Shown: positions 1 through 64,000 of the stretch, in pieces | How positions within the stretch are numbered: the first letter of the stretch is position 1 | How the letters are laid out: every line of letters begins with the position of its first letter | NCBI RefSeq assembly: GCF_018141525.1 | Contig: NZ_CP064655.1 | Location: 1,178,001-1,242,000, forward strand | Reading direction: 5' to 3' | DNA length: 64,000 bases | Source of the DNA: Miltoncostaea marina | Lineage (GTDB): Bacteria > Actinomycetota > Thermoleophilia > Miltoncostaeales > Miltoncostaeaceae | The notes under the pieces: model-generated | The model's input: the letters and a program-made list of their open reading frames with translations, nothing else | The model's database searches: none | What the model was told of the DNA's origin: nothing | Made by a program: the position numbers and the translations under genes

Positions 1-1542
1 GCCCCCGGCGGCCGGCTCGGCGCCCGCCCCGGTGGCCCTGAGCACCAGCAGGGCGCGGTCGTCGCGCTCGCCGCGGCGGTGGGTGAAGTCGGCGACCGCG
101 CGCTCGAGGGCGTCGGCGAGCTCCTCGGCGGAGCCGCCGGCCGCCCCGGCCAGGGCGCCCAGCAGGCGTTCGTCGCCGAACAGCTCGCCGTCGTCGCCGC
201 GCGCCTCGGTGTAGCCGTCGGTGTAGAGCACCAGCGCGTCGCCCGGGGCCAGCGTCACGTGGGCGTCGTGCACCCGCATCGGCGTGCCGGCCGCGAGAAG
301 GGTCCCGATGCGCCCGACCGGCTGGGCGCCGCCGCGGCGGCGCACGAGCACCGGCTGCGGGTGGCCGCCGAGGGCCACACGGGCATCGGCGCCGGCCGGG
401 CCCGGGCGCATCACGACGAGGGCCAGGGTGAGGAAGCGGTCGGTCTCGGGGTGGTGCTCGCGGATGATCCGGTCGAGCTCGGTGACGGCGGTCGCGGGCT
501 CGCCGGGGTGGCGCTCGATGAGCGGCACGAGGGTGTAGCGGGCGAGCGCGGTGACCGCGGCGGCCTCGACGCCCCTGCCGCAGACGTCGCCCACGAACGC
601 GGCGACCCCGAACGCGGGCCCCCACAGGACCTCGTAGAAGTCGCCGCCCACGTCGAGTGCGCCGCTGGCCGTGGCGTAGCGGGTGGCGATGTCGAGGCCC
701 TCGACCGGCGGGATGCCCCGGGGCAGCAGGCTCTGCTGCAGCGCCATCACCAGCCGCTCGCGCTCGCCCTCGGCGGCGGTGCGGGCCGTGATGTCGACCA
801 CGAAGACGCCGAGGCCGGCCACCCGCCCCGAGCGGTCGCGCAGGGGGTAGACGCGCTCCAGCCAGACGCCCGGCTCGCCGGTGCCGGTGATGCCGTGGAC
901 GTGGAACTCGGTGGTGCGCCCGCGCAGCGCGTCGCGGAAGTAGGGCAGGTATGCCTGCGGCGGCAGCTGCGGCAGGAGCTCCATCGGCGTGCGGCCGATG
1001 TGCTCCTCCACCGTGAAGCCGTTCATCGCGGCCAGCTCGCGGTTGACGCGCACGAAGCGCATCTCGCGGTCGAACTGGGCGAACCCGACCGGGGCGTGCG
1101 TGATGATGCCCTCGAGCAGGTGCTCGACGTCGCGGCGCTCGGTGACGTCGACGCCGGAGGGCAGCAGCCGGGTGACGCGCCCGTCGGCGTCGCGCAGCGG
1201 CTCGATGCGGAAGTCGACCACCATGCGGCGGTCGTCGGACACGCGCACCTCGGCGTCGTAGCGCACGCCGTCGCCGGCGGCCGCGCGGGCGACGGCGGCG
1301 CGCAGGCGCTCCTGCTCCGGGCCGCTCCACGACCACCAGGGGGTCTCCCAGAGGGGCAGGCCGATGACGTCATCGGGGCGCAGGCCCGCGGTCTCGAGCG
1401 CGGCGGAGTTGGACTCGACCACGACGCCGTCGGGCCTGAGCAGCCCGGCGAAGGCGACCAGGCTGTCGAGCACGGCCACCACGAGGTCGCGCTCGGAGCC
1501 CGCGTCCGCCAGGTGCCCCGCCCCGGCTTCGTCCGTGACCAT
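1..1542 (-). CDS. PAS-PAS-SpoIIE serine phosphatase (cut by window edge)
   Basis: A cytosolic sensor phosphatase of the type that dephosphorylates an anti-sigma-factor antagonist in partner-switching stress circuits. The frame opens at an ATG (1540-1542) and is still open at base 1, giving 514 residues. Two PAS-like domains lie at about residues 25-135 and 140-255, and a PP2C/SpoIIE domain starts near 265. Metal-binding aspartates are visible in VGGDFYE (near 301), GDVCGRG (near 319) and [10 protein letters not shown]. There is no transmembrane segment or kinase domain, so the signal is probably intracellular. No anti-sigma or antagonist partner lies in the window. Family assignment is firm; the target is unknown. 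Confidence 0.88.
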
Positions 1543-1675
1543 CGCCCCCCGTCCGGTGTCGCGCTGCGGCGTCGATTGTACGGCGCGCCGTCCGGGCGGA
1601 CGCGCTACTCTGCGCGCGGCGGGCCAACCGGGTCCGCCGGAATCGCGTGGATGATGGGACGTCGGTGGGCCTCGG

Positions 1676-1704
1676 CTCGGCGGGTCTTCAGTTTCCTCGC
1701 CGAG
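1676..1704 (+). promoter_or_regulatory. Hairpin in the cspA leader
   Basis: A 7-bp inverted repeat (CTCGGCG / CGCCGAG, 15-base loop) ends 15 bases before the cspA start codon. Cold-shock genes often have structured, temperature-responsive leaders. That role here is inferred only from position. Confidence 0.3.
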
Positions 1705-1719
1705 TACGAAGGATGTGCA

Positions 1720-1926
1720 ATGCCCGAAGGCGTCGTGAAGTGGTTCTCGCAGGAGAAGGGGTACGGGTTCATCACCCCGGACGACGGTGGCAAGGACCTC
1801 TTCGTCCACTTCTCCGAGATCCAGGGCAGCGGGTTCCGCAACCTGGACGACGGCCAGCGCGTCAGCTTCGAGGCCCAGGAGGGCCCGAAGGGCCCCCAGG
1901 CCGCGAACGTGTCGCCGCTCGCGTAG
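1720..1926 (+). CDS. cspA: Cold-shock protein, CspA family
   Basis: Small single-stranded nucleic-acid-binding protein acting as an RNA chaperone in the cytoplasm. It is 68 residues, the usual length for one cold-shock domain, and both RNA-binding motifs are present: KGYGFIT (RNP1, near 16-22) and LFVHFSEI (RNP2, near 31-38). The ATG at 1720 is preceded by GAAGGA, a suitable ribosome-binding site, and the upstream in-frame extension has no family similarity. It is monocistronic, bounded by a divergent phosphatase gene and a strong hairpin terminator. Confidence 0.95.
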
Positions 1927-1950
1927 GACCACCTGCGATAGTGCGTGACC

Positions 1951-1978
1951 GCGAGGCCGCCCCACGGGGCGGCCTCGC
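1951..1978 (+). terminator. Rho-independent-like terminator after cspA
   Basis: A perfect GC-rich inverted repeat (GCGAGGCCGCCCC pairing with its complement; about 12 usable base pairs) begins 25 bases after the cspA stop codon. It lacks a long T tract, as is common in very GC-rich genomes. Confidence 0.7.
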
Positions 1979-2008
1979 GCGTTCCGGGGACCGGACGGGG
2001 GAGGCCTG

Positions 2009-2326
2009 ATGGCGGGGATGCGGCTCTACCACCGCTGGAAGTGCCCCTGGTGCGCGGCGGCGCGCCAGGCGATCGAGAACGTGGGGGCGCCGGTGGAGCT
2101 GGTCGAGGTGCCCTACGACCGCGCCGAGCGCGACGAGGTCGAGCGGGTCAGCGGCCAGCGCCGCGTGCCGGTGCTGCTCGACGGCGACGAGGTCGTGGTC
2201 GACTCGCGGCGCATCGTGCGCCACCTCTACTCCCGCCACGGCGACGGCTCGTTCGCCCGCTCCATCGCCGAGCTCGACGCCGACATCGCCGCCGACGGCG
2301 AGCCGGACGCGCCCGGCGACGGCTGA
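2009..2326 (+). CDS. Glutaredoxin / GST N-terminal-domain protein
   Basis: A 105-residue stand-alone thioredoxin-fold protein. It has a redox CPWC motif at residues 12-15, the cis-proline loop RRVPVLL, and the DSRRIV segment that binds the glutathione gamma-glutamyl group in this superfamily. The fold ends near residue 80, followed by an acidic tail. It probably performs thiol-disulfide or low-molecular-weight-thiol exchange in the cytoplasm; the natural thiol and partner are unknown. The ATG at 2009 follows GGGGGAGG, a good ribosome-binding site. Confidence 0.75.
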   Translation: MAGMRLYHRWKCPWCAAARQAIENVGAPVELVEVPYDRAERDEVERVSGQRRVPVLLDGDEVVVDSRRIVRHLYSRHGDGSFARSIAELDADIAADGEPDAPGDG

Positions 2327-2407
2327 CCCGGGCGGTTACCGAATCCCCCGGACGGGGGAAGATGCGGGCGACCACCACCCGGTGGCACATCCCGAGGAGG
2401 GACTCAC

Positions 2408-2563
2408 ATGGCGGACACGCGCATCGGCGGCATCGGCCTCGGCGGCATCCTGGTGATCGCCGGCATCCTGGTCGCGATCTTCGGCTCGTTCTGGCTCGGC
2501 CTGATCATCGCCCTCGTGGGCCTGATCGCCTTCGGCGGGTTCGCCAAGGGCAAGTGGTACTGA
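2408..2563 (+). CDS. Small hydrophobic membrane protein
   Basis: A 51-residue protein with two closely spaced hydrophobic, glycine-rich segments (about residues 10-27 and 29-44) and a basic FAKGKWY tail. A strong ribosome-binding site (GAGGAGG at 2394-2400) stands 7 bases before the ATG and a strong hairpin follows the stop, which supports a genuine gene despite its size. I do not recognise the family, and no function can be assigned beyond membrane insertion. Confidence 0.65.
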   Translation: MADTRIGGIGLGGILVIAGILVAIFGSFWLGLIIALVGLIAFGGFAKGKWY

Positions 2564-2570
2564 CGGCGTA

Positions 2571-2601
2571 GCCCGCCCCGCCGGGCGACGGCGGGGCGGG
2601 C
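2571..2601 (+). terminator. Terminator after the small membrane protein gene
   Basis: A 12-bp perfect inverted repeat (GCCCGCCCCGCC and its complement, 7-base loop) starts 8 bases after the stop codon. Confidence 0.7.
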
Positions 2602-2653
2602 GCGGGCGCCGGCGGCGCGGCGCGGGGCTGGACGCGTCTGACAAGATCACCCG

Positions 2654-3871
2654 GTGCGCCGACGCGTCGTGATCACCGGGGCCGGGGTCGTGAGCCCCAT
2701 CGGCTCCGGCGCCAGCGAGTTCTGGGACGCCCTCGCCGAGGGCCGCTCCGGCGCGGCGCACGTCGAGCTGGAGGGGGTCGGCCGGATCGTCGCCTTCCCG
2801 GTCGCCGAGGACGAGGCCAGGGAGCGCTTCGGCCAGCGCGACGCCCGCCGCATGGACCGCGCCGCGCGCTTCGCGGCCGTTGCCGCGGCGCGGGCGCTCG
2901 AGGACGCGGGCGACCTGGGGGTCGAGCCGGAGCGGGTGGGCGTGTCGATCGGCAGCGTCCACGGCGGCGCCGACACGCTGCTGGAGGCGCACCGCACCTT
3001 CCTCGAGCGCGGCGCCGACCGGGTGGGCCCCCTGGCGATCCCGATGTCGATCACCAACCACCCCTGCGCGGCCGTCGCGCGGGTGCTGGGGCTCCGCGGG
3101 CCCTCGGCGGCGCCGGCCACCGCCTGCGCGGCCGGCTCGGACGCCATCGGCGCGGGGCTGTCGATGCTGCGCGAGGGGCGGGCCGACGTCGTGGTGGCGG
3201 GCGGGGCCGACGCGCCGCTGTCGCCCGTCGTGATCGCCGGCTACCAGCGGGTGGGCGCGCTGACCCCGAGCACCCGGGCGCCCGAGGTCTCCTCGCGGCC
3301 GTTCGACATCGGCCGCGACGGCTTCGTGATGGGCGAGGGATCGGGCGTGCTGGTGCTGGAGGAGCGCGAGCACGCGCTGGCGCGCGGGGCCCGCATCTAC
3401 GCCGAGCTGGCCGGCTACGGCAGCTCGTGCGACGCCGGCCACCCCACCGACCCCGACGCCACCGGCGAGGGGCCGGCCCGCGCGATGACGCTCGCCATCG
3501 CCGACGCCGGGCTGCTGGCGCGCGACATCGGCTACGTCAACGCGCACGCCACCTCCACGATCGCCGGCGACATCGCCGAGGCGCGCGCCCTGGCGCGCGC
3601 GGGGCTGTCGGGCGCGGCGGTCTCGTCGACGAAGTCGGCCCACGGCCACCCGCTGGGCGGGGCGGGCGGCATGGAGGCCGTCGCCACCCTCATGGCGTTC
3701 GAGCGCGACATGCTGCCGCCGACGCTCAACCTGGAGGACGCCGACCCCGAGGCGCCCTTCGACCACGTGCTGGAGCCGCGCCGGGCGCGGGTCACCGCGG
3801 CCGCCTCCAACTCGTTCGGCTTCGGCGGGCACAACGCCTGCATCGTGATGACCCGCCACGAGGAGCGGTAG
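2654..3871 (+). CDS. fabF: Beta-ketoacyl-ACP synthase II
   Basis: Condensing enzyme that elongates acyl-ACP with malonyl-ACP in type II fatty-acid synthesis. It is 405 residues, the usual KAS II length. The catalytic triad is readable: Cys158 in ATACAAG, His298 in NAHATST and His332 in KSAHGHPLGG, with the preceding Lys327. The glycine-rich FGFGGHN segment near the C-terminus is also present. The GTG at 2654 begins the conserved RRVVITGAG strand. No acyl carrier protein or other fab gene is adjacent, so this may be a second, stand-alone copy. A specialised role such as branched or polyketide acyl chains cannot be excluded. Confidence 0.9.
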   Translation: MRRRVVITGAGVVSPIGSGASEFWDALAEGRSGAAHVELEGVGRIVAFPVAEDEARERFGQRDARRMDRAARFAAVAAARALEDAGDLGVEPERVGVSIGSVHGGADTLLEAHRTFLERGADRVGPLAIPMSITNHPCAAVARVLGLRGPSAAPATACAAGSDAIGAGLSMLREGRADVVVAGGADAPLSPVVIAGYQRVGALTPSTRAPEVSSRPFDIGRDGFVMGEGSGVLVLEEREHALARGARIYAELAGYGSSCDAGHPTDPDATGEGPARAMTLAIADAGLLARDIGYVNAHATSTIAGDIAEARALARAGLSGAAVSSTKSAHGHPLGGAGGMEAVATLMAFERDMLPPTLNLEDADPEAPFDHVLEPRRARVTAAASNSFGFGGHNACIVMTRHEER

Positions 3872-3903
3872 GGGGCTCCACCCGGCGCGGGCGGGCGCGT
3901 GCG

Positions 3904-4563
3904 ATGCTGCCGCGCATGCCGATCCCCGACGACCTGCGCGCGATCGCCGAGCGCGTCTCGTGCTCCGCGATCTGCGACGCCATGATGCGCCGCCACGCCC
4001 ACCGGGCCCACGTGGTGGACCTGGTGAGCCCCGCCCCGGAGCGATGGCTGCTCGGCCCGGCGCTCACCATGCAGTTCCTGCCCCTGCGCGCCGACCTGCT
4101 CGAGCCCGGCCGCCACGACTTCGGCGCCCTGCTGCTGGAGGCCGTGGACGACCGCGACGCGACCGGCCACGTGCTGGTGGTGTCGAGCTGGGGGCACGTC
4201 GACCAGCCGATCGCCGGCGGCAAGAAGCTGTCGCGCCTCGCCAACCTCGGGCTGGCGGGCCTGGTGGCGGACGCCCGCCTGCGCGACTTCGCCGAGGTGG
4301 TCGACCTGGGCATCGGCGCCTGGTGCCGCGGCGAGGCCGTGCGCCAGGGCGGCGAGGCGATCATGCCCTTCGCGGCGAACGTGCCCGTGGCGGTGGGCGG
4401 CGTGACCGTGACGCCCGGCGACTGGGTCTACGCCGACGCCTCGGGCGCCGTGGTCATCCCGCCCGACGACCTGCGCCCGGTGCTCGAGGAGGCGGCCCGC
4501 ATCGAGGAGCGCGACGCCGCCGAGGTGGCCCGCACCCGCCGGGAGGATCTGGCCCGCCGGTAG
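3904..4563 (+). CDS. RraA / HMG-aldolase family protein
   Basis: A protein of the RraA fold, which includes class II 4-hydroxy-4-methyl-2-oxoglutarate aldolases and RNase E inhibitors. It is about 219 residues from ATG 3904; ATG 3916 is an equally possible start. The conserved glycine/lysine loop AGGKKLSRLA, the metal-site segment DARLRDF (normally DGxxRD) and the C-terminal PGDWVYADASGAVV block are present. It lies 32 bases after fabF on the same strand and could be co-transcribed. The aldolase Gly in DG is Ala here, so catalysis is uncertain. Confidence 0.75.
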   Translation: MLPRMPIPDDLRAIAERVSCSAICDAMMRRHAHRAHVVDLVSPAPERWLLGPALTMQFLPLRADLLEPGRHDFGALLLEAVDDRDATGHVLVVSSWGHVDQPIAGGKKLSRLANLGLAGLVADARLRDFAEVVDLGIGAWCRGEAVRQGGEAIMPFAANVPVAVGGVTVTPGDWVYADASGAVVIPPDDLRPVLEEAARIEERDAAEVARTRREDLARR

Positions 4564-4630
4564 GCCGCGCCGCCGCCCCCGCTCGTTCAGGCGCGCGTCA
4601 GGCGACCGTCGGCACCATGGGGTGACGGCT

Positions 4631-4660
4631 GGCCCGCGACCTCCTCTCCGGTCGCGGGCC
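4631..4660. terminator. Bidirectional terminator between convergent genes
   Basis: An 11-bp perfect inverted repeat (GGCCCGCGACC / GGTCGCGGGCC, 8-base loop) sits between the RraA-like gene (+) and the SCO1 gene (-), and can serve both transcripts. Confidence 0.75.
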
Positions 4661-4680
4661 GTCGCCGTCCCAGGGGCCGG

Positions 4681-5322
4681 CTACGTCCGGGCCAGCAGTC
4701 GCAGGTCGCGCGCGACGGCCGCGGCGTCGAAGCCCACCGGGTACGCGGTGACCAGCTCGCCCGAGGCGCTGACGCCGTAGATCAGGGCGGTGTGCTCGAT
4801 GAGCGCCGGGTCGTCGGCGGGCACGTCGGTGGCGACGTTCCAGCGGCTCCAGACCGCCTCGAGGGCGGGCCGGTCGGCCACCAGGTAATCGACGAAGCCG
4901 TCGACGCCCCGCGCGCGCAGGAACGCGCGCACCACGGCCGGCGTGTCGCCCTCGGGGTCGACCGACACCGCGAGCACCCGGGTGCGCCGGCCGAGCGCGC
5001 CGGCCTCGCGCCGCGCCCGCCTGAGGCTCTCCATGATGAGCGGGCAGACGTCCGGGCAGGTGGCGTAGACGAACGTGACCAGCACGGGGTCGCCGCGCAG
5101 GTCGCGGATGTCGACCAGCTCGCCGTCGACGTCGCGCAGCCGCAGCGCCGGCGCCTGGCGGCGGGGCTCCACGATGCCGCCCTCGGGCGCGGTGGCGGCG
5201 TGGCCGTGGGCGGCCGTCGTGGCCGGCCCGGCGGCGGCGCCGTCGCCGCCCGTGTCCGACCCGCAGCCGGCGGCCAGCGCGACGGCGCCGAGCAGGGCGG
5301 CGAGCGGGGGGAGAAGGCGCAT
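4681..5322 (-). CDS. SCO1/SenC copper chaperone lipoprotein
   Basis: Membrane-anchored thioredoxin-fold protein that delivers copper to the CuA centre of cytochrome c oxidase in this family. It is 213 residues with a lipoprotein signal ending in ALAAGC (acylated Cys20). The copper-binding CPDVC motif is at Cys89 and Cys93, and the third ligand is His177 in LIEHTAL, all at family-typical spacing. A His-containing low-complexity linker (residues 25-45) follows the lipid anchor. It stands alone, without cytochrome oxidase genes nearby. Confidence 0.9.
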   Translation of the reverse strand: MRLLPPLAALLGAVALAAGCGSDTGGDGAAAGPATTAAHGHAATAPEGGIVEPRRQAPALRLRDVDGELVDIRDLRGDPVLVTFVYATCPDVCPLIMESLRRARREAGALGRRTRVLAVSVDPEGDTPAVVRAFLRARGVDGFVDYLVADRPALEAVWSRWNVATDVPADDPALIEHTALIYGVSASGELVTAYPVGFDAAAVARDLRLLART

Positions 5323-5377
5323 CGCGGGAGCCTACTGCCACGTGGCGCGTTCGGTCAGCGGGCCGCGCGCGACCGAC

Positions 5378-5402
5378 GGAACCCGCGTCCCATGCGGGTT
5401 CC
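5378..5402. repeat. 9-bp inverted repeat upstream of the SCO1 gene
   Basis: GGAACCCGC and GCGGGTTCC flank a 7-base loop, 56 bases upstream of the SCO1 start on its transcript side. It could be a leader hairpin or an operator; position is the only evidence. Confidence 0.3.
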
Positions 5403-5532
5403 TGGACCTCCGTACAGGGAGGTACAGGTTTTGCGCGCGTCCCCCGGACGAGGGATCCGCTCGCCGGGGGCGCCGTCGATGTGCCCCGTGCGGGACGGCG
5501 TCGCCGGAGGGACACCCGGACGGCGCCGCACG

Positions 5533-5563
5533 CGGAGGGGGCGGGTGGGCTCCGCCCCCTCCG
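5533..5563 (-). terminator. Terminator after the aldehyde dehydrogenase gene
   Basis: A 12-bp perfect inverted repeat (CGGAGGGGGCGG and complement, 7-base loop) lies 12 bases beyond the dehydrogenase stop codon on the minus strand. Confidence 0.75.
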
Positions 5564-5574
5564 GCACGACCCCG

Positions 5575-7023
5575 CTACTGCGGCAGGGCCACCACCAGCA
5601 GCTTCGGCTCGGTCATGCTCTCGACCGCGAAGCGCGGCCCCTCGCGGGTGTTGCCGCTGTCCTTCACGCCCCCGTAGGGCATCTGGTCCGCGCGGAAGGT
5701 GGGCGTCTCGTTGACGAGCACCCCGCCGAAGTGCAGCCGCCGCGCCCACACGAGGGCGGCGTCCGCGCGCGCGGTGAAGATGCCGGCCTGCAGGCCGAAC
5801 GGCGACGAGTTGGCGAGCTCCAGCGCCTGGTCGATGTCGCCGTAGGAGGCCAGGCCCACCACCGGCCCGAAGACCTCCTCGCAGGAGACCTTCATGCTGG
5901 GGTCGATGCCCTCGATGACGGTCGGCATCAGCAGGCGGTCGCGCACCTCGCCGCCGGTCAGCACCTCGCCCCCGGAGTCGCGCGCCTCGTCGATCCAGTC
6001 GACCACCCGCTGCCGGTTGTCGTCGTCGATCAGCGGGCCCACGTCGGTGCGCTCGTCCATGGGGTCGCCCACCACCAGGCGCCCGACGGCCGCGACGAAC
6101 AGGTCGCGGAAGCGGTCGATGGCGCGCTCCTGGACGTAGACCCGCTGCACCGAGATGCACGACTGGCCGGCGTGGGTGAACCCCGAGGCGGCGAGCTTGG
6201 TGGCGGCCAGCTCCAGGTCGGCGTCGGCCTCCACGATGACCGGCGTGGAGTTGCCGAGCTCCAGGGCCACCTCCTTGCGCGGCTGGCGTTGACGGATGTC
6301 CCAGCCCACCGGCGGGCTGCCGGTGAACGAGATCATCGGCACGTCGGGGTGGTCGACGAGCGCGTTGCCCACCGTGCCGCCGCCGCCGATCACCACCGAC
6401 AGGGCGCCGGGCGGCAGGCCCGCCTCGCCGAGGGTGCGCGCCAGCAGCAGCGCCGAGAGGGGGGTGGCCGAGGCGGGCTTCAGCACCACCGGGCAGCCGG
6501 CCGCGATCGCCGGCGCCACCTTGTGGGCCACCAGGTTGAGGGGGAAGTTGAAGGGCGAGATCGCGCCGACCACGCCGATCGGCTCGCGCACGATGACGCC
6601 GAGCTTGCCGGCGCCGGCGGCGCTCGCGTCCATGGGGACCATCTCGCCGGCCACCTTGCGCGCCTCGACGGCGGCGAAGGTGAGCGTGTCCACGCAGCGG
6701 GCCACCTCGGCGCGCGCCTGCTTGAGCGGCTTGCCGGCCTCCAGGCAGATCGTGCGCGCGAAGGCGTCGGCGCGCTCGGCCACCAGGCGGGCGGCCCGCT
6801 CGAGCACCTGGGCCCGCTCGGCCGCCGGCGGCGGCGGCAGGTGCTCCATGGCCGCGTCGACCGCCGCCGCGACGTCGTCCGGCCCGCCCACCGCCACCGT
6901 GGCGATCGTCTCGCCGCTGTACGGGTTGGTGACGGCGAGGTCCTCGTTGCGCTGGTCGAATGCCCCGTCGAGCAGCAGCCCGGTGGGCTGGGACGGGTCG
7001 AGTGCCGGGCTGGTGATCCCCAT
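5575..7023 (-). CDS. NAD(P)-dependent aldehyde dehydrogenase
   Basis: Soluble ALDH-superfamily enzyme oxidising an aldehyde to the acid. It is 482 residues from the ATG at 7021-7023. Conserved residues are Asn159 in SPFNFP, the general base Glu255 in LELG, and the nucleophile Cys289 in GQSCISV. The motif after Glu255 reads LELGNSTP rather than the usual LELGGNAP, and FTGSPPVGW replaces FTGSTxVG, as in divergent GapN/lactaldehyde-type branches. It is divergently transcribed from the acetolactate-synthase-like gene, with 90 bases between start codons that must hold both promoters. The substrate is unknown. Confidence 0.88.
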   Translation of the reverse strand: MGITSPALDPSQPTGLLLDGAFDQRNEDLAVTNPYSGETIATVAVGGPDDVAAAVDAAMEHLPPPPAAERAQVLERAARLVAERADAFARTICLEAGKPLKQARAEVARCVDTLTFAAVEARKVAGEMVPMDASAAGAGKLGVIVREPIGVVGAISPFNFPLNLVAHKVAPAIAAGCPVVLKPASATPLSALLLARTLGEAGLPPGALSVVIGGGGTVGNALVDHPDVPMISFTGSPPVGWDIRQRQPRKEVALELGNSTPVIVEADADLELAATKLAASGFTHAGQSCISVQRVYVQERAIDRFRDLFVAAVGRLVVGDPMDERTDVGPLIDDDNRQRVVDWIDEARDSGGEVLTGGEVRDRLLMPTVIEGIDPSMKVSCEEVFGPVVGLASYGDIDQALELANSSPFGLQAGIFTARADAALVWARRLHFGGVLVNETPTFRADQMPYGGVKDSGNTREGPRFAVESMTEPKLLVVALPQ

Positions 7024-7113
7024 GCGAACCCCGCTCCTGTCGGCGTCGGACGTTGAATACGATACCCAGGCGGGTACCCCCGGACGGCCGGTCGAAACGA
7101 GGGGGAGTCTCAC

Positions 7114-8748
7114 GTGCAGGCCGCCGAGCTGATGGTGCGCTGCCTGGAGGCCGAGGGTGTGGAGCGCATCTTCGCCATCCCGGGCGAGGAGACGCTCGAG
7201 ATCATCGACGCGCTCAGCCGGTCGCCGATCGACGTGGTCGTGGTGCGCCACGAGCAGGGGGCCGCCTTCATGGCCGACGTCCACGGCCGGCTCACCGGCC
7301 GGGCGGGCGTCTGCCTGGGCACGCTGGGCCCGGGCGCCACCAACCTCATCACGGGCGTCGGCGACGCGTACCTCGACTACGCCCCGATGGTCGCGATCAC
7401 CGGCCAGGTGAAGCTCGACCTGGTCCACAAGGAGAGCCACCAGTACGTCGACGTGGTGGACATGCTGCGGCCGGTCACGAAGTGGAACGCGCGCATCGAG
7501 CGCCCGGAGACCGTGCCCGAGGTCGTGCGCAAGGCCTTCAAGCTGGCCGAGGCGGAGCGCCCGGGGCCGACCCACCTCGAGCTGTCCGAGACGATCGCCG
7601 CGGCCGAGCTGCCCTCCTCCGCCCGCCCGCTGGCCCGCAGCGCCCCGGTGCCGAGCCGGCCCGACGACGCGGCGGTGCGCCAGGCGGCGGCGATCATCCG
7701 CGAGGCCCGCCGGCCCGTGGTGCTGACCGGCAACGGGGTCATCCGCGGCGGCGCCGCCGGCGCGCTGCGTGAGCTGTGCGCGCACGCCGGCATCCCCGCC
7801 TGCCCCACCTTCATGGGCAAGGGCGCGCTCGACGACCGCTCGCTGCTGTCGCTGCCCGCCGTGGGGCTGCAGGCGCGCGACTCGGTCACCGCCGGCCTGG
7901 ACGAGGCCGACGTCGTGATCTGCGCCGGCTACGACCTGGTGGAGTTCGGCCCCGCCGCCTGGAACCCCGACACGCTCAAGCGGATCATCCACGTCGACCG
8001 CCGTCCGGCCGAGGTGGACGGCCACTACATCCCCGAGGTCGAGATCGTGGCCGGCGTGGCCGACACGCTGCGCGCCCTGCGCGACGAGCTGCCCGCGCGC
8101 GACGAGCCGGCCTACGCCACACGCCTGCACGTGGCGGTGGCCACGGAGCTGCGCGCCACGCTGGAGCGGCCGGGGATCGTGACGCCCCAGGCGGCGATCG
8201 GCGCGATCCGGGCCGCCATGGAGCCCGAGGACATCCTCATCTCCGACGTGGGCGCCCACAAGCTGTGGCTCGGCCGGCTCTTCCCGGCCTACGAGCCGGG
8301 CACGGTGATCATCAGCAACGGCTTCGCCACGATGGGGGTCGGCCTTCCGGGGGCGATCGCGGCGGCGCTCGCCCTGCCGGAGCGGCGGGCCGTGACCGTG
8401 TCGGGCGACGGCGGCTTCCTCATGAACGTGCAGGAGATGGAGACCGCCGCGCGCCTGAGCCTGCCGGTGGTCGTGGTGGTGTGGGTCGACGGCCGCTACG
8501 GGGTGATCGGCTGGAAGCAGGAGCGCCGCTTCGGGCGCACGAGCGCGATCGACTTCGGCACGCCCCACTGGCCGAGCCTCGCCCGCGCCTTCGGCTGGGA
8601 GCACGAGGAGGCCACCGACGCGCCGGCCCTGACCGCGGCCATCCGGGCCGCGACGGCCCGCGGCGGCCCGTCGCTGGTGACCGTGCCGATCGACTACCGC
8701 CAGAACGTCCGCCTCGCCAACCTGGGCGAGCCGTCGCTGGGCGCATAG
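7114..8748 (+). CDS. Thiamine-diphosphate enzyme, acetolactate synthase large-subunit-like
   Basis: ThDP-dependent enzyme most like catabolic acetolactate synthase (two pyruvate to 2-acetolactate). It is 544 residues from GTG 7114, which follows GAGGGGGAG. It has three domains in the usual order: PYR with catalytic Glu47 in VRHEQGAA, a central domain, and PP with the ThDP/Mg motif starting SGDGGFLMN near residue 430. No small regulatory subunit (ilvN) or ilvC follows, which argues against the main branched-chain pathway. Other ThDP lyases cannot be ruled out. Confidence 0.8.
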   Translation: MQAAELMVRCLEAEGVERIFAIPGEETLEIIDALSRSPIDVVVVRHEQGAAFMADVHGRLTGRAGVCLGTLGPGATNLITGVGDAYLDYAPMVAITGQVKLDLVHKESHQYVDVVDMLRPVTKWNARIERPETVPEVVRKAFKLAEAERPGPTHLELSETIAAAELPSSARPLARSAPVPSRPDDAAVRQAAAIIREARRPVVLTGNGVIRGGAAGALRELCAHAGIPACPTFMGKGALDDRSLLSLPAVGLQARDSVTAGLDEADVVICAGYDLVEFGPAAWNPDTLKRIIHVDRRPAEVDGHYIPEVEIVAGVADTLRALRDELPARDEPAYATRLHVAVATELRATLERPGIVTPQAAIGAIRAAMEPEDILISDVGAHKLWLGRLFPAYEPGTVIISNGFATMGVGLPGAIAAALALPERRAVTVSGDGGFLMNVQEMETAARLSLPVVVVVWVDGRYGVIGWKQERRFGRTSAIDFGTPHWPSLARAFGWEHEEATDAPALTAAIRAATARGGPSLVTVPIDYRQNVRLANLGEPSLGA

Positions 8749-8781
8749 GCTCGCCCCACCGACCGCTGGAGGAGGGCGCCG

Positions 8782-9007
8782 ATGGACGACCCGACCGTCA
8801 CCGACCCCGACACGTACCGGGTGGTGTTCGAGAACCACCGCGTGCGGGTGCTGGAGTACCGCGACCGGCCGGGGGCGCGGACCCGGCCGCACGACCACCC
8901 GGACAGCGTGATGGCGACCCTCGCACGCGCTCGTCGTGGAGCTGTCGGGGGGCGCGGGGGCGGCGCCGCCGCCCGGCGGGGCGCTGGGCTCCGCCGCGGC
9001 CGGGTAG
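8782..9007 (+). pseudogene. Internally deleted cupin-like gene
   Basis: The first 49 codons (ATG 8782, good GGAGGAGG site) read like small cupin proteins: YRVVFENHRVRVLEYRD, then RPHDHPDSVMATL with the metal-binding HDH. Directly afterwards a different frame reads HALVVELSGG, which resembles the C-terminal strand of the same family, and stops at 9005-9007. The middle of the barrel is missing, so about 100 bases or more seem to have been lost and the frame shifted. Reading straight through gives an arginine/glycine-rich tail ending at 9054. It is probably non-functional. Confidence 0.55.
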
Positions 9008-9050
9008 CACCCGTGACGACACCGGACCGGAACGCTGGAGGGGGCGGACC

Positions 9051-9443
9051 ATGAGCCAGGCGAACCCGCAGGACGAGCACCTCGACTACCGCGCCACGGT
9101 GGCCAGGCTGGAGGAGCTGGTGGGCCGCGAGCTGCTGGTGGAGCTGCGCATCGGCGACCCGGGCGGGCCCTTCCGGGTGGCCGCCCGCGGCGTGCTCGAG
9201 GGGCACGCCGACGGCCAGGCGGAGCTGTCGGCCCGCCGCGGGCCGGGCGACGACGTGGCCAGCTTCATGCTCGCCTCGGGCGGGTTCTTCACCGTCTACG
9301 AGAAGCCGTTCCGGGAGGGGCGGTGGTGGGCCGGCCACGACGACGGCCGCGACCACCCCGACCAGCCGCACCTCAAGATCCTGTTCGACGACTCCGTGCT
9401 GCACGTGGCGGTCTACGGGCCGTCGCCCGGGCCGGCCGCCTAG
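9051..9443 (+). CDS. Conserved-looking hypothetical protein
   Basis: A 130-residue soluble protein starting at ATG 9051, preceded by GGAGGGGGCGG. It has a helical start (residues 8-25), then strand-rich segments such as LLVELRIGD and FRVAARGVLEGHADG, and an aromatic middle (FFTVYEKPF, RWWAGHDDG). I do not recognise a family or catalytic motif. Its stop codon overlaps the convergent alcohol dehydrogenase stop codon by two bases. Confidence 0.6.
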   Translation: MSQANPQDEHLDYRATVARLEELVGRELLVELRIGDPGGPFRVAARGVLEGHADGQAELSARRGPGDDVASFMLASGGFFTVYEKPFREGRWWAGHDDGRDHPDQPHLKILFDDSVLHVAVYGPSPGPAA

Positions 9444-10489
9444 GGCGTCGCCACCTCCACCAGCACCTTGAGGGCGCGGCGCTCGTCCATGGCCGCGTAG
9501 CCGGCCGGCACCTCCTCCAGCGGCACGCGCGTGTCGAGCACGGGGGAGGGGTCGAGCCGGCCGGCCAGCACGTCGGCGAGCAGCTCGGGGATGTACGCGC
9601 GCACCGGCGCCACCCCGCCCACCAGGCGCACGTTGGTGCCGTGCACCGGCATGAGGTCGACCGGCTCGGCCGGCACGCCCACGTGGCCCACCGCGCCGCC
9701 GGCGCGGGCCGCGCGGATGGCGGTGTCGAACGAGGCCGCCGTGCCGACGCACTCCACCACGTGGCGCGCCCCGCCGCCGGTCATCTCGCGCACCTGCTCC
9801 ACCGCCTCCCGGCCGCGCGCCGTGACCACGTCGGTCGCCCCGAAGCCCCGGGCGATCGCCAGGCGCTCCTCGTGGTGGCCGAGCGCGATGATGCGCGCCG
9901 CGCCCAGGCGCCGCGCCGCCAGCACCGCGCAGAGCCCCACCGCGCCGTCGCCCACCACGACCGCGGTCGCCCCGGGTCCCACGCCGGCCGACACGGCGCC
10001 GTGGTGGCCGGTGCCCATCACGTCGGTGAGCGTGGCGACCGCCGCGGCGAGGCGGGCGTCGCCCAGCTCGACCTCGTCGGGCAGCGGCACGAGGGTGCCG
10101 TCGGCGAGCGGCGCCCGCACGGCCTCGCCCTGGCCGCCGTCGTTGGCGAGCCCGCCCCAGTAGCCCCCGTGCACGCACGAGGTGTGGAGCCCCTCCTCGC
10201 AGAACTCGCAGGAGCCGTCGGAGAAGGCGAAGGGCGCGATCACCCGCTGCCCGGGGCGGATGGTGCGCACCTCGTCGCCGACCGCCTCGACCACGCCCAT
10301 GAACTCGTGGCCCGTCCGCCCGCCGGGCGGGCCGTAGATCGGGACCTGGCCGCGGTAGGGCCACAGGTCGCTGCCGCAGATGCAGGCGTGGGTCACGCGC
10401 ACGAGCGCGTCGGTGGGCTCGCGCAGCCCGGCGTCGGGGACGTCCTCGACCCGCATGTCGCGGGGTCCGCGGTAGACGGTGGCTCGCAT
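9440..10489 (-). CDS. Zinc-dependent alcohol dehydrogenase (MDR family)
   Basis: Medium-chain zinc dehydrogenase, 349 residues from the ATG at 10487-10489. The catalytic zinc ligands are visible in ACICGSD and GHEFMG, and the structural zinc cysteines cluster in SCEFCEEGLHTSC. The Rossmann motif is VVVGDGAVGLCA. An upstream in-frame ATG at 10522 would add 11 residues with no family similarity. This subfamily includes threonine-, sorbitol- and formaldehyde-type enzymes, so the substrate is left open. The gene is monocistronic. Confidence 0.88.
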   Translation of the reverse strand: MRATVYRGPRDMRVEDVPDAGLREPTDALVRVTHACICGSDLWPYRGQVPIYGPPGGRTGHEFMGVVEAVGDEVRTIRPGQRVIAPFAFSDGSCEFCEEGLHTSCVHGGYWGGLANDGGQGEAVRAPLADGTLVPLPDEVELGDARLAAAVATLTDVMGTGHHGAVSAGVGPGATAVVVGDGAVGLCAVLAARRLGAARIIALGHHEERLAIARGFGATDVVTARGREAVEQVREMTGGGARHVVECVGTAASFDTAIRAARAGGAVGHVGVPAEPVDLMPVHGTNVRLVGGVAPVRAYIPELLADVLAGRLDPSPVLDTRVPLEEVPAGYAAMDERRALKVLVEVATP

Positions 10490-10542
10490 GGCTGCTCCGG
10501 TCGGGTGGCGGGTCGCTATCAACGACGGCTATCATTCCCGCC

Positions 10543-10836
10543 GTGCGCCAGATGATCACCCGCGTCGACGATCACCTGCACGCCCGCGCGAAGCGGCGCG
10601 CGAAGGATCTCGGCCTGACCCTCAACGAGCTCGTGGTCGCGGCGCTCGAGCGCGAGCTGGCCACGGGGGCCGACCCGCTCCCCGACGCCCGGCGGCGCGC
10701 GGAGGCGCTCGGGCTCGCGGCCGCCCCGGCGCGCGCGCCGGGCGAGGCGGCCCCGGACGGCCGCGACCGGGTCATCGCGTCGGCGCGCGGCACGGGGCGG
10801 GCGGTGAGCGAGGCCCTCGAGTGGGCGCGTGGCTGA
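10543..10836 (+). CDS. Ribbon-helix-helix antitoxin, VapB-like
   Basis: A 97-residue protein whose first 45 residues match a ribbon-helix-helix DNA-binding fold (MITRVDDHLHARAKRRA, then a LTLNELVVAALERELA helix). The C-terminal half is Ala/Pro-rich and would contact the toxin. The start may be GTG 10543 or ATG 10552. It overlaps the downstream PIN-domain gene by 8 bases, the classic VapBC arrangement, and would be expected to neutralise that toxin and repress its own promoter. Confidence 0.75.
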   Translation: MRQMITRVDDHLHARAKRRAKDLGLTLNELVVAALERELATGADPLPDARRRAEALGLAAAPARAPGEAAPDGRDRVIASARGTGRAVSEALEWARG

Positions 10837-11287
10837 TCCCGGGCCGGGGCTGATCTACGCGGACACCAGCGCGATCGTCCGCGCGTACATGCCGGACGAG
10901 CCGGACCACGCGCTGATGCGCGCGGCGCTGCTGGACGGCGACGCGCCCGTCGCGACCTCGGCGCTGGCCGAGCTCGAGCTGACGTCCGCGATGCGCGCGG
11001 CGCACCGCGCCGGCCGCCTGGCCGATCCGGATGCCATGCTCGACCAGATCGCGGCCGACGCGTCCGCGGAGGGGCCGCTGATCCTGCTCGCCCTCGACCC
11101 CCTGCGCGCCCTTCCGCGGGCACAGGAGCTCTGCGACCGCCACCCGCTGCGCGCGCTCGACGCGCTCCACCTGGCGGTCGCGCTGGACGACGCGTCGCGC
11201 ATCGCCGGCCCGGGCGGGCTGGCCTTCGCGACCTGCGACCGCGCCCAGGCCGAGGCGGCGCGGGCCGAGGGCCTCGCCGTCCTCTGA
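10829..11287 (+). CDS. PIN-domain ribonuclease toxin, VapC-like
   Basis: A 152-residue PIN nuclease that would cleave RNA when released from its antitoxin. The four acidic metal-binding positions are present: Asp12 in YADTSAIV, Glu48 in SALAELEL, Asp111 in RALDALHLA and Asp137 in ATCDRAQ. The GTG at 10829 lies inside the antitoxin gene, implying translational coupling. Spacing and length fit VapC. The RNA target is unknown. Confidence 0.85.
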   Translation: MADPGPGLIYADTSAIVRAYMPDEPDHALMRAALLDGDAPVATSALAELELTSAMRAAHRAGRLADPDAMLDQIAADASAEGPLILLALDPLRALPRAQELCDRHPLRALDALHLAVALDDASRIAGPGGLAFATCDRAQAEAARAEGLAVL

Positions 11288-11300
11288 CCGGGCGCCGCCC

Positions 11301-13244
11301 TCAGGCCGCGGGCGGCTCCAGCGCGATCTCGGCGGGCAGGTCGCCGCGGCGCTCCTTCGGCCCGCCGGCGAGCTCCTCGCCGACCCGGATGTCCAGGTAG
11401 GCGTACGCCGTGGTCAGCGCGACGAACGGGATGACGAGGGCGTAGACCACGCCGGCGACCACGTTGGCGGTGGTGCCGGGCAGGTCGGTGAAGAAGATCA
11501 TCAGGGCGCCGGCGAGGGGGCCCACGACCAGGGCCACGGCGGCGCCCACGATCGTGAGGCTCGCCACCTTGAGCCAGTCGCCGCGCACCAGCAGGCTGCT
11601 GCGCGCGAGGGCCACGCGCGGCGGCACCCGCTCGGCCGCGATCACCGGGGCGATCAGCGACCAGCGCACCGCCAGCCAGATCGCGAGCGGCAGCAGGATG
11701 ACCGAGGCGCTCAGCAGGGTCACGACGACCACGGCGATCGCGAGCGCCGCGCACAGCGGCAGGAGCCCCGGCACCGCGGCCCGCAGGGCGCGCAGGGGGG
11801 TGGCGTGGCGGCCGGCGTCGACGTCCATCAGCGCGTGGACCGTGACCAGCTGGACCAGCCCGAAGCCCAGCAGCGTGACGATCGAGCCCGCGGCCAGCAC
11901 GGTGAAGCCGAGCAGCCCCTCGGCGCCCTCGCCGGTCTGCACGCCGAGCGCGCCGGAGGTGCGCAGGACGAGCGTCTGCAGCAGCCCGATGCCCACGGTG
12001 ATCGGCAGCAGCACGATGCCGATGCCGCCGAACACGGCGAAGCGCCGCGCGTAGATGCGGCCCGCCGCCGCCAGCACCTGGCCCCAGGCGCGGCGGCGGG
12101 CCACCCGCAGCGGGGCGCTCGGCAGCCAGGTGGCGCGCGAGAGCCCCCAGACCGCGAGCGCCGCGAGCACGGCGAGCACGCCCACCACCGGGGCGGGGTC
12201 CTCGTTGAACTGGCGGAACCTCTCCGAGCCCCACGCCACCGCGCCGCAGAAGAAGTCGGTCGCGCTCGTGCCGAGCGCGCCGCCGCCGGCGAACGCCAGG
12301 CTGCGGTCGCGCCACTCCCCGGTCCACGCGATGGGGTGGGTCCACTGGTCCTTCATGTTCGGGCCGGTGGGGGCGTTGTAGAACGAGGTGTGGCGCTCGC
12401 CCCAGCCGCCCTCGAACCCGATCCACGGGTACTGGCGGCGGGCGGCCGACGGGTCGGAGGGGATCGTGCGGATCACGGGGCGCAGCTCGCGGGCGTCGCC
12501 CGAGGTGTCGTCGCAGCCGACCCCCTCCTCGGCCGAGCTGCCGATGTACAGCGACGAGCCGAAGTAGTTGGCGTGCGAGCCCGCGGCGGGGTGCACCACC
12601 GGGTGGGTGCCGTCCACCAGCTCGAGCTTGTCGTCGCCCCAGTCGGCGCGCTCGCCGCCGCTGTGCTGGCTGTAGCCGACCTCGACCGGGTCCTCGGTCA
12701 GCGCCTCGGCGGCGTCGGCGGCGTCCCAGACGATCTGGATCATCTCCCAGTCGCCCTCGTGGGTGTTGTTCCAGTCGTTGAAGACGTAGAAGAACCAGTA
12801 CTGCAGGGCGATCCTTCCGGGGTGGCCGGGCTCGGTCGCCACGTGGGCGTAGGCGGTGGGCGGGCTGCCCTGGGCGACGCGGCGCCCCCAGCGCTCGTAG
12901 TCGCAGCCCGGCGCCAGCGCGTTGCCCGGGAAGTCGAGGTTGTAGCCGTAGCGGCCGCGCTCGATGTCGGCCGCGGCGGGGGCGACCTCGATCAGGTCGC
13001 CGCCGCCCCACGCGCCGCGCAGCGCGACGGTGTCCTCGCCGAACAGCACGTCGACGTCGATGGGCTCGTACGGCTCGCCGTGGCCGCACTCCTCCTCCTG
13101 CTCGACCAGCCGCACCACCGGCGCGTAGCGCTCCGCCAGCGCGACCTCGTCGGCGTCGTCCCCCTGCGCGAGCGCGCTCGCGCAGGCCACGAGCATCACG
13201 ACGAGGGCGATCGCGGCGCGCAGCGGGGGGCACATGCGGCCCAT
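11301..13244 (-). CDS. Secreted Vps62-like domain fused to a multi-pass membrane domain
   Basis: A 647-residue protein from the ATG at 13242-13244, which begins a clear signal peptide (residues 1-27, ending ASALAQ). Residues about 30-330 resemble the Vps62/DUF946 family: WFFYVFNDWNNTHEGDWE, HPAAGSHANYF and the WGERHTSFYNAPTGP segment. One membrane span follows near 355-375. About six hydrophobic helices from residue 420 to the C-terminus resemble the glycerophosphodiester-phosphodiesterase membrane domain type. The extracellular part is His/Asp/Trp-rich and could bind metal or carbohydrate. No function is known. Confidence 0.7.
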   Translation of the reverse strand: MGRMCPPLRAAIALVVMLVACASALAQGDDADEVALAERYAPVVRLVEQEEECGHGEPYEPIDVDVLFGEDTVALRGAWGGGDLIEVAPAAADIERGRYGYNLDFPGNALAPGCDYERWGRRVAQGSPPTAYAHVATEPGHPGRIALQYWFFYVFNDWNNTHEGDWEMIQIVWDAADAAEALTEDPVEVGYSQHSGGERADWGDDKLELVDGTHPVVHPAAGSHANYFGSSLYIGSSAEEGVGCDDTSGDARELRPVIRTIPSDPSAARRQYPWIGFEGGWGERHTSFYNAPTGPNMKDQWTHPIAWTGEWRDRSLAFAGGGALGTSATDFFCGAVAWGSERFRQFNEDPAPVVGVLAVLAALAVWGLSRATWLPSAPLRVARRRAWGQVLAAAGRIYARRFAVFGGIGIVLLPITVGIGLLQTLVLRTSGALGVQTGEGAEGLLGFTVLAAGSIVTLLGFGLVQLVTVHALMDVDAGRHATPLRALRAAVPGLLPLCAALAIAVVVVTLLSASVILLPLAIWLAVRWSLIAPVIAAERVPPRVALARSSLLVRGDWLKVASLTIVGAAVALVVGPLAGALMIFFTDLPGTTANVVAGVVYALVIPFVALTTAYAYLDIRVGEELAGGPKERRGDLPAEIALEPPAA

Positions 13245-13390
13245 CCTCGCCGAGCCGCCCGTGGTGGGGCCAGCCCCACCACGCGGACGCCGGGAGGCGC
13301 CGGCGGCGGACGCCGGGGGGCCGCATGGGCGCGCGCGGCGCGCTGATCGATCGTGGTGGCAGCCGTCCACGACCGTCACGGAGACCCCGC

Positions 13391-15643
13391 ATGCCGCCCC
13401 CGCCCACGTCCCTGCTCGAGCGCCACGGCCGCCGCATGGCCCGTCGCCGGTGGCTCGTCATCCCGCTCTTCCTGCTGCTGATGGTGGCCGCCGCCATGGG
13501 CGCGGGCCGCCTCGGCGACGTGATGACCTCCGAGCAGTCGCTGCCCGGCTCGGAGGCCGAGCGCGCCACGCGGATCGTGCAGCGCGAGTTCTCCGCCGGC
13601 GCCGAGACCAACGACGTGCAGCCCGTCTTCCGCCACCCGACGCTGACGGTCGACCACCCGGCGTACCGGGAGGCGGTGACCGCGTCGCTCGAGCGGGCGG
13701 CCGCCCTGGTCCCCGGCACGCGGGTGGTCTCCTACTTCGGCACGGGCAGCCGCGACATGGTGGGCCAGGACGGGCACATGACGTTCGCGACCCTGTCGCT
13801 GCCGCTCCCGGAGGCCCAGGCCAAGGACCGCGTCGACGACATCCGCGCGGCCATCGGCACGCCGGAGGGCTTCGCGCCCACGCTCGTGGGCGGCGACGTC
13901 GCGATGTGGCACGACGTCGAGCCGGTCATCGAGGACGACCTCGCGCGCGCCGAGCTGCTGGTGCTGCCGGTCGCCCTGCTGATCCTGCTGGTCTACTTCG
14001 GCAGCGCCGTCAGCGCCCTGCTGCCGCTGCTGATGGCCGGTGTGACGATCACGCTCGCCATGGCCGGCACCTGGCTCGCCGGCCAGGGCATGGACGTCGC
14101 CGACCTGGTCACGAACGTGATCACGCTCGTCGGCATCGCGATCGGCATCGACTACTCGCTGCTGGTGGTCTCGCGCTTCCGCGAGGAGATGCGCGCGGGC
14201 GCCGACCGCGTGGAGGCCGCCGGCCGCACGATGGCGACCGCCGGCCGGGCGGTGCTGCTGGCGGGCGTGACCGTGGCGATCGGCCTCGCGGTGCTCGTGG
14301 CCCTGCCCGTTCCGTTCATGCGCTCGCTGGGCGTGGGCGGCATGCTGGTGCCGGCGTCGGCGGTGCTCGCCGGCCTGACCGTCCTGCCGGCCACCCTCGC
14401 GGCGCTCGGCCCGCGCGTCGACGCCCTGCGCGTCTACCCGCGGCGCTGGCGCCTGCGCGAGGGCGCCCTGTGGGGCCCCGTCGCGCGCGCCGTCACCGGC
14501 TGGGGCATCCCCGTGGCCGCGATCGCGCTGGTGGCCCTGGTCGCCCTGGCGGGCCAGTCGTCCGGCATGAGCATCCACGAGGACCCGCTCGCCGACGCCC
14601 CCGACCTCGAGGCCGTCGAGGCCGGGCGCATCGTGCGCGACGAGCTCGGCGGCAGCCTCACCCCCAACGTCTACGTCATCGACACCGGCCGCGACGGCGG
14701 CGTGTACGACCCGGCGACCGTCGCGGCGCTGGCGCGCGTGGCCGACGGCCTGCGCGCCGAGGACGACGTCGTCTCGGGCGTCACCTGGCCGACCGCGACC
14801 GACCCGGCGGCGTTCCGCGCCGCCGCCGGCGAGGGCCTGGTCGACGCCGACGGCCGCTACGCCCTGATGCAGGTGGCCCCGCACGGCGACGAGCTGTCGC
14901 CGTCGGCGCGGGCGCTCAACGCGCTGATGGCGGCCCGCGAGCCCGACGTGCGGGCGGCCGTGCCGGGCGGCGAGGTGCTGACCACCGGCGCGCCGGCGGT
15001 GATCAACGAGTTCACCGACGCGCTCTACGGGCCCTTCCCGTGGCTGGTGGCCGGCGTGCTGGTGCTGACCGTAATCGCGCTGATGCGCGCCTTCCGCTCG
15101 TGGCTGGTGCCGCTGGTGGCGGTCGCGCTCTCCGGCCTGTCGCTGCTGGCCACCTACGGCCTGCTGCGCCTGGTCTTCATGGAGGGGGTCGGCTCGGGCC
15201 TGCTCGGCATGGACCACGAGGTGCGCGGCATCGCGATCTGGGTGCCGGTGATGCTGTTCGCCTTCCTGTTCGGCATCTCGATGGACTACCAGGTGTTCCT
15301 GGTCGAGCGGATGCGCGAGCTGCGCGACGGCGGCGCCCCCAACCTGCGCGCCGTGCGCCAGGGGTTGGCGGGCACCGGCCGGGTGGTCGGCACGGCCGCC
15401 GCGATCATGATCGTCGCCTTCGGCGGCTTCGCCGCGGGCACCGACGTGTCGATGAAGGAGTTCGGCTTCGGCCTGGCGGCCGCGGTCGCGATCGACGCGC
15501 TGCTGGTGCGCTGCCTGATCGTGCCGGCGGTGATGCGGATGACCGGCGAGCGCAACTGGACCATGCCGGCCCCGCTGGCGCGGATCGTGCGGGTGCGCCC
15601 GCGCCCGGCCGCGGCGGCTCGTACGATCGGGGACGCGCGATGA
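13391..15643 (+). CDS. MMPL/RND-family transporter
   Basis: Twelve-helix inner-membrane exporter of the MMPL type, 750 residues from ATG 13391. There is one N-terminal span (residues 20-40), an extracytoplasmic loop, a five-helix bundle (about 190-345) with the proton-relay motif GIDYSLLVVSRFREE, a second loop, and a second bundle with GISMDYQVFLVERMRE. Members move lipids or hydrophobic compounds outwards. It overlaps the next gene by four bases (ATGA), so exporter and sensor kinase are translated together and the kinase probably controls or senses this transport. Confidence 0.9.
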   Translation: MPPPPTSLLERHGRRMARRRWLVIPLFLLLMVAAAMGAGRLGDVMTSEQSLPGSEAERATRIVQREFSAGAETNDVQPVFRHPTLTVDHPAYREAVTASLERAAALVPGTRVVSYFGTGSRDMVGQDGHMTFATLSLPLPEAQAKDRVDDIRAAIGTPEGFAPTLVGGDVAMWHDVEPVIEDDLARAELLVLPVALLILLVYFGSAVSALLPLLMAGVTITLAMAGTWLAGQGMDVADLVTNVITLVGIAIGIDYSLLVVSRFREEMRAGADRVEAAGRTMATAGRAVLLAGVTVAIGLAVLVALPVPFMRSLGVGGMLVPASAVLAGLTVLPATLAALGPRVDALRVYPRRWRLREGALWGPVARAVTGWGIPVAAIALVALVALAGQSSGMSIHEDPLADAPDLEAVEAGRIVRDELGGSLTPNVYVIDTGRDGGVYDPATVAALARVADGLRAEDDVVSGVTWPTATDPAAFRAAAGEGLVDADGRYALMQVAPHGDELSPSARALNALMAAREPDVRAAVPGGEVLTTGAPAVINEFTDALYGPFPWLVAGVLVLTVIALMRAFRSWLVPLVAVALSGLSLLATYGLLRLVFMEGVGSGLLGMDHEVRGIAIWVPVMLFAFLFGISMDYQVFLVERMRELRDGGAPNLRAVRQGLAGTGRVVGTAAAIMIVAFGGFAAGTDVSMKEFGFGLAAAVAIDALLVRCLIVPAVMRMTGERNWTMPAPLARIVRVRPRPAAAARTIGDAR

Positions 15644-17331
15644 CCGCCGTCCGACGCCACCTGATCGAGCCGCTGCGCACCGGCGGCGCCCTGCGGGCGC
15701 TCGCCCTGGTGGCGAGCGCGATCCCGCTCGGCACGCTCTGGTTCGTGGTCCTGGTCACCGGCTGGGCGGTCGGCCTGGGCCTGCTGATCACGCTGGTCGG
15801 GCTGCCGATCCTGCTCGGTCTGGCGTACGTCGTGCGGGTGGCCGCCGAGGCCGAGCGCCGGCTGCTCGAGGCGCTCACCGGCGAGCGCCTGGCCCGCCGT
15901 CCGGTCGTGCGCCACGACGCGCCGCTCACCGCGCGCCTGCGCGGGCTGGCGGGCGACGCCACGATCTGGCGCGAGCAGGCCTACCTGCTGCTGCGGTTCG
16001 TGCTCGGCCTGCCGCTGGCGGTCGTGGTGCTCGCCCTGCTGGGGGAGGGCCTGCGCCTGGCCCTGGCGCCGGCCTACTACCGGGCCGGCGGCGACGTCGC
16101 CGACGTCGGCGCCTGGAGCGTCGACACCTTCAGCGAGGCCGTGCTGCTCGTGCCGGCCGGCCTGGCGCTGGCGGCCGCGTCGGTGCCGGCGGCGGTGTGG
16201 GCGGCGCGCGCGTGGACGGCGCTCGCCCGCGGCCTGCTGGGCGAGGCCGCCCCGGCGGCCGCGGCGCCGCCGGCCGACGGTGGCGCGCGCCCCGGCCGCC
16301 GGCCGCCGCGGCCCGTCGGCTCGCGGGGGCTCGCCGTGCACGCGGCGGCGTACGCGATCGTCAACGTCACCCTGGTCCTGATCTGGACGGCCACCACGCC
16401 GGGCGGCTACTTCTGGCCCTTCTGGACGCTCGTCCCGCTCGGGGCGATCCTGCTGGCCCACGCCGCCCTGGTCGTCTCGCCGGCCCTCGTGCCCGGCGGG
16501 CGGTGGGGCAGGGTGGGCCTGGTGCGCCACGCCGGCGTGGCCGGCGCGCTCGCCCTGCTGCTGATCGCCATCTGGGCCTTCACCACCCCCGGCGGCTACT
16601 TCTGGCCGGTCTGGCCGGTGATCGCCCTCGCCGTGCAGGTGGCGATCCACGCCACCCGCGTGTTCGTGGGCACGGGCGCGCGCGAGGACGAGCTCACCGA
16701 GCGCATCGACGTGCTCACCTCGACGCGGGCCGGGGCGGTGGACGCCCAGGCCGCCGAGCTGCGGCGCATCGAGCGCGACCTGCACGACGGCGCCCAGGCG
16801 CGCCTGGTGGCGCTCGCCATGGACCTGGGGATGGCCCGCGACCGGCTCGCCGCGTCGGGCGACGCGCGGGCCCGCGACCTGGTGGCGGGCGCCCACGAGG
16901 AGGCCAAGCGCGCGCTCGTGGAGCTGCGCGACCTGGCGCGCGGCATCCACCCGGCGGTCCTCTCCGACCGGGGCCTCGAGGCGGCGGTCGGCTCGCTGGC
17001 CGGCGCCAGCCGCATCCCGGTGCGGGTGGAGGTCGACACCGGCGGTCGGCTCGAGCCGGCCGTCGAGGCGGCCGCCTACTTCACCGTGGCCGAGTCGCTG
17101 GCCAACGCCGCCAAGCACTCGGGCGCCCGCGTGGTGGAGGTGGCGATCGGACGCGGCGACGGCGTGCTGCGCGTGCGGGTGAGCGACGACGGCGCCGGCG
17201 GCGCCGACCCGCAGGGGGAGGGCCTGACCGGCCTGCGCCGGCGGATCGAGGCCCACGACGGCATCCTGCGGGTGGTGAGCCCGGAGGCCGGCGGGACGAC
17301 GATCGAGGCGGTGATCCCGTGCGGGTCGTGA
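15640..17331 (+). CDS. Membrane sensor histidine kinase (HisKA_3 type)
   Basis: NarL-class kinase of 563 residues. The N-terminus (15-225) is a 'putative sensor' domain with four hydrophobic segments. Two repeated membrane modules follow, each carrying TTPGGYFWP (near residues 250 and 313), as in 2TM domains. The phospho-acceptor is His382 in ERDLHDGAQARL. The ATPase N-box is ANAAKHSGA and a GAGG loop follows. It starts inside the MMPL stop codon and overlaps the regulator by 13 bases, so the three genes form one coupled operon. The signal is probably envelope stress or a substrate of the exporter (inference). Confidence 0.88.
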   Translation: MTAVRRHLIEPLRTGGALRALALVASAIPLGTLWFVVLVTGWAVGLGLLITLVGLPILLGLAYVVRVAAEAERRLLEALTGERLARRPVVRHDAPLTARLRGLAGDATIWREQAYLLLRFVLGLPLAVVVLALLGEGLRLALAPAYYRAGGDVADVGAWSVDTFSEAVLLVPAGLALAAASVPAAVWAARAWTALARGLLGEAAPAAAAPPADGGARPGRRPPRPVGSRGLAVHAAAYAIVNVTLVLIWTATTPGGYFWPFWTLVPLGAILLAHAALVVSPALVPGGRWGRVGLVRHAGVAGALALLLIAIWAFTTPGGYFWPVWPVIALAVQVAIHATRVFVGTGAREDELTERIDVLTSTRAGAVDAQAAELRRIERDLHDGAQARLVALAMDLGMARDRLAASGDARARDLVAGAHEEAKRALVELRDLARGIHPAVLSDRGLEAAVGSLAGASRIPVRVEVDTGGRLEPAVEAAAYFTVAESLANAAKHSGARVVEVAIGRGDGVLRVRVSDDGAGGADPQGEGLTGLRRRIEAHDGILRVVSPEAGGTTIEAVIPCGS

Positions 17332-17966
17332 TCGCGGAGGACCTCGCGCTGCTGCGCGACGGCATCGTGCGCCTGCTGCGCGACAACGGCATGGAGGTGG
17401 TCGCGGCGGTCGAGGACGGCGACGCCCTGGTGGCGGCGATCGAGCGCGAGCGGCCGGACGTGGCGGTGGTCGACGTCCGACTGCCGCCCAGCTTCCGCGA
17501 CGAGGGCCTGCGCGCCGCCATCGAGGCGCGGCGGCGGGTGCCCGGCACGGCGGTGCTGGTGGTGTCGCAGTACGTCGAGCAGACCTACGCGGTCGAGCTG
17601 CTGGCGGACGGCGCCGGCGGCATCGGCTACCTGCTGAAGGAGCGGATCGCCGACCCGGCGGAGTTCGTGGAGGCCGTCCGCCGGGTGGCGGCGGGCGGCA
17701 CCGCGATGGACCCCGAGGTGGTCGCCCAGCTCGTCGCCCGGCGCGGGCCGGCCTCGGCGGTCGGCGACCTCACCCCGCGCGAGCGGCAGGTGCTGGAGCT
17801 GATGGCCGAGGGCCGCTCCAACGCGGCGATCGCCCGGGCCCTCGTGGTGACCGAGGGGGCGGTCGAGAAGCACGTCTCGAACATCTTCGGCAAGCTCGGC
17901 CTGGCGTCGTCTGAGGGCGCCCACCGGCGGGTGCTCGCGGTGCTCGCCTTCCTGCGCAGCGCCTGA
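17319..17966 (+). CDS. NarL/LuxR-type response regulator
   Basis: A 215-residue regulator from GTG 17319, paired with the upstream kinase. The receiver has Asp52 in VVDVRLP as phosphorylation site and Lys in LLKERI. A LuxR-type helix-turn-helix begins with LTPRERQVLELMAEGRS near residue 150. The 13-base overlap with the kinase gene is a clear pairing signal. It likely regulates its own operon, including the exporter. Confidence 0.9.
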   Translation: MRVVIAEDLALLRDGIVRLLRDNGMEVVAAVEDGDALVAAIERERPDVAVVDVRLPPSFRDEGLRAAIEARRRVPGTAVLVVSQYVEQTYAVELLADGAGGIGYLLKERIADPAEFVEAVRRVAAGGTAMDPEVVAQLVARRGPASAVGDLTPRERQVLELMAEGRSNAAIARALVVTEGAVEKHVSNIFGKLGLASSEGAHRRVLAVLAFLRSA

Positions 17967-17985
17967 GCGCCGGGCGGCCGGCCCC

Positions 17986-19089
17986 CTAGAGCAGCTGGCT
18001 GACCCGGCGGCCGAAGGCGGTGGCCGAGGGCCAGTAGTCGTCGAGATGGCTCAGCGAGACGCCGCCCCGCGAGCCGGAGGAGTGCACCATCCAGCCGTCG
18101 CCCAGGGCGATGCCGGCGTGCTCGATCGTGCCCGTGCGTGCCGCGGGGCCGCCCGAGCCGAAGAAGACCAGGTCGCCCGGCTGCAGGCCGGTGATCGCCA
18201 CCCGCTCGGCGGGGCGCTCCCACGCCATGGCGTCGGCGGTGCGGCCGCGCAGGCCGGTGCCGACGGCCATCTGGCTCGCCGTGGTGCGGCCCTTGAACGC
18301 CCACCAGATGAGCCCCGAGCAGTCGAAGCCGCCGTGCGCCTGCGCGCCCCAGGGCGAGCGGGCGCCCGGCCAGTCGCCGCCCCAGATGTACGGCTGGCCC
18401 ACCTGCCAGAGGGCGGCCTGGGCCACGGCGAGCTGCTTCGGCGACATTGCCGGCAGCGCGATCTGGCGGTAGCGGCGGAGGCGGGCGGTCTGCCACGAGC
18501 CGACCCCGCTGGCGCGGTCGAGCGCGTAGACGACGTCGGCCAGGCGCACGCTCTCGTTGCGGGAGCGCTCGCGGCCGTCCTCGTGGGAGAGGCGGTTGTA
18601 GACGAGCCCGAGCTCGCGGGCCAGGATCTCGCTGCCCGCGTGGCGGGGCATCCGGAGGCGGGCGCCGTCGGCGGTGGCCAGGCGCATCAGCGCGCGGCGC
18701 TCGGCCTCGAGGCCCAGGGCGCGCACGAACAGCAGGTTGGTGGTCCAGGCGGTGGCGCGCCCGGCCGGGTTCGGGCTGGTGCGCTCGCGGCCGGTCAGGA
18801 TCGACAGCGCGCGGTCCAGGTCGCCCCGGGTCGCGTCGCGCGAGAGGTCGGCCGTGGCGAGGCCGGGCCAGCGGGCGGCGAGCCGGCGCGCGCTGGGGCG
18901 GGCCCACTCGTCGAGGCCGCCGCGCACCTTCCGCGACGCGTGCTCGCGCGCGAGCGCGGCGCGCTCGCCGGACGGCGCCGTCGCCGCCGGCTTGGCGGCC
19001 GGCGACGGCGTTGCGGGTGACGCCACCGCCGCGCCGGCCCCCACGGAGGCCAGCGCGACGGCGGTGAGCAGGAGGATCCGTCTCGTCAC
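17986..19089 (-). CDS. Secreted NlpC/P60 cell-wall peptidase
   Basis: A 367-residue exported protein starting at GTG 19089 with a signal peptide ([19 protein letters not shown]). Residues about 60-215 are helical with no recognised domain. The C-terminal 130 residues are an NlpC/P60 domain with the catalytic Cys in [11 protein letters not shown], His in EHAGIALG and a third polar residue in MVHSSGS. Such enzymes cut the gamma-D-Glu-diamino-acid bond in peptidoglycan stem peptides during growth or division. It is convergent with the response regulator gene. Confidence 0.85.
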
Positions 19090-19187
19090 ACCCCCCTTGT
19101 CGGCCGTGCGGGGCCCGCTCTTCACCCTTCGGGTCGGCGCATGCCGGTCTGTGCAACATTGGGCACCGAGCACGAGACGGAGGAGAC

Positions 19188-19598
19188 ATGGCCGACGAGA
19201 CCGGACGGCGCGACGCGCAGTGGCGCGAGCGCCTGAGCCCCGAGCAGTACGCCGTCACGCGGGAGGGCGCCACCGAGCGGGCGTTCACCGGCCGCTACTG
19301 GGACCACCACGAGGACGGCGTCTACCGCTGCGTCTGCTGCGAGGAGCCGCTCTTCGACTCCAGCACGAAGTTCGACTCGGGCACCGGCTGGCCGAGCTTC
19401 ACCCAGCCGACCGACCCGGCGCGGGTGGTGGGCCGCGAGGACACCAGCCACGGGATGGTCCGGGTGGAGGCGGTCTGCCACAACTGCGGCGCCCACCTGG
19501 GGCACGTGTTCCCGGACGGCCCCGCCCCCACGGGCCTGCGCTACTGCATCAACTCGGCGTCGCTCGACTTCATGGGCCGGGGACCGGGGGGCGACTGA
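19188..19598 (+). CDS. msrB: Peptide-methionine (R)-S-oxide reductase
   Basis: Repairs methionine-R-sulfoxide in oxidised proteins. It is 136 residues. The four zinc cysteines sit in CVCC and CHNCG, the substrate motif is GTGWPSF, and the catalytic Cys is in [16 protein letters not shown] precedes the ATG by 6 bases. The following GH3-like reading frame starts at or within the msrB stop codon. Confidence 0.95.
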
Positions 19599-20682
19599 TC
19601 CTGGGCGTCGCCGGAGGGGCGCTCGCGCTGCTGCTGGCCGCCGCGTCGCAGGGCGGCCCGGCGGCGCCGGCGCCCGCACCGCCGCCCGACGCGAGCGGCC
19701 TGAGCGACGCCCAGCTCGCCGGTCAGCGGATGGTGTTCGGCTTCGAGGGCACGGCGGTGCCCGCGGCGCTCGAGCGCCGCATCCGCCGCGGCGAGGCCGG
19801 CGCGGTGATCCTGCTGGGCCCCAACGTGCCGACCGTCGCCGCCGCCCGCCGGCTGACCCGCAGCATCCAGGCCATCCCGCGGCCCGCGGCGGTCGACCAG
19901 CCGGTGCTGGTGATGATCGACCAGGAGGGCGGACGCGTGCGCCGGCTGGCCGGGCCGCCGGCGGCGTCGGCCGCGGTGATCGGCCGCCGGGGCCCGCGGG
20001 CGGCGCGCGCCGCGGGCCGGGCCGCCGGCGCCTGCTGGCCCGCGCGGGGGTCAACGTCGACCTGGCGCCCGTGGCCGACGTCGCCCGCCCCGGCTCCTTC
20101 CTGGCCGCCGACGGCCGCGCCTTCGGCAGCTCGCCGGGACGGGTCGCGGCGAGCGCCGTCGCGTTCGCCGGCGGCCTGCGCGAGGCGGGCGTGCTGGCCA
20201 CGGCCAAGCACTTCCCCGGCATCGGCGCGGCGCGCGTCAGCACCGACGCCGCGCCCGTGCGCATCGCCACGCCGGCGGCGGCCCTGCGGCGTGTCGACCT
20301 GCGACCCTTCCGCGCGATGATCGCCCACGGCGTCCCCATGGTGATGCTCGGCACGGCCGTGCACCCCGCCCTCGACCGCCGCGCGCCCGCCGCGCTCTCG
20401 CGCCCGGTCGTCACCGGGCTGCTGCGCGAGGAGCTCGGCTTCCGCGGCGTGACCGTGACCGACGCGCTCGACACCCCGGCGCTGCGGCCCTCGGGCGGCA
20501 CCGGCCCGGTCGCCGTCCGCGCCGTGCGCGCCGGCGCCGACCTCGTGATGCACACCGGCTGGGCCGACGGCGTCACCGCGGCCGGTGCCGTCCGGCGCGA
20601 GCTCCGCTCCGGCGGCCTCGACCGCGCGCGCGCCGAGGCGGCGGTGGAGCGGGTGCTCGCGATGCGGGCCGGCCTGCGGTGA
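19595..20682 (+). pseudogene. Glycoside hydrolase family 3 (NagZ-like), frameshifted
   Basis: Two adjacent frames together encode one GH3 N-terminal domain protein. The first has a hydrophobic export signal, LAGQRMVFGFEG and VLVMIDQEGGRVRRL. The second has VNVDLAPVADVARPG, AKHFPGIG and the nucleophile region VTVTDALDTPA. They join near 20031-20032, where one extra C in a CC run restores ALLARAGVNVDL; the length is one base short of a codon multiple. The NagZ His/Asp dyad loop is altered. There is no ATG/GTG/TTG start in frame: the first candidate is CTG 19595. The stop overlaps moeA. Confidence 0.7.
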
Positions 20683-21863
20683 GCCTGCGCGACGTCACCT
20701 TCGACGAGGCGCTCGAGCTCGTCCGCTCGCACGCCGTGCGCACGGAGGCGGAGGCGGTCGACCTCGACGACCTGCCCGGCCGCCGCCTGGCCCAGGAGAT
20801 CCGCTCGCGCATCGACGTGCCGGCCTTCACCAACTCGGCGATGGACGGCTTCGCGCTGCGGGCGGCCGACGCCGCCGCCGGGGCGCCCCTGCCCCTCGCG
20901 GGCGAGAGCCGGGCGGGCGCCCCGCTCGCGGGCGGGCTGCCGCCGGGCGCGGCCGTCCGCATCTCGACCGGCGCGATCATCCCCGACGGCGCCGACGCCG
21001 TGCTGCGCCGCGAGGACGCCGAGGACCTCGGGGACCGGGTGCGCCCGCGCGTGGCCGTGGAGCCCGGCGCGCATGTGCGCCACCGGGGCGAGGGCGGCCG
21101 CCGCGGTGACGTCCTGCTGCAGTCGGGCCACCGGGTGCGGGCGCACGAGGTCGCCGCGATCGCCGCGGTCGGCACCGCCCGCGCCCTCTGCGACCGCCGC
21201 CCGCGGGTGGTCGTGCTGGCGAGCGGCGACGAGGTGATCGGCCCCGACCGTCCCCTCGGGCCCGGCCAGGTCTACGACGCCAACCGCCCCGGCGTCGCGG
21301 CCCAGGCCCGCGCCGCCGGCGCGGACGTGCTCGCCGCCGGCCTCGTCCCGGACCACCGGGCGGCGACGGTCGCCGCGATCGCCGCCGCCCTCGACGCCCC
21401 GGTCGCGCCCGACCTGCTCGTCACGACCGGCGGCGTCTCGGTGGGCGACCACGACCACCTGCGCCCGGCGTTCGCCGAGCTCGGGGTGCGGGAGGTCTTC
21501 TTCGGCGCCCAGATCCGTCCCGGCCACCCGCTCTGGCTCGGCCGCCGGGGCGAGCAGGTCGTGCTGGGCCTGCCGGGCAACCCGGTCTCGGCGACGGTCT
21601 GCTTCCACGCCTTCGCCCGGCCGCTGCTCGGCCACGACGACGCCTGGGATCGCCGCATGCCGCTGGCCGTGACGCACCGCTCGAAGATCCCGCGCACGGA
21701 GCTGCTGCGCTGCGCCGAGCGCGACGGCGCGCTCGTCCCGATGGCCCACCAGGGCTCGCACGAGGTCTCCGGCCTGGCCGGGGCGACCCACCTCGCGGTC
21801 GTCCCCGCCGAGGCCGAGGTCGTGGATGCGGGGGAGACCGTGCGGAGCCTGCGCCTGACCTGA
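20679..21863 (+). CDS. moeA: Molybdopterin molybdenumtransferase
   Basis: Inserts molybdate into adenylated molybdopterin in cytoplasmic molybdenum-cofactor synthesis. It is 394 residues from GTG 20679. Family landmarks are FTNSAMDGFALR, ISTGAIIPDGADAV, LASGDEVI and TTGGVSVGDHD. The late substrate loop reads RPGHPLWLG instead of the common KPGKP, so one lysine is replaced. It overlaps the GH3 stop by GTGA. No other moa/mog genes or molybdoenzyme are in the window. Confidence 0.92.
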   Translation: MSLRDVTFDEALELVRSHAVRTEAEAVDLDDLPGRRLAQEIRSRIDVPAFTNSAMDGFALRAADAAAGAPLPLAGESRAGAPLAGGLPPGAAVRISTGAIIPDGADAVLRREDAEDLGDRVRPRVAVEPGAHVRHRGEGGRRGDVLLQSGHRVRAHEVAAIAAVGTARALCDRRPRVVVLASGDEVIGPDRPLGPGQVYDANRPGVAAQARAAGADVLAAGLVPDHRAATVAAIAAALDAPVAPDLLVTTGGVSVGDHDHLRPAFAELGVREVFFGAQIRPGHPLWLGRRGEQVVLGLPGNPVSATVCFHAFARPLLGHDDAWDRRMPLAVTHRSKIPRTELLRCAERDGALVPMAHQGSHEVSGLAGATHLAVVPAEAEVVDAGETVRSLRLT

Positions 21864-21902
21864 GCGGGCCGGGTGATCCGCGCCCGGGGGTCGCCCGTAT
21901 GC

Positions 21903-21923
21903 GCTGGTGTCCGTCACACCAGC
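21903..21923 (+). promoter_or_regulatory. Inverted repeat just before the ferritin-like gene
   Basis: GCTGGTGT / ACACCAGC, 8 bp with a 5-base loop, ends directly before the GGAGGA ribosome-binding site of the ferritin-like gene. It could be an operator or a translational hairpin. Confidence 0.35.
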
Positions 21924-21937
21924 ACCGGAGGAACCCC

Positions 21938-22600
21938 GTGTCAGACCGCATCACGCTCGAGGCGATCGACGCCGACGGCGCCATCCAGGAGGCCGCCCAC
22001 GCGGTCGATCCCGCGGGCTCCGGCACCCGCGCCGACTTCTTCCGCACGGCCGCGATCGGGGGCGGCGCGCTCGTCGCCGGCGGCATCGCGTTCGGCGGGC
22101 TCCCGGCGCTGGCCCTCGGCGCGCCGTCGAAGCGCCAGGACGTCGCGATCCTCAACTACGCGCTGACCCTCGAATACCTCGAGACCGAGTTCTACCGCCA
22201 GGCCCGCCGGTCGGCCGGGCTGCGGGGCGAGACCGCCCGCTTCGCCCGGGTCGCGGGCGCGCACGAGGCGGCGCACGTGGCCGCGCTGCGCAGGGTGCTG
22301 GGCGGGACGGCGGTCGCCGAGCCGCGGTTCGACTTCGGCGCCACCGTGCACGGCCAGGCCGCCTTCCAGCGGGCCGCGATGGCGATCGAGGACCTCGGCG
22401 TGTCCGCGTACGCCGCCCAGGGCCCGCGCCTCAAGCAGGTGCCGGTGATCAGGGCGGCGCTGGCGATCCACAGCGTGGAGGCCCGCCACGCCGCCTGGAT
22501 CCGCGGCATCGCGGGCCGCAACCCGGCGCCCGCGGCGTTCGATCCCGCCCGCGACATGCAGGCGGTGCTGAAGGTCGCCGGCGGCTTCATCGCCGGCTGA
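21938..22600 (+). CDS. Ferritin-like domain protein with export-type N-terminus
   Basis: A 220-residue four-helix protein of the Ferritin_2 type starting at GTG 21938. The N-terminus (ADFFRTAAIGGGALVAGG, residues 30-47) looks like a Tat-type signal but has only one arginine. Carboxylate/histidine ligands of a possible di-iron site occur in EYLETEFY, AHEAAH, EDLG and SVEARHAAW. It is followed 69 bases later by tatA and tatC, which fits export of a folded protein. Iron storage, oxidative defence or a structural role are possible. Confidence 0.75.
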   Translation: MSDRITLEAIDADGAIQEAAHAVDPAGSGTRADFFRTAAIGGGALVAGGIAFGGLPALALGAPSKRQDVAILNYALTLEYLETEFYRQARRSAGLRGETARFARVAGAHEAAHVAALRRVLGGTAVAEPRFDFGATVHGQAAFQRAAMAIEDLGVSAYAAQGPRLKQVPVIRAALAIHSVEARHAAWIRGIAGRNPAPAAFDPARDMQAVLKVAGGFIAG

Positions 22601-22669
22601 GCCGCGCCCGCCCCCGGGCGCCGGTGACCGCGCCCGGGGGCGGCCCCCCGAGACCGAGGAGGTCCGCAC

Positions 22670-22942
22670 GTGTTCGACATCTCGCCCCTGCAGATCATCA
22701 TCGTCCTGGCCATCGCGCTGCTGGTGTTCGGCCCGAAGCGCCTGCCCGAGCTGGGCCGCAACCTCGGCCGCGGCATCCGCGACTTCAAGGGCGGCATCAC
22801 CGGCGAGGAGCCGGCCCCCGCGGGCGGCGGGGACGCGACCGCGGCCGAGCGCATCCCGAGCGCGGAGGAGCTGCTGAAGGAGGCCGCCCGCCCGGAGCCC
22901 GCGGGCGCGGACGACCCCGGGCGCGCCCGCGTGCCGGCCTGA
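22670..22942 (+). CDS. tatA: Sec-independent translocase protein TatA
   Basis: Pore-forming component of the twin-arginine pathway for folded proteins. It is 90 residues from GTG 22670, with one transmembrane helix (residues 6-20), the FGPKRLPELGR hinge, an amphipathic helix (LGRGIRDFKGG) and an acidic disordered tail. GAGGAGG stands 8 bases before the start. tatC follows within 5 bases, so both are co-expressed. TatA and TatB are not separable from sequence alone. Confidence 0.92.
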   Translation: MFDISPLQIIIVLAIALLVFGPKRLPELGRNLGRGIRDFKGGITGEEPAPAGGGDATAAERIPSAEELLKEAARPEPAGADDPGRARVPA

Positions 22943-22947
22943 GCGCG

Positions 22948-23703
22948 GTGGGGCCGAGTCTGACCACGCCCCGCGCGCGACCGGGCGAGCGGATGGACGT
23001 GACGGAGCACCTGGGCGAGCTGCGGCGGCGGCTGATCGTGGCCGCGCTCGCCCTCGCCATCGCGTTCGCCGGCATGTACGCGGTCCACGACGCCCTGATC
23101 GACCTGCTCACCCGGCCGCTGCCCGCCGACGCCGGCCGGCTGGTGACGCTGTCGCCGACCGAGCCCCTGCTCACGACGCTGAAGGTCTCGTTCTGGGCGG
23201 CGGTGCTGCTGGCCCTGCCCGTGTGGCTCTACCAGCTCTACGCGTTCGCCGTTCCGGCCGTGGGCGACCAGCGGCGGCGCGTCGCCCTGGCCGTCGTGGC
23301 GGCGGTGTCGGCCCTCTTCGCCGCCGGCGTGGCGTTCGGCTACCTGGTGGTGCTGCCGGTGGCGCTCGAGTTCCTGGTCGGCTTCGGCGGCGACGCCTTC
23401 GACCCCCAGCTGCGCGCCGGCGACTACCTCGGCTTCGCCACGACCATGCTGCTGGCGTCGGGCCTCATGTTCGAGGTCCCCGCGGCGATGACCGCGCTCT
23501 CGCTGATGGGCGTGACCAGCGCCCGCATGTACCGCTCGGGGTGGCGGGTGGCGCTGGTGGCCATCGCCGCCGTCGCGGCGGTCCTGCCGGGCGGCGACCC
23601 CGTCAGCATGGCGCTGCTCATGGTGCCCCAGGTCGCCCTGTACGCGGTGGGCGTGGCGCTGTCGGCGCGGTTCGGCCGCGAGCCCGCCTGGCGCGCGGGG
23701 TGA
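22948..23703 (+). CDS. tatC: Sec-independent translocase protein TatC
   Basis: Receptor subunit that recognises twin-arginine signal peptides. It is 251 residues from GTG 22948 (ATG 22993 is an alternative that begins right at the conserved block). The landmark EHLGELRRRL near the N-terminus and six transmembrane helices are visible, with the conserved glutamate loop FEVPAA between helices 3 and 4. It is in an operon with tatA. Confidence 0.92.
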   Translation: MGPSLTTPRARPGERMDVTEHLGELRRRLIVAALALAIAFAGMYAVHDALIDLLTRPLPADAGRLVTLSPTEPLLTTLKVSFWAAVLLALPVWLYQLYAFAVPAVGDQRRRVALAVVAAVSALFAAGVAFGYLVVLPVALEFLVGFGGDAFDPQLRAGDYLGFATTMLLASGLMFEVPAAMTALSLMGVTSARMYRSGWRVALVAIAAVAAVLPGGDPVSMALLMVPQVALYAVGVALSARFGREPAWRAG

Positions 23704-23734
23704 TCCGCCGGCCGCTGCGGCGCGTATAGCCGGC

Positions 23735-24325
23735 ATGGGCCACGACCCGATCCCCCCGCGCGCGGCCGGCCTCGCCGACGAGGATCTGCTGGCGCTCGCC
23801 GGGCGGCGCGACGCGGAGGCGTTCGAGCTGCTCTACGACCGCCACGCCCGGGTGGCATTCTCGCTGGCGTTCCGCCTGCTGGGTGACCGCTCCGCCGCCG
23901 AGGACCTCGTGCAGGACGCGTTCCTCGCGCTGTGGCGCGGCGCCGATCGCTACACGCCGGCGCGCGGCAGCGTGCGTACCTGGCTGCTGGCGATGGTCCA
24001 CCACCGCGGCGTCGACCGGCTGCGCTCGCTGGGGGCGATCGCCCGGCGCCAGGAGGCGCTGCAGCAGGCCGAGCTGCGCCGCGACGACGCGCCCGACGCG
24101 GCCGCGCTCGGGATCGGCCGGGCCATCGCGGGGTCGCTGCGCGACGAGCTGGCCGCGCTTCCCCGCGACCAGCACGAGGTGCTGCGGCTCGCCTACTACG
24201 GCGGCTTCACGCATCATGAGATCTCGGAGATGCTGCAGCTGCCCCTCGGAACGGTGAAGAGCCGCATGCGCCTCGGCCTGGAGCGGCTGCGGCGCGGGCT
24301 CGGGGCGGCGGAGGCGGCGCCGTGA
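23735..24325 (+). CDS. ECF RNA polymerase sigma factor
   Basis: A 196-residue alternative sigma factor with region 2 at about 20-90 (FELLYDRHARVAFSL, DLVQDAFLALWR) and region 4 at about 135-190 (EISEMLQLPLGTVKSRM). The SigK/SigL-like group fits the downstream RskA-type anti-sigma factor, which starts in the sigma stop codon (GTGA). The sigma would be held inactive until the membrane anti-sigma factor is cleaved. Target genes cannot be read here. Confidence 0.9.
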   Translation: MGHDPIPPRAAGLADEDLLALAGRRDAEAFELLYDRHARVAFSLAFRLLGDRSAAEDLVQDAFLALWRGADRYTPARGSVRTWLLAMVHHRGVDRLRSLGAIARRQEALQQAELRRDDAPDAAALGIGRAIAGSLRDELAALPRDQHEVLRLAYYGGFTHHEISEMLQLPLGTVKSRMRLGLERLRRGLGAAEAAP

Positions 24326-25053
24326 CGCGCGAGCACGACGCCGTGCGCGACCTGATCGCCCCGGTCGTGCTCGGCGCGGCCGGGGCCGGCGAGACGGCAC
24401 GGGTGGAGGCCCACGCCGCCACGTGCGCGGTCTGCCAGGAGGAGCTGGCCGCCCTGCGGGCCGGCGCCGGCGCCCTCGCCGTCGCCGTGCCGCAGCACGA
24501 TCCGCCCCCGCGGCTGAAGGCGTCGATCATGGCGACGGTGCGGGCGGAGGCCGCGCCGGAGCCGGCCGGAGCCGCCGCCGCCGCGCCGCGCCGGAGCCTC
24601 CGGTCCTGGCTCCCCGGCGGCGGCGGGCTGCGCCCGGTCGTCGCCGGCCTGGCCGCGGTCGCCGCGCTGCTGCTGGGCTGGAACGTGGCGCTCCAGGTGG
24701 GCGACGACGACGGCGGCGGCGGCGCGGTGACCACGCTGGAGGTGGCGGGGACCTCCTCGGCGCCGGCGATCGGGGGCCGGCTGGTCTGGGTGCCGGGCGA
24801 GGACGCCGCCGTGGTCGAGCTCGGCCGCCTGCCGGCGCTCGGCGCCGGCGAGGCCTTCCAGCTGTGGGTGCTGCGCGCGGGCGAGCCGCCGCGCTCGGCC
24901 GGCCTGTTCGAGCCGACCGGCCCGGGCGCCGCCCGCGCGGCCGCCTCCGGCCTCGCCGGCGCCGACGGCCTCGCGGTCACCGCCCAGCCGCGCGCCAGCC
25001 GCAGCGTCCCGGAGGGGCCGATCCTCGCCCAGGTGGCGCTGGCGGGCGCATAG
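24322..25053 (+). CDS. Membrane anti-sigma factor, RskA type
   Basis: A 243-residue single-pass protein. The cytosolic N-terminus has the zinc anti-sigma motif HAATCAVC (near 31-38). A transmembrane helix lies at about 108-128 (GLAAVAALLLGWNVAL), and the C-terminal extracytoplasmic domain has the RskA signature LWVLRAGEPPRSAGLF. It starts at GTG 24322, overlapping the sigma gene, and would sequester that sigma factor. Regulated proteolysis is the usual release mechanism in this family. Confidence 0.88.
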   Translation: MTREHDAVRDLIAPVVLGAAGAGETARVEAHAATCAVCQEELAALRAGAGALAVAVPQHDPPPRLKASIMATVRAEAAPEPAGAAAAAPRRSLRSWLPGGGGLRPVVAGLAAVAALLLGWNVALQVGDDDGGGGAVTTLEVAGTSSAPAIGGRLVWVPGEDAAVVELGRLPALGAGEAFQLWVLRAGEPPRSAGLFEPTGPGAARAAASGLAGADGLAVTAQPRASRSVPEGPILAQVALAGA

Positions 25054-25065
25054 CGCCTCGCCCGT

Positions 25066-25497
25066 TCAGTCGCCGGCCAGGCCGAGCTGCTCCAGCATGG
25101 GCAGCTGGTCGAAGAACTCGTGCTCGCGCCACAGCCGGCCGTCGCGCACCTCGGCGATGTTGCAGCCGAGGCCCGTCACCGCCCGGCCGGTCGGCGGCGC
25201 GTCGCCGAGCGGGCCGGTGTGGGTGCCGCGGTAGCGCACCTCCATGACCGCGACCTCGGGCGACGGCGACCAGCTGCGCAGCTCCTCGATGCGCAGGTCG
25301 GGGAAGGCGGTGACGTAGCGCTCCGCGACGTCGATCGCCGCCTGGGGGCCCGGGTGCTCGACGCCGTCGCTCGCGGTGTAGCGGTAGTCGGGATGCAGCA
25401 GCTCGCGCAGGGCCTGCATGTCGCCGCGCCCCACGGCCGCGAACATGCGGCGCTGCACGGTGAGGGCGTCGGTGAGCGTGGTGGTCGTGTCGGACAT
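25066..25497 (-). CDS. SnoaL-like / NTF2-fold protein
   Basis: A 143-residue protein of the SnoaL-like ester-cyclase family: helix RRMFAAVGRGD, then LHPDYRYTASDG, FPDLRIEELRS and the C-terminal REHEFFDQLPMLEQLG. Members are polyketide cyclases, isomerases or uncharacterised. No polyketide genes are nearby, so a function is not assigned. The gene is convergent with the anti-sigma gene and starts at the ATG at 25495-25497. Confidence 0.8.
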   Translation of the reverse strand: MSDTTTTLTDALTVQRRMFAAVGRGDMQALRELLHPDYRYTASDGVEHPGPQAAIDVAERYVTAFPDLRIEELRSWSPSPEVAVMEVRYRGTHTGPLGDAPPTGRAVTGLGCNIAEVRDGRLWREHEFFDQLPMLEQLGLAGD

Positions 25498-25576
25498 CGG
25501 GGCCTCCGTCGGTGAGGGGGTGCGGTGCCCGTCGATCGTCCGTCGGCGACCGCCGCGGGGACATCGGCAGGAACCC

Positions 25577-27255
25577 CTAACCGGTGGCGCGCTCGGGGCG
25601 GAGGTGCCGCACGGCGTAGGCGGCGGCCTCGGCCCGGTTGCGCAGGCCGAGCTTCACGAGCACGTTGTGCACGTGGTGCTCGACCGTCTTGCGGGTGAGG
25701 AAGAGGCGCTCGGCGAGCTCGCGGTTCGAGCAGCCCTCGCCCAGCAGCTGGAGCACCTCCAGCTCGCGTCGCGTCAGGACGTCCGTCCCGCGGGGCCCCG
25801 TCGCCCCCGGCCGCGCGCCCAGCGCGCGCAGCTGCGCCCGGGCGGCGTCGGCCAGGCGGGCGGCGCCGAGCCCGTCGAACGCCGCCGCCGCCCCCGCGCC
25901 TCCGCGATCGCCGCCTCCGGCGACGCGGCTGCGAGCGCGTCCGCCAGCAGGAGGTGGGCCCGGCCGGCCTCCAGCGGCATCTCCAGGCGGTGGAAGGCCT
26001 CGAGCGCCCGCTCCAGGTGCGCGGCCGCGGCCGGCCTGCCTGCGGCGGCGGCGATGCGCCCGAGCGCCAGCTCGGCCCGGGCGACGACGACCTCGCAGCC
26101 GGCATCGGCGCCGAGCGCCAGCAACGCACGCGCGCGCCGCGCCGCCGCGCGGGCGTCGCCCAGCGCCGTCTCAGCCTCGGCCAGCAGCGCCACGAGCGCG
26201 GCGGCCTCCAGGCAGCGGTCGCCCGTCGCGCGCAGTCGACGGCGAAGCGCGGCGGCCGCGCCGGCGGCGTCGCCGCGAGCGAGCAGCACGCCGGCCAGCG
26301 CCGCCGCCGACGTCGGGTGGTCCTCGACGCCGGCCAGCAGTCCGGCCGCCTCGTTCACCCGGCCCTGCGCCAGCCGCAGCTCGGCCAGGCGCGCGAGGGC
26401 CTCGGCGAAGAGCGCCGGCTCCGCCGCGCGGGCGCTCCGCAACGCCTCCCCGATCGCCTCCTCGGCGTCCTTCCAGCGCCCCGTGGCGACCAGAACGCAG
26501 CCGTAGCTGAGGCGGCACGTCGTGTGGACGTGGAAGGACCCGCTGCGGCGGGCGAAGGCCTCCGCCATCCGGATCCACTGGGCCGCCCGGGCGAACTGGG
26601 CGGCCGCCGCGCACGCCGTGACCATGCAGCAGCTCGCGAACACCGCCGTGTCCAGCCGCCGCCCCTCGCCGGCGAGCGAGGCCGCCATCGCCTCGTCGAG
26701 CAGGGCGAAGCCCTCCGCGACCCGCCCGGCGTCCACGAGCAGCGCGCCGAGCGCGCTCATCGCGCAGAGCTCCAGATCCGGGTCCGGCGGGCTCACCGCC
26801 GAGCCCGTCCGCGCGATCGCCAGCGCCTCCTCCGCCAGCGCCCGGCCGCCCGCCAGGTCCCCGGCCTCCCCGCGGTCGTGCGCGCGCGCCAGCGTCGCCC
26901 AGCCGCGGAACGGCTCGAGCCGCTCGGCGTCCACCAGCCGCTCCAGGCGGGCCAGCCACCCCCGTGCGGCCACGGCGTTGCCGAAGCAGAGGCGCATCAG
27001 GAAGTAGAGCCCGAGCGCGGCCTCCGCCGCGACGGCCGGCTGTGCGGCCGATCGCGCCGACCGGTAGGCGCGCCGGTAGCGCTCGAGCGCGCCCTCGCTG
27101 TCGCCGAGCCACAGGAGGGCGTCCGCGAGCCCGAGCTCGGCGGGCGCGCCGCCCTCGTCGAGCGCCCCGGCGAAGGCGTCGCGGGCCGCAGGCCAGTCGC
27201 CCGCCTGCGCGGCGGCCGCCCCGGCCGCCAGCGCGGCCTCGACGCTCCCGGCCAT
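25577..27255 (-). pseudogene. LuxR-family regulator with TPR-like repeats, frameshifted
   Basis: From the ATG at 27255 about 450 codons encode alanine-rich helical hairpins typical of TPR signal-sensing regions. Near 25891-25895 the frame breaks inside a run of five C (G on the coding strand). One added base restores [20 protein letters not shown] and then a complete LuxR helix-turn-helix ([33 protein letters not shown]) ending at 25577. Total length is one base short of 560 codons. Without a correction the protein ends at 25774 with no DNA-binding domain. Sequence error or recent inactivation are both possible. Confidence 0.75.
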
Positions 27256-27334
27256 GGGCCGATCGTACGACCGCCGGCCCCGTCCGCGCTCCCCCGGTCG
27301 GCCCGGCGGGCGGCCGCTACCCTCCCGGCAGCGC

Positions 27335-27408
27335 GCCGGAGTAGCTCAGTTGGTCAGAGCAGCCGCCTTGTAAGCGGCAGGTCAGGGGTTCGAATCCCCT
27401 CTCCGGCT
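27335..27408 (+). tRNA. tRNA-Thr (anticodon TGT)
   Basis: A full cloverleaf can be folded: acceptor GCCGGAG/CTCCGGC, D-stem GCTC/GAGC, anticodon stem GCCGC/GCGGC with loop CTTGTAA (anticodon TGT at 27369-27371), and T-arm AGGGG/CCCCT with loop TTCGAAT. The CCA end is not encoded. It reads ACA, rare in this GC-rich genome. Confidence 0.95.
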
Positions 27409-27806
27409 TCCCTCGGAGGGGTGCTCGCTGCAGGCGTTCTTCTCGGACGGACAGTGGATGAGGCAGGGGAGGCGATCCCCGCGAGGGGGGCGTCCGGAGC
27501 CAACCGCGGACGAGCCGTCGGCCGGCCCATCGAGTGGTCCCCGGCGCGCCCGTCCGCTCGTTGGCGTGGCGGCGCTGGGCCGCGGGCGGTGACGCCCCCC
27601 TGAACCGGGCGCGTGTCATCACGGGGGGCTGGGGGCGGTGGCCCCGCCGGACGCGCGTGACGCCACGACCACTGGTCGCATCCGCCGCGCGTGGTGCCCG
27701 GCGCCCGCCCCCGCGGGCGTTCCGCGGCGGCCGGGGCGGCTGACGGGGCGCGCCGCCGCGACCGGGCTATCGGCCCGGTCGATCCCGGGGGTAGCGTTGT
27801 CGCGCT
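27409..27806. other. Gene-free stretch between tRNA-Thr and the LuxR-type regulator
   Basis: No reading frame here has coding character. It should hold the tRNA 3' trailer and the promoter of the regulator at 27807. A 9-bp inverted repeat (CGACCGGGC / GCCCGGTCG, 5-base loop, 27759-27781) ends 25 bases before that start codon and is a possible autoregulatory site. No integrase or att-like duplication of the tRNA 3' end was seen. Confidence 0.5.
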
Positions 27807-30260
27807 GTGAGCGACCACGCCATCGCCGCCCGGGGCGCCGCGGTCCGGGCGCTCCCCGCCGAGACCACGCCGCTCGTCGGTCGCGAGACGGAGGTGGAGG
27901 CGGCGGTCGCGCTGCTCGATCGTCCGGATGTCCGGCTGCTGACCCTGACCGGGCCCGGCGGAGTGGGCAAGTCGCGGCTCGCGCTGCGGGTGGCGACGCT
28001 CGCGCGGGAGCGCTTCGCCGACGGCATCGCGCTCGTGCCGCTCGACGCGGTCGATGACGGCGCGCTCGTGGTCCAGGCCATCGTGCTCGCCCTCGGCCTC
28101 GCGGACGCCGGCGAGCTGACCTCGCCGGAGCGGCTGGAGGCGCATCTGCGCGACCGCGAGCTGCTGCTGCTGCTCGACGGCTTCGAGCACCTGCTGGACG
28201 CGGCGCCCGTCCTCTCGCGGCTGCTGGCCGCGTGCCCGGCCCTGAATCTCCTGGTGACGAGCCGGGCGGTGCTGCGCCTGTCGGGCGAGCACGAGTTCCG
28301 GGTGCCCCCGCTGGCGCTTCCGGAGCGCGGGCCCGACGCGGACCCGGACCGGATCGCCGGCTCGCCGTCCGTCGCGCTCTTCACCCAGCGCGCCGCGGCC
28401 GCGGCGTCGGGCGTCCGCCTGACCGCCGACGACGTGCCGGCCGTCGCCGAGATCTGCTGGCGCCTGGACGGGCTGCCCCTGGCGATCGAGCTGGCGGCGG
28501 CGCGCGTCAAGCTGCTCGGCGTCGAGGGCGTGTTGGGCCGGCTCGCGGAGCGGCTCGACCTCCTCACCGGCGGCCCGCGCGACGCACCGGCCCGACAGCG
28601 CACGCTGCGGGACGCGATCCGGTGGAGCGACGCCCTCCTCGAGCCGGACGAGCGCCGGCTGCTGCGGCTGCTGTCGGTGTTCGCCGGCGGATGCGACCTG
28701 ACCGCGGCCGCCGACGTGGCGAGGCGGGTGGATCCCCGGGCGCCCGACGTGCTCGAGACCGTCGCGTCCCTGCTCGACAAGAGCATGGTGGTGCGCTTCG
28801 AGGGGCCGGCCGGTGAGGCCCGCATCGGGATGCTCGAGACGATCCGCGAGTACGCGCGCGCCGCCCTGGCGGCCGATGGCGGCGCCGATGACGCCGGGCG
28901 GGCCCACGCCGATCACCACCTCGCGCTCGCGCGCGAGGCCGAGGACGCGCTTCGCGGCCCCGACCAGCGCGCGTGGCTGGATCGCATCGAGGCGGAGCTG
29001 CCGAACCTGCGCACCGCCCTGCGCTGGCTGCTGGACGCGGCGCGGGCCGAGGACGCGCTCGTGCTCGCCGCATCGCTCGAGCGCTTCTGGTACGTGCGCG
29101 GCGACCTGATGGAGGGCGTCCGGTGGCTGGAGCGCGCGCTCGGGCGGGTGGCCGCCGGCACGCCGCTGCGCGCCCGCGGCCTGACCGCCGCGGCGACGCT
29201 CGCCCACTACGGGGGCGACCTCGACACCGCCGCCGCGCTCGGCGAGGAGGCCCTCGCGGTGTCCACGACGCTCGGGGACCGGGGCAGCGCGGCCCACGCG
29301 CTCACCGCGCTCGGCCTCGTCGCCCGCGCCCGCGGCCGCTACGACGAGGCGCGGACGCGCTACGACCAGTCGACGAGGATCTTCCGTGAGCTCGGCGACC
29401 GGCGCGGCCTCGCCGAGGCCGTCGGCCGCACGGCGACCGCGGCGCTCCACCAGGGCGACTGCACGACCCTTCTCGACAGCGGCCTCGAGGCGACGGCCCT
29501 GTACCGCGAGCAGGGCGACCTCGACGGGATCGCGTACGCGGTCAACTCCGTGGCCCTCGGCATGCTCCACCTGGGACGGCTCGAGGAGGCCGAGCCCCGC
29601 TTCCGCGAGGCGCTGGCGGCGGCGCGCGGCGTCGGGAACCGGCGATACACCAGCCGCATCCTGGTCGGGATGGGGACGCTCGCCGCCGCGCGATCCGACT
29701 GGGCGGCGGCGCGCGCGCAGTTCGAGGAGGCCTCCGCCATCGCCGGCGAGTACGGGGACCGGTGGCTGGTCGCGACGACCTCCCTGCCGAACCTCGCGCG
29801 CGTGCACCTGGCCGAGGGCCGGGCCGAGGTCGCGACAGTCGTCCTGGGCGCGGCCGAGGCCGGGCGGGACGCGATCGGGGTGCCGATCCCGGCGCGCGAG
29901 GCGGCCCAGCACGACGAGATGGTGGCGGAGGCCCGGACAGCGCTCGGGGAGGCGGCCTTCGCGCGGGCCTGGGCCGCCGGACGCGGCATGGCCCTCGACG
30001 AGGCGCTCTCCACCGCCCGTCGCGCGGTGGAGCCGCCGCCGTCGGACGCCGCGCCGCCGGGCGCCGCCGGCCCGCTCACCCGCCGGGAGGCCGAGGTGCT
30101 GCGCCTGGTGGCCGGCGGGCTCACCGACGCCCAGGTCGCCGACGCCCTCGTCCTCAGCCGGCGCACCGTCCACGCGCACCTGCGCTCGATCTACCGCAAG
30201 CTCGACGTCGGGTCGCGCAGCGCCGCCACCCGCTGGGCGCTGGAGCAGGGCCTCACCTAG
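27807..30260 (+). CDS. Large ATP-binding LuxR-family transcriptional regulator
   Basis: An 817-residue signal-transduction ATPase-type regulator starting at GTG 27807. A P-loop [10 protein letters not shown] (near 51-60) and a Walker-B-like [12 protein letters not shown] (near 114-125) form an NB-ARC/AfsR-like ATPase. A winged-helix region follows, then TPR-like helical repeats (about 350-700), and a C-terminal LuxR helix-turn-helix ([33 protein letters not shown]). Such proteins bind inducers or partner proteins through the repeats. It lies directly upstream, same strand, of the PEP-synthase-like pair and is the obvious candidate regulator for it. Confidence 0.85.
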
Positions 30261-30314
30261 GCGCCCCGCGTCGGCCGCGGCGGCGGTCGGCATCGGCACC
30301 GCTCGTCACGGCGT

Positions 30315-30338
30315 TTCGGCAACGCGGTTCGGCAACGC
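30315..30338 (+). repeat. Tandem direct repeat upstream of the PEP-utilising operon
   Basis: Two perfect 11-base copies of TTCGGCAACGC start 13 bases apart, about 100 bases before the operon start codon. The second copy also forms a short inverted repeat (CGGCA / TGCCG). The position in a 180-base promoter region suggests binding sites for a regulator, possibly the adjacent LuxR-type protein. Confidence 0.45.
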
Positions 30339-30440
30339 TGCCGATGCGGCCCGGCCGGCTCGCGGCGGATCCTGCCCCCACGGCGGAGGGCCACCGGCAC
30401 CGGGCCTGGCGGGATCCCCGCCCGACGAGAGGACGGGATC

Positions 30441-32087
30441 ATGATCGAGACCGACACCACACCGACCCCCCTGCGCCTGGAGCCCCCCGGTCCGGGATCG
30501 TGGCTGCTGGACGCCGTCCATGCCCCGCGGCCCTACTCGCGCTTCGGTACCGAGATCCACCCCGGGGCCCTGGCCGAGGGGTTCGCCGTCATGGGGCGCC
30601 GCTACGGCCTGCTCCTCGACGTCCTCGACTGGCGGATGGTGCAGGGGTTCGCCTACTTCGCGCCGCGTCCCGTGCTGGACGAGGCCGAGCTGCCCCGGCG
30701 GTTCGCGGCGGCCGCGGAGGCCGTCGCCCGGCGCGTCTGGCGCGAGGACGTCGAGCGCTGGGAGCGGTGGGCGAAGCCGGCCTCCGTGCGGGCGCACCTC
30801 GCCCTCCAGCGCGTCGATCCCGCGCCGCTGTCGACGGACGGGCTGCTGGCGCACCTCCAGCGCGCCCGCGAGCACCAGCGAGCGATGATCGTCCAGCACC
30901 ACGTCTTCAACGGGGCGGCCCTCATCCCCGTGGGCGACTTCCTCGCGCACGCGGCGGAATGGACCGGCCTCCCGCCCGCCCGCGTCCTGGCGCTCGTGCG
31001 CGGCGCGGCGCCCGAGTCCGCCGGCAGCTCCCACGAGCTCGACCGGCTCGTGGCGGCCCTCGCCGCCGACGGCCGGGCGCGGGCGGCGCTGGCGAGCGAC
31101 GAGGAGCCGGGCGCCCTCCTGGCCCGGCTGCGCGCATGGCCGGGCGGCGTCGGGCACGCCGCGACGGCATACCTCGACCTGGTCGGCTACCGGCTCGTGG
31201 ACAGCCTCGACATCGGCGACCGCTACGCCCTCGAGGTGCCCGAGGTGATCGTGGGGCGCCTGCGCGTCGCGGTGGCCGGCGGGAGGCCGGTGGGCGGCCC
31301 CTCGCAGGAGGAGGTCGCCGGAGTCCGGGACCTCGTCCCGCCCTCCTGTCGGGACGAATTCGACGACCTCCTCGCCGAGGCCCGGCTCACGTACCGGGTG
31401 CGCGACGAGCGCGGCAACTTCGGCGAGGTCTGGGCCGGGGGCATCACCCGGCGGGTCGTCCTGGCCGCGGGCGAGCGCCTGGTGCGGGCCGGCGTCCTGG
31501 ACGAGCCGACCCAGCTCGCGGAGGCCGGGTACGAGGAGATGCGCGACCTGATCTCCGGCCGCGGCGGCCCCACCGCCGACGAGCTGGCGGCGCGCGCCCG
31601 CTTCCGGGCGACGCACCGCGCCGCGGACCTGCCGCCGTTCCTCGGCGATCCGCCCCCTCCGCCGCCGCCGCTCGACCGCGTGCCCGCGGCCGCCGCGCGC
31701 ATGATGCGGGCCCTCGACGCCTCCATCGCGGCGCTGTTCATGCCGTCGGACGCCGAGAGCGAGGCCCGGGTCGTGCGGGGCACCGGCGCCAGCCCCGGCG
31801 TGGCCGTCGGCGTCGCCCGCGTGCTGTCCGGGCCCGCCGAGCTCGGCCGGCTGCGCACCGGTGACATCCTCGTGACCGGGTCGACGACCGAGTCGTTCAA
31901 CATCGCCCTCCCCCTGGTCGGCGCGATCGTGACCGACGCCGGCGGCATCCTCTCCCACGCGGCCATCGTCAGCCGCGAGTACGGCATCCCCGGGGTCGTC
32001 GGCACGCGCGACGCGACGGTGCTCATCCCCGACGGCGCGCGCGTGCGCGTGGACGGCGCCGCCGGAGAGGTCGAGGTGCTCTCGTGA
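30441..32087 (+). CDS. PEP-utilising enzyme, phosphohistidine (swivelling) domain subunit
   Basis: A 548-residue protein. Its C-terminal 90 residues are the mobile PEP-utilisers domain with the phospho-acceptor His506 in GGILSHAAIVSREYGIPGV. The preceding 400 residues are mostly helical and resemble the substrate-side region of PEP-synthase-like phosphotransferases rather than a PEP/pyruvate TIM barrel. The ATP-grasp domain needed to phosphorylate His506 is absent but is encoded by the next gene, which overlaps by GTGA. The pair therefore resembles a split PEP-synthase-like kinase (compare phenylphosphate synthase subunits or rifampin phosphotransferase). Substrate unknown. Confidence 0.78.
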   Translation: MIETDTTPTPLRLEPPGPGSWLLDAVHAPRPYSRFGTEIHPGALAEGFAVMGRRYGLLLDVLDWRMVQGFAYFAPRPVLDEAELPRRFAAAAEAVARRVWREDVERWERWAKPASVRAHLALQRVDPAPLSTDGLLAHLQRAREHQRAMIVQHHVFNGAALIPVGDFLAHAAEWTGLPPARVLALVRGAAPESAGSSHELDRLVAALAADGRARAALASDEEPGALLARLRAWPGGVGHAATAYLDLVGYRLVDSLDIGDRYALEVPEVIVGRLRVAVAGGRPVGGPSQEEVAGVRDLVPPSCRDEFDDLLAEARLTYRVRDERGNFGEVWAGGITRRVVLAAGERLVRAGVLDEPTQLAEAGYEEMRDLISGRGGPTADELAARARFRATHRAADLPPFLGDPPPPPPPLDRVPAAAARMMRALDASIAALFMPSDAESEARVVRGTGASPGVAVGVARVLSGPAELGRLRTGDILVTGSTTESFNIALPLVGAIVTDAGGILSHAAIVSREYGIPGVVGTRDATVLIPDGARVRVDGAAGEVEVLS

Positions 32088-32911
32088 CCTGGGCACTGCT
32101 CGCCGACGCCGCCGAGGCCACGCGCTTCGGCGGCAAGGCCGCCGGCCTCGCGCGGGCGATCCGCGCGGGGCTGCCGGTGCCCGCCGGGGTCGCGGTCGCC
32201 TGGCCGGCCGCCGACGCCGTGGGCGCCGGGGACCCCGCCGCCGAGGCGGAGCTACGATCCCTGCCGCTGCTGCGCGAGGCACGCGACGGCCTGGCCGTCC
32301 GCTCCTCGGCGGTCGGCGAGGACGGCGGGCGCACGAGCTTCGCCGGTCAGCACGAGACGTTGCTCAACGTGACCTCCGACAGCATCGTCGAGGCGGTCCG
32401 GCAGGTGTGGCGCTCGGGGCGCTCGGACGCCGCCCGGGCCTACCGGCGCCGGCTGGGCGTCGGGGGACCGGCCCGCATGGGCGTCGTCGTCCAGCAGCTC
32501 GTGCGCGCCGACGTCGCAGGCGTCCTCTTCACCCGCGATCCGATCGACGGCTCCGACGAGCTGCTCGTCGAGTCGAGCTGGGGGTTCGGCGAGGTGGTGG
32601 TGAACGGGCGGGTGATCCCCGACCGGCACCGCCTCAGCTCCTCGGGCACCGTGCTGGAGGCGGCCGCGGGGCGCAAGGACGTCGCCCTGCGCGCGACCCC
32701 CGGCGGGGGGCGCGCCGAGGTCGCCGTGCACGGGGGCGCCGTGGGCGCCCTCTGCCTGCAGGAGTCGCACCTCGCAGAGCTCCACGAGCTCGCCGTGCGC
32801 TGCGAGGCGGCCTTCGGCCCGGGCCAGGACATCGAGTGGGCCCTCGCGGACGGCGCCGTCCACCTGCTCCAGGTCCGCCCCCTCACGACCGTCGGGGGCG
32901 CGCGCCGCTGA
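32084..32911 (+). CDS. PEP synthase/PPDK-type ATP-grasp subunit
   Basis: A 275-residue protein equal to the N-terminal nucleotide-binding domain of PEP synthase. Conserved blocks are FGGKAAGLARAI (catalytic Lys near 18), LAVRSSAVGEDG, SFAGQHETLLNV, GVLFTRDPI, SSWGFGE and the C-terminal DIEWALADGAVHLLQVRP. It starts at GTG 32084 in the stop codon of the His-domain gene, so a 1:1 complex is likely. It would transfer a phosphoryl group from ATP to His506 of the partner. It is shorter than usual (about 330 residues). Confidence 0.82.
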   Translation: MTWALLADAAEATRFGGKAAGLARAIRAGLPVPAGVAVAWPAADAVGAGDPAAEAELRSLPLLREARDGLAVRSSAVGEDGGRTSFAGQHETLLNVTSDSIVEAVRQVWRSGRSDAARAYRRRLGVGGPARMGVVVQQLVRADVAGVLFTRDPIDGSDELLVESSWGFGEVVVNGRVIPDRHRLSSSGTVLEAAAGRKDVALRATPGGGRAEVAVHGGAVGALCLQESHLAELHELAVRCEAAFGPGQDIEWALADGAVHLLQVRPLTTVGGARR

Positions 32912-32962
32912 CCGGCCGTCCGGACGCCCGCGAGGCGGTCGTCGCCGTGCGCCCGGACAGCC

Positions 32963-32990
32963 GGATCGCCGAGCAGCGGCTCGGCGATCC
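32963..32990 (+). terminator. Terminator of the PEP-utilising operon
   Basis: An 11-bp perfect inverted repeat (GGATCGCCGAG / CTCGGCGATCC) with a 6-base loop lies 51 bases after the stop codon. Confidence 0.75.
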
Positions 32991-33575
32991 CGGCGAGACG
33001 AGCAGCGAGGGCGTCGTCATCGATCCGTGATCGCCGGCGCCGGGGGGTCTCGCCGGCCGCCGAGGCCTCCGGTGTGTCCGCCGCGCGATCCGGCGATCGG
33101 CGGCGACGCCCGAGTGATCCCCGAGGCGGCGACGCCCCGAAGTGATGCCCGAGGCGCCGGTGACCTGGGGGCGTCTGCGGGCCGGACTCCGGCGAGACGG
33201 CTGCGCCGCCCGCGCCCGCGATCGAACCAGCCGCAGGCGGCCGAGCGTGTCATCGGCCGCGAGAACATCGAGCGGGGTCGCCGCGGCCGACGGCCTCCGC
33301 AGCGACCCGATGCGCGCGGCGGCCGGGGCCGGCATCCGCCGCGGTCCGATCGCCGCGACTCGACCGGGGCGATCTCGGCGCCGCCGGCCGACGCGCCGGG
33401 GTGGGTCAGGAGCGGCCGCACGTCGCGCCGGCCATCGCGGCGCACCTCGCCGAGGCGGTCGCCCGCGGGCGGGGTGTCCGCCGAGGGGTCCCGTCCGTCC
33501 GGCACGGACGGGTGGGCCGATTGCGTCACCAGCCGGCGCGTCCCCTCGCCGCCGACCGGCGCGCTGCGCGTCGCG
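32991..33575. other. Gene-free gap between convergent genes
   Basis: About 585 bases between the ends of the PEP-utilising operon (+) and the histidine kinase gene (-). The open frames here are arginine/proline-rich on both strands and show no coding bias or family similarity. The only structure I see is the imperfect tandem repeat at 33100-33153. A gap this long at a convergent junction is unusual in this compact window and may be the remains of a lost gene. Confidence 0.5.
33100..33153. repeat. Imperfect tandem repeat, two units of 26-28 bases
   Basis: Each unit begins GCGGCGACGCCC and ends GTGATNCCCGAG; the second unit is two bases longer. It lies in the gene-free gap. Slipped-strand duplication is the simplest explanation. 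Confidence 0.55.
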
Positions 33576-34958
33576 TCATCCCTTCGGCGCGCGCGCCGTC
33601 GGGGCGGCCTGCGTGCGCCCGGAGGCGGCCCCGGAGGCCGCCGGCAGGCGCAGCACGAAGCAGGTGCCCCCGGAGGGCTCGAGCTCGAGGGAGCCGCCCT
33701 GCGCCTCGGCGAGCTCCCTGGCGATCGCCAACCCGAGGCCCTCGCCGCCGCTGGTCCAGGCGGCCTCCGAGCCGCGGTGGAAGCGCTCGAAGATCCGGTC
33801 GGGGTCGAGCGCCGCCGGGTCGCCGTCGTCGTGGACCCGCATGGTCGCCCAGCCGTCGTCGAGCGCCGTCCCGAGGCGCACGGCGCCTGCCGGCGGCGCG
33901 TACTTGAGGGCGTTGGAGAGCAGGTTGACGGCGATCTGGCGCACCGCGTCGGGGTCGCCCGCCGCGCGCGCCGGGCGCGCGTCGACCTCGAGCGCCAGCC
34001 CGCGGATCTCGAAGGCGGCCGCCAGGCTCGCGTGCACCTGCGCGGCCACCTCGTCGAGCGCCACGACCCCGACCCGCAGCGGCGACGGCTGCGCCTCCGA
34101 CTCGGCGAGGCGCTCGATCTGGCCGATCAGGCGGCTGAGGCGCAGGGTCTCGGTGTGGAGCGCCGCGAGCCCGTCGGCGTCGAACGGCACCACGCCGTCC
34201 TGCATCGCCTCGATGCGGCCCTGGAGCAGCATGAGCGGCGTGCGCAGCTCGTGCGAGAGGTCGGCGGCCAGCTGGCGGCGGGCGCGTCGCTGGCGCTCGA
34301 GGTCGGCGGAGAGGCCGTCGAGCGCCTCCGCCAGCTCGCGCACCTCGGCCGACGCGCCGGGGAGCTCGGGCGTGCGCCCCCCGGCGGCCAGCCCGCGGGC
34401 GGCCACCGTCAGCCGCCGGAGCGGCCGCGACAGGCGGCCGGCCACCACGAGGCCTGCGCCGATCGCCACGACGGCGGCGATGGCCGCGGCGAGCAGGTGG
34501 CCCTGGTCGAGCTCCTGCCGCAGCTCCTCGTCGGCGGGCGTGTCGCCGTCCGCACCGAGGGCGTACAGCTCCAGCGTCGCCACCCGGCCGCCGCGCGGCC
34601 CGTGCACCGGCAGCTCGGACACGCGCCTGAAGTCGAGGCCGTCGCGGTCCAGCTTGGTGGTGTCGATCAGCACCCGCCCGCCCTCGCGCAGCCGGTAGTC
34701 GTAGCCGGTCAGCACCAACTCGTGGGACAGGATGTCGAGCGCGTCGGCGCTCCAGCGCCCGCCCGCGGTGGCGTAGGCGGTCTCGGCGAGGGCCACCGCG
34801 TCGCGGCCCGCCTGGTCGCTGCGCCGGGCGAGGTAGTCGTCGAACGTGCGGTGGAGGCCCCAGCCGGTCAGGAGGGCGGCCACCAGCACCGCGAGGGCGG
34901 CGATGCCGACGAAGGCGGCCACCAGGCGCGCGCGCAGGCCGAGGCGGCCGACGCTCAC
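33576..34958 (-). CDS. Membrane sensor histidine kinase (HAMP-HisKA)
   Basis: A 460-residue kinase from GTG 34958. It has an N-terminal transmembrane helix (residues 10-33), an extracytoplasmic sensor of about 115 residues, and a second helix (about 155-172). A HAMP linker follows, then the phospho-acceptor box DLSHELRTPL near residue 235. The ATPase domain shows NLLSNALKYAP and GGEGLGLAIARELAEAQGG. Its start overlaps the OmpR-type regulator stop codon (GTGA). It sits next to DUF305 and copper-pump genes, so metal or envelope stress is a plausible signal. Confidence 0.9.
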   Translation of the reverse strand: MSVGRLGLRARLVAAFVGIAALAVLVAALLTGWGLHRTFDDYLARRSDQAGRDAVALAETAYATAGGRWSADALDILSHELVLTGYDYRLREGGRVLIDTTKLDRDGLDFRRVSELPVHGPRGGRVATLELYALGADGDTPADEELRQELDQGHLLAAAIAAVVAIGAGLVVAGRLSRPLRRLTVAARGLAAGGRTPELPGASAEVRELAEALDGLSADLERQRRARRQLAADLSHELRTPLMLLQGRIEAMQDGVVPFDADGLAALHTETLRLSRLIGQIERLAESEAQPSPLRVGVVALDEVAAQVHASLAAAFEIRGLALEVDARPARAAGDPDAVRQIAVNLLSNALKYAPPAGAVRLGTALDDGWATMRVHDDGDPAALDPDRIFERFHRGSEAAWTSGGEGLGLAIARELAEAQGGSLELEPSGGTCFVLRLPAASGAASGRTQAAPTARAPKG

Positions 34959-35653
34959 ACGGACTCCTCCAGCCGGTAGCCCACCCCGTAGACGGTCGCC
35001 ACGTAGCCCGCGGCGCCCGGCAGCGCCTCGTCCATCTTCTTGCGCAGGCGCATCACGTGGACGTCGACGGTGCGCTCGATGCCCTCGACGTCGGGTCCCT
35101 GCACCGCCTGCAGGAGGTCGTAGCGCGAGAAGACCCGCCGCGGCTGGCGCGCGAGCGCCGCCAGCAGGCGGAACTCGGCCACCGTGAGCGCCAGCGCGGC
35201 GCCGTTGAGGCGGGCCTCGTGGGCGGCGAGGTCGACCTCGAGCCTGCCGCCGTCGATCACGAGCAGGTCCGCCGCGGGCTGGCCCCGGCCGCCGGAGCGG
35301 CGCAGGATGGCGCGCACCCGAGCGACGAGCTCTCGCGGCGAGAACGGCTTCACCAGGTAGTCGTCGGCCCCGAGGGCGAGGCCGCGCAGGCGGTCGGCCT
35401 CGGCCGACTTGGCGGTCAGCATCAGGATCGGCACGGCCGAGTGGCGGCGCAGGCTGGCGCAGACCTCCTCGCCGGCGATGTCGGGCAGCATGAGGTCGAG
35501 CACGACGAGGTCGGCCGGCTGGGTGGCGAGGGCGTCGAGCGCACGGCGGCCGGTGCGCGCGGTGCGCACGGTGAAGCCGTCGCGGCGCAGGTACGCCGAG
35601 GCGAGCTCGATGATGCCCGGCTCGTCGTCGACGACGAGGATCGAGGGGCTCAT
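34955..35653 (-). CDS. OmpR-family response regulator
   Basis: A 232-residue regulator from the ATG at 35651-35653. The receiver domain has acidic pocket VVDDEPG, phosphorylation Asp in LVVLDLMLPD and Lys in DDYLVKPFSP. A winged-helix DNA-binding domain follows (LTVAEFRLLAALA, RTVDVHVMRLRKKM, TVYGVGYRLE). It is coupled to the following kinase gene and separated by 25 bases from the DUF305 gene upstream on the same strand, so all three may be one operon. Confidence 0.92.
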   Translation of the reverse strand: MSPSILVVDDEPGIIELASAYLRRDGFTVRTARTGRRALDALATQPADLVVLDLMLPDIAGEEVCASLRRHSAVPILMLTAKSAEADRLRGLALGADDYLVKPFSPRELVARVRAILRRSGGRGQPAADLLVIDGGRLEVDLAAHEARLNGAALALTVAEFRLLAALARQPRRVFSRYDLLQAVQGPDVEGIERTVDVHVMRLRKKMDEALPGAAGYVATVYGVGYRLEESV

Positions 35654-35678
35654 CGGCTCGCCCGGTGGATCGGCCCGC

Positions 35679-36326
35679 TCATCCGAGCGGCGGGAACCAC
35701 GTCTGCCGCCAGCGCTGCATCTGCCCGATCTCCTCCGCCTGGGCGGCGATGATCTCATGCGCCATCCGCTCGAGCTCGCCGCGCGGGCCGCCGCGGAGGG
35801 CCGCGTCGGCCATCATCAGCGCGCTCGCGTGGTGCGGGATCATCGCCGCCAGGAACGCGCGGTCGAACTCGCGGGCAGGCGTCGCCTCGAGGCCCGACAT
35901 GTCCATGCTCGCGTGCGGGCCGGAGGCGTCCTCGGTGAGCGGCTCGCCGAACCACTGCTCGCTCCAGGTCCGCATCCGCTCGATCTCCTCCTCCTGCGAG
36001 GCGACGATCCGCTCGGCCAGGCGGCGCACCGCCGGACGCTCGGCGCGCTCCAGGGCGAGCTCGGCCATCGCCACCGCCGAGCGGTGGTGCGGCACCATCA
36101 TCTGCAGGAACGCGCGCTCGCCCAGCCGACCGCCGCCGGCCATGCCCGAGCCCATCCCGCCGTCGGGCCACGAGCCCATCGGCGCCTCCATCCACGCGCC
36201 GCCGCCCGCGTGCGGGCCGTCGCCGGGCCCGTGGTCGTCGCCGGCGAGCGCCATGCCGATCCCGAGCCCGGCGGCCAGCGCGACCACGCCCGCCACCCCG
36301 AGGATCACCCACAGCCTGCTGGTCAT
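35679..36326 (-). CDS. DUF305 protein with duplicated domain
   Basis: A 215-residue exported or membrane-anchored protein from the ATG at 36324-36326. After an N-terminal hydrophobic anchor (residues 5-28) and a Gly/Met/His-rich linker there are two DUF305 repeats: FLQMMVPHHRSAV and FLAAMIPHHASAL, each followed by a QMQRW/RMRTW-type segment. Met/His-rich motifs suggest copper or silver binding outside the cytoplasm. The gene precedes the OmpR-type two-component genes and is divergent from the lipoprotein gene at 36447. Confidence 0.85.
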   Translation of the reverse strand: MTSRLWVILGVAGVVALAAGLGIGMALAGDDHGPGDGPHAGGGAWMEAPMGSWPDGGMGSGMAGGGRLGERAFLQMMVPHHRSAVAMAELALERAERPAVRRLAERIVASQEEEIERMRTWSEQWFGEPLTEDASGPHASMDMSGLEATPAREFDRAFLAAMIPHHASALMMADAALRGGPRGELERMAHEIIAAQAEEIGQMQRWRQTWFPPLG

Positions 36327-36446
36327 CGCATCCCCCTTCGCGTCGACGCCTCGACCCGAGGAGTACCAGGGGCCTGTTTCGGACCTGTGACGGGGGACGC
36401 GGGCCGTCCTTGGCGGTCCGGGCGCCGTCCGACATCGTGGGTGCCG

Positions 36447-37334
36447 ATGCACCGCCCGACACGCAGGCGCCGCGCGCGCCCCGACACGTTCCGCGCCGTC
36501 GCGGCCGCGCTGGCGCTGCTCGGCGTGCTGGCCCTCGCCGCCTGCTCCGGCGACGTCGAGACGACGCCGGCGGGCGCCGACGCCGACCCCATCCACGCCC
36601 ACGGCCTCGGGCTGAACCCGGCGGACGGCGCGCTCTACATCGCGACCCACACGGGCCTGTTCCGGATGGAGCGCGGGTCGGACGACGCCGCCCGCGTCGG
36701 CGACCGCCGCCAGGACACGATGGGGTTCACGATCGCGGCCGCCGACCACTTCCTCGGCTCGGGGCACCCGGACCTGCGGGAGGGGCTGCCGCCGCTGCTC
36801 GGCCTGATCGGGTCCCGCGACCGCGGCCGCTCCTGGGAGCCGATCTCCCTGCTCGGCGAGGCCGACTTCCACGCCCTGCGCGCCACCGGCACGTTCATTC
36901 ACGGCTACGACGCGAGCGGCGGCCGGCTGATGATCAGCGAGGACGGCGGCCGGACCTGGCGTGTGCGCCGTCCGCCGCCCCTCCTCGACCTGGTGGTGGA
37001 CCCGGACGACCCGTCCCGGATCGTCGCGGCGTCGGAGCGTGGGCTGATCGTCTCGGAGGACGACGGGCGCGGCTGGCGCCCGCTCGACGGGCCGCCCGGT
37101 CTGCTCGCCTGGCCGCGCCGCGACGCCCTCTACGCGCTGTCGCTCGACGGCGAGCTGCGGGTCAGCCGCGACGGCGGCGCGTCCTGGGCACGCGCCGGCC
37201 GCGTCGGCGGCCGCCCGGAGGCGATGACCGTGCCGGCCGCCGACCGCCTGATCGTCGCGCTCGAGCACGGCGCCCTGCGCAGCAGCGCCGACGGCGGGCG
37301 GAGCTGGGCCGATGGAGCATGGGCGGGGTCATGA
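36447..37334 (+). CDS. Lipoprotein with BNR-like repeats (F510_1955 family)
   Basis: A 295-residue lipoprotein (signal with lipobox LALAAC near residue 33). The mature part begins with PIHAHGLGLNPADGALYIATH, typical of the F510_1955 glycosyl-hydrolase-like family. It contains repeated Asp-box (BNR) motifs such as SRDRGRSWEP, SEDGGRTWR, SEDDGRGWRP and SRDGGASWA, forming a beta-propeller. Such proteins often accompany DUF305 and copper genes. Enzymatic activity is unproven; a metal-related extracellular role is inferred from context only. Confidence 0.78.
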   Translation: MHRPTRRRRARPDTFRAVAAALALLGVLALAACSGDVETTPAGADADPIHAHGLGLNPADGALYIATHTGLFRMERGSDDAARVGDRRQDTMGFTIAAADHFLGSGHPDLREGLPPLLGLIGSRDRGRSWEPISLLGEADFHALRATGTFIHGYDASGGRLMISEDGGRTWRVRRPPPLLDLVVDPDDPSRIVAASERGLIVSEDDGRGWRPLDGPPGLLAWPRRDALYALSLDGELRVSRDGGASWARAGRVGGRPEAMTVPAADRLIVALEHGALRSSADGGRSWADGAWAGS

Positions 37335-37383
37335 ACCGGGTGCGGGCACAGCCGGCCGGCACCCCACGGCGAACGGAGGGGTG

Positions 37384-37557
37384 ATGCGCCACTCGCACAC
37401 GGCGATGTGGTGGTGCGCGGCGGCGGCGGCGGGGGTCGTCGCGATGCTGGTGGCGCTCGGCGCCGGCGGCTGGGCACTGCTCGGCGCGCTCGGCTGCCTG
37501 GTCATGATGGGCGCGATGGTCCTGATGATGTCGCGCGGGATGGGCGACGGCGGCTGA
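37384..37557 (+). CDS. Small membrane protein next to the copper genes
   Basis: A 57-residue protein from ATG 37384 with two hydrophobic helices (residues 8-25 and 28-48) and a His/Met-flavoured N-terminus (MRHSHTAMWW) and C-terminus (LMMSRGMGDGG). GGAGGGG precedes the start. It lies 49 bases after the lipoprotein gene, probably in the same transcript. The Met/His content hints at metal handling; the family is not recognised. Confidence 0.65.
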   Translation: MRHSHTAMWWCAAAAAGVVAMLVALGAGGWALLGALGCLVMMGAMVLMMSRGMGDGG

Positions 37558-37565
37558 ACGGCCGA

Positions 37566-37612
37566 CGGCGGCGGGAGCCGGCGCACGCGGGTCGCCGGGC
37601 CCCCCGCCGCCG
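37566..37612. terminator. Long-loop hairpin between convergent genes
   Basis: A 10-bp stem (CGGCGGCGGG / CCCGCCGCCG) with a 27-base loop fills the space between the small membrane gene and the convergent copper ATPase gene. Confidence 0.5.
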
Positions 37613-37616
37613 CCGG

Positions 37617-39728
37617 TCACGTCGCCGGCACGGGATGCGGCCGCGGCGCGGCGTCCGCCTCCATCGGCGCCGGCCGCAGGTCCACCCGGCGCAGCAGCTG
37701 GGCGTTGAGGGCGACGACGATCGTCGAGACGCTCATCAGGATCGCCGCCACGGCGGGCGGCATCGAGACCCCCGCCCATTCCAGGGCGCCGGCGGCGATC
37801 GGGATCGCCACGATGTTGTAGCCCGCCGCCCACCAGAGGTTCTGGAGGCTGGTGCGGTACGCGGCCGCCGAGAGCCTGATGGTGCTGACCACCGCGCGCG
37901 GGTCGGAGCTCGCCAGGATGAGGCCCGCCGACTCGATGGCGACGTCGGTGCCGGCGCCGATGGCGATGCCGACGTCGGCGCCCGCCAGGGCCGGCGCGTC
38001 GTTGACGCCGTCGCCCACCATGGCCACGCTCAGGCCGCGCGCCTGGAGCTCGGCGACCTTCGCGGCCTTGTGCTCGGGGAGCACCTCGGCGAACACCTCG
38101 TCGAGGCCGAGGTCGGCGCCGACGGCGTCGGCCACCTCGCGGGCGTCGCCGGTGATCATGACGACCCGTCGGCCCATGGCCTGGAGCTCCTCGACCGCGG
38201 CGCGGGCCTCAGGGCGCACCTCGTCCTCGAGGGCCAGGCCGCCGACGATCCGGTCGCCGCGCACGAGGTGGAGCACCGCTGCGCCGCGGTCCCGCCAGCC
38301 CTGCGCCCACCCGGCGATCCCCTCCGGCTCGCGGAGGCCGCGCTCGCGCAGCAGGGCCGGCCCGCCGACCGCGTGCGGGACGCCCTCGATGTCGGCCTCG
38401 ACGCCGCGGCCGGTGATCGAGCGGAAGCCCTCCGCCGTCGCGATCGGCCCGCGCTCGCGCGCCGCCGCCACGATCGCGCGGGCGAGCGGGTGCTCGCTGT
38501 CCGACTCCACGCCGGCCGCCAGGCGCAGCACCTCGTCCTCGTCGAGGCCGGCGCCCGCCACGCCCACGACGGCGTGGCGCCCCCTCGTGAGCGTCCCGGT
38601 CTTGTCGAACAGGACCGCGTCGACGGTGCGGCTGCGCTCCAGGGCGAGGCGCTCCCGCACGAGGATGCCGTGGCTCGCCGCGCGGGCCGAGGAGATCGAC
38701 GTGGTCAGGGGGATGGCCAGGCCGAGCGCGTGGGGGCACGAGATGACGAGCACGGTGACCACCCGCACGACCGCGTCGTCGGCGTCGCCGACGGCCAGCC
38801 ACACCCCGGCGGCGATCACCGCGGCGGCCATCGCCACGTAGAAGAGGAGCGCCGCGGCGCGGTCGGCCAGCACCTGGGCGCGCGAGCGCGACGCCTGCGC
38901 ATCGGCCACGAGCCGCTGGATGCCGGCGAGGGCGGTGTCCTCGCCGAGGGCATCGACCCGCACGCGGATCGCCGAGTCGGTGGAGACCGTCCCGGCGACC
39001 ACCCGGTCGCCGGCCGCCTTCGCGACCGGCCGGGACTCGCCGGTGATCATCGACTCGTCCAGCTCGGCGGCGCCGTCGGTGATCTCGCCGTCGGCGGGCA
39101 CCCGGGCGCCGCTGCGCACCAGCACGACGTCGCCGGCGCGCAGCGCGTCGAGCGCGATCGTCTCGACCCCGCCGTCCGGGCTGACCCGCTCGGCCTCGTC
39201 GGGCAGCAGCGCGGCGAGGGCCGCGAGGGCGTCCTGCGCCTGTCCGAGCGCCTTCATCTCCTGCCAGTGCCCCAGCAGCATGATGGTCACCAGCAGCGCC
39301 AGCTCCCACCAGAAATCGAGGCCGAACAGGTCCAGCGAGGTGGCCATCGAGGCGACGTAGGCGACGCTGATCGCCATCGCGATCAGCAGCATCATCCCCG
39401 GCCGACGCTCGCGGGCCTCGCGCCAGCCGCCCTCGAGGAACGGCCAGCCGCCCCACCAGAAGATCACCGAGCCGAGCACCGGGCCGACCAGCTCGATGCC
39501 GGCGACGTCCAGGTCGTAGCCGAACCAGTCCATGACCATGTGGCTCGTGAACACGACCGGGATGCTCAGCAGCAGGCTCCACCAGAACCTGCGGCGGAAC
39601 ATCGCCACGTCGTGGCCGGCGTGCTTGTCGTGGCCGGCGTGCCGGTCGTGCCCGCCGCGGGCGGCGTGCCCGCCGGCGTGGCCCGTCTCGTGCGCGTGAT
39701 CGGCCTCGGCCGGGTGGTGGGTCGCCAC
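37617..39728 (-). CDS. copB: CopB-type copper/silver P1B-ATPase
   Basis: A 703-residue heavy-metal exporting ATPase from GTG 39728, preceded by GGAGGAGCGAT. The N-terminus is a histidine-rich metal-binding tail (repeated GHD and HAGH units), not a CXXC domain. The membrane metal site is CPH (SCPHALGLA), the CopB signature. P-type motifs are MITGES, phosphorylated DKTGTLT, SEHPLAR and [10 protein letters not shown]. It would pump copper or silver out of the cytoplasm. A palindromic operator candidate lies 72-88 bases upstream. No CsoR gene is present in the window. Confidence 0.92.
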   Translation of the reverse strand: MATHHPAEADHAHETGHAGGHAARGGHDRHAGHDKHAGHDVAMFRRRFWWSLLLSIPVVFTSHMVMDWFGYDLDVAGIELVGPVLGSVIFWWGGWPFLEGGWREARERRPGMMLLIAMAISVAYVASMATSLDLFGLDFWWELALLVTIMLLGHWQEMKALGQAQDALAALAALLPDEAERVSPDGGVETIALDALRAGDVVLVRSGARVPADGEITDGAAELDESMITGESRPVAKAAGDRVVAGTVSTDSAIRVRVDALGEDTALAGIQRLVADAQASRSRAQVLADRAAALLFYVAMAAAVIAAGVWLAVGDADDAVVRVVTVLVISCPHALGLAIPLTTSISSARAASHGILVRERLALERSRTVDAVLFDKTGTLTRGRHAVVGVAGAGLDEDEVLRLAAGVESDSEHPLARAIVAAARERGPIATAEGFRSITGRGVEADIEGVPHAVGGPALLRERGLREPEGIAGWAQGWRDRGAAVLHLVRGDRIVGGLALEDEVRPEARAAVEELQAMGRRVVMITGDAREVADAVGADLGLDEVFAEVLPEHKAAKVAELQARGLSVAMVGDGVNDAPALAGADVGIAIGAGTDVAIESAGLILASSDPRAVVSTIRLSAAAYRTSLQNLWWAAGYNIVAIPIAAGALEWAGVSMPPAVAAILMSVSTIVVALNAQLLRRVDLRPAPMEADAAPRPHPVPAT

Positions 39729-39799
39729 TGATCGCTCCTCCCATGAGCACCGCCTGGACGCCGCCGGCGCTGCCGGAGGCGTCCCGTGATGCCGGCAAT

Positions 39800-39816
39800 A
39801 TACTCGGGGGGAGTAT
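39800..39816. promoter_or_regulatory. CsoR-style palindromic operator candidate
   Basis: ATACTC-GGGGG-GAGTAT, a perfect 6-bp interrupted palindrome with a G-rich centre in the promoter region of the copper ATPase. It resembles the pseudo-palindromes bound by Cu(I)-sensing CsoR/RicR repressors. The flanking 39729-40043 stretch shows no gene. Confidence 0.5.
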
Positions 39817-40069
39817 CTACGTCCAGCGGCGCCGAGCGCCCGCGACGGCCCTCGGGCGCCGTGCCGCGTCCGGTTTCGCGCGGCACGCCGCGGGAACCTG
39901 CGGGCCGTGCCGCCCGCCGCATCCGTCCGTCGCGACCGCGCCGGCGCCGCTGAATCCGAACGCCGGATCGCGTGCGTATGGAGGTCCGACAGCCATCGCC
40001 GCGCCGCGTACCGCGGGCCCGGCCGGGAGGAGGACCGACGCCGATGGACGGACAGGGGGAGGGGGCACG

Positions 40070-41077
40070 CTGACCACCGCCGCACGCCCTGAGGGCGCCG
40101 TCGTCGCGCCGCCCGGCCGCGCGGCGACGCTCCTCGCGGCCTGCGAGCGGCGGCTCGAGGCGGTCGTCGCGGCGGGGCACCCGGCCGTGGCCGGGCCGGC
40201 GCGGGCGACGCTCGCCTCGGGCGGCAAGCGCACGCGCCCGCGCATGGTCCTGGCCTGCGCCGGCCCGGCGCCCGGCCGCGCCCATGGCGTCGTCGCGGCC
40301 GCGGCGGCCGTGGAGCTCATGCACATGGCGACGCTCGTGCACGACGACGTCATCGACGGCGCCCCGCTGCGGCGCGGCCGGCCGAGCGTCGTCGGCGCCC
40401 ACGGCCGCGGTCGCGCGGTCGCGGTCGGCGACGTCCTGATGGCCGCGGCGTTCCGCGAGGCGGCGCGCCTCTGCGACCCCGCGGCGGTGCGGGTGCTCGC
40501 GCGCGCGACCGACGAGCTGACCCGCGGCGAGCTGCTGCAGGCGGCGGGCCGCGGCGACGTGGGGCTGGGGGAGGAGATCTACGTGGAGCGCTGCCTGCTC
40601 AAGACCGGCGCCCTGCTGGCGGCGGCGTGCCACCTCGGCGCGCTCGCGGGCGGGGCCCCGCCCGAGGCCCGGCGGCGGCTGGCCGCGTTCGGCCGCCACC
40701 TCGGCGTGGCCTACCAGATCGTGGACGACGTCCTCGACCTGACCGGCGACGCCGCCGTCACCGGCAAGCCGCGCGGCGCCGACCTGGCCGACGGCACGAT
40801 GACCCTGCCCGTCATCCTCGCCCTGCGGCTGGACCCCTGGCTGGGCCCGGCCGTGCGCGCCGCCGCCGGCGACGCGGGCGTGCGCGCCCGGCTCTGCGAC
40901 GAGCTCGCCGCGCACGCCGGCACCCGGGCGGCCGCGGAGCGCGCGGCGGAGCACGCCGACGCGGCGCACGCGGCGCTGGACGACCTGGCGCACGACGCCG
41001 ACGCCGCGGCGCTGCGCGCGCTGGCGTCGCGGGTGCTCGCGCGCGCGGACGCGGTGGCCGTGAGGGCGGTCGCGTGA
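40070..41077 (+). CDS. crtE: Polyprenyl (geranylgeranyl) diphosphate synthase
   Basis: Head-to-tail isoprenyl diphosphate synthase supplying the C20 precursor for the carotenoid genes that follow. Both aspartate-rich motifs are present: DDVIDGAPLRRGRPS and DDVLDLTG, plus SGGKRTRPRM. About 335 residues are coded from 40070. The start is uncertain: no ATG/GTG/TTG lies in frame near it, only CTG 40070 after a GGGGGAGGGGG stretch. An ATG at 40044 with a good GGGAGGAGG site would join this frame if one G were added in that run. It overlaps crtI by GTGA. Confidence 0.85.
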   Translation: MTTAARPEGAVVAPPGRAATLLAACERRLEAVVAAGHPAVAGPARATLASGGKRTRPRMVLACAGPAPGRAHGVVAAAAAVELMHMATLVHDDVIDGAPLRRGRPSVVGAHGRGRAVAVGDVLMAAAFREAARLCDPAAVRVLARATDELTRGELLQAAGRGDVGLGEEIYVERCLLKTGALLAAACHLGALAGGAPPEARRRLAAFGRHLGVAYQIVDDVLDLTGDAAVTGKPRGADLADGTMTLPVILALRLDPWLGPAVRAAAGDAGVRARLCDELAAHAGTRAAAERAAEHADAAHAALDDLAHDADAAALRALASRVLARADAVAVRAVA

Positions 41078-42549
41078 GGGTGGTGGTGATCGGCGCCGGG
41101 CTCGGCGGCCTGGCCGTGGCGCGGCGCCTGCGGCACGACGGCCACGACGTGACCGTGGTGGAGCGCCAGGAGGCGCCGGGCGGCCGCGCGTACCGCCTGC
41201 GCGACGCCGGCTACACCTGGGACACGGGGCCCTCGCTCGTGACCATGCCCTGGGTGCTGGAGGAGGCCTTCGCCGCGGGCGGGCTGGACCTGCGCTCCGA
41301 GGTGACGATGCGCCGCCTGGACCCGATGTACCGGATCCGCTGGGCGGGCGACGAGCGGCACTTCGACTTCGCCGACGACGTCGGCCGCCTGGAGGCCGAG
41401 GTCGCGCGCTTCTCCCCCCGGGACGCCCGCCGGGTACGGCCCTTCCTCGACGGGCTCGAGCCGGTCTACCGCAGCGTGATCCTCGACGCGGGCCGCCGGC
41501 CCTTCCTGCGCGCGGGCGACTTCGCCCGCCTGGTGCCGCGCATGGCGCGCCTGGGGGTACTGCCGCCCCTGCACGCCTACGTCGCCCGGGCGTTCCGCCA
41601 CCCCCGCGTGCGCGAGGCGTTCTCGTTCCACTCGCTCTTCATCGGCGGCGACCCGTTCCGCGTGCCGGCGCTCTACGCGGCGCTGGTGTACCTGCAGGTC
41701 GCCGACGGCGGCTGGTACGTCGACGGCGGCGTCTACGCGCTGGTCGAGGCGCTCGCCCGGGACCTCGACCTGCGCTGCGGCGAGCCGGTGGAGGCGATCG
41801 AGTGGTCCGGCGAGCGCGCGACGGGCGTCCGCCTGGCCGGCGGCGGGCGCATCGCCGCCGACGTGGTGATCTCGAACGCCGACGTCCTGCGCACGCCGGC
41901 CCTGCTCGGCCGGCCGGCGCCCCGGCGGCGGCTGCGGCCCACGATGTCGTGCTTCCTCGTCTACATGGGCACGCGGCGGCGCTGGCCCGGCCTGCTGCAC
42001 CACACGCTGCTGGTGGGGCCGGGCTACCGGAGCTTCATCCGCGACGTGACGCGCAGGGGCGTGGTGCCGCGCACGTTCTCGACCTACGTGCACGCGCCGA
42101 GCCGCACCGAGGCGGCGATGGCCGCGCCGGGCGGCGACTCGCTGGCGGTGCTGCTGCCGACGCCGAACCTGCGCGGCGGCACCGACTGGACCGCCGCCGC
42201 CGACGAGGTGCGCGACGCGCTCGTCGCCGACATGGAGCGCTCGTACGGCCTGCACGGGCTGGCGGCCGACGTCGTGGTGGAGCACCGCATGACCCCGCTC
42301 GACTTCGAGCGCCGGCTCGGGGCGGAGTGGGGCAACGCGTTCTCGATCGAGCCCACCCTCGGCCAGTCGGCGTACTTCCGCGTCCCCAACCGCGACCGGC
42401 GCATCCGCAACCTCTACTTCGTGGGCGGGGGCACCCATCCGGGCGCCGGCATCCCCGGCGTCCTGCTCGGGGCGGCGATCACCGGCGACCTGGTCGCCGC
42501 CGACGCCGCGGCGGCGCCACGGCGCCGCGTGCCGGCGGGCGCCCGGTGA
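41074..42549 (+). CDS. crtI: Phytoene desaturase
   Basis: FAD-dependent desaturase converting phytoene to lycopene or a related polyene, membrane-associated. It is 491 residues from GTG 41074. The Rossmann motif is GAGLGGLAVA. The CrtI-type segments [11 protein letters not shown] and, near the C-terminus, GGGTHPGAGIPGVL are conserved. It is the second gene of the crtE-I-B-cruF-crtD operon; all junctions overlap by four bases. Confidence 0.93.
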   Translation: MRVVVIGAGLGGLAVARRLRHDGHDVTVVERQEAPGGRAYRLRDAGYTWDTGPSLVTMPWVLEEAFAAGGLDLRSEVTMRRLDPMYRIRWAGDERHFDFADDVGRLEAEVARFSPRDARRVRPFLDGLEPVYRSVILDAGRRPFLRAGDFARLVPRMARLGVLPPLHAYVARAFRHPRVREAFSFHSLFIGGDPFRVPALYAALVYLQVADGGWYVDGGVYALVEALARDLDLRCGEPVEAIEWSGERATGVRLAGGGRIAADVVISNADVLRTPALLGRPAPRRRLRPTMSCFLVYMGTRRRWPGLLHHTLLVGPGYRSFIRDVTRRGVVPRTFSTYVHAPSRTEAAMAAPGGDSLAVLLPTPNLRGGTDWTAAADEVRDALVADMERSYGLHGLAADVVVEHRMTPLDFERRLGAEWGNAFSIEPTLGQSAYFRVPNRDRRIRNLYFVGGGTHPGAGIPGVLLGAAITGDLVAADAAAAPRRRVPAGAR

Positions 42550-43391
42550 GCGCGTCGTCGCACGCGCTCGCGGCGCCGACGCTCGGCGAGGCCCGCGCCA
42601 CCACCCGGCGCGTGGCCCGCACCTTCGCGCTCGCCTGCCGCATGCTGCCGGGCGCCGTGCGCGACGACGTGTACATGCTCTACCTGGTGTTCCGCACGCT
42701 CGACGACCTCGTGGACGAGCGGCGTGACGACGCCGCCGCCCGGGTCGCCGCCGTCGAGGCCTGGGCGCGCGGCGAGCCGCCGGCGCACGGCGCCCCCACG
42801 CCCGAGGTCGCGATCCTGGATCGCATGGCGGCGCGGCACCCGCTGCCGCGGTGGGCGTTCGCCGACTTCTGCGCGGGCATGCGCGCGGACGTGGCGGGCG
42901 AGGCGCCCGCCGACGAGGCCGAGGTCGACCGGTACTGCTACCGGGTGGCCGGCACGGTGGGCGTGGTGATGTCGCGGGTGCTCGGCGCCCGCGACCAGGC
43001 GCGGGCCGACGCGGCGGCCGTCACCCTGGGGCAGGCGATGCAGCGGACGAACATCCTGCGCGACATCGACGAGGACGCCGCCGGCGGCCGCGTGTACGTG
43101 GCCGAGGGCACGCTGCGCCGCTTCGGCGGGCCCGCGGCGCTGGCGCCCGGCGCGCGCGACGCGCTGCTGCGCGACCAGATCGCGCGCGCCGACGCGCTCT
43201 ACCGGCTGGCCATTCCCGAGATCGCCCAGCTGCGGCGGGGCCGCCGGGCGATCGCCTCCGCGGCGGCGATGTACCGCGAGATCCTGCGCCAGATCGAGCG
43301 CGAGGGCTACGGCGCCCGGGCCGGCCGCGCCGTGGTGCCGCGCGGCCGCAGGCTCGTGCTGGCCGCGCGGGCCGGGGCCCTGCTGCGATGA
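42546..43391 (+). CDS. crtB: Phytoene synthase
   Basis: Condenses two geranylgeranyl diphosphates to phytoene. It is 281 residues from GTG 42546. The two aspartate-rich sites are TLDDLVDE and TNILRDIDEDAAGGRVYV, with the trans-prenyltransferase segment RTFALACRML. It overlaps both neighbours by 4 bases. Confidence 0.93.
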   Translation: MSASSHALAAPTLGEARATTRRVARTFALACRMLPGAVRDDVYMLYLVFRTLDDLVDERRDDAAARVAAVEAWARGEPPAHGAPTPEVAILDRMAARHPLPRWAFADFCAGMRADVAGEAPADEAEVDRYCYRVAGTVGVVMSRVLGARDQARADAAAVTLGQAMQRTNILRDIDEDAAGGRVYVAEGTLRRFGGPAALAPGARDALLRDQIARADALYRLAIPEIAQLRRGRRAIASAAAMYREILRQIEREGYGARAGRAVVPRGRRLVLAARAGALLR

Positions 43392-44122
43392 GGGCGCCCC
43401 GGCCCTCGCACGCGCTGCTGGCCGCGCTCGGCGCGGCGCAGGTGCGCCACGGCCTGCGCACCCGGGACGCGCCGGCCACGCCCCGCGCCACCCGGGGGAT
43501 CGTGGCGCTCGCGCTGGCGGCGTCGGTGGCCGAGGCGGCCGAGGCGCGGGGGCCGCGCCGCGGCCCGGCGCTGGTCGCGGCCGCGGGCGCCGTCGGCTTC
43601 GCGGCGGAGCTCGCCGGCGTCCGCACCGGGTTCCCGTTCGGCCGCTACCGCTACTCGGAGCGCCTCGGCCCGCGCGTGGGCGGCGTGCCGCTGCTGGCCT
43701 CGGCGGCGTGGGCGCTGATGGCGCGCCCCGCCTGGGCGGTCGCCGGCCGGATCACCCGCGCGCCGGCGGGGCGGGTGCCGCTCGCGGCCGCGGCGCTCAC
43801 CGCGTGGGACGTCTTCCTCGACCCGCGGATGGCCCGCGAGGGCTACTGGACCTGGGAGCGGCGCGGCCGCTACGAGGGCATCCCCGCCACCAACTTCGCC
43901 GGCTGGTGGGGGACGGGGCTGGCGCTGTTCGCCGCGTGGGCGGCGGCCGAGCGGCGCGGCCCGCCCGACCGCGACGGCGCCGCGGTGGCCGCGTACCTGT
44001 GGACCTGGGCCGGCGAGACGTTCGCCAACGCGGTGCTGTGGCGGCGGCCGGTGTCCGCGCTGGCCGGGTCGGCCGCGATGGGCGCCGTGGCGCTGCCGGC
44101 GCTGCTGCGCCGGCGCCGATGA
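43388..44122 (+). CDS. cruF: Carotenoid 1,2-hydratase-type protein, CruF family
   Basis: A 244-residue multi-pass membrane protein of the CruF/bisanhydrobacterioruberin hydratase (DUF422) family. It would add water across a terminal double bond of an acyclic carotenoid to give a tertiary hydroxyl. Family blocks are FPFGRYRYSE, VFLDPRMAREGYWTW and GIPATNFAGWWGTG. The ATG at 43388 overlaps the crtB stop codon. The hydroxyl it creates is the usual site for desaturation next to it (CrtD) or glycosylation. Confidence 0.8.
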   Translation: MRAPRPSHALLAALGAAQVRHGLRTRDAPATPRATRGIVALALAASVAEAAEARGPRRGPALVAAAGAVGFAAELAGVRTGFPFGRYRYSERLGPRVGGVPLLASAAWALMARPAWAVAGRITRAPAGRVPLAAAALTAWDVFLDPRMAREGYWTWERRGRYEGIPATNFAGWWGTGLALFAAWAAAERRGPPDRDGAAVAAYLWTWAGETFANAVLWRRPVSALAGSAAMGAVALPALLRRRR

Positions 44123-45543
44123 GGGTCGCGGTCGTCGGCGCCGGCGTCGGCGGGCTGGCCTGCGCGGTGCGCCTCGCCCACGCCGGGCACCGGGTGACCG
44201 TGCTCGAGGCCGGCCCGGCGCCGGGCGGCAAGGCCGCCCGCGTGGAGCGCGACGGGTTCCGCTGGGACGCCGGCCCCTCGCTCGTGACGATGCCGCACGT
44301 GCTCGGCGACCTGTTCCGCGCCACCGGCCGGCCGCTCGAGGACGAGCTGGAGCTGGTGCGGGTGGAGCCGGTCACCCGCTACCGCTTCGCCGACGGCTCC
44401 AGCGTGGAGCTGTCGGCCGACGTGCCGCGCGCCGTGGCCGCGCTCGAGCGCTGGTCGCCCGGGGCGGGCGACGACTGGATGGCCTTCCTCGGCACCTGCG
44501 CGGCGATGTGGCGCGCCTCGGCGCCCGTGCTGGAGGGGCCGGCTCCGTGGCCGCCCTCCCGCCCCCGGCCCGGCGATCCGCGGCCGTCGCCGTCGTCGCT
44601 CGTGCGCGTGCGCCCGTGGTGGACGCTGCGCCAGCTGGCGCGCGCCCACGCCCGCGACCCGCGGCTGCGGATGGTCATCGAGCGCTTCGCGACCTACGCC
44701 GGCGCCGACCCGCGGCGGGCGCCCGCGGCGCTGGCGCTCGCCGGGTACGTCGAGCACGCCTTCGGCGCCTGGCATCCGCGCGGGGGCGTGCACGAGATCG
44801 TGCTCGCGCTGGCCCGGCGCCTGGAGGCGCTCGGCGGCGAGCTGCGCCTGGGGACGCCGGTGCGGCGGGTGCTGCGCCGGGACCGGCGGGCCCGGGGCGT
44901 GCTCACCGACGACGGCGTCGTCCCGGCCGACGCGGTCGTGCTCAACGTCGACGCCGAGCGGGCCCTCGGGCCGCTGCTCGGCCGGCCGCCCCGCCGCCCC
45001 CGCGAGCGGTCGCTCTCGGGCCTCGTGACGCTGCTCGGCCTGCGCGGCGCGACGCCCGGCCTGGTGCACCACGAGATCCGCTTCCCCGCCGACTACGACG
45101 CCGAGTTCGACGACGTGTTCGCCGGGCGGCCGCCGCGCGAGCCGACGATCTACGTGAGCGCCTCCTGCGCGACCGACCCGGGCGCGGCGCCCCCCGGCCA
45201 CGAGAACTGGTTCGTGCTGGTCAACGCGCCGGCGGCGGGCGACGCGGCCGACTGGGGGGCGGTCGCCGACGCGGCCATCGCGCGGCTCGGCGTGGCCGAC
45301 CGGGTGGTGGTGCGCGCCGCCCGGACGCCCGGCGACCTCGACCGCGAGAGCGGCGCGGCCGGCGGCGCGATCTACGGGGCGGCTCCGCACGGGCGGCTCG
45401 GCACGCTGCGCCGGCCGGGCAACCGGGTGCGCGGGCTGCGCGGCGCGTGGCTCGTGGGCGGCACCGTCCACCCGGGCGGGGGGCTACCGCTGGTGATGCT
45501 CGGCGCCGCGACCGTCGCCCGCGCCGTGGGGCCCGCCCGGTGA
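44119..45543 (+). CDS. crtD: CrtI-family carotenoid oxidoreductase, CrtD-like
   Basis: A second FAD-dependent desaturase-type enzyme, 474 residues, with [12 protein letters not shown] at the N-terminus, [11 protein letters not shown], and [16 protein letters not shown] at the C-terminus. Its position after cruF suggests a 3,4-desaturase (CrtD) acting on the hydroxylated end group. CrtI-family ketolases or oxidases (CrtO/CrtP-like) remain possible. It starts inside the cruF stop codon and its end overlaps the convergent crtA by 60 bases. Confidence 0.75.
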
Positions 45544-46245
45544 CGCCGCCTGCAGCGGGTCGGCCCCGTCCCACGTGCCCCACGAGGCGTCGGGGCGGAA
45601 GCGCGCGAACAGCTCCTCCGAGTACCAGCGCTCGTCCCGGGTGCGGCGGATCACCGCCATGTGCTCGGGGCCGCCGTAGGCGTAGGCCCGCGCCGCCGCC
45701 CACGACCCCCACAGGGAGAAGGTCGCCTGCCGGGCGACCGGCCACTCGCCCATGCCGAGCGACGCGAGCAGGCCGGGGCTGCCCTCGAGGGCCGAGGCCG
45801 GCGGGGCGATCGCACGGTAGAAGGCCGCGAGGCGGCGCGGCCTGATGCTCGCCCGCGTCAGCACCGCGACGGCGCCGTCCCAGGGCGGCGGGTCGCCGGG
45901 CACGTCGAACCGCCGCCCGCCCCACGCGCCCACGGCGCGCAGCGGGCGCAGCCGCACCCCGTACGTCTCCTGGCCGAGCGCGCGCCAGCGCGCCGCGACC
46001 TCGGACCCCTCCATGAAGCGCGCGAGCGCCGACGCGTCGTCCCACACCGCGAACATCGCCCAGCGCCGCAGGTCGGCGCTCAGGGTCATCGTGCGGCCGC
46101 GCCCGGTGCCGAGCAGCCGCCAGAAGCGCAGGCCGCGCGTGCGCGCCAGGACCGGGCGGTCGAGCCCCATCCTCGCCAGGCCGTCGCGGGCCGTGGCGGG
46201 CCGGTAGCGGGTCAGGTGGAAGGAGGCGACGGGGCCGTGCTCCAC
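45484..46245 (-). CDS. crtA: Spheroidene monooxygenase-like carotenoid ketolase
   Basis: A 253-residue CrtA-family protein, a haem-type monooxygenase placing a keto group at C-2 of acyclic carotenoids. Recognisable segments are [40 protein letters not shown] and QATFSLW. The best start is GTG 46245, because the conserved block begins six residues later. That start overlaps the divergent plsY-like start by 9 bases. It is on the strand opposite the main crt operon but clearly in the same cluster. Confidence 0.8.
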
Positions 46246-46836
46246 GCGCTCGCCCTCGTGGTCGGCTACGCCGTCGGCTGCCTGCAGCTCTCGCCGCGCG
46301 TCGCCCGCCGTCACGGCGTCGACCTGCGCCGGGTGGGCGACCGCAACCCGGGGGCCTGGAACGCGCTCGAGCACCTCGGGCCGCGCCGGGCCGCGCCGGC
46401 CTTCGTGCTCGACGGGGCGAAGGGGCTGGTCGCGGCCCTGGCGGGCCTCGCGCTCGGCGGCTGGTGGGGCGGCTGGCTCGGGGTGCTCGGCGCGATGCTC
46501 GGCCACGCGCTGCCGGTCACGGCGCGGCTGCGCGGGGGCAAGTCGGTGATGGTCTTCGTCGGCGGGGCCACGGCGCTCGTGCCGCTGGCCGCGCTGCTCT
46601 GCTGGGCGCTGTTCGCCATCGTGTGGATCCTGCGGTCGTTCGCCTGGGCGGCGCGCGCGGGGACGTTCGCGCTGCCGCTCGCCATCCTCCTCGCCGGGCC
46701 GCGCGAGCGCACGCTGCCGGTGCTGTGGCTGATGGGGATCATCGGCCTCCTGTTCGCCTGGAGCCGGCTGCGCCCGCGAAGGCCCGCCCGCGCCAGCGAC
46801 GGTCGGGCCGCAGGGCGGAGCGCGTCAGCCTCGTGA
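46237..46836 (+). CDS. plsY: PlsY-like membrane acyltransferase
   Basis: A 199-residue five-helix protein related to glycerol-3-phosphate acyltransferase PlsY. The three family loops are visible but modified: [15 protein letters not shown] (usual GSGNxGATN), DGAKG, and [18 protein letters not shown] (usual GGKGVA). Start is GTG 46237 after GGAGG. It may be a housekeeping PlsY. Its location between crtA and a glycosyltransferase allows the inference that it acylates a carotenoid glycoside instead; the altered GGKS loop is compatible but not proof. Confidence 0.7.
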
Positions 46837-47878
46837 CCGCCAGCGGGTCGGCGAGCGGCGACAGCCAGAAGCCGGGCCCGGGCCGCGCGTAGGCCCCGCG
46901 CAGCCCGGCGAGCAGGGCGGCGCGCACCGCCAGCAGCGCCAGGTCGAGCGGGCGCGGCCGCCCGGCGAGCGCGCGCGCCACCGGGAGGGCCATCGTGAGC
47001 GCGGTGACGGCGACGTCGGCCGCCCGCCAGGCGGGCGAGGTGACGTCGGCCAGCGCGATGGAGCGCCCCCAGCCCGTCCACGTCTCGCGCGCCGAGCGGT
47101 ACATGCGCACCGCCAGCAGGTCGCCGGCCGACACGAATGCGACCCGCCAGCCGCGCGCGGCGAGGGCGCGCCCGAGCGCGGCGTCGTCGGTCAGGTGCCC
47201 CGCCGCCGCCGCGAAGCCGCCCTCGGCCAGCAGCCGCTCGCGGCGGGCGGCCATGCACTGACCGTTGACGAGCATGCGGGCCGGCCGCGGCGGCCGCTCG
47301 GCGTCGCCGGGGCCGAAGCGGTAGACCAGCGTGGCGAGCATCGCGGCGTGGAGGGCCTGCTCGGCGGCGCCCTCGCAGACGAACGCCGCGCCGGCGGTGA
47401 CCAGGTCGGCGTCGTCGAGGGCGTCGGCGAGCGCCGCCGCCAGGCCCGGGCGCGGGAGCGTGTCGGCGTCGAGGACGACCACCACCTCGCCGCTCGCCGC
47501 CTCGAGCCCCTGCTGCAGTGCCCATGGCTTGCCCACCCAGCCGGGCGGCGGGGGCGTCCCCGCCACCACCCGGGCGCCGGCCGCCGCCGCCACCCCGGCC
47601 GTGCCGTCCGACGAGCAGTCGTCGACGACGACCACCTCGAGCAGGGCGGGGTCGGCGCGCAGCCCCGCGAGGCACGGACCGATGCGGGCGGCCTCGTCGC
47701 GGGCCGGCACCACGACGCTGATGGACGGGCGGGCCCGCCCGGCGGGCGGCGCCGCCAGCGGCGGCCGGCGACGCCGCCCGCGCGCGAGCCGCGCGAGCAC
47801 GACCGCCCCCGCGGCCGCCTGGGCGGCCGTCAGCGCGCCGGAGCGCGGCGGCGCGCCCCGGCCGCCGTGCGCGCTCAC
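46739..47878 (-). CDS. Family 2 glycosyltransferase, probable carotenoid tailoring
   Basis: A 379-residue membrane-associated GT2 enzyme from GTG 47878. The nucleotide-sugar site shows [24 protein letters not shown] and LDADTLP. The acceptor and catalytic region has [19 protein letters not shown] and TWTGWGRSI, a QxxRW-like position. C-terminal hydrophobic helices follow. CruF-linked clusters commonly carry a GT2 (CruG type) that glycosylates the new hydroxyl. The 3' end overlaps the convergent plsY-like gene by 98 bases. Confidence 0.75.
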
Positions 47879-47982
47879 CCTGGAGCCGTCGTCGGCATGC
47901 GACACGGAGTGCCCGCCGCGGGAGCCGGGCAATCCCGGTCGCGCCGCGGTTTCGGGCCGGCGGCCGCGGGAACCATGCGCCC

Positions 47983-48429
47983 GTGGGCGAGACCGACGGT
48001 CGCAGCGTGGACCCGGCGCGCGGCGCGGACGCGATGGACGAGGCGACCCTCGACGCGGTCCACCGTGTCGAGGTGGCGGTGGAGTGGATCGAGCGCTCGT
48101 TCGGCGCCCTGCTCGACGCCCACCACCACGCCGGCCACGGCCAGGGGCTGCTGCTCGAGGCGGCGGAGCGCCTGCGCGAGGCCGGCCACGGCGAGCTCGC
48201 CGACCTGGTGGAGCGGGACGCCGCCCCCCGCGACGCCGCCGCGGGGCGCTGGACGTACCAGATCGTCGACGAGTTCCGCGCCCACCTGCTCGAGCCGTGC
48301 CGCCGCGTGGAGGAGCGCGTGCGCGACGAGCTCGCCGGCGGGGTGCGCCACCGGGCGGAGGCCTCGCAGAAGCGCGGCACGGCCGAGGCCTCGTCGCGGA
48401 CGGAGGTCCGCCTCCCCGCCGAGCGGTAG
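47983..48429 (+). CDS. Hypothetical helical protein
   Basis: A 148-residue soluble, strongly helical protein from GTG 47983, rich in charged residues, with the central segment GRWTYQIVDEFRAHLLEPCRR. Coding bias is clear and a strong hairpin follows the stop codon. I recognise no family. It stands between the glycosyltransferase (divergent) and ftsH, and nothing in context gives its function. Confidence 0.6.
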   Translation: MGETDGRSVDPARGADAMDEATLDAVHRVEVAVEWIERSFGALLDAHHHAGHGQGLLLEAAERLREAGHGELADLVERDAAPRDAAAGRWTYQIVDEFRAHLLEPCRRVEERVRDELAGGVRHRAEASQKRGTAEASSRTEVRLPAER

Positions 48430-48435
48430 GGGCGA

Positions 48436-48466
48436 CGCCGGGGCAGGCGCGCTCACTGCCCCGGCG
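48436..48466 (+). terminator. Terminator after the hypothetical gene
   Basis: A 10-bp perfect inverted repeat (CGCCGGGGCA / TGCCCCGGCG) with an 11-base loop starts 6 bases after the stop codon. Confidence 0.75.
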
Positions 48467-48608
48467 CAGGCGCGGCCGGGACCGCCGGGCCGCACACCCG
48501 ACAGCCGTGTCCGGTGGGCCGCGGCGAGAGATGCCCGTCCGTCGCCGTCCCCGTCCCGCGGGGCGCGGCGGTCCCGGCCGCCGCGGGCATGAATAGATGA
48601 AATACCGT

Positions 48609-48620
48609 CTGGAATTCCAG
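48609..48620. promoter_or_regulatory. AT-rich palindrome upstream of ftsH
   Basis: The perfect 12-bp palindrome CTGGAATTCCAG lies in a short AT-rich island (about 48590-48640), 138 bases before the ftsH start. The surrounding 48467-48757 region has no gene. The drop in GC and the symmetry suggest a promoter or operator. Confidence 0.4.
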
Positions 48621-48757
48621 GGTTTACGCCTGTAGCCGGTTCCGCGGGAACGTCGGGCCGTCGCGGCGGCGCGACGCCGCCCCGCTGCGGCCTCCCCGAA
48701 GGCCCGGGCGCGCCGGCCCCGGATGACCGCGCGGGGGGGCGGCGCGAGGCTGGGGCC

Positions 48758-50989
<2,232 letters not shown>

Positions 50990-51010
50990 CGGCGCGGGCG
51001 CGCCGGCCCC

Positions 51011-51033
51011 GGCGCGGGCGCGCCGCCCGCGCC
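51011..51033 (+). terminator. Hairpin after ftsH within a direct repeat
   Basis: GGCGCGGG / CCCGCGCC, 8 bp with a 7-base loop, lies 22 bases after the ftsH stop. The preceding 15-base sequence is duplicated (50991-51005 and 51011-51025). Confidence 0.5.
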
Positions 51034-51041
51034 CGGGCCGG

Positions 51042-51366
51042 TCACCTGCCGGTGCCGAGCGTCTCGAGCGGCGTCAGGGTGCCGTTGCGGCGGGGCGGGG
51101 GGTCGCACGCGGGGCCGCGCGCCACCCGCGCGCGCCCGTCGGTCGGGGTGGAGCCCGCCCGTGGCGTACGCCCGCGCGGCCGCCCGCAGCTCGGCCGCCT
51201 CGGCGCGGGTGAGCCGCGCGGGCCGCGGGCCCTCGCCGGGCCAGCCGACCCGGTCGGGCAGGCGGACCGCCGCGCGCAGGCGGGCGACCGCCGCGCGGGC
51301 GTCGCGGCCGGCCTCGATGTCCTGCACGAGCCGCTCGGCGGCGGGCACCAGCGCCCGGGCGAACAC
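51042..51366 (-). pseudogene. Small hypothetical gene, apparent frameshift
   Basis: From GTG 51366 a frame with strong coding bias reads ARALVPAAERLVQDIEAG and RLTRAEAAELRAAARAYATG. Near 51146, at a CCCC run, bias switches to another frame ending RRNGTLTPLETLGTGR and stopping at 51042. Removing one C would give a single protein of about 107 residues. No family is recognised. It lies 65 bases after the P-type ATPase gene on the same strand and could belong to that transcript. Confidence 0.4.
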
Positions 51367-51430
51367 CGCCCGCCCGGCGGGCGGGCCGAGTCGGCGAACG
51401 CCCGCCCGGCGCCGCGGGTTGTCCGCAGCG

Positions 51431-54229
51431 CTACGGGACCGCGGTCGGCGCCGCGGCGCCGGGGGCGGGCCGCGGCAGGCGCCGCCGGCGCAGGGCGTCG
51501 GCGGCGTACACCAGCGGCGGGAATGCCGCCAGCATGGCCAGCGACCCGGCGCTCGGCACCGCCGTGCCGAAGAGGGGCTGCAGCGGCGGGAGCCCGACAA
51601 GCGCGATCGCGAGGACGACCTCGAGGATGATCCCCCAGACGAGCAGGCGGTTGGAGCGCAGCGGCGGCCGCGTGCGGGCCCCGTCCTCGACCCGCGACGC
51701 CATGGCGGTCCCGATCTGGCAGGCGACGATGCCGAGGAAGGTCATCGTCGTGGCGCGCAGGTAGGCCTCGTGGAGCGGCGCGCCGTCGCCGGTCGGGTCG
51801 CCCGGGCTCCAGCCGGCGGCGAGCAGCTCGGCGACGAAGCCCGCCATGACGAGCGCCGCCGAGACGATGCCCATGCCGCCCCACGCGCGCCGCAGCAGCG
51901 CCCGGTCCACCAGGCGGGCGGTCCGCGCCCGCGGCGGCCGGTCCATGACGTCGCGCTCCGCGCGCTCGCGGCCGAGGGCCAGCGCCGGCACGGTCTCGGT
52001 GCCGAGGTCGATCGCCAGCAGCTGCATCACGGTCAGCGGCAGCGGGATCGCCCCGCCCGAGAGCGCGAAGGCCAGGAACGGCAGCACCTCGGGCGGGGCG
52101 TGGGCGAAGATGTAGAGGATGAAGCGGCGCACGTTGGCGTAGACGCGACGCCCCTCCTCGATCGCGGCGACGACCGTCGCGAAGTCGTCGTCGGTGAGGA
52201 TCATCGTGGCCGCCTCGCGGGCCACATCGGTGCCCGAGCGGCCCATGGCCACCCCGATGTCGGCGTGGCGCAGCGCCGGGGCGTCGTTGACCCCGTCGCC
52301 GGTCATGGCGACGACCGCCCCGTGGGCGCGCAGGTGCTCGGCGATGCGCAGCTTCGCCTCGGGCTCGGCCCTGGCGAAGATCAGGCCGTCGGGCTGCCGC
52401 AGCAGCGCCGAGAGCGCCGCGTCGTCCATGGCCGACAGCTCGGGCCCGGCGACGACGCGGGGCGCGTCGCGCACGATGCCCACCTCGCGCGCGATGGCCG
52501 CCGCTGTGACCCCGTTGTCGCCCGTGACGACGACGATCGCGATGCCGGCGCGGCGGCACCGCGCCACGGCGTCCGGCACCGCCGGCCGGGGCGGGTCGTG
52601 CATCGCCACGAGCCCGATCAGGCAGAGGTCGCGCTCGGCCGCGTCGGCGGCCGACGGCGCCGCCTCGCCCGCCCCGAGCGGCCGGTCCGCCACCGCGAGC
52701 ACCCGCAGCCCGCGGGCGGCGAGGCCCTCCACCTGCGCCGACACGGCCGCGCGCTCGGCGGCGCCGAGGGGCCGCTCGGCGTCCTCCGCGTCGGCGATCC
52801 GGGTCGCGCGCGCGAGCAGCGCCTCGGGCGCGCCCTTCGCGGTCACGCGCAGCCGGCCGGCGGCGTCCTCGTCGACCGTCGCCATCATCCGCCGGGCGGG
52901 GTGGAAGTGGAACAGCCGCCGCCGGCGGGCCTCCCGCGCGACCGGGTCGACGCCGGCGCCGAGGGCGGCCGCCGCCTCGAGCATCGCCACCTCGGTCGGG
53001 TCGCCGGTCGCCCCGCCGGGGCTCCCCAGGTCGGCGTTGGCGCAGGCGGCGATGGCCGCGCCGAGCCGCGAGGCGGTGAGCCCGGGGGCCGCCGGGGGTG
53101 GCCCGTCGAGCCCGGCCGGCCCGGCGAGGGTCCACGCGGCGACGGGCCGCATGCGGTTGAGGGTGAGCGTGCCGGTCTTGTCGGTGCAGATCACGGTCGC
53201 GGCGCCGAGCGTCTCGACGGCCGACAGGCGCTTGACGAGCGCGCCGCGGCGGCTCAGCGTGCGCACGCACACCGCGAGCGCGAGCGTGATGGTGGGCAGG
53301 AGCCCCTCGGGCACGTTGGCCACGAGCAGCCCGATCGCGAAGCGCAGGGCGTCGTCGGCCGGCAGCCCCGCCGCGAGCCAGCCCAGCCCGAGGAACGCCG
53401 CGCCCATCGCCACGGCCACCAGCGCGATGATCCAGGCCGCCCGCTTCACCTCGCGCTCGAGCGGGCTCATCTCGCGCCGCCCGCGCTGCGAGAGCGCCGC
53501 GATGCGGCCGAGCTCCGTGCGCATCCCCGTGGCGCGCACGACCGCCACGGCCTCGCCGGCCGTGCAGAGGGTGCCGCTGAACACGCGCTCCTGCGCCTCG
53601 AGGGGCGACGTGTGGCCGTCCTCGCGGTCGGCCGCGCGGGTGACGGGGGCGGCCTCGCCCGTGAGCGCCGACATGTCGACCTCGACCTCGCCGGACACGA
53701 GCCGGGCGTCCGCCGACACGCGCTCGCCCTCGGTGAGCAGCAGCACGTCGCCCGGCACGAGGTCGCGCGCGGCGATCGCCCGCACCCGGCCGTCGCGGCG
53801 GACCGTCGCCTGCGCCGGCAGGTAGCCGCGCAGGGCGTCCACCGCCCGCTCGGCCTGGCGCTCCTGCGCGAAGGCCACCACCGCGTTCAGCACGACGACC
53901 GCGGCGATGGCGAGGGCGAGGACCGGCGTGCCGCTGAGCGCGGCGAGCCCCGCCGCCGCCCAGAGCAGGAGCGCGAGCGGGTGGACGACCTGGTCGAGGA
54001 TCTCCCGCGGCCACGGCGCCCGCCGGCTGCGCACCAGCTCGTTGGGCCCGTGCGCGGCCAGCCGGCGGGCCGCCTCGGCCGAGCCCAGGCCGGACTCCGA
54101 CGAGCGCAGGTCGCGGAAGGCCCGCGCGACGGCGGTCAGCCCGGCGCCGGGCGCCGCCGCCCCCGCGTCCGGCTCGTCCGTCGCGCCCGCGCGCCGTCCG
54201 GGGCGGGTGGCTCGTGGTGCGGCCGTGAC
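51431..54229 (-). CDS. P-type cation ATPase with Na,K-ATPase-like (P2C) motifs
   Basis: A P2-family cation pump of about 930 residues with ten hydrophobic helices. Motifs are ALTGEAAPV, phosphorylated DKTGTLT (near 53170) and [10 protein letters not shown]. Helix 4 reads [11 protein letters not shown] (near 53310) and helix 6 reads [14 protein letters not shown] followed by [14 protein letters not shown] (near 51990), closer to Na,K-ATPase alpha than to calcium pumps. The start codon is unclear: after AGGAGG (54231-54238) the frame begins GTC at 54229, with no ATG/GTG/TTG before the transport core. The ion is unknown; Na+ or K+ is inferred. Confidence 0.82.
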
Positions 54230-54388
54230 GGTCCTCCTGCGCGTGGTGCCGGGCTCGCCCCCCAGTCTCCGGCCGCCGTGGCGGCGGCCGCATCGGGGCG
54301 CATGCGGTGCGCGGTTGCGGTCGACCCCGGAGGCGCCGGGGGCGCGGGATCGCGGCGAGCGGCGCGCGGGCGATGCCGATGCGGGCGG

Positions 54389-54826
54389 GTGCTCCTCGCC
54401 CAGGGGGTGCTCGTGGCCGGGGCGGCGATCTGCCACTTCGGCGTGCGCGGGCCGACCCGGTCGAGCCTCGCCCCGACGCAGCGGAACGCGCGCGACGTGG
54501 TGGCCGTGGAGCGGGCCCTCGGCATCGCCCTGGGAGGGCGGGCCCAGGACCTGATCACCGGCCACGGCGCGGCCGTGCGGGCGGTGAACGCGGTGTTCAT
54601 CTCCGGGCACCGGCCCGTGATCGCCCTCACGCTCGGCTGGCTCCCGGCCACCCGCAGCCGGCCCCTCCGGCCCGCCGCGGTCGTCCCGCCGGTGGCGATG
54701 CCCCTCGCGGTCGTGGCGACGGCGGACCGCCACACGCTCGACGTGCTCGCCGGCGGCGTGGTGGCGCCGGACCGCGCGCCCGCTACCCGCGGCCCTCGAG
54801 CAGGCCCGCGTCCAGGGCGACCCTGA
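54389..54826 (+). pseudogene. PAP2-superfamily (Aur1/Ipt1-like) gene lacking its core
   Basis: The frame from GTG 54389 matches the two ends of the PAP2_3 family. The N-terminal part has [30 protein letters not shown] and [15 protein letters not shown]. It jumps directly to [20 protein letters not shown], the C-terminal helix with the second phosphatase histidine. The middle helices and the MPSLH catalytic motif are missing, so the product cannot be active. A possible upstream start is ATG 54302. The tail runs 44 bases into the convergent regulator gene. Confidence 0.5.
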
Positions 54827-55424
54827 CCAGCCCCGCGCGGGTGGTCACCCGGAGCTTCGTCATCAGGTGGGCGCGGTGGCTCTCGACCGTCCGGGCGCTC
54901 ACGACGAGGGCCTCGGCGATCTCCTGGTTGGTGTGCCCGAGGGCCAGCAGGCGCAGCACCTCGCGCTCGCGGTCGGTCAGGTCGACCAGCGGCCCGTCCG
55001 CGGACGGGCCGGCCAGCGCGGCGCCGAGGGCGGGGTGCACGTAGCGCTCGCCGGCCGCCACGGCGCGGATCGCCCGCACCAGCTCCTCGTCGGCCGCCGA
55101 CTTGAGCAGGTAGCCGTCGGCGCCGGCGTCGAACGCGCGCCGGACGTCGCGCGCCTGGTCGTGCATGGAGAGGAACAGGATCCTCGTGCCGGGGGCGCGG
55201 CGCCGGATCTCCCTGGCGCCCTCCAGCCCGCCCATGCCCGGCATCTCGACGTCCATGACGACCACGTCCGGCCGCAGCCGGGGCAGCGCGCGCACCGCGT
55301 CCTCCGCCGTCGCGGCGTCGCCGACCGCCACCACGTCCGCCTCGCGCTCCAGCAGCAGGCGCAGGCCGGCCCGCAGCACGGCGTGGTCGTCGACCAGCAG
55401 GATCCGCACCGGCGGGCCGCTCAC
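54783..55424 (-). CDS. NarL/LuxR-type response regulator
   Basis: A 213-residue intact regulator from GTG 55424. The receiver shows [12 protein letters not shown], phospho-Asp in [10 protein letters not shown], Ser in FLSMHD and Lys in GYLLKSA. The LuxR helix-turn-helix starts at [17 protein letters not shown]. Its start overlaps the end of a decayed histidine kinase reading frame (GTGA), the usual kinase-regulator junction, but that kinase looks non-functional. It may therefore be an orphan driven by another kinase. Confidence 0.9.
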
Positions 55425-55919
55425 CGGCGCGCGGGCCGCGCGCCGGACGTCCGCCCGCGGCTCACGTCGTCCCCCGGACGACGAGCAGGGCCCTGCCCGT
55501 CGTCCCGCACGACGGACGCAGGCGCCCCTCCGGGCCGCTCTGCAGGACCCGCGTTGCGCGCCCCGCCGTGGCGGGCGACGTCGGTCGGCGACTCCCGCGC
55601 CGCGCGCACGAGCGCCGCCCGCACGTCCTCCGGCACGACGAGGTGGAGCCCGGCGACGTCAACGTCGACCGCCGTGCCGGCCCGCCGCCGCTCGCGCGCA
55701 GCCTGCCGGGGTCGCCGCCGCGGGCCACCTCGACGCCGCCGCGGTCGCGGGGCCACGAGGCGCGGACGGCCGACCCGCCCTCGTCGCGGACGACGAGGGC
55801 CATCGCCCGCGGGCCGGCGGACTCGGCCACCGAGGCCAGCAGCTCCGCGTCGGCTGCGAGCGCGGATCACGCACCCCCGGCGAATCGCCTGCCCACAGTG
55901 TCACCCCCGCCCCGAGCAT
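55421..55919 (-). pseudogene. Remnant of a sensor histidine kinase
   Basis: Pieces of a NarL-type kinase occur in different frames. A GAF-like piece reads ESAGPRAMALVVRDEGG and RASWPRDRGGVEVA. An ATPase piece reads VAGLHLVVPEDVRAALVRAA followed by DVARHGGARN, where the usual N-box would be. Then comes VVRDDGQGP and a stop overlapping the response regulator start. The phospho-acceptor histidine box and much of both domains are missing. Its position directly before the regulator shows what it once was. Confidence 0.55.
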
Positions 55920-55935
55920 AGGACAGGGCGGCCCG

Positions 55936-58323
55936 TCAGCGCACCACCCTGCGCCGCGGCGCCCGGCCCGCCGGCTGGCGGGGCTCCGGCAGCGGCGGGG
56001 CCGGGGGGATGGGCCGGACGGCGGCCCGCTCGAGCCGGACGGGCTCGCCCCAGTGCTCGATGTCCATCGGGCCGTCGCCCGGATCGAGCCGGTAGCGCGC
56101 CTCGCCCGGCAGCACCTCGACGACGAGCCGGCGGCCGCGGAAGACGACCGGGAAGGCGAGCCGCGAGAGGGCCGCCGGCAGCCGGGGCCGGAACGCCAGC
56201 CCCGCGGGGGTGCGCCGCAGTCCGGCCAGCCCGGCGATCGCGGCCAGCAGCCCCCCGGCGAGCGAGGCCATGTGGAGGCCGGCGCCGATGTCGCCCGCCA
56301 GGTCCTCCAGGTCGCTCAGCGCGGCCTCGCGCAGGTAGTCGTAGGCGAGCTCCGTGTGGCCCACCTCGGCGGCGACGATCGCCTGCATCGAGGCCGACAG
56401 CGGGGAGTCGCGCACCGTCAGCTCCTCGTAGTACTCGAAGGCGCGGCGCGCGCCCTCCGCGCCGAAGGCGCCCGGGCAGGTGAAGACGGCCATCACGAGG
56501 TCCGCCTGCTTCACGACCTGGCGGCGGTACAGCTCGATGGAGTGCCGCCCCGCGTGCAGCGGGTACTCGTCGGGCGCGGTGCGCGCGAAGTCCCAGCGCT
56601 CGAGGTCGGTGGAGCCGGCGCTCTGCTGGTGCACGCCCCGTCGGGCGTCGTAGGGCAGGGCCATCGCCGCCGCCGCCCGCCGCCAGGCGGCCACCTCGTC
56701 CGCGTCGACGCCCAGCGCCGCCGCGATCGCGGGGTGTCGCTCGGACGCGTCGGCGGCGAACCGCATGTTGTCGCGGGCCATGAGGTTGGTGTAGGCGTTG
56801 TCGTCCTCGAGCGCGGAGTACTCGTCGGGGCCGGTCACGCGCTCGATGTGGAACCGCCCGTCCTCGCCGTGGTGGCCGTACCCGGCCCACAGGCGCGCCG
56901 TCTCGACGAGCAGCTCGACGCCCGCCTCGCGCTCGAACTCCTCGTCGAGCGTCACGTCGGCGTAGAGGGCCACCGCCCGCGCGATGTCGGCGTTCAGGTG
57001 GAGCGCGGCCGTCGCCGCCGGCCAGTAGTCGGAGCACTCCGCGCCGTCGATCGTGCGCCACGGGAAGACCGCGCCCGACAGGCCCAGCCGGCGCGCGCGC
57101 CGGCGCGCCGCGCCGAGCGTCGAGTGCCGCCAGCGCAGCGCGTCGCGCGCGACGTGCGGCTGCGAGTAGGCGAGGACGGGCAGGACGTAGGCCTCCGTGT
57201 CCCAGAACACGTGCCCGTCGTGCGCGGGGCCGGTGAGGCCCGTGGCCGCGATCGCCCGGGCGTCGGTCCCGGTCGCCGCCTGCACGAGCTGGAACTGCGC
57301 GAAGCGCAGCGCCCGCGCGAGCTCCGGGTCGCCGTCGACGTCGAGCCGCGTGCGCCGCCAGTACGCGTGCAGGTCGTCGGCCTGCATCCGGGCCAGGCCG
57401 TCGAAGCCCTCGGCCAGCGCGTTCTGCAGGCTCGCGTCGACCTGGTCGCGCAGCCACTCGACCGACTCGTCCGCCGACCAGTGGTAGGCCAGCAGCTTCA
57501 CCAGCCGCAGCGGCCTGCCGGGCGTGAGCATCGCGGAGAGCGTCACCCGGCCCAGGTCGGGCTCGCAGGTGGTGCGCGTGAGCGGCGCGGACTCCGACTC
57601 GACGACGTGGTCCATGCCGGCCGCCAGCGACAGCCCGCTGCGCGCGGTCGTGTGCGCGAGCACCACGCGCAGGTCGTCGAGGGCGCTGAGGCGCGGGACC
57701 AGCACCGGCCCCGCCGCGCCGCGGCCGGCGCCCCCCTCGTCCAGCGGGTTGGCCAGCAGGTTCGACTGCAGCGCGATCCGCGACGGGGCGCCGAGCGCCT
57801 CGACCTCGTAGCTGATCGCCGCGACGCTGTGCATGCGCAGCGACACCAGCCGGCGGGTGGTGACGCGCACCGGCCGGCCGGTGCGCGTGGTCCACACCAG
57901 CTCGCGCGTGAGCTGCCCGGTGCGCATGTCCAGCGAGCGCTCGTGCCGCTCCAGCCGGCCGCTCGAGACGTCGAGCGGCTCGTCCTCGACCAGCAGGCGG
58001 ATGAGCTTGCCGTCGGTCACGTTCACGATGAACTGGTCGGCCTCGCGGCAGCGGCGGTCCGGCGCGGCCCGCGCGGGGGGCAGCGTCTCGTGGAAGCCGT
58101 TGAGGTACGTGCCGGCGATCGCCCGCGGCTCGCCCTCGTCGAGGTTGCCGCGCAGGCCGAGGTGGCCGTTGGCGAGGGCGAAGACCGACTCGGCGAGGCC
58201 CAGGCGGCGCGGGTCGAGCGCCGGCTCGCGGACGATCCAGGGGCCGTCGGCGTCCCAGATCGGCGCCGGGCGGCCCGCGGCGGCGGGGCGGGCGCCCGCC
58301 CCGGTCTCGGTCGCGGCCCTCAT
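55936..58323 (-). CDS. Glycoside hydrolase family 65 disaccharide phosphorylase
   Basis: A 795-residue cytoplasmic GH65 enzyme (start ATG 58323; ATG 58359 is possible). The N-terminal beta-sandwich begins WIVREPALDPRRLGLAES and NGHLGLRGNLDEGE. The (alpha/alpha)6 barrel has FWDTEAYVLPVL and the general acid Glu in VTGPDEYSALEDDNAYTN. These enzymes phosphorolyse maltose, trehalose, kojibiose or related alpha-glucosides to beta-glucose-1-phosphate; the exact sugar is not readable. No beta-phosphoglucomutase is adjacent. Confidence 0.88.
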   Translation of the reverse strand: MRAATETGAGARPAAAGRPAPIWDADGPWIVREPALDPRRLGLAESVFALANGHLGLRGNLDEGEPRAIAGTYLNGFHETLPPARAAPDRRCREADQFIVNVTDGKLIRLLVEDEPLDVSSGRLERHERSLDMRTGQLTRELVWTTRTGRPVRVTTRRLVSLRMHSVAAISYEVEALGAPSRIALQSNLLANPLDEGGAGRGAAGPVLVPRLSALDDLRVVLAHTTARSGLSLAAGMDHVVESESAPLTRTTCEPDLGRVTLSAMLTPGRPLRLVKLLAYHWSADESVEWLRDQVDASLQNALAEGFDGLARMQADDLHAYWRRTRLDVDGDPELARALRFAQFQLVQAATGTDARAIAATGLTGPAHDGHVFWDTEAYVLPVLAYSQPHVARDALRWRHSTLGAARRRARRLGLSGAVFPWRTIDGAECSDYWPAATAALHLNADIARAVALYADVTLDEEFEREAGVELLVETARLWAGYGHHGEDGRFHIERVTGPDEYSALEDDNAYTNLMARDNMRFAADASERHPAIAAALGVDADEVAAWRRAAAAMALPYDARRGVHQQSAGSTDLERWDFARTAPDEYPLHAGRHSIELYRRQVVKQADLVMAVFTCPGAFGAEGARRAFEYYEELTVRDSPLSASMQAIVAAEVGHTELAYDYLREAALSDLEDLAGDIGAGLHMASLAGGLLAAIAGLAGLRRTPAGLAFRPRLPAALSRLAFPVVFRGRRLVVEVLPGEARYRLDPGDGPMDIEHWGEPVRLERAAVRPIPPAPPLPEPRQPAGRAPRRRVVR

Positions 58324-58434
58324 GGCCCGACGATGCGGCCCCGCCGGTGCGGTTGCCATCCGGGCGGGCCCGCCCGCCGCCGCGCCGGCGCCGCAGCGAC
58401 GTTGCGGGGACCCCGCGGCGCGCCCCGGTCGCCC

Positions 58435-58758
58435 TCAGGCGCCGCCCGGGTCGTCCGGCACGGCGAGCAGCTCGGGACCGAGGCGCACGTCGATGCCCTT
58501 CGCGGCCAGGCCGCCGGCGAGCTGCCCCACCGCATCCCGCGCGCCGTCGGTCACCCCGGCGACGTAGCCCTCGGCGAGGGCGGCGACCACGGCGTCGACG
58601 ACCTCGTCAGTCACGCCCGCGTCCGCCAGCAGCTCCTCCGTCCGCTCCACGAGCGGCCGCATGGTGATCGCGGCGGCCAGCCCCGGGTGGACGCACTCGT
58701 CGAAGGTCATCGCGGCGTCCGCGGGTCCGGGGTCGTCGTCGGGGTGGGGGCGGGTCAT
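58435..58758 (-). CDS. Hypothetical protein
   Basis: A 107-residue acidic protein from the ATG at 58756-58758. The core reads MTFDECVHPGLAAAITMRPL, a helical region with EELLADAGVTDEVVDAVV, and a C-terminal GIDVRLGPELLAVPDD. No signal peptide or membrane span. I recognise no family. Its promoter region is shared with the divergent GTPase operon. Confidence 0.55.
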   Translation of the reverse strand: MTRPHPDDDPGPADAAMTFDECVHPGLAAAITMRPLVERTEELLADAGVTDEVVDAVVAALAEGYVAGVTDGARDAVGQLAGGLAAKGIDVRLGPELLAVPDDPGGA

Positions 58759-58890
58759 CGAGCTGGTGGCCTCCGGTCGTCCGCGTGCCGTGCGCCTCGC
58801 GGCCCTCGATACCCACCGCGCCCCGGACGCCACGCGTCCGTGGCGATCGCATACGGCTTCGTTACACCGCCATCACATCGGGCGCGCCCG

Positions 58891-58914
58891 CGCCCCGCCG
58901 CCGGCGGCGGGGCG
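58891..58914. repeat. 24-bp perfect GC palindrome in a divergent promoter region
   Basis: CGCCCCGCCGCC is followed immediately by its complement, about 65 bases before the GTPase start. It may be a leader hairpin or simple GC structure. Confidence 0.4.
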
Positions 58915-58978
58915 CCCGGGGGCGGGGCGCCGGCGGCGGCGCCGTTGTGCCGCCGCGGTGGGCGGGTACGGTGCGCCT

Positions 58979-60673
58979 GTGAGCCCCACCGCGGCAGAGC
59001 CCGAGGCGGCCGGCGCGCTCGAGCGGGCGCGCGACGCGCTGGCGGCGGCGCGCCTCGGGCTCGACGTGGCGGGCTCGGACGAGGGCCGGCGGGTGCGGGA
59101 CGCGCTGGCGGCACAGATCGACGACTACCTGCTGCCGCGGCTGCGCGCGCGCGACGCGCCCCTGCTGCTGGTGGTGGGGGGCTCGACCGGCGCGGGCAAG
59201 TCGACGCTCGTCAACAGCCTGCTCGGCGCGGAGGTGAGCCCGGCCGGCGTGCTCCGCCCCACCACCCGCGCGCCGGTGCTCGCGTTCAACCCGGCCGACC
59301 GGCGCTGGTTCGAGGACGACCGCGTCCTGCCGGGGCTGGCCCGGGCGACCGGCGGCCCGGCCGGGGCCGGCGCGCTCCTGCTCGCGCCCTCCGCGGCCCT
59401 GCCCGAGGGCCTCGCGCTGCTCGATTCGCCCGACGTCGACTCGGTGCGCGAGGAGAACCGCAGCCTCGCGCGTCAGCTCCTCGCGGCGGCCGACGCCTGG
59501 CTGTTCGTCACCTCGGCCGCGCGCTACGCGGACGCGGTGCCGTGGGAGCTGCTGCAGGCCGCCTCCGAGCGGGGCACGGCGCTCGCCCTGGTGCTCGACC
59601 GCGTCCCCGACGACGCGGCCGACGAGATCGCCCCCCACCTGCGCGCGATGCTCGCCGAGCGCGGGCTCGGCGGCACCGAGCTGCTCGTCGTGCCGGAGGC
59701 CGGGCTGGAGGGCGGGCTGCTGCCGGCGGCCGCCCTGGCGCCGGCGCGCGCCTGGCTCGACGCCCTCGCCGCCGACGCCCGGGCGCGCGCGGCGGTCATC
59801 CAGCAGACCCTCGACGGCGCGCTCGCGAGCGTCGGCCCGCGCCTGGAGGCCGTCGAGCGCGCGGTGGCGGAGGAGGGCGCCACGGCCCGCCGGCTGCTCG
59901 GCGAGGTCGAGGCCGCGTACGCGCGCGCGCTGGAGGAGGTGGAGCAGGCGCTCGCGAGCGGATCGGTGCTGCGCGGCGAGGTGCTCGCCCGCTGGCACGA
60001 GGTCGTCGGCACCGGCGACGTGATGCGCTCGCTCGAGGCGCGCGTCGCCCGGGCGCGGGACCGCGTGCGCGGCGCGCTGACCGGCCGCCGCCCTGCGGAG
60101 GAGGTCGCGGCCGCGGTCGAGACGAGCGTCGAGTCGGTCGTCCGCGCGGCCGCCGCCCGCGCCGCCGAGCGGGCGGCGCGGGCGTGGGGCGACGAGCCCG
60201 CGGGCCGGTCGCTGGGGGCCGGGGCGGCAGGCCTCGACGCCGCCTCCCCGGGGCTCGGCGAGCGGATCGAGGGCGAGGTGCGCGCCTGGCAGGGCGAGGT
60301 GTTCGAGCTCGTCCGCCGCGAGGCCGGCGGCAAGCGGGCCACCGCGCGGCTCGCCTCGCTGGGGGTCAACGGCGCCGGCCTCACGGTGATGCTGGCCGTG
60401 TTCCTGCAGACCGGCGGGCTCACCGGCGCGGAGGTCGTGATCGCGGGCGGCACCTCGGCGGTCAGCCAGAAGCTGCTCGAGGCGGTGTTCGGCGACCAGG
60501 CGGTGCGCTCGCTGGCGGCGCGCGCCCGCGAGGACCTGCTGGTGCGCGTGCGGCGGCTGCTCGACGGCGAGGCGGCCCGGTTCGCCGCGCTGCTCGAGCC
60601 GGCGGTCGCCCCGCCGGAGGCCCTGGCCTCGCTGCTCGAGGCGCGGGCCGCGCTGGTGCGCGCGCGCCTGTGA
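58979..60673 (+). CDS. Dynamin-like GTPase, first of pair
   Basis: A 564-residue P-loop GTPase from GTG 58979. The G1 loop is GGSTGAGKSTLVN, a G3-like segment is LLDSPDVDSV, and a G4-like strand is LALVLDRVP, where the usual NKxD is not conserved. Long helices follow (about 270-410). Near 470-515 a hydrophobic stretch (GAGLTVMLAVFLQTGG) could be a membrane paddle. Such proteins remodel or protect membranes. The stop overlaps the second GTPase start (GTGA), so the two probably form a heteromer. Confidence 0.82.
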   Translation: MSPTAAEPEAAGALERARDALAAARLGLDVAGSDEGRRVRDALAAQIDDYLLPRLRARDAPLLLVVGGSTGAGKSTLVNSLLGAEVSPAGVLRPTTRAPVLAFNPADRRWFEDDRVLPGLARATGGPAGAGALLLAPSAALPEGLALLDSPDVDSVREENRSLARQLLAAADAWLFVTSAARYADAVPWELLQAASERGTALALVLDRVPDDAADEIAPHLRAMLAERGLGGTELLVVPEAGLEGGLLPAAALAPARAWLDALAADARARAAVIQQTLDGALASVGPRLEAVERAVAEEGATARRLLGEVEAAYARALEEVEQALASGSVLRGEVLARWHEVVGTGDVMRSLEARVARARDRVRGALTGRRPAEEVAAAVETSVESVVRAAAARAAERAARAWGDEPAGRSLGAGAAGLDAASPGLGERIEGEVRAWQGEVFELVRREAGGKRATARLASLGVNGAGLTVMLAVFLQTGGLTGAEVVIAGGTSAVSQKLLEAVFGDQAVRSLAARAREDLLVRVRRLLDGEAARFAALLEPAVAPPEALASLLEARAALVRARL

Positions 60674-62240
60674 GCGCCCTCGAGGCCCGGCTGGCGGCGC
60701 TCGCCGAGGCGGTCGAGGCGGCCTCGGGGCGGCTCGACGAGGCGGTGGTGGCCCCGGCGCGGGCGGTGCTCGCGAAGGCCGGCGAGCGCCTGCGGCTGGG
60801 CCTGAGGTCGACGACCGTCGCGCTGGCCGGGCCGACGGGCGCCGGCAAGTCGTCGCTGTTCAACGCGCTGGCGGGCGACGAGGTGGTCGCGGCCGGCCGC
60901 CTGCGGCCGACGACCGCCGCCGCCACCGCCGCCCTGTGGGGCGAGGCCGATCCGGCGCTGCTCGAGTGGCTGGGCGTCGCCCGCCGCCATCGGGTGCCCG
61001 CGGACGCCGCCCTCGACGGGCTGGTGCTGGTCGACCTGCCCGACTTCGACTCGGTCGAGACGGCGCACCGCGTCGAGGTCGACCGGCTCGTGGAGCTGGC
61101 CGACCTGATCGTCTGGGTCGTCGACCCGCAGAAGTACGCCGACGCCGCCTGGCACGACCGCTACATGCGGCGGCTGGCCTCGCACAGCGGGTCGATGGCC
61201 GTCGTGCTGAACCAGGCCGACGTGCTGGCCCCGCCCGCCGCGGCCGCGGCGCGGGGCGACCTCGAGCGCCTGCTGCGGGACGACGGCGCCGACGGCGTCC
61301 CGGTGATGACCGCCTCCGTCCGGACGGGGGAGGGGCTCGACGAGCTGCGCCGGCTGCTCGCCGGGCGCGTCGCGGCCCGGGAGGCGGCGGTCGCCCGGCT
61401 GGCCGCGGACGCGGGCGCGGCGGCGGCCCGCCTGCGGGCGGCGTGCGGGGCGCCGGCGGAGCGCGCCGCCGGCCGCGACGCCGTGCGGCGGCTGACCGAC
61501 GCGCTGGCCGACGCCGCCGGCGCACCGGCCGTGGTGGCCGCCGTGGAGGGCTCGCACCGGCGGCGCGGCGCGCTCGCGACCGGCTGGCCGTACCTGCGCT
61601 GGGTGCGGCGCCTGCGGCCCGACCCCCTGCGCCGGCTGCGCCTGCCGGAGCAGCCACGGGAGGCGGTCCGCACCTCGCTGCCGCCGCCCTCGCCCGTGAC
61701 GCTGGCCCCGGTGGAGAACGCCGCCCGCGCGCTCGCCGCCGACGCGGCGGCCGGGCTGCCCGAGCCGTGGCCCGCCCTCGTGCGGGACGCGGCCCTGGCC
61801 GCGCGGGACGACCTGCCCGACGCGCTCGACCGCGCGGTGGCCGGCGCGGACCTGGGCGTTGGCGCCCCCGGCTGGTGGCGCCCCGCCGGGTGGCTCCAGT
61901 GGCTGCTCGGCTGCGTGGCCGCCGCCGGCGCGCTGTGGCTGCTCGCGCTCGTCCTGCTCGGCGTCCTGCGCATCGAGGACGCGGTGCCGCTGCCGGAGGT
62001 GTGGGGCGTCCCCGTGCCCACGGCGCTCCTGCTCGGCGGCGCGGCGGCCGGCCTGCTGCTGGCGCTCGCGGCGCGCATCGTGAACGGCGCGTCGGCGCGC
62101 CGGCGCGGGCGGGCGGCGGGCGCGCGGTGCGCCGGCGCGTGGCGACTGTGGCCGAGGCGCTCGTGGTGGCCCCGGCCGAGGCGGAGCTCGCGGCGCACGA
62201 GCGGCTGGCGCGCGCGGCGGCGCGGGCGGCCGGCCGGTGA
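60670..62240 (+). CDS. YfjP-like membrane GTPase, second of pair (apparent frameshift near 3' end)
   Basis: A dynamin-superfamily GTPase from GTG 60670. The G1 loop is GPTGAGKSSLFNAL, G3 LVDLPDFDSVE and G4 LNQADVL. Two transmembrane helices near residues 410-460 (WLLGCVAAAGALWLLALVLLG and a second) make it an integral membrane protein. Around 62100-62130 the coding frame shifts: the expected C-terminal helix (VATVAEALVVAPAEAELAAH) ends with the stop at 62240, which overlaps rtcB. The length is one base short of 524 codons, so one base seems missing in a GC-rich run. Confidence 0.75.
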
Positions 62241-63670
62241 TCGTCCCCGAGCGCATCGGCGAGGTGCTCTGGGAGATCCCCGCGTCGGCGCGGGCGGGCA
62301 TGCGGGTGCCGGCGCGGGTGCTGGCCGACGCCGGGATCATGGAGGCGATCGCCGCCGACCGCTCCCTGGACCAGCTCGCCAACGTGGCGACCCTGCCCGG
62401 CATCGTCGGCCCGGCGCTGGCGATGCCCGACATCCACGAGGGCTACGGCTTCCCGGTGGGGACGGTCGCCGCGACCGACGCCCGCGAGGGCGTCGTGTCG
62501 CCCGGCGGCGTCGGCTACGACATCAACTGCGGCGTGCGGCTGCTGGCGCTGGGCGTCGGGCGCGCCGAGCTGGGCGCCGCGGTCGGCCCGCTGATGGACG
62601 AGATCGCCCGCTCGGTGCCGACCGGCACCGGCCGCGGCGGCGCGGTGGCGCTCGGCCGGGAGGAGCTCGAGCGCGTGCTCGCCCGGGGGTCGCCGGCCGT
62701 CGTGCGCGACCTGGGCCTCGGTGACGAGCGCGATCTCGCCCACACCGAGTCGGGCGGCCGGCTGGACGGCGCCGACCCCGCGGCCGTCTCCGAGCGCGCG
62801 AGGACCCGGGGCGCCGGTCAGCTCGGCAGCCTCGGCGCCGGCAACCACTTCCTCGAGCTGCAGGTGGTGGAGCGGGTGCTCGACCCGGCGGGCGCGGCGG
62901 CGATGGGCCTGCGCGAGGGCGAGGTGACGGCGCTCATCCACAGCGGCTCGCGCGGCCTCGGGCACCAGGTCTGCACCGACGCGGTGCGCCGCATGGAGCC
63001 GCTGATCGCCGGGTGGGGGATCCGCCTGCCCGACCGCCAGCTCGCCTGCGCGCCCGCCGGCTCCCCCGAGGGGCGCGAGTACCTGGCGGCGATGGCGTGC
63101 GCCGCGAACTTCGCCTGGTCGAACCGGCAGGTGCTGGCGCACCGGGTGCGCGAGGCCGTTCGGCGGGTGCTCGGCGACGCGGCGGCCGCCGGCGTGCGCC
63201 AGGTCTACGACGTCGCCCACAACATCGCCAAGCCCGAGGAGCACGGCGGACGGCGCGTGCTGGTGCACCGCAAGGGCGCCACCCGCGCCTTCGGCCCGGG
63301 CCGGGCCGGCGAGCTGCCGGAGGACTTCGCGGCGATCGGCCAGCCGGTGTTCGTGCCGGGCTCCATGGGCACGGGCTCGTGGGTGCTGCGCGGGCTGGAC
63401 GGCGGCGAGGAGCGGTCGCTGGCGAGCGCCTGCCACGGCGCCGGCAGGCTCATGTCGCGCGGCGCCGCCCGCCGCCGCATCGGCGGGCGCGAGCTGCGCC
63501 GCGAGCTCGAGGCGGCGGGCATCGCGGTGCGCTGCGCGTCGGCGAAGGGGCTCGCCGAGGAGGCGCCCTTCGCCTACAAGGACGTCGACCGCGTGGTGGC
63601 GGTCGTCGAGCGGGCGGGGATCGCGGCGCGGGTCGCGCGGCTGCGCCCGATCGGCGTGCTCAAGGGCTGA
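62237..63670 (+). CDS. rtcB: RNA-splicing ligase RtcB
   Basis: GTP- and Mn-dependent ligase joining 2',3'-cyclic phosphate or 3'-phosphate ends to 5'-OH RNA. It is 477 residues from GTG 62237. Metal ligands include Cys98 in YDINCGVR and histidines in GAGNHFLE and IHSGSRGLGHQ. The guanylylated His is His400 in ACHGAGRLMSR. It overlaps the GTPase gene by GTGA, so RNA repair and membrane GTPases are co-translated. The activator archease is encoded convergently next door. Confidence 0.93.
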   Translation: MIVPERIGEVLWEIPASARAGMRVPARVLADAGIMEAIAADRSLDQLANVATLPGIVGPALAMPDIHEGYGFPVGTVAATDAREGVVSPGGVGYDINCGVRLLALGVGRAELGAAVGPLMDEIARSVPTGTGRGGAVALGREELERVLARGSPAVVRDLGLGDERDLAHTESGGRLDGADPAAVSERARTRGAGQLGSLGAGNHFLELQVVERVLDPAGAAAMGLREGEVTALIHSGSRGLGHQVCTDAVRRMEPLIAGWGIRLPDRQLACAPAGSPEGREYLAAMACAANFAWSNRQVLAHRVREAVRRVLGDAAAAGVRQVYDVAHNIAKPEEHGGRRVLVHRKGATRAFGPGRAGELPEDFAAIGQPVFVPGSMGTGSWVLRGLDGGEERSLASACHGAGRLMSRGAARRRIGGRELRRELEAAGIAVRCASAKGLAEEAPFAYKDVDRVVAVVERAGIAARVARLRPIGVLKG

Positions 63671-63676
63671 CCCGGC

Positions 63677-64000
63677 TCACACGTCGAGCAGCACGGCCGC
63701 CCGCCAGCCGCCGGCCGGCTCGCGCTCCAGGGAGAGGCCGTGGTAGGTGGCGGCCTTCACGACGGGGCGGGCGTCCGGGTCGCGGCGGCCCAGCAGCGCG
63801 CCCTCCAGCCGGCCGCCCTCCAGCCGGGCGACCTCCAGGCCGTCGGCCACGAAGCCCTCCGTCTCGGCGAGGAAGACGGCCTCGTTGAGCAGCTCGGCGA
63901 GCAGCGTGTCGGCGCCCGAGGCCGACAGCGCCACGGGCCGCCGCCCGCGCGGGCCCCCGCCGCCCTCGGTGAGCTCGGCCGCGAGGCCGCCGAGCGCCTC
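63677..64000 (-). CDS. Archease (5' part outside window)
   Basis: The last 107 codons of an archease, the small protein that activates RtcB turnover by promoting its guanylylation. Typical segments are LLNEAVFLAETEGFVADGLEV, VVKAATYHGLSLE and the C-terminal GGWRAAVLLDV, whose terminal Asp is metal-binding in the family. The start lies beyond base 64000. It ends 6 bases from the convergent rtcB. Confidence 0.85.
   Translation of the reverse strand, partial: EALGGLAAELTEGGGGPRGRRPVALSASGADTLLAELLNEAVFLAETEGFVADGLEVARLEGGRLEGALLGRRDPDARPVVKAATYHGLSLEREPAGGWRAAVLLDV

What the first reader, a model, noticed from the sequence alone, without database searches (positions are those of the whole stretch)
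30441..32911. Two-gene split PEP-synthase-like phosphotransferase of unknown substrate
The phosphohistidine domain (His506) and the ATP-grasp domain, normally one polypeptide, are encoded by overlapping genes in reversed order. The first subunit's 400-residue N-terminal part is not a pyruvate/PEP barrel. Known relatives with related logic are phenylphosphate synthase and rifampin phosphotransferase. With a dedicated regulator upstream, this could be a small-molecule or antibiotic kinase.
Basis: partly seen in the sequence, partly recalled or inferred. Interest (0 to 1): 0.65.

Follow-up and report, generated by a model that had tools for sequence, protein, structure and literature searches.

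The report
Two-gene small-molecule kinase, substrate unknown
This gene pair very probably makes a two-part enzyme that moves phosphate from ATP, through a histidine, onto an unknown small molecule; it belongs to an apparently undescribed family found in at least nine bacterial phyla, whose relatives often carry a drug-efflux-like pump or a cyclic-nucleotide sensor beside or within the pair.

Summary
ORF 30441-32087 (H, 548 aa: substrate domain plus phosphohistidine swivel, His506) overlaps ORF 32084-32911 (I, 275 aa: ATP-grasp) by 4 bp. The split is not new in kind: phenylphosphate synthase (PpsAB), CreHI and HpeHI share it (HpeHI characterised in 2025). The H N-terminal region is not a PEP/pyruvate barrel: its AlphaFold model (pLDDT 93.7) matches only rifampin phosphotransferase over its length, and its profile aligns with PpsA/CreH over 512 columns. 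But H falls outside the PpsA/CreH clade, meets no curated cut-off, and has an RDERG signature where phenol kinases have VENH. Its family (37-55% identical, nine phyla) keeps H-I pairs with correlated distances (r=0.90). Conserved partners are a DHA2-efflux-like MFS transporter (27 loci), a cyclic-nucleotide-binding subunit, separate or fused to I (31 loci), or TetR (19). No conserved catabolic genes were seen. The upstream LuxR regulator is not conserved with the pair, so 'dedicated' is unsupported. The window copy lacks the cNMP subunit present in seven of nine class relatives examined. Mechanism: ATP to phosphohistidine to small molecule (likely, by homology); role: detoxification or resistance (tentative).

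The parts
30441..32087 (+). H subunit, 548 aa: substrate-binding plus swivel phosphohistidine protein
   Evidence: Pfam PEP-utilizers over cut-off; AlphaFold pLDDT 93.7; full-length Foldseek match only to rifampin phosphotransferase
30441..31739 (+). H residues 1-433: mostly helical substrate-binding domain, homologous to PpsA/CreH and to the RIF-binding domain of RPH
   Evidence: no Pfam PEP/pyruvate barrel; profile match to RPH 509-746, i-E about 3e-5; hhalign to PpsA/CreH over 512 columns
31401..31415 (+). RDERG signature (residues 321-325), lying where RPH has its catalytic R-E..K block and phenol kinases have VENH
   Evidence: R321-R324 invariant in the 46 rows of A4
31770..32084 (+). H residues 444-548: swivel phosphohistidine domain
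31956..31958 (+). catalytic His506 codon (CAC), preceded by Ser505, with Leu504 at -2
   Evidence: invariant in 46 homologues
32084..32087 (+). 4-bp GTGA stop/start overlap of H and I
   Evidence: same overlap possible in 64 of 82 homologous loci
32084..32911 (+). I subunit, 275 aa: ATP-grasp (PPDK_N type)
   Evidence: Pfam E 8e-56; AlphaFold pLDDT 93.8; Foldseek best RPH and 9GOJ = HpeI
27807..30260 (+). LuxR-type regulator, 817 aa (STAND-like AAA, TPR, GerE HTH), 180 bp upstream on the same strand; link to the pair unproven
32912..33575 (.). no third same-strand gene called here: the MFS or cNMP gene of relatives is absent; next called gene is an antisense histidine kinase (33576-34958)

Best explanation
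H and I are the two subunits of a two-component small-molecule dikinase. I binds ATP and presents its beta-phosphate to His506 of H; the swivel domain carries the phosphate to a small molecule bound in the helical N-terminal domain of H, giving AMP, phosphate and a phosphorylated product. These steps are inferred from homology to HpeHI, PpsAB and RPH; none was assayed here. The pair belongs to a family separate from the phenol kinases and from RPH. The substrate is unknown; the neighbours of relatives (DHA2-efflux-like MFS, TetR, cNMP sensor; no conserved catabolic genes) suggest a toxic or foreign compound that is phosphorylated for detoxification. My estimates: dikinase mechanism 0.9; non-pyruvate small-molecule acceptor 0.85; detoxification or resistance role 0.4. 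The confidence given is for the mechanism and family placement only.
For: Domains and catalytic residues intact and conserved. I model closest to the ATP-grasp of RPH and to HpeI 9GOJ. H model: only RPH structures match over the length (about 600 columns, E 1e-18); PPDK and EI mainly over the swivel. hhalign H family vs PpsA/CreH: probability 100, E 5e-40, 512 columns. H/I pairing and correlated distances across 74 loci. HpeHI, CreHI and PpsAB need both components, and HpeHI needs its His (PMC12167813). Neighbours: of 45 genes following I, 21 are MFS_1 and 13 cNMP_binding; 11 of 41 upstream genes are TetR_N. The 13 MFS proteins read singly (12 from H-family loci, one beside the L036 paralogue) all have TIGR00711 DHA2 efflux as best NCBIfam model. 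The second I-H pair in the same genome is also followed by an MFS gene.
Against: No substrate or activity evidence. The window copy has neither MFS, TetR nor cNMP gene beside it, so the role is inferred from relatives. Only one MFS read singly (L136, 245 bits) passes the TIGR00711 cut-off of 230.2. Some H relatives (L043-L046, L169, L170) show no I in the stretch held. TM-score to RPH is only about 0.6 over the whole chain.
Confidence: 0.8

Rival explanations
1. A catabolic phenol-type kinase like HpeHI, CreHI or PpsAB that traps and activates an aromatic growth substrate.
For: Same fold, same two-component form, H-before-I order as PpsAB and HpeHI; profile homology over nearly the full length.
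Against: Separate clade (SH-aLRT 99-100); NCBIfam PRK08296 scores 88-127 bits against cut-offs 578-730, while the PpsA and CreH controls score 1160-1300; VENH motif replaced by RDERG; no carboxylase or other catabolic genes conserved near the family.
Confidence: 0.2
2. A signal-controlled phosphotransferase: the kinase is switched by a cyclic nucleotide in relatives and serves a physiological metabolite rather than a toxin.
For: 31 loci carry a cNMP-binding domain fused to I or encoded next to it; all 30 distinct copies checked keep an FGE..AL..R.AT phosphate-binding cassette; 3 of 41 upstream genes are nucleotide cyclase/AAA proteins.
Against: The window copy and the MFS and TetR groups lack the domain; no homologue of it was found in this genome (no positive control); the link of cNMP to kinase activity is untested.
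Confidence: 0.25
3. An ordinary PEP synthase or pyruvate phosphate dikinase broken into two genes.
For: ATP-grasp and swivel domains are shared with those enzymes.
Against: No PEP/pyruvate barrel; all PEP-synthase models far below cut-off; Foldseek matches to PPDK cover mainly the swivel; the regulatory Thr two residues before His is Leu504; an 819-aa frame elsewhere in the genome holds both domains and is the likely real PEP synthase/PPDK.
Confidence: 0.02

Closest known systems
HpeHI / CreHI / PpsAB two-component phenolic dikinases
   Same: Substrate plus swivel domain on one protein, ATP-grasp on another; phosphohistidine; Ser before His as in PpsA and CreH; profile homology over 512 columns. 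Phenylphosphate synthase also has a third, stimulating subunit (PMC6114531); the third gene of the Azoarcus pps locus is a CBS protein, a possible parallel to the cNMP subunit of relatives here.
   Different: Separate clade, 24% identical in the profile alignment; RDERG instead of VENH; H 548 vs about 610 aa, I 275 vs about 375 aa; no carboxylase or aromatic pathway genes.
Rifampin phosphotransferase (RPH)
   Same: Only solved structure matching H over its length; same three domain types; Arg-Glu of the catalytic block kept in modified form.
   Different: RPH is a single chain with the ATP-grasp first; NF041857 scores 89 and 159 bits against a cut-off of 999; about 18% identical over H; block-9 Lys not conserved in the alignment.
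PEP synthase / PPDK
   Same: ATP-grasp and swivel domains.
   Different: No PEP/pyruvate barrel, no regulatory Thr, all model scores far below cut-off.

Membership tests
Two-component small-molecule dikinases (broad sense: HpeHI, CreHI, PpsAB) | Substrate-plus-swivel subunit and separate ATP-grasp subunit encoded together | tested here: met
Two-component small-molecule dikinases (broad sense: HpeHI, CreHI, PpsAB) | T/SxxGGxxxH motif with catalytic His near the C terminus | tested here: met
   T498..H506, invariant in A4
Two-component small-molecule dikinases (broad sense: HpeHI, CreHI, PpsAB) | N-terminal domain of the RPH/HpeH type | tested here: met
Two-component small-molecule dikinases (broad sense: HpeHI, CreHI, PpsAB) | ATP to AMP plus phosphorylated small molecule, both subunits required | not testable with these tools
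   needs assay
Phenolic kinases PpsA/CreH/HpeH (PRK08296 group) | Scores over a curated PRK08296 cut-off | tested here: not met
   88-127 bits vs 578-730; PpsA and CreH controls pass
Phenolic kinases PpsA/CreH/HpeH (PRK08296 group) | Branches with PpsA and CreH | tested here: not met
   separate clades, SH-aLRT 99-100; quick tree, midpoint root, long branches flagged
Rifampin phosphotransferase | NF041857 cut-off 999 bits on a single chain | tested here: not met
   89.3 (H) and 159.1 (I) bits on two chains
Rifampin phosphotransferase | Phosphorylates rifampin | not testable with these tools
   needs assay
PEP synthase / PPDK | C-terminal PEP/pyruvate barrel | tested here: not met
   absent in Pfam and in the Foldseek matches
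PEP synthase / PPDK | Regulatory Thr two residues before the catalytic His | tested here: not met
   Leu504
Known anti-phage defence systems (PADLOC) | Model match of H or I | tested here: not met
   no family for H or I

The most novel reading that the evidence does not exclude
The pair represents an undescribed, widely spread family of two-component small-molecule kinases that detoxify a still unknown compound class, and in one large branch the ATP-grasp subunit is switched by a cyclic nucleotide: a cNMP-gated dikinase.
Probability: 0.3. Interest if true: 0.75.

Novelty: new variant of a known kind. Interest (0 to 1): 0.5.

Why it matters
RPH is the known case in which this chemistry inactivates an antibiotic, and phenol kinases are the known two-component case. 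A third, widespread family next to efflux-like pumps and TetR regulators is a concrete place to look for a new compound-modifying (possibly resistance) enzyme, and its cNMP-fused branch would be a new way of gating such a kinase. I found no description of it in the open-access papers searched, which is a limited library.

Tried and rejected
Plain PEP synthase: rejected. Dedicated LuxR regulator: not conserved with the pair; elsewhere in the genome nearly all matches are to its HTH end. cNMP subunit elsewhere in this genome: no match, no positive control. Promoter and terminator scan of 30200-33100: nothing, and the expected count is near zero. PADLOC: nothing for H or I. Foreign composition: GC and GC3 of H and I are close to those of the neighbours, so no compositional sign of recent transfer. 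Laying the whole genome in Python was not available. Orthologue in the same family: none in the 36 same-genus or same-family genomes searched. Hydropathy count of MFS helices was too crude to use. Three scans failed on wrong frames and were repeated with corrected coordinates or dropped (a paper look-up).

Full report
Observation. H carries the PEP-utilizers swivel domain at 472-542, I the PPDK_N ATP-grasp domain. His506 sits in T-D-A-G-G-I-L-S-H.

What the N-terminal part of H is. Pfam finds nothing there over cut-off. A profile of 46 homologues matches the rifampin-binding region of RPH (residues 509-746) at i-E about 3e-5, and aligns with PpsA/CreH over 512 columns at probability 100. The AlphaFold model (pLDDT 93.7) is mainly helical in that part; in the PDB only RPH entries match over the length, while PPDK and enzyme I match mainly over the swivel. 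So it is a substrate domain of the RPH/HpeH type, not a pyruvate barrel. I folds with pLDDT 93.8 and resembles the ATP-grasp of RPH and HpeI, 9GOJ.

Known relatives. HpeHI was described in 2025 as a two-component dikinase; CreHI and PpsAB are of the same kind (PMC12167813). The reference loci I used are a PpsA locus on Azoarcus plasmid pAZKH beside phenylphosphate carboxylase genes and two Rhodococcus plasmid loci which I take, by gene content and, for one of them (L149), a PRK08296.1-2 score over its cut-off, to be cre-type. The window H is not one of them: all PRK08296 scores are far under cut-off, the tree separates it, and RDERG replaces VENH. RDERG-like motifs occur in all family rows except L136 and L121, are missing in L043-L046, PpsA, CreH and the paralogues, and are present in the single-chain L012. 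The tree was a quick search with midpoint root and some long branches.

The family. A scan of 84,980 species' contigs kept 80 loci (133 relatives) 37-55% identical, in Actinomycetota, Chloroflexota, Pseudomonadota, Cyanobacteriota, Myxococcota, Acidobacteriota, Planctomycetota, Verrucomicrobiota and candidate division FCPU426 by record title, many of them metagenome bins. I follows H in nearly all. Of 82 loci with both on one strand, 64 allow the 4-bp overlap. H and I distances correlate at 0.90 over 74 loci against at most 0.13 in 1000 permutations.

Conserved neighbours. All-against-all comparison of neighbouring ORFs gave three partner types. By Pfam, of 45 genes following I, 21 are MFS_1 and 13 cNMP_binding; of 41 upstream genes 11 are TetR_N. 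Another 14 distinct loci have the cNMP domain fused to I. Counting by locus: 27 MFS, 31 cNMP, 19 TetR, needing only 4 label changes on the tree; the labels rest on ORF similarity clusters, and the counts include near-copies. All 30 distinct cNMP copies checked keep the FGE..AL..R.AT cassette. The MFS proteins were scanned as a set (21 matched TIGR00711). Thirteen were read singly: 12 from H-family loci (L144 and L118; L067; L095, L116, L120, L121, L124, L136, L138, L142 and L126) and the one beside the L036 paralogue. Each has TIGR00711 DHA2 efflux as best model, but only L136 exceeds its cut-off. The other nine of the 21 were not read singly.

The window copy. Phylum Actinomycetota and class Thermoleophilia are inferred from contigs shared with named records: a 'same phylum' genome is Streptomyces NBC_00249, and several 'same class' contigs have the lengths of Thermoleophilia and Solirubrobacterales records. 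No orthologue was found in 36 same-genus or same-family genomes, and 12 of 399 class genomes, counting this one, pass E 1e-45. Of nine class loci fetched, seven have H-I-cNMP and two (L169, L170, short stretches) show H without I. The window has no third gene, and its genome gave no match to the cNMP subunit. Its nearest tree neighbours are two alphaproteobacterial bins with MFS (SH-aLRT 97). GC and GC3 of the pair are close to the neighbours, so transfer, if any, is not recent by composition. The LuxR protein lies 180 bp upstream, but was not found beside the pair elsewhere.

Mechanism and role. By homology: ATP on I, phosphohistidine on H, transfer to a small molecule. That is well supported but not assayed. 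The role is open. DHA2-like pumps, TetR and the absence of conserved catabolic genes favour detoxification; cNMP sensors point to control by a signal. Phenylphosphate synthase has a third subunit that stimulates it, of unknown function (PMC6114531), and the third gene of the Azoarcus pps locus is a CBS protein; the cNMP subunit may be a parallel. The same genome holds a second pair of another branch, in order I-H, followed by an MFS gene.

Limits. Gene calls around loci come from a simple codon-usage script. Counts by locus include near-copies (Variovorax, Streptomyces). The literature search covers open-access papers only.

Noticed in passing
L036:6257-9978 (G000:C1 about 886256-889977): Second split pair in the same genome, order I (6257-7207) then H (7155-8783), followed by an MFS gene (8815-9978) and a DegT-type aminotransferase ORF; a related pair is in G001 (L020).
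   Followed up: partly
L037:1854-6578 (G000:C1 near 909853-914577): 1574-aa protein with PPDK_N at 1129-1420 and PEP-utilizers at 1472-1554; the first 1100 residues have no Pfam match at E 0.001.
   Followed up: no
L043, L044, L045, L046, L169, L170: H relatives with no I homologue in the short stretch held; the partner may lie elsewhere or be missing.
   Followed up: no
L012:1495-4065 and L047:1492-4665: Single-chain relatives with the ATP-grasp first, as in RPH; they branch next to the window family in the quick tree.
   Followed up: partly
L013:1489-3357: PpsA-like H (48% to Azoarcus PpsA) in a genome of the window's own family: a probable phenol-type kinase.
   Followed up: no
L089:7127-9946, L101:7139-9916: Cyanobacterial 925-939 aa protein with a C-terminal cNMP domain just upstream of H-I-cNMP.
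   Followed up: no
window 33576-36326: Minus-strand histidine kinase, response-regulator-like ORF and DUF305 protein downstream of the pair.
   Followed up: no
window 25774-27255: Minus-strand 493-aa ORF with a weak MalT-like TPR match, upstream of the LuxR gene.
   Followed up: no

Follow-up and report, generated by a model that had tools for sequence, protein, structure and literature searches.

The minus-strand frame at 51431–54229 of the window (the whole 64,000-nucleotide stretch of Miltoncostaea marina DNA analyzed here) codes for a P-type ATPase, P0001, that by phylogeny belongs to the P2C (Na,K/H,K-ATPase) branch and not to the calcium-pump branch. Judged by its place in the trees it is a P2C-like ATPase, and judged by its ion-site residues it is neither a Na,K- nor an H,K-ATPase: a histidine occupies the position at which both animal H,K-ATPases carry a lysine, and a longer acidic residue takes the usual aspartate position of helix 6. 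The reading that we rate highest, tentatively and at somewhat under an even chance, is that P0001 would be a P2C pump of reduced stoichiometry, most likely exchanging one H+ (second choice Na+) per K+.

The gene and its place among P2-type ATPases

P0001 is, from its motifs and domains, a real open reading frame and a complete P2-type ATPase. The Pfam set is whole (Cation_ATPase_N, E1-E2_ATPase, Hydrolase, Cation_ATPase and Cation_ATPase_C), and the protein has the DKTGT phosphorylation motif (53168–53182, minus strand; D350, equivalent to Na,K D369), the N- and C-terminal cation ATPase domains and the PEGL of helix 4 that are expected of this type; its AlphaFold2 model has a mean pLDDT of 89.5. 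An earlier, sequence-only reading had delimited the gene at 51431–54229, of which the frame and its stop codon (51431–51433) stand, giving 932 amino acids as read from 54229; the codon at 54229, on the other hand, is GTC and not a start codon. The nearest in-frame candidate upstream is GTG 54436, the next one downstream, GTG 54034, falls within the N-terminal domain, and no in-frame ATG, GTG or TTG lies between them. An AGGAGG is found just 5′ of the GTC codon (54229–54238). The quoted motifs of helix 4 (VANVPEGLL, 53297–53323; E308 at 53306–53308 aligns with Na,K E327) and helix 6 (51971–52012; D741, T744 and E745 align with D804, T807 and D808) are both present on the minus strand, the P2C-like character attributed to these helices is borne out, and the second helix-6 acid is indeed Glu instead of Asp (E745, codon GAG at 51995–51997). 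The -M-RPPR run that had been counted as a further Na,K mark is not diagnostic, since rabbit SERCA1 has DIMDRPPR at the same place. The lack of a β subunit, claimed for this region, extends to the entire 3.37 Mb genome, in which PF00287 has no match at E ≤ 10, and the SYGQ/E assembly motif was not found in P0001.

Scores alone make a weak case for the P2C branch. Over aligned columns, P0001 shares 33.6% identity with pig Na,K α1, 30.9% with SERCA1 and 31.7% with SPCA1, and the gap between Na,K α1 and the calcium pumps is therefore small, as it is between the nearest solved sequence, a Na,K α (444.7 bits), and the Listeria calcium pump (432.3). Among NCBIfam models, the PMR1 calcium model scores 490 and the IIC model 480.5, both below cut-off; for the latter, TIGR01106 (P2C), the curated cut-off is 946.1 bits, and seven other bacterial family members also fall short of it (500.9–637.4 bits). 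Na,K or H,K chains fill all of the first 39 Foldseek rows for P0001, and VIA-align gives Z values of 39.1 for SPCA1 and 38.6 for the gastric H,K pump, with no separation of P2C from P2A by whole-protein match. A relative whose Na,K-like helix 5 is intact (L107) matches H,K/Na,K chains at 560 bits and the Listeria pump at 478, and a bacterial P2A protein (L018) does the opposite, scoring 614 against SPCA1 and no more than 421 against Na,K.

The trees place P0001 on the P2C side. A helix 5–6 search of named genomes yielded at least 520 relatives from Actinomycetota, Nitrospirota, Pseudomonadota, Chloroflexota, Bacillota and other phyla, of which 80 loci were kept; loci without a single ORF holding both DKTGT and GDG[IV]ND were dropped, the short matches L039, L046 and L061 were excluded, and near-copies and others (24 names) were removed ahead of a 79-row tree, while dereplication at 80% identity reduced 149 rows to 112, two animal rows included. 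All trees come from a quick search with SH-aLRT support only and were built without archaeal, protist, eukaryotic P2B or P2D proteins and without LMCA1. When phylogeny within the P2 ATPases, the check proposed in the sequence-only reading, was run on 79 rows with 22 ion-site columns removed, the P2A/P2C split received an SH-aLRT of 100, with SERCA, SPCA1 and 11 bacterial rows bearing Asn at the D804 position on the P2A side, and Na,K α, the H,K row and 64 bacterial rows bearing Asp there, P0001 included, on the P2C side. P0001 carries D741 in place of this Asn, which is found in 13/13 P2A-side rows, the rows having been chosen by it. Within the P2C side P0001 sits in an actinobacterial clade with support 100, and does so again in a 115-row tree, where the clade has 24 rows. 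Forcing it among nine P2A rows of a 27-row set costs 156 log-likelihood units (p-AU 7e-50). Together, the split and the p-AU value therefore dispose of a position inside the P2A calcium-pump clade, the one result that had been named in advance as overturning a P2C assignment. From these trees, P0001 is a member of a widespread β-less bacterial P2C-like family. Animal Na,K α falls inside this bacterial family in the 115-row tree, beside Nitrospirota and Pseudomonadota rows (support 100, long branch), and animal P2C proteins fall outside it in the 79-row tree (support 87).

Ion-site residues and their co-variation

The Na,K-ATPase-type ion site that had been proposed for this protein holds up in part. 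Against pig α1 (P0001 residue in parentheses), E327 (E308), Y771 (Y706), E779 (E714), D804 (D741), T807 (T744), Q923 (Q838) and E954 (E870) are kept. The changes comprise S775 (H710) and N776 (A711) in helix 5, which the sequence-only reading had not addressed and which aligns without gaps (52088–52114, minus strand; H710 at 52100–52102), D808 (E745) in helix 6, W924 (I839), D926 (T841) and C930 (S845), the helix-8 residues Q838, I839 and T841 being coded at 51692–51724 on the minus strand; T774 is Ala. Where the 3Na:2K pump has S775, N776, T774, D808, D926 and W924, P0001 thus has H, A, A, E, T and I, with the acid of site III lost, and the candidacy of P0001 as a Na,K-ATPase proper fails at site residues of helices 5, 6 and 8. 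Across the bacterial family, the helix-4 Glu is present in 147/147 rows, Y771 and Q923 are invariant and E779 is kept in 146 of 147, while W924 and D926 occur in 0/147, rows with Ser at 775 included. Since the site III residues are absent family-wide (147/147), their loss does not set the His clade apart.

The changed residues invite comparison with the gastric (ATP4A) and non-gastric (ATP12A) H,K-ATPases. In the portions of the literature considered here, position 775 is the site of the Lys in both H,K-ATPases (PMC9463140, PMC8481561), gastric K791 and non-gastric K794 being equivalent to Na,K S775 (PMC9463140). P0001 resembles these pumps in having a residue capable of being basic at 775 and, at site III, I839 at the Trp924 position and T841 for D926, a pattern in line with the H,K type by sequence. 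It differs from them in its His instead of Lys, on which its candidacy as an H,K-ATPase proper falls, in its Glu808, in lacking Asp926, in having Ser for Arg930 and in having Val where the gastric pump has its helix-8 Glu; the non-gastric pump, for its part, pairs its Lys with the equivalent of D808 (PMC9463140). The bacterial clade is separate, and the likeness is therefore one of convergence and not of membership: as far as aligned residues go, the combination in P0001 follows the logic of the H,K-ATPases more closely, without placing it in that animal subgroup.

Other known systems frame P0001 in a similar way. With animal Na,K α (P2C, TIGR01106) it shares, besides the kept site residues, its side of the P2 tree and the motifs VANVPEGLL and IDLGT, and it differs in the six substitutions above and in having neither SYGQ/E nor a β subunit. 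These last two absences it shares with the prokaryotic α-like proteins described in the available parts of PMC9609216 (group I) and PMC10654040 (methanogen P2C). The methanogen proteins keep all Na+/K+ site residues (PMC10654040); the bacterial family, in contrast, has lost site III throughout, and P0001 has its site I rebuilt around His. The Artemia Na,K α2KK (8k1l) likewise has site residues turned into basic side chains, with a reduced stoichiometry (PMC10812997), but it is an animal Na+ pump with lysines in helices 4 and 5, and both the residue and its partner are different in P0001. Listeria LMCA1 and SERCA/SPCA (P2A) share the overall fold and the cytoplasmic motifs with P0001; SERCA and SPCA stand on the other branch, whose P2A rows carry Asn in place of D804, LMCA1 itself being absent from the trees.

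Positions 775, 776 and 808 do not vary freely. Among 110 dereplicated bacterial rows, the states at these three positions are SND (55), HAE (17), HLE (15), DND (10) and HAD (6), followed by the rarer HND (4), HTD, HTE and HLD (1 each). E808 is accompanied by H775 in 33/33 rows, and never by N776, and thus appears to need His (41/41 E808 rows among all 147 rows without dereplication), and the 65 rows without His at 775 all combine N776 with D808. Since 12 of the 45 His rows retain D808, Glu808 is not obligatory with His. The His/Glu pair recurs across several clades, HAE and HLE needing at least 6 and 7 changes, respectively, on the starred branches of the 115-row tree. A correlated-evolution (Pagel-type) test of H775 and E808 gave an LRT of 32.8 (p 1.3e-6), with a gain rate of zero for E808 without His, and this LRT exceeds those of 44/44 control columns of similar frequency, the highest of which was 30.1. 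When 121 states around helices 4, 5, 6, 8 and 9 were scanned, the top two were Thr809 (33.5) and E808 (32.8), followed mostly by positions in or around helices 5, 6 and 8; in a wider column scan, the best LRT among 131 of the 254 states in the first half of a 509-state list was 21.8. An independent-pairs sign test never reached 0.05, with a median of at most 5 informative pairs, none of them contrary.

In a third variant of the family, Asp replaces S775 (YHL[TS]DNVAE ... LD[IL][GV]TD), which adds an extra acid to the pocket; it is carried by L015, L016, L176, L178, L180–L185 and L188, or 10 rows after dereplication. At two loci, a His-type (DLGTE) pump is encoded next to a Ser-type (DLGTD) one on the same strand, 15 bases apart in one case (L162:3968-9598) and about 1.5 kb apart in the other (L149:3310-10478).

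Gene context in the window and in relatives

Directly upstream of P0001 lies a gene for a LuxR-family response regulator (54783–55424, minus strand; Pfam Response_reg and GerE), followed by a GH65 disaccharide phosphorylase/hydrolase-like gene (55936–58359, minus strand; Pfam GH65 N, m and C), and on the other side an FtsH-like AAA/M41 protease gene is convergent with it (48758–50989, plus strand; Pfam AAA and Peptidase_M41). About 20 kb from P0001, domain matches identify a PEP-utilizer and PPDK_N pair (30441–32911, plus strand); PPDK belongs to the Streptomyces OsdR regulon (PMC5069765). The window holds a second P-type ATPase gene (37620–40085), near genes for a DUF305 protein, an OmpR-type response regulator and a histidine kinase. 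The single-contig genome has 13 E1-E2 ATPase matches, six of which cluster within about 83 kb (genome positions 487325–569846), far from the window.

Among relatives of the direct clade whose loci span 10 kb of DNA or more, USP, CBS or HSP20 genes lie within a flank of up to 6 kb in 20/23 cases vs. 7/38 for the other family loci, in a comparison whose seeds were drawn from the clade itself and whose other loci come mostly from other phyla; within Actinomycetota only, the counts are 19 of 22 and 2 of 7. The relative in Mycobacterium gastri (L065) is surrounded by nitroreductase, HSP20, PfkB, USP and response-regulator genes, and one on a Rhodococcus plasmid lies among USP, response-regulator, GAF, trehalose, wax-ester and NiFe-hydrogenase genes. 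By analogy, these two neighborhoods resemble the Streptomyces OsdR and Mycobacterium DevR regulons as presented in the sections considered of PMC5069765, a paper in whose text a word count finds no instance of ‘ATPase.’ A family relative on the mobilizable Lactiplantibacillus plantarum plasmid pEM1 (L191) adjoins glycogen-synthesis genes.

Transport mode, rival explanations and significance

By sequence, P0001 retains the site II ligands (helix-4 Glu, E779 and D804), the residues of the sodium-only site III are gone (T774A, W924I and D926T), and site I has His at the S775 position together with N776A and D808E. In the proposed mechanism, this His/Glu pair would fill site I, and the cycle would then be of reduced stoichiometry and near-electroneutral, with one H+ (second choice one Na+) moving out and one K+ moving in via site II. 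Several points from the sections considered of two papers bear on this proposal. Lys at 775 forms salt bridges to helix-6 carboxylates, in the gastric pump the helix-8 Glu diverts the second acid, and the authors predict strict selectivity for H+ only where site III is lost and site I holds a tethered cation (PMC9463140); one ion bound at site II can be enough to set off phosphorylation (PMC10812997). P0001 appears to fit the H+-selectivity pattern of PMC9463140, with Val for the gastric Glu, no site III, His775 and the longer acid Glu808, and it is from this pattern that we infer H+/K+ exchange. Against this reading, the residue is His and not Lys, and near neutral pH His may be uncharged; it could then resemble the inactive Na,K-ATPase mutants in which S777 is replaced by a bulky neutral residue (PMC10812997). 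Judging by the gene neighbors of its relatives, P0001 would probably be used under low-oxygen or dormancy stress.

A sodium pump (Na+/K+ or Na+-only), in which His would merely tune affinity or stoichiometry, for example to 1–2 Na+ per K+, would agree with the P2C side of the tree and with the retention of E327, E779, D804, Q923 and E954, and it has a precedent in the brine-shrimp Na,K-ATPase, whose helices 4 and 5 carry lysines and which still pumps Na+ at a reduced ratio of 2:1 (PMC10812997). However, S775, N776, T774, W924 and D926 are all altered, and Trp924 has been argued to be necessary for the Na+-selective site III (PMC9463140, in the portion considered), which leaves this explanation unlikely. 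From the site residues, a proton- or single-ion-exchanging pump is more likely than a classical sodium pump. Transport of a divalent or transition metal (Mn2+, Ca2+, Mg2+ or other), with His and the acids as ligands, is rather unlikely: a His/Glu/Asp/Glu pocket would, we infer, suit such metals, NRAMP and MgtC genes occur close to one plasmid relative and a heavy-metal P-type ATPase close to another, and the PMR1 model scores slightly above the IIC model, but neither model reaches its cut-off, P0001 lies outside P2A and has D804 in helix 6 where P2A rows have Asn, and stress genes are the commonest neighbors among those looked for. Highly improbable is an ordinary bacterial P2A calcium pump with Na,K-like motifs by chance, for which identities only 2–3 points apart and tied VIA-align Z values would leave room; the split at SH-aLRT 100, obtained with the site columns removed, and the p-AU of 7e-50 against such a placement speak otherwise. 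The preferred reading, held tentatively, is that of a P2C pump of reduced stoichiometry, with H+ for K+ as its likeliest exchange. A broader version, in which bacteria would repeatedly have turned P2C pumps into H+/K+ exchangers by the animal H,K route (a cation at 775 and D808E), with a pH-switchable His and within actinobacterial hypoxia/dormancy gene sets, is doubtful.

Prokaryotic relatives of the sodium pump without a β subunit are already in print (PMC9609216, PMC10654040), and the role of the archaeal ones is described as an open question in the part of PMC10654040 considered; the His/Glu (775/808) variant was not mentioned in the literature searched, with subscription papers outside its scope. 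The family offers natural variants (Ser, His and Asp at 775) at a residue believed to set whether Na+ or H+ is transported, and these variants come with matched partners and even as side-by-side Ser/His paralogues. They make the prediction set out in PMC9463140, that loss of site III together with a tethered cation leads to H+ selectivity, testable in proteins that are apparently independent of a β subunit. If the stress-gene context is functional, the family would also bring an ATP-driven ion pump into bacterial dormancy.
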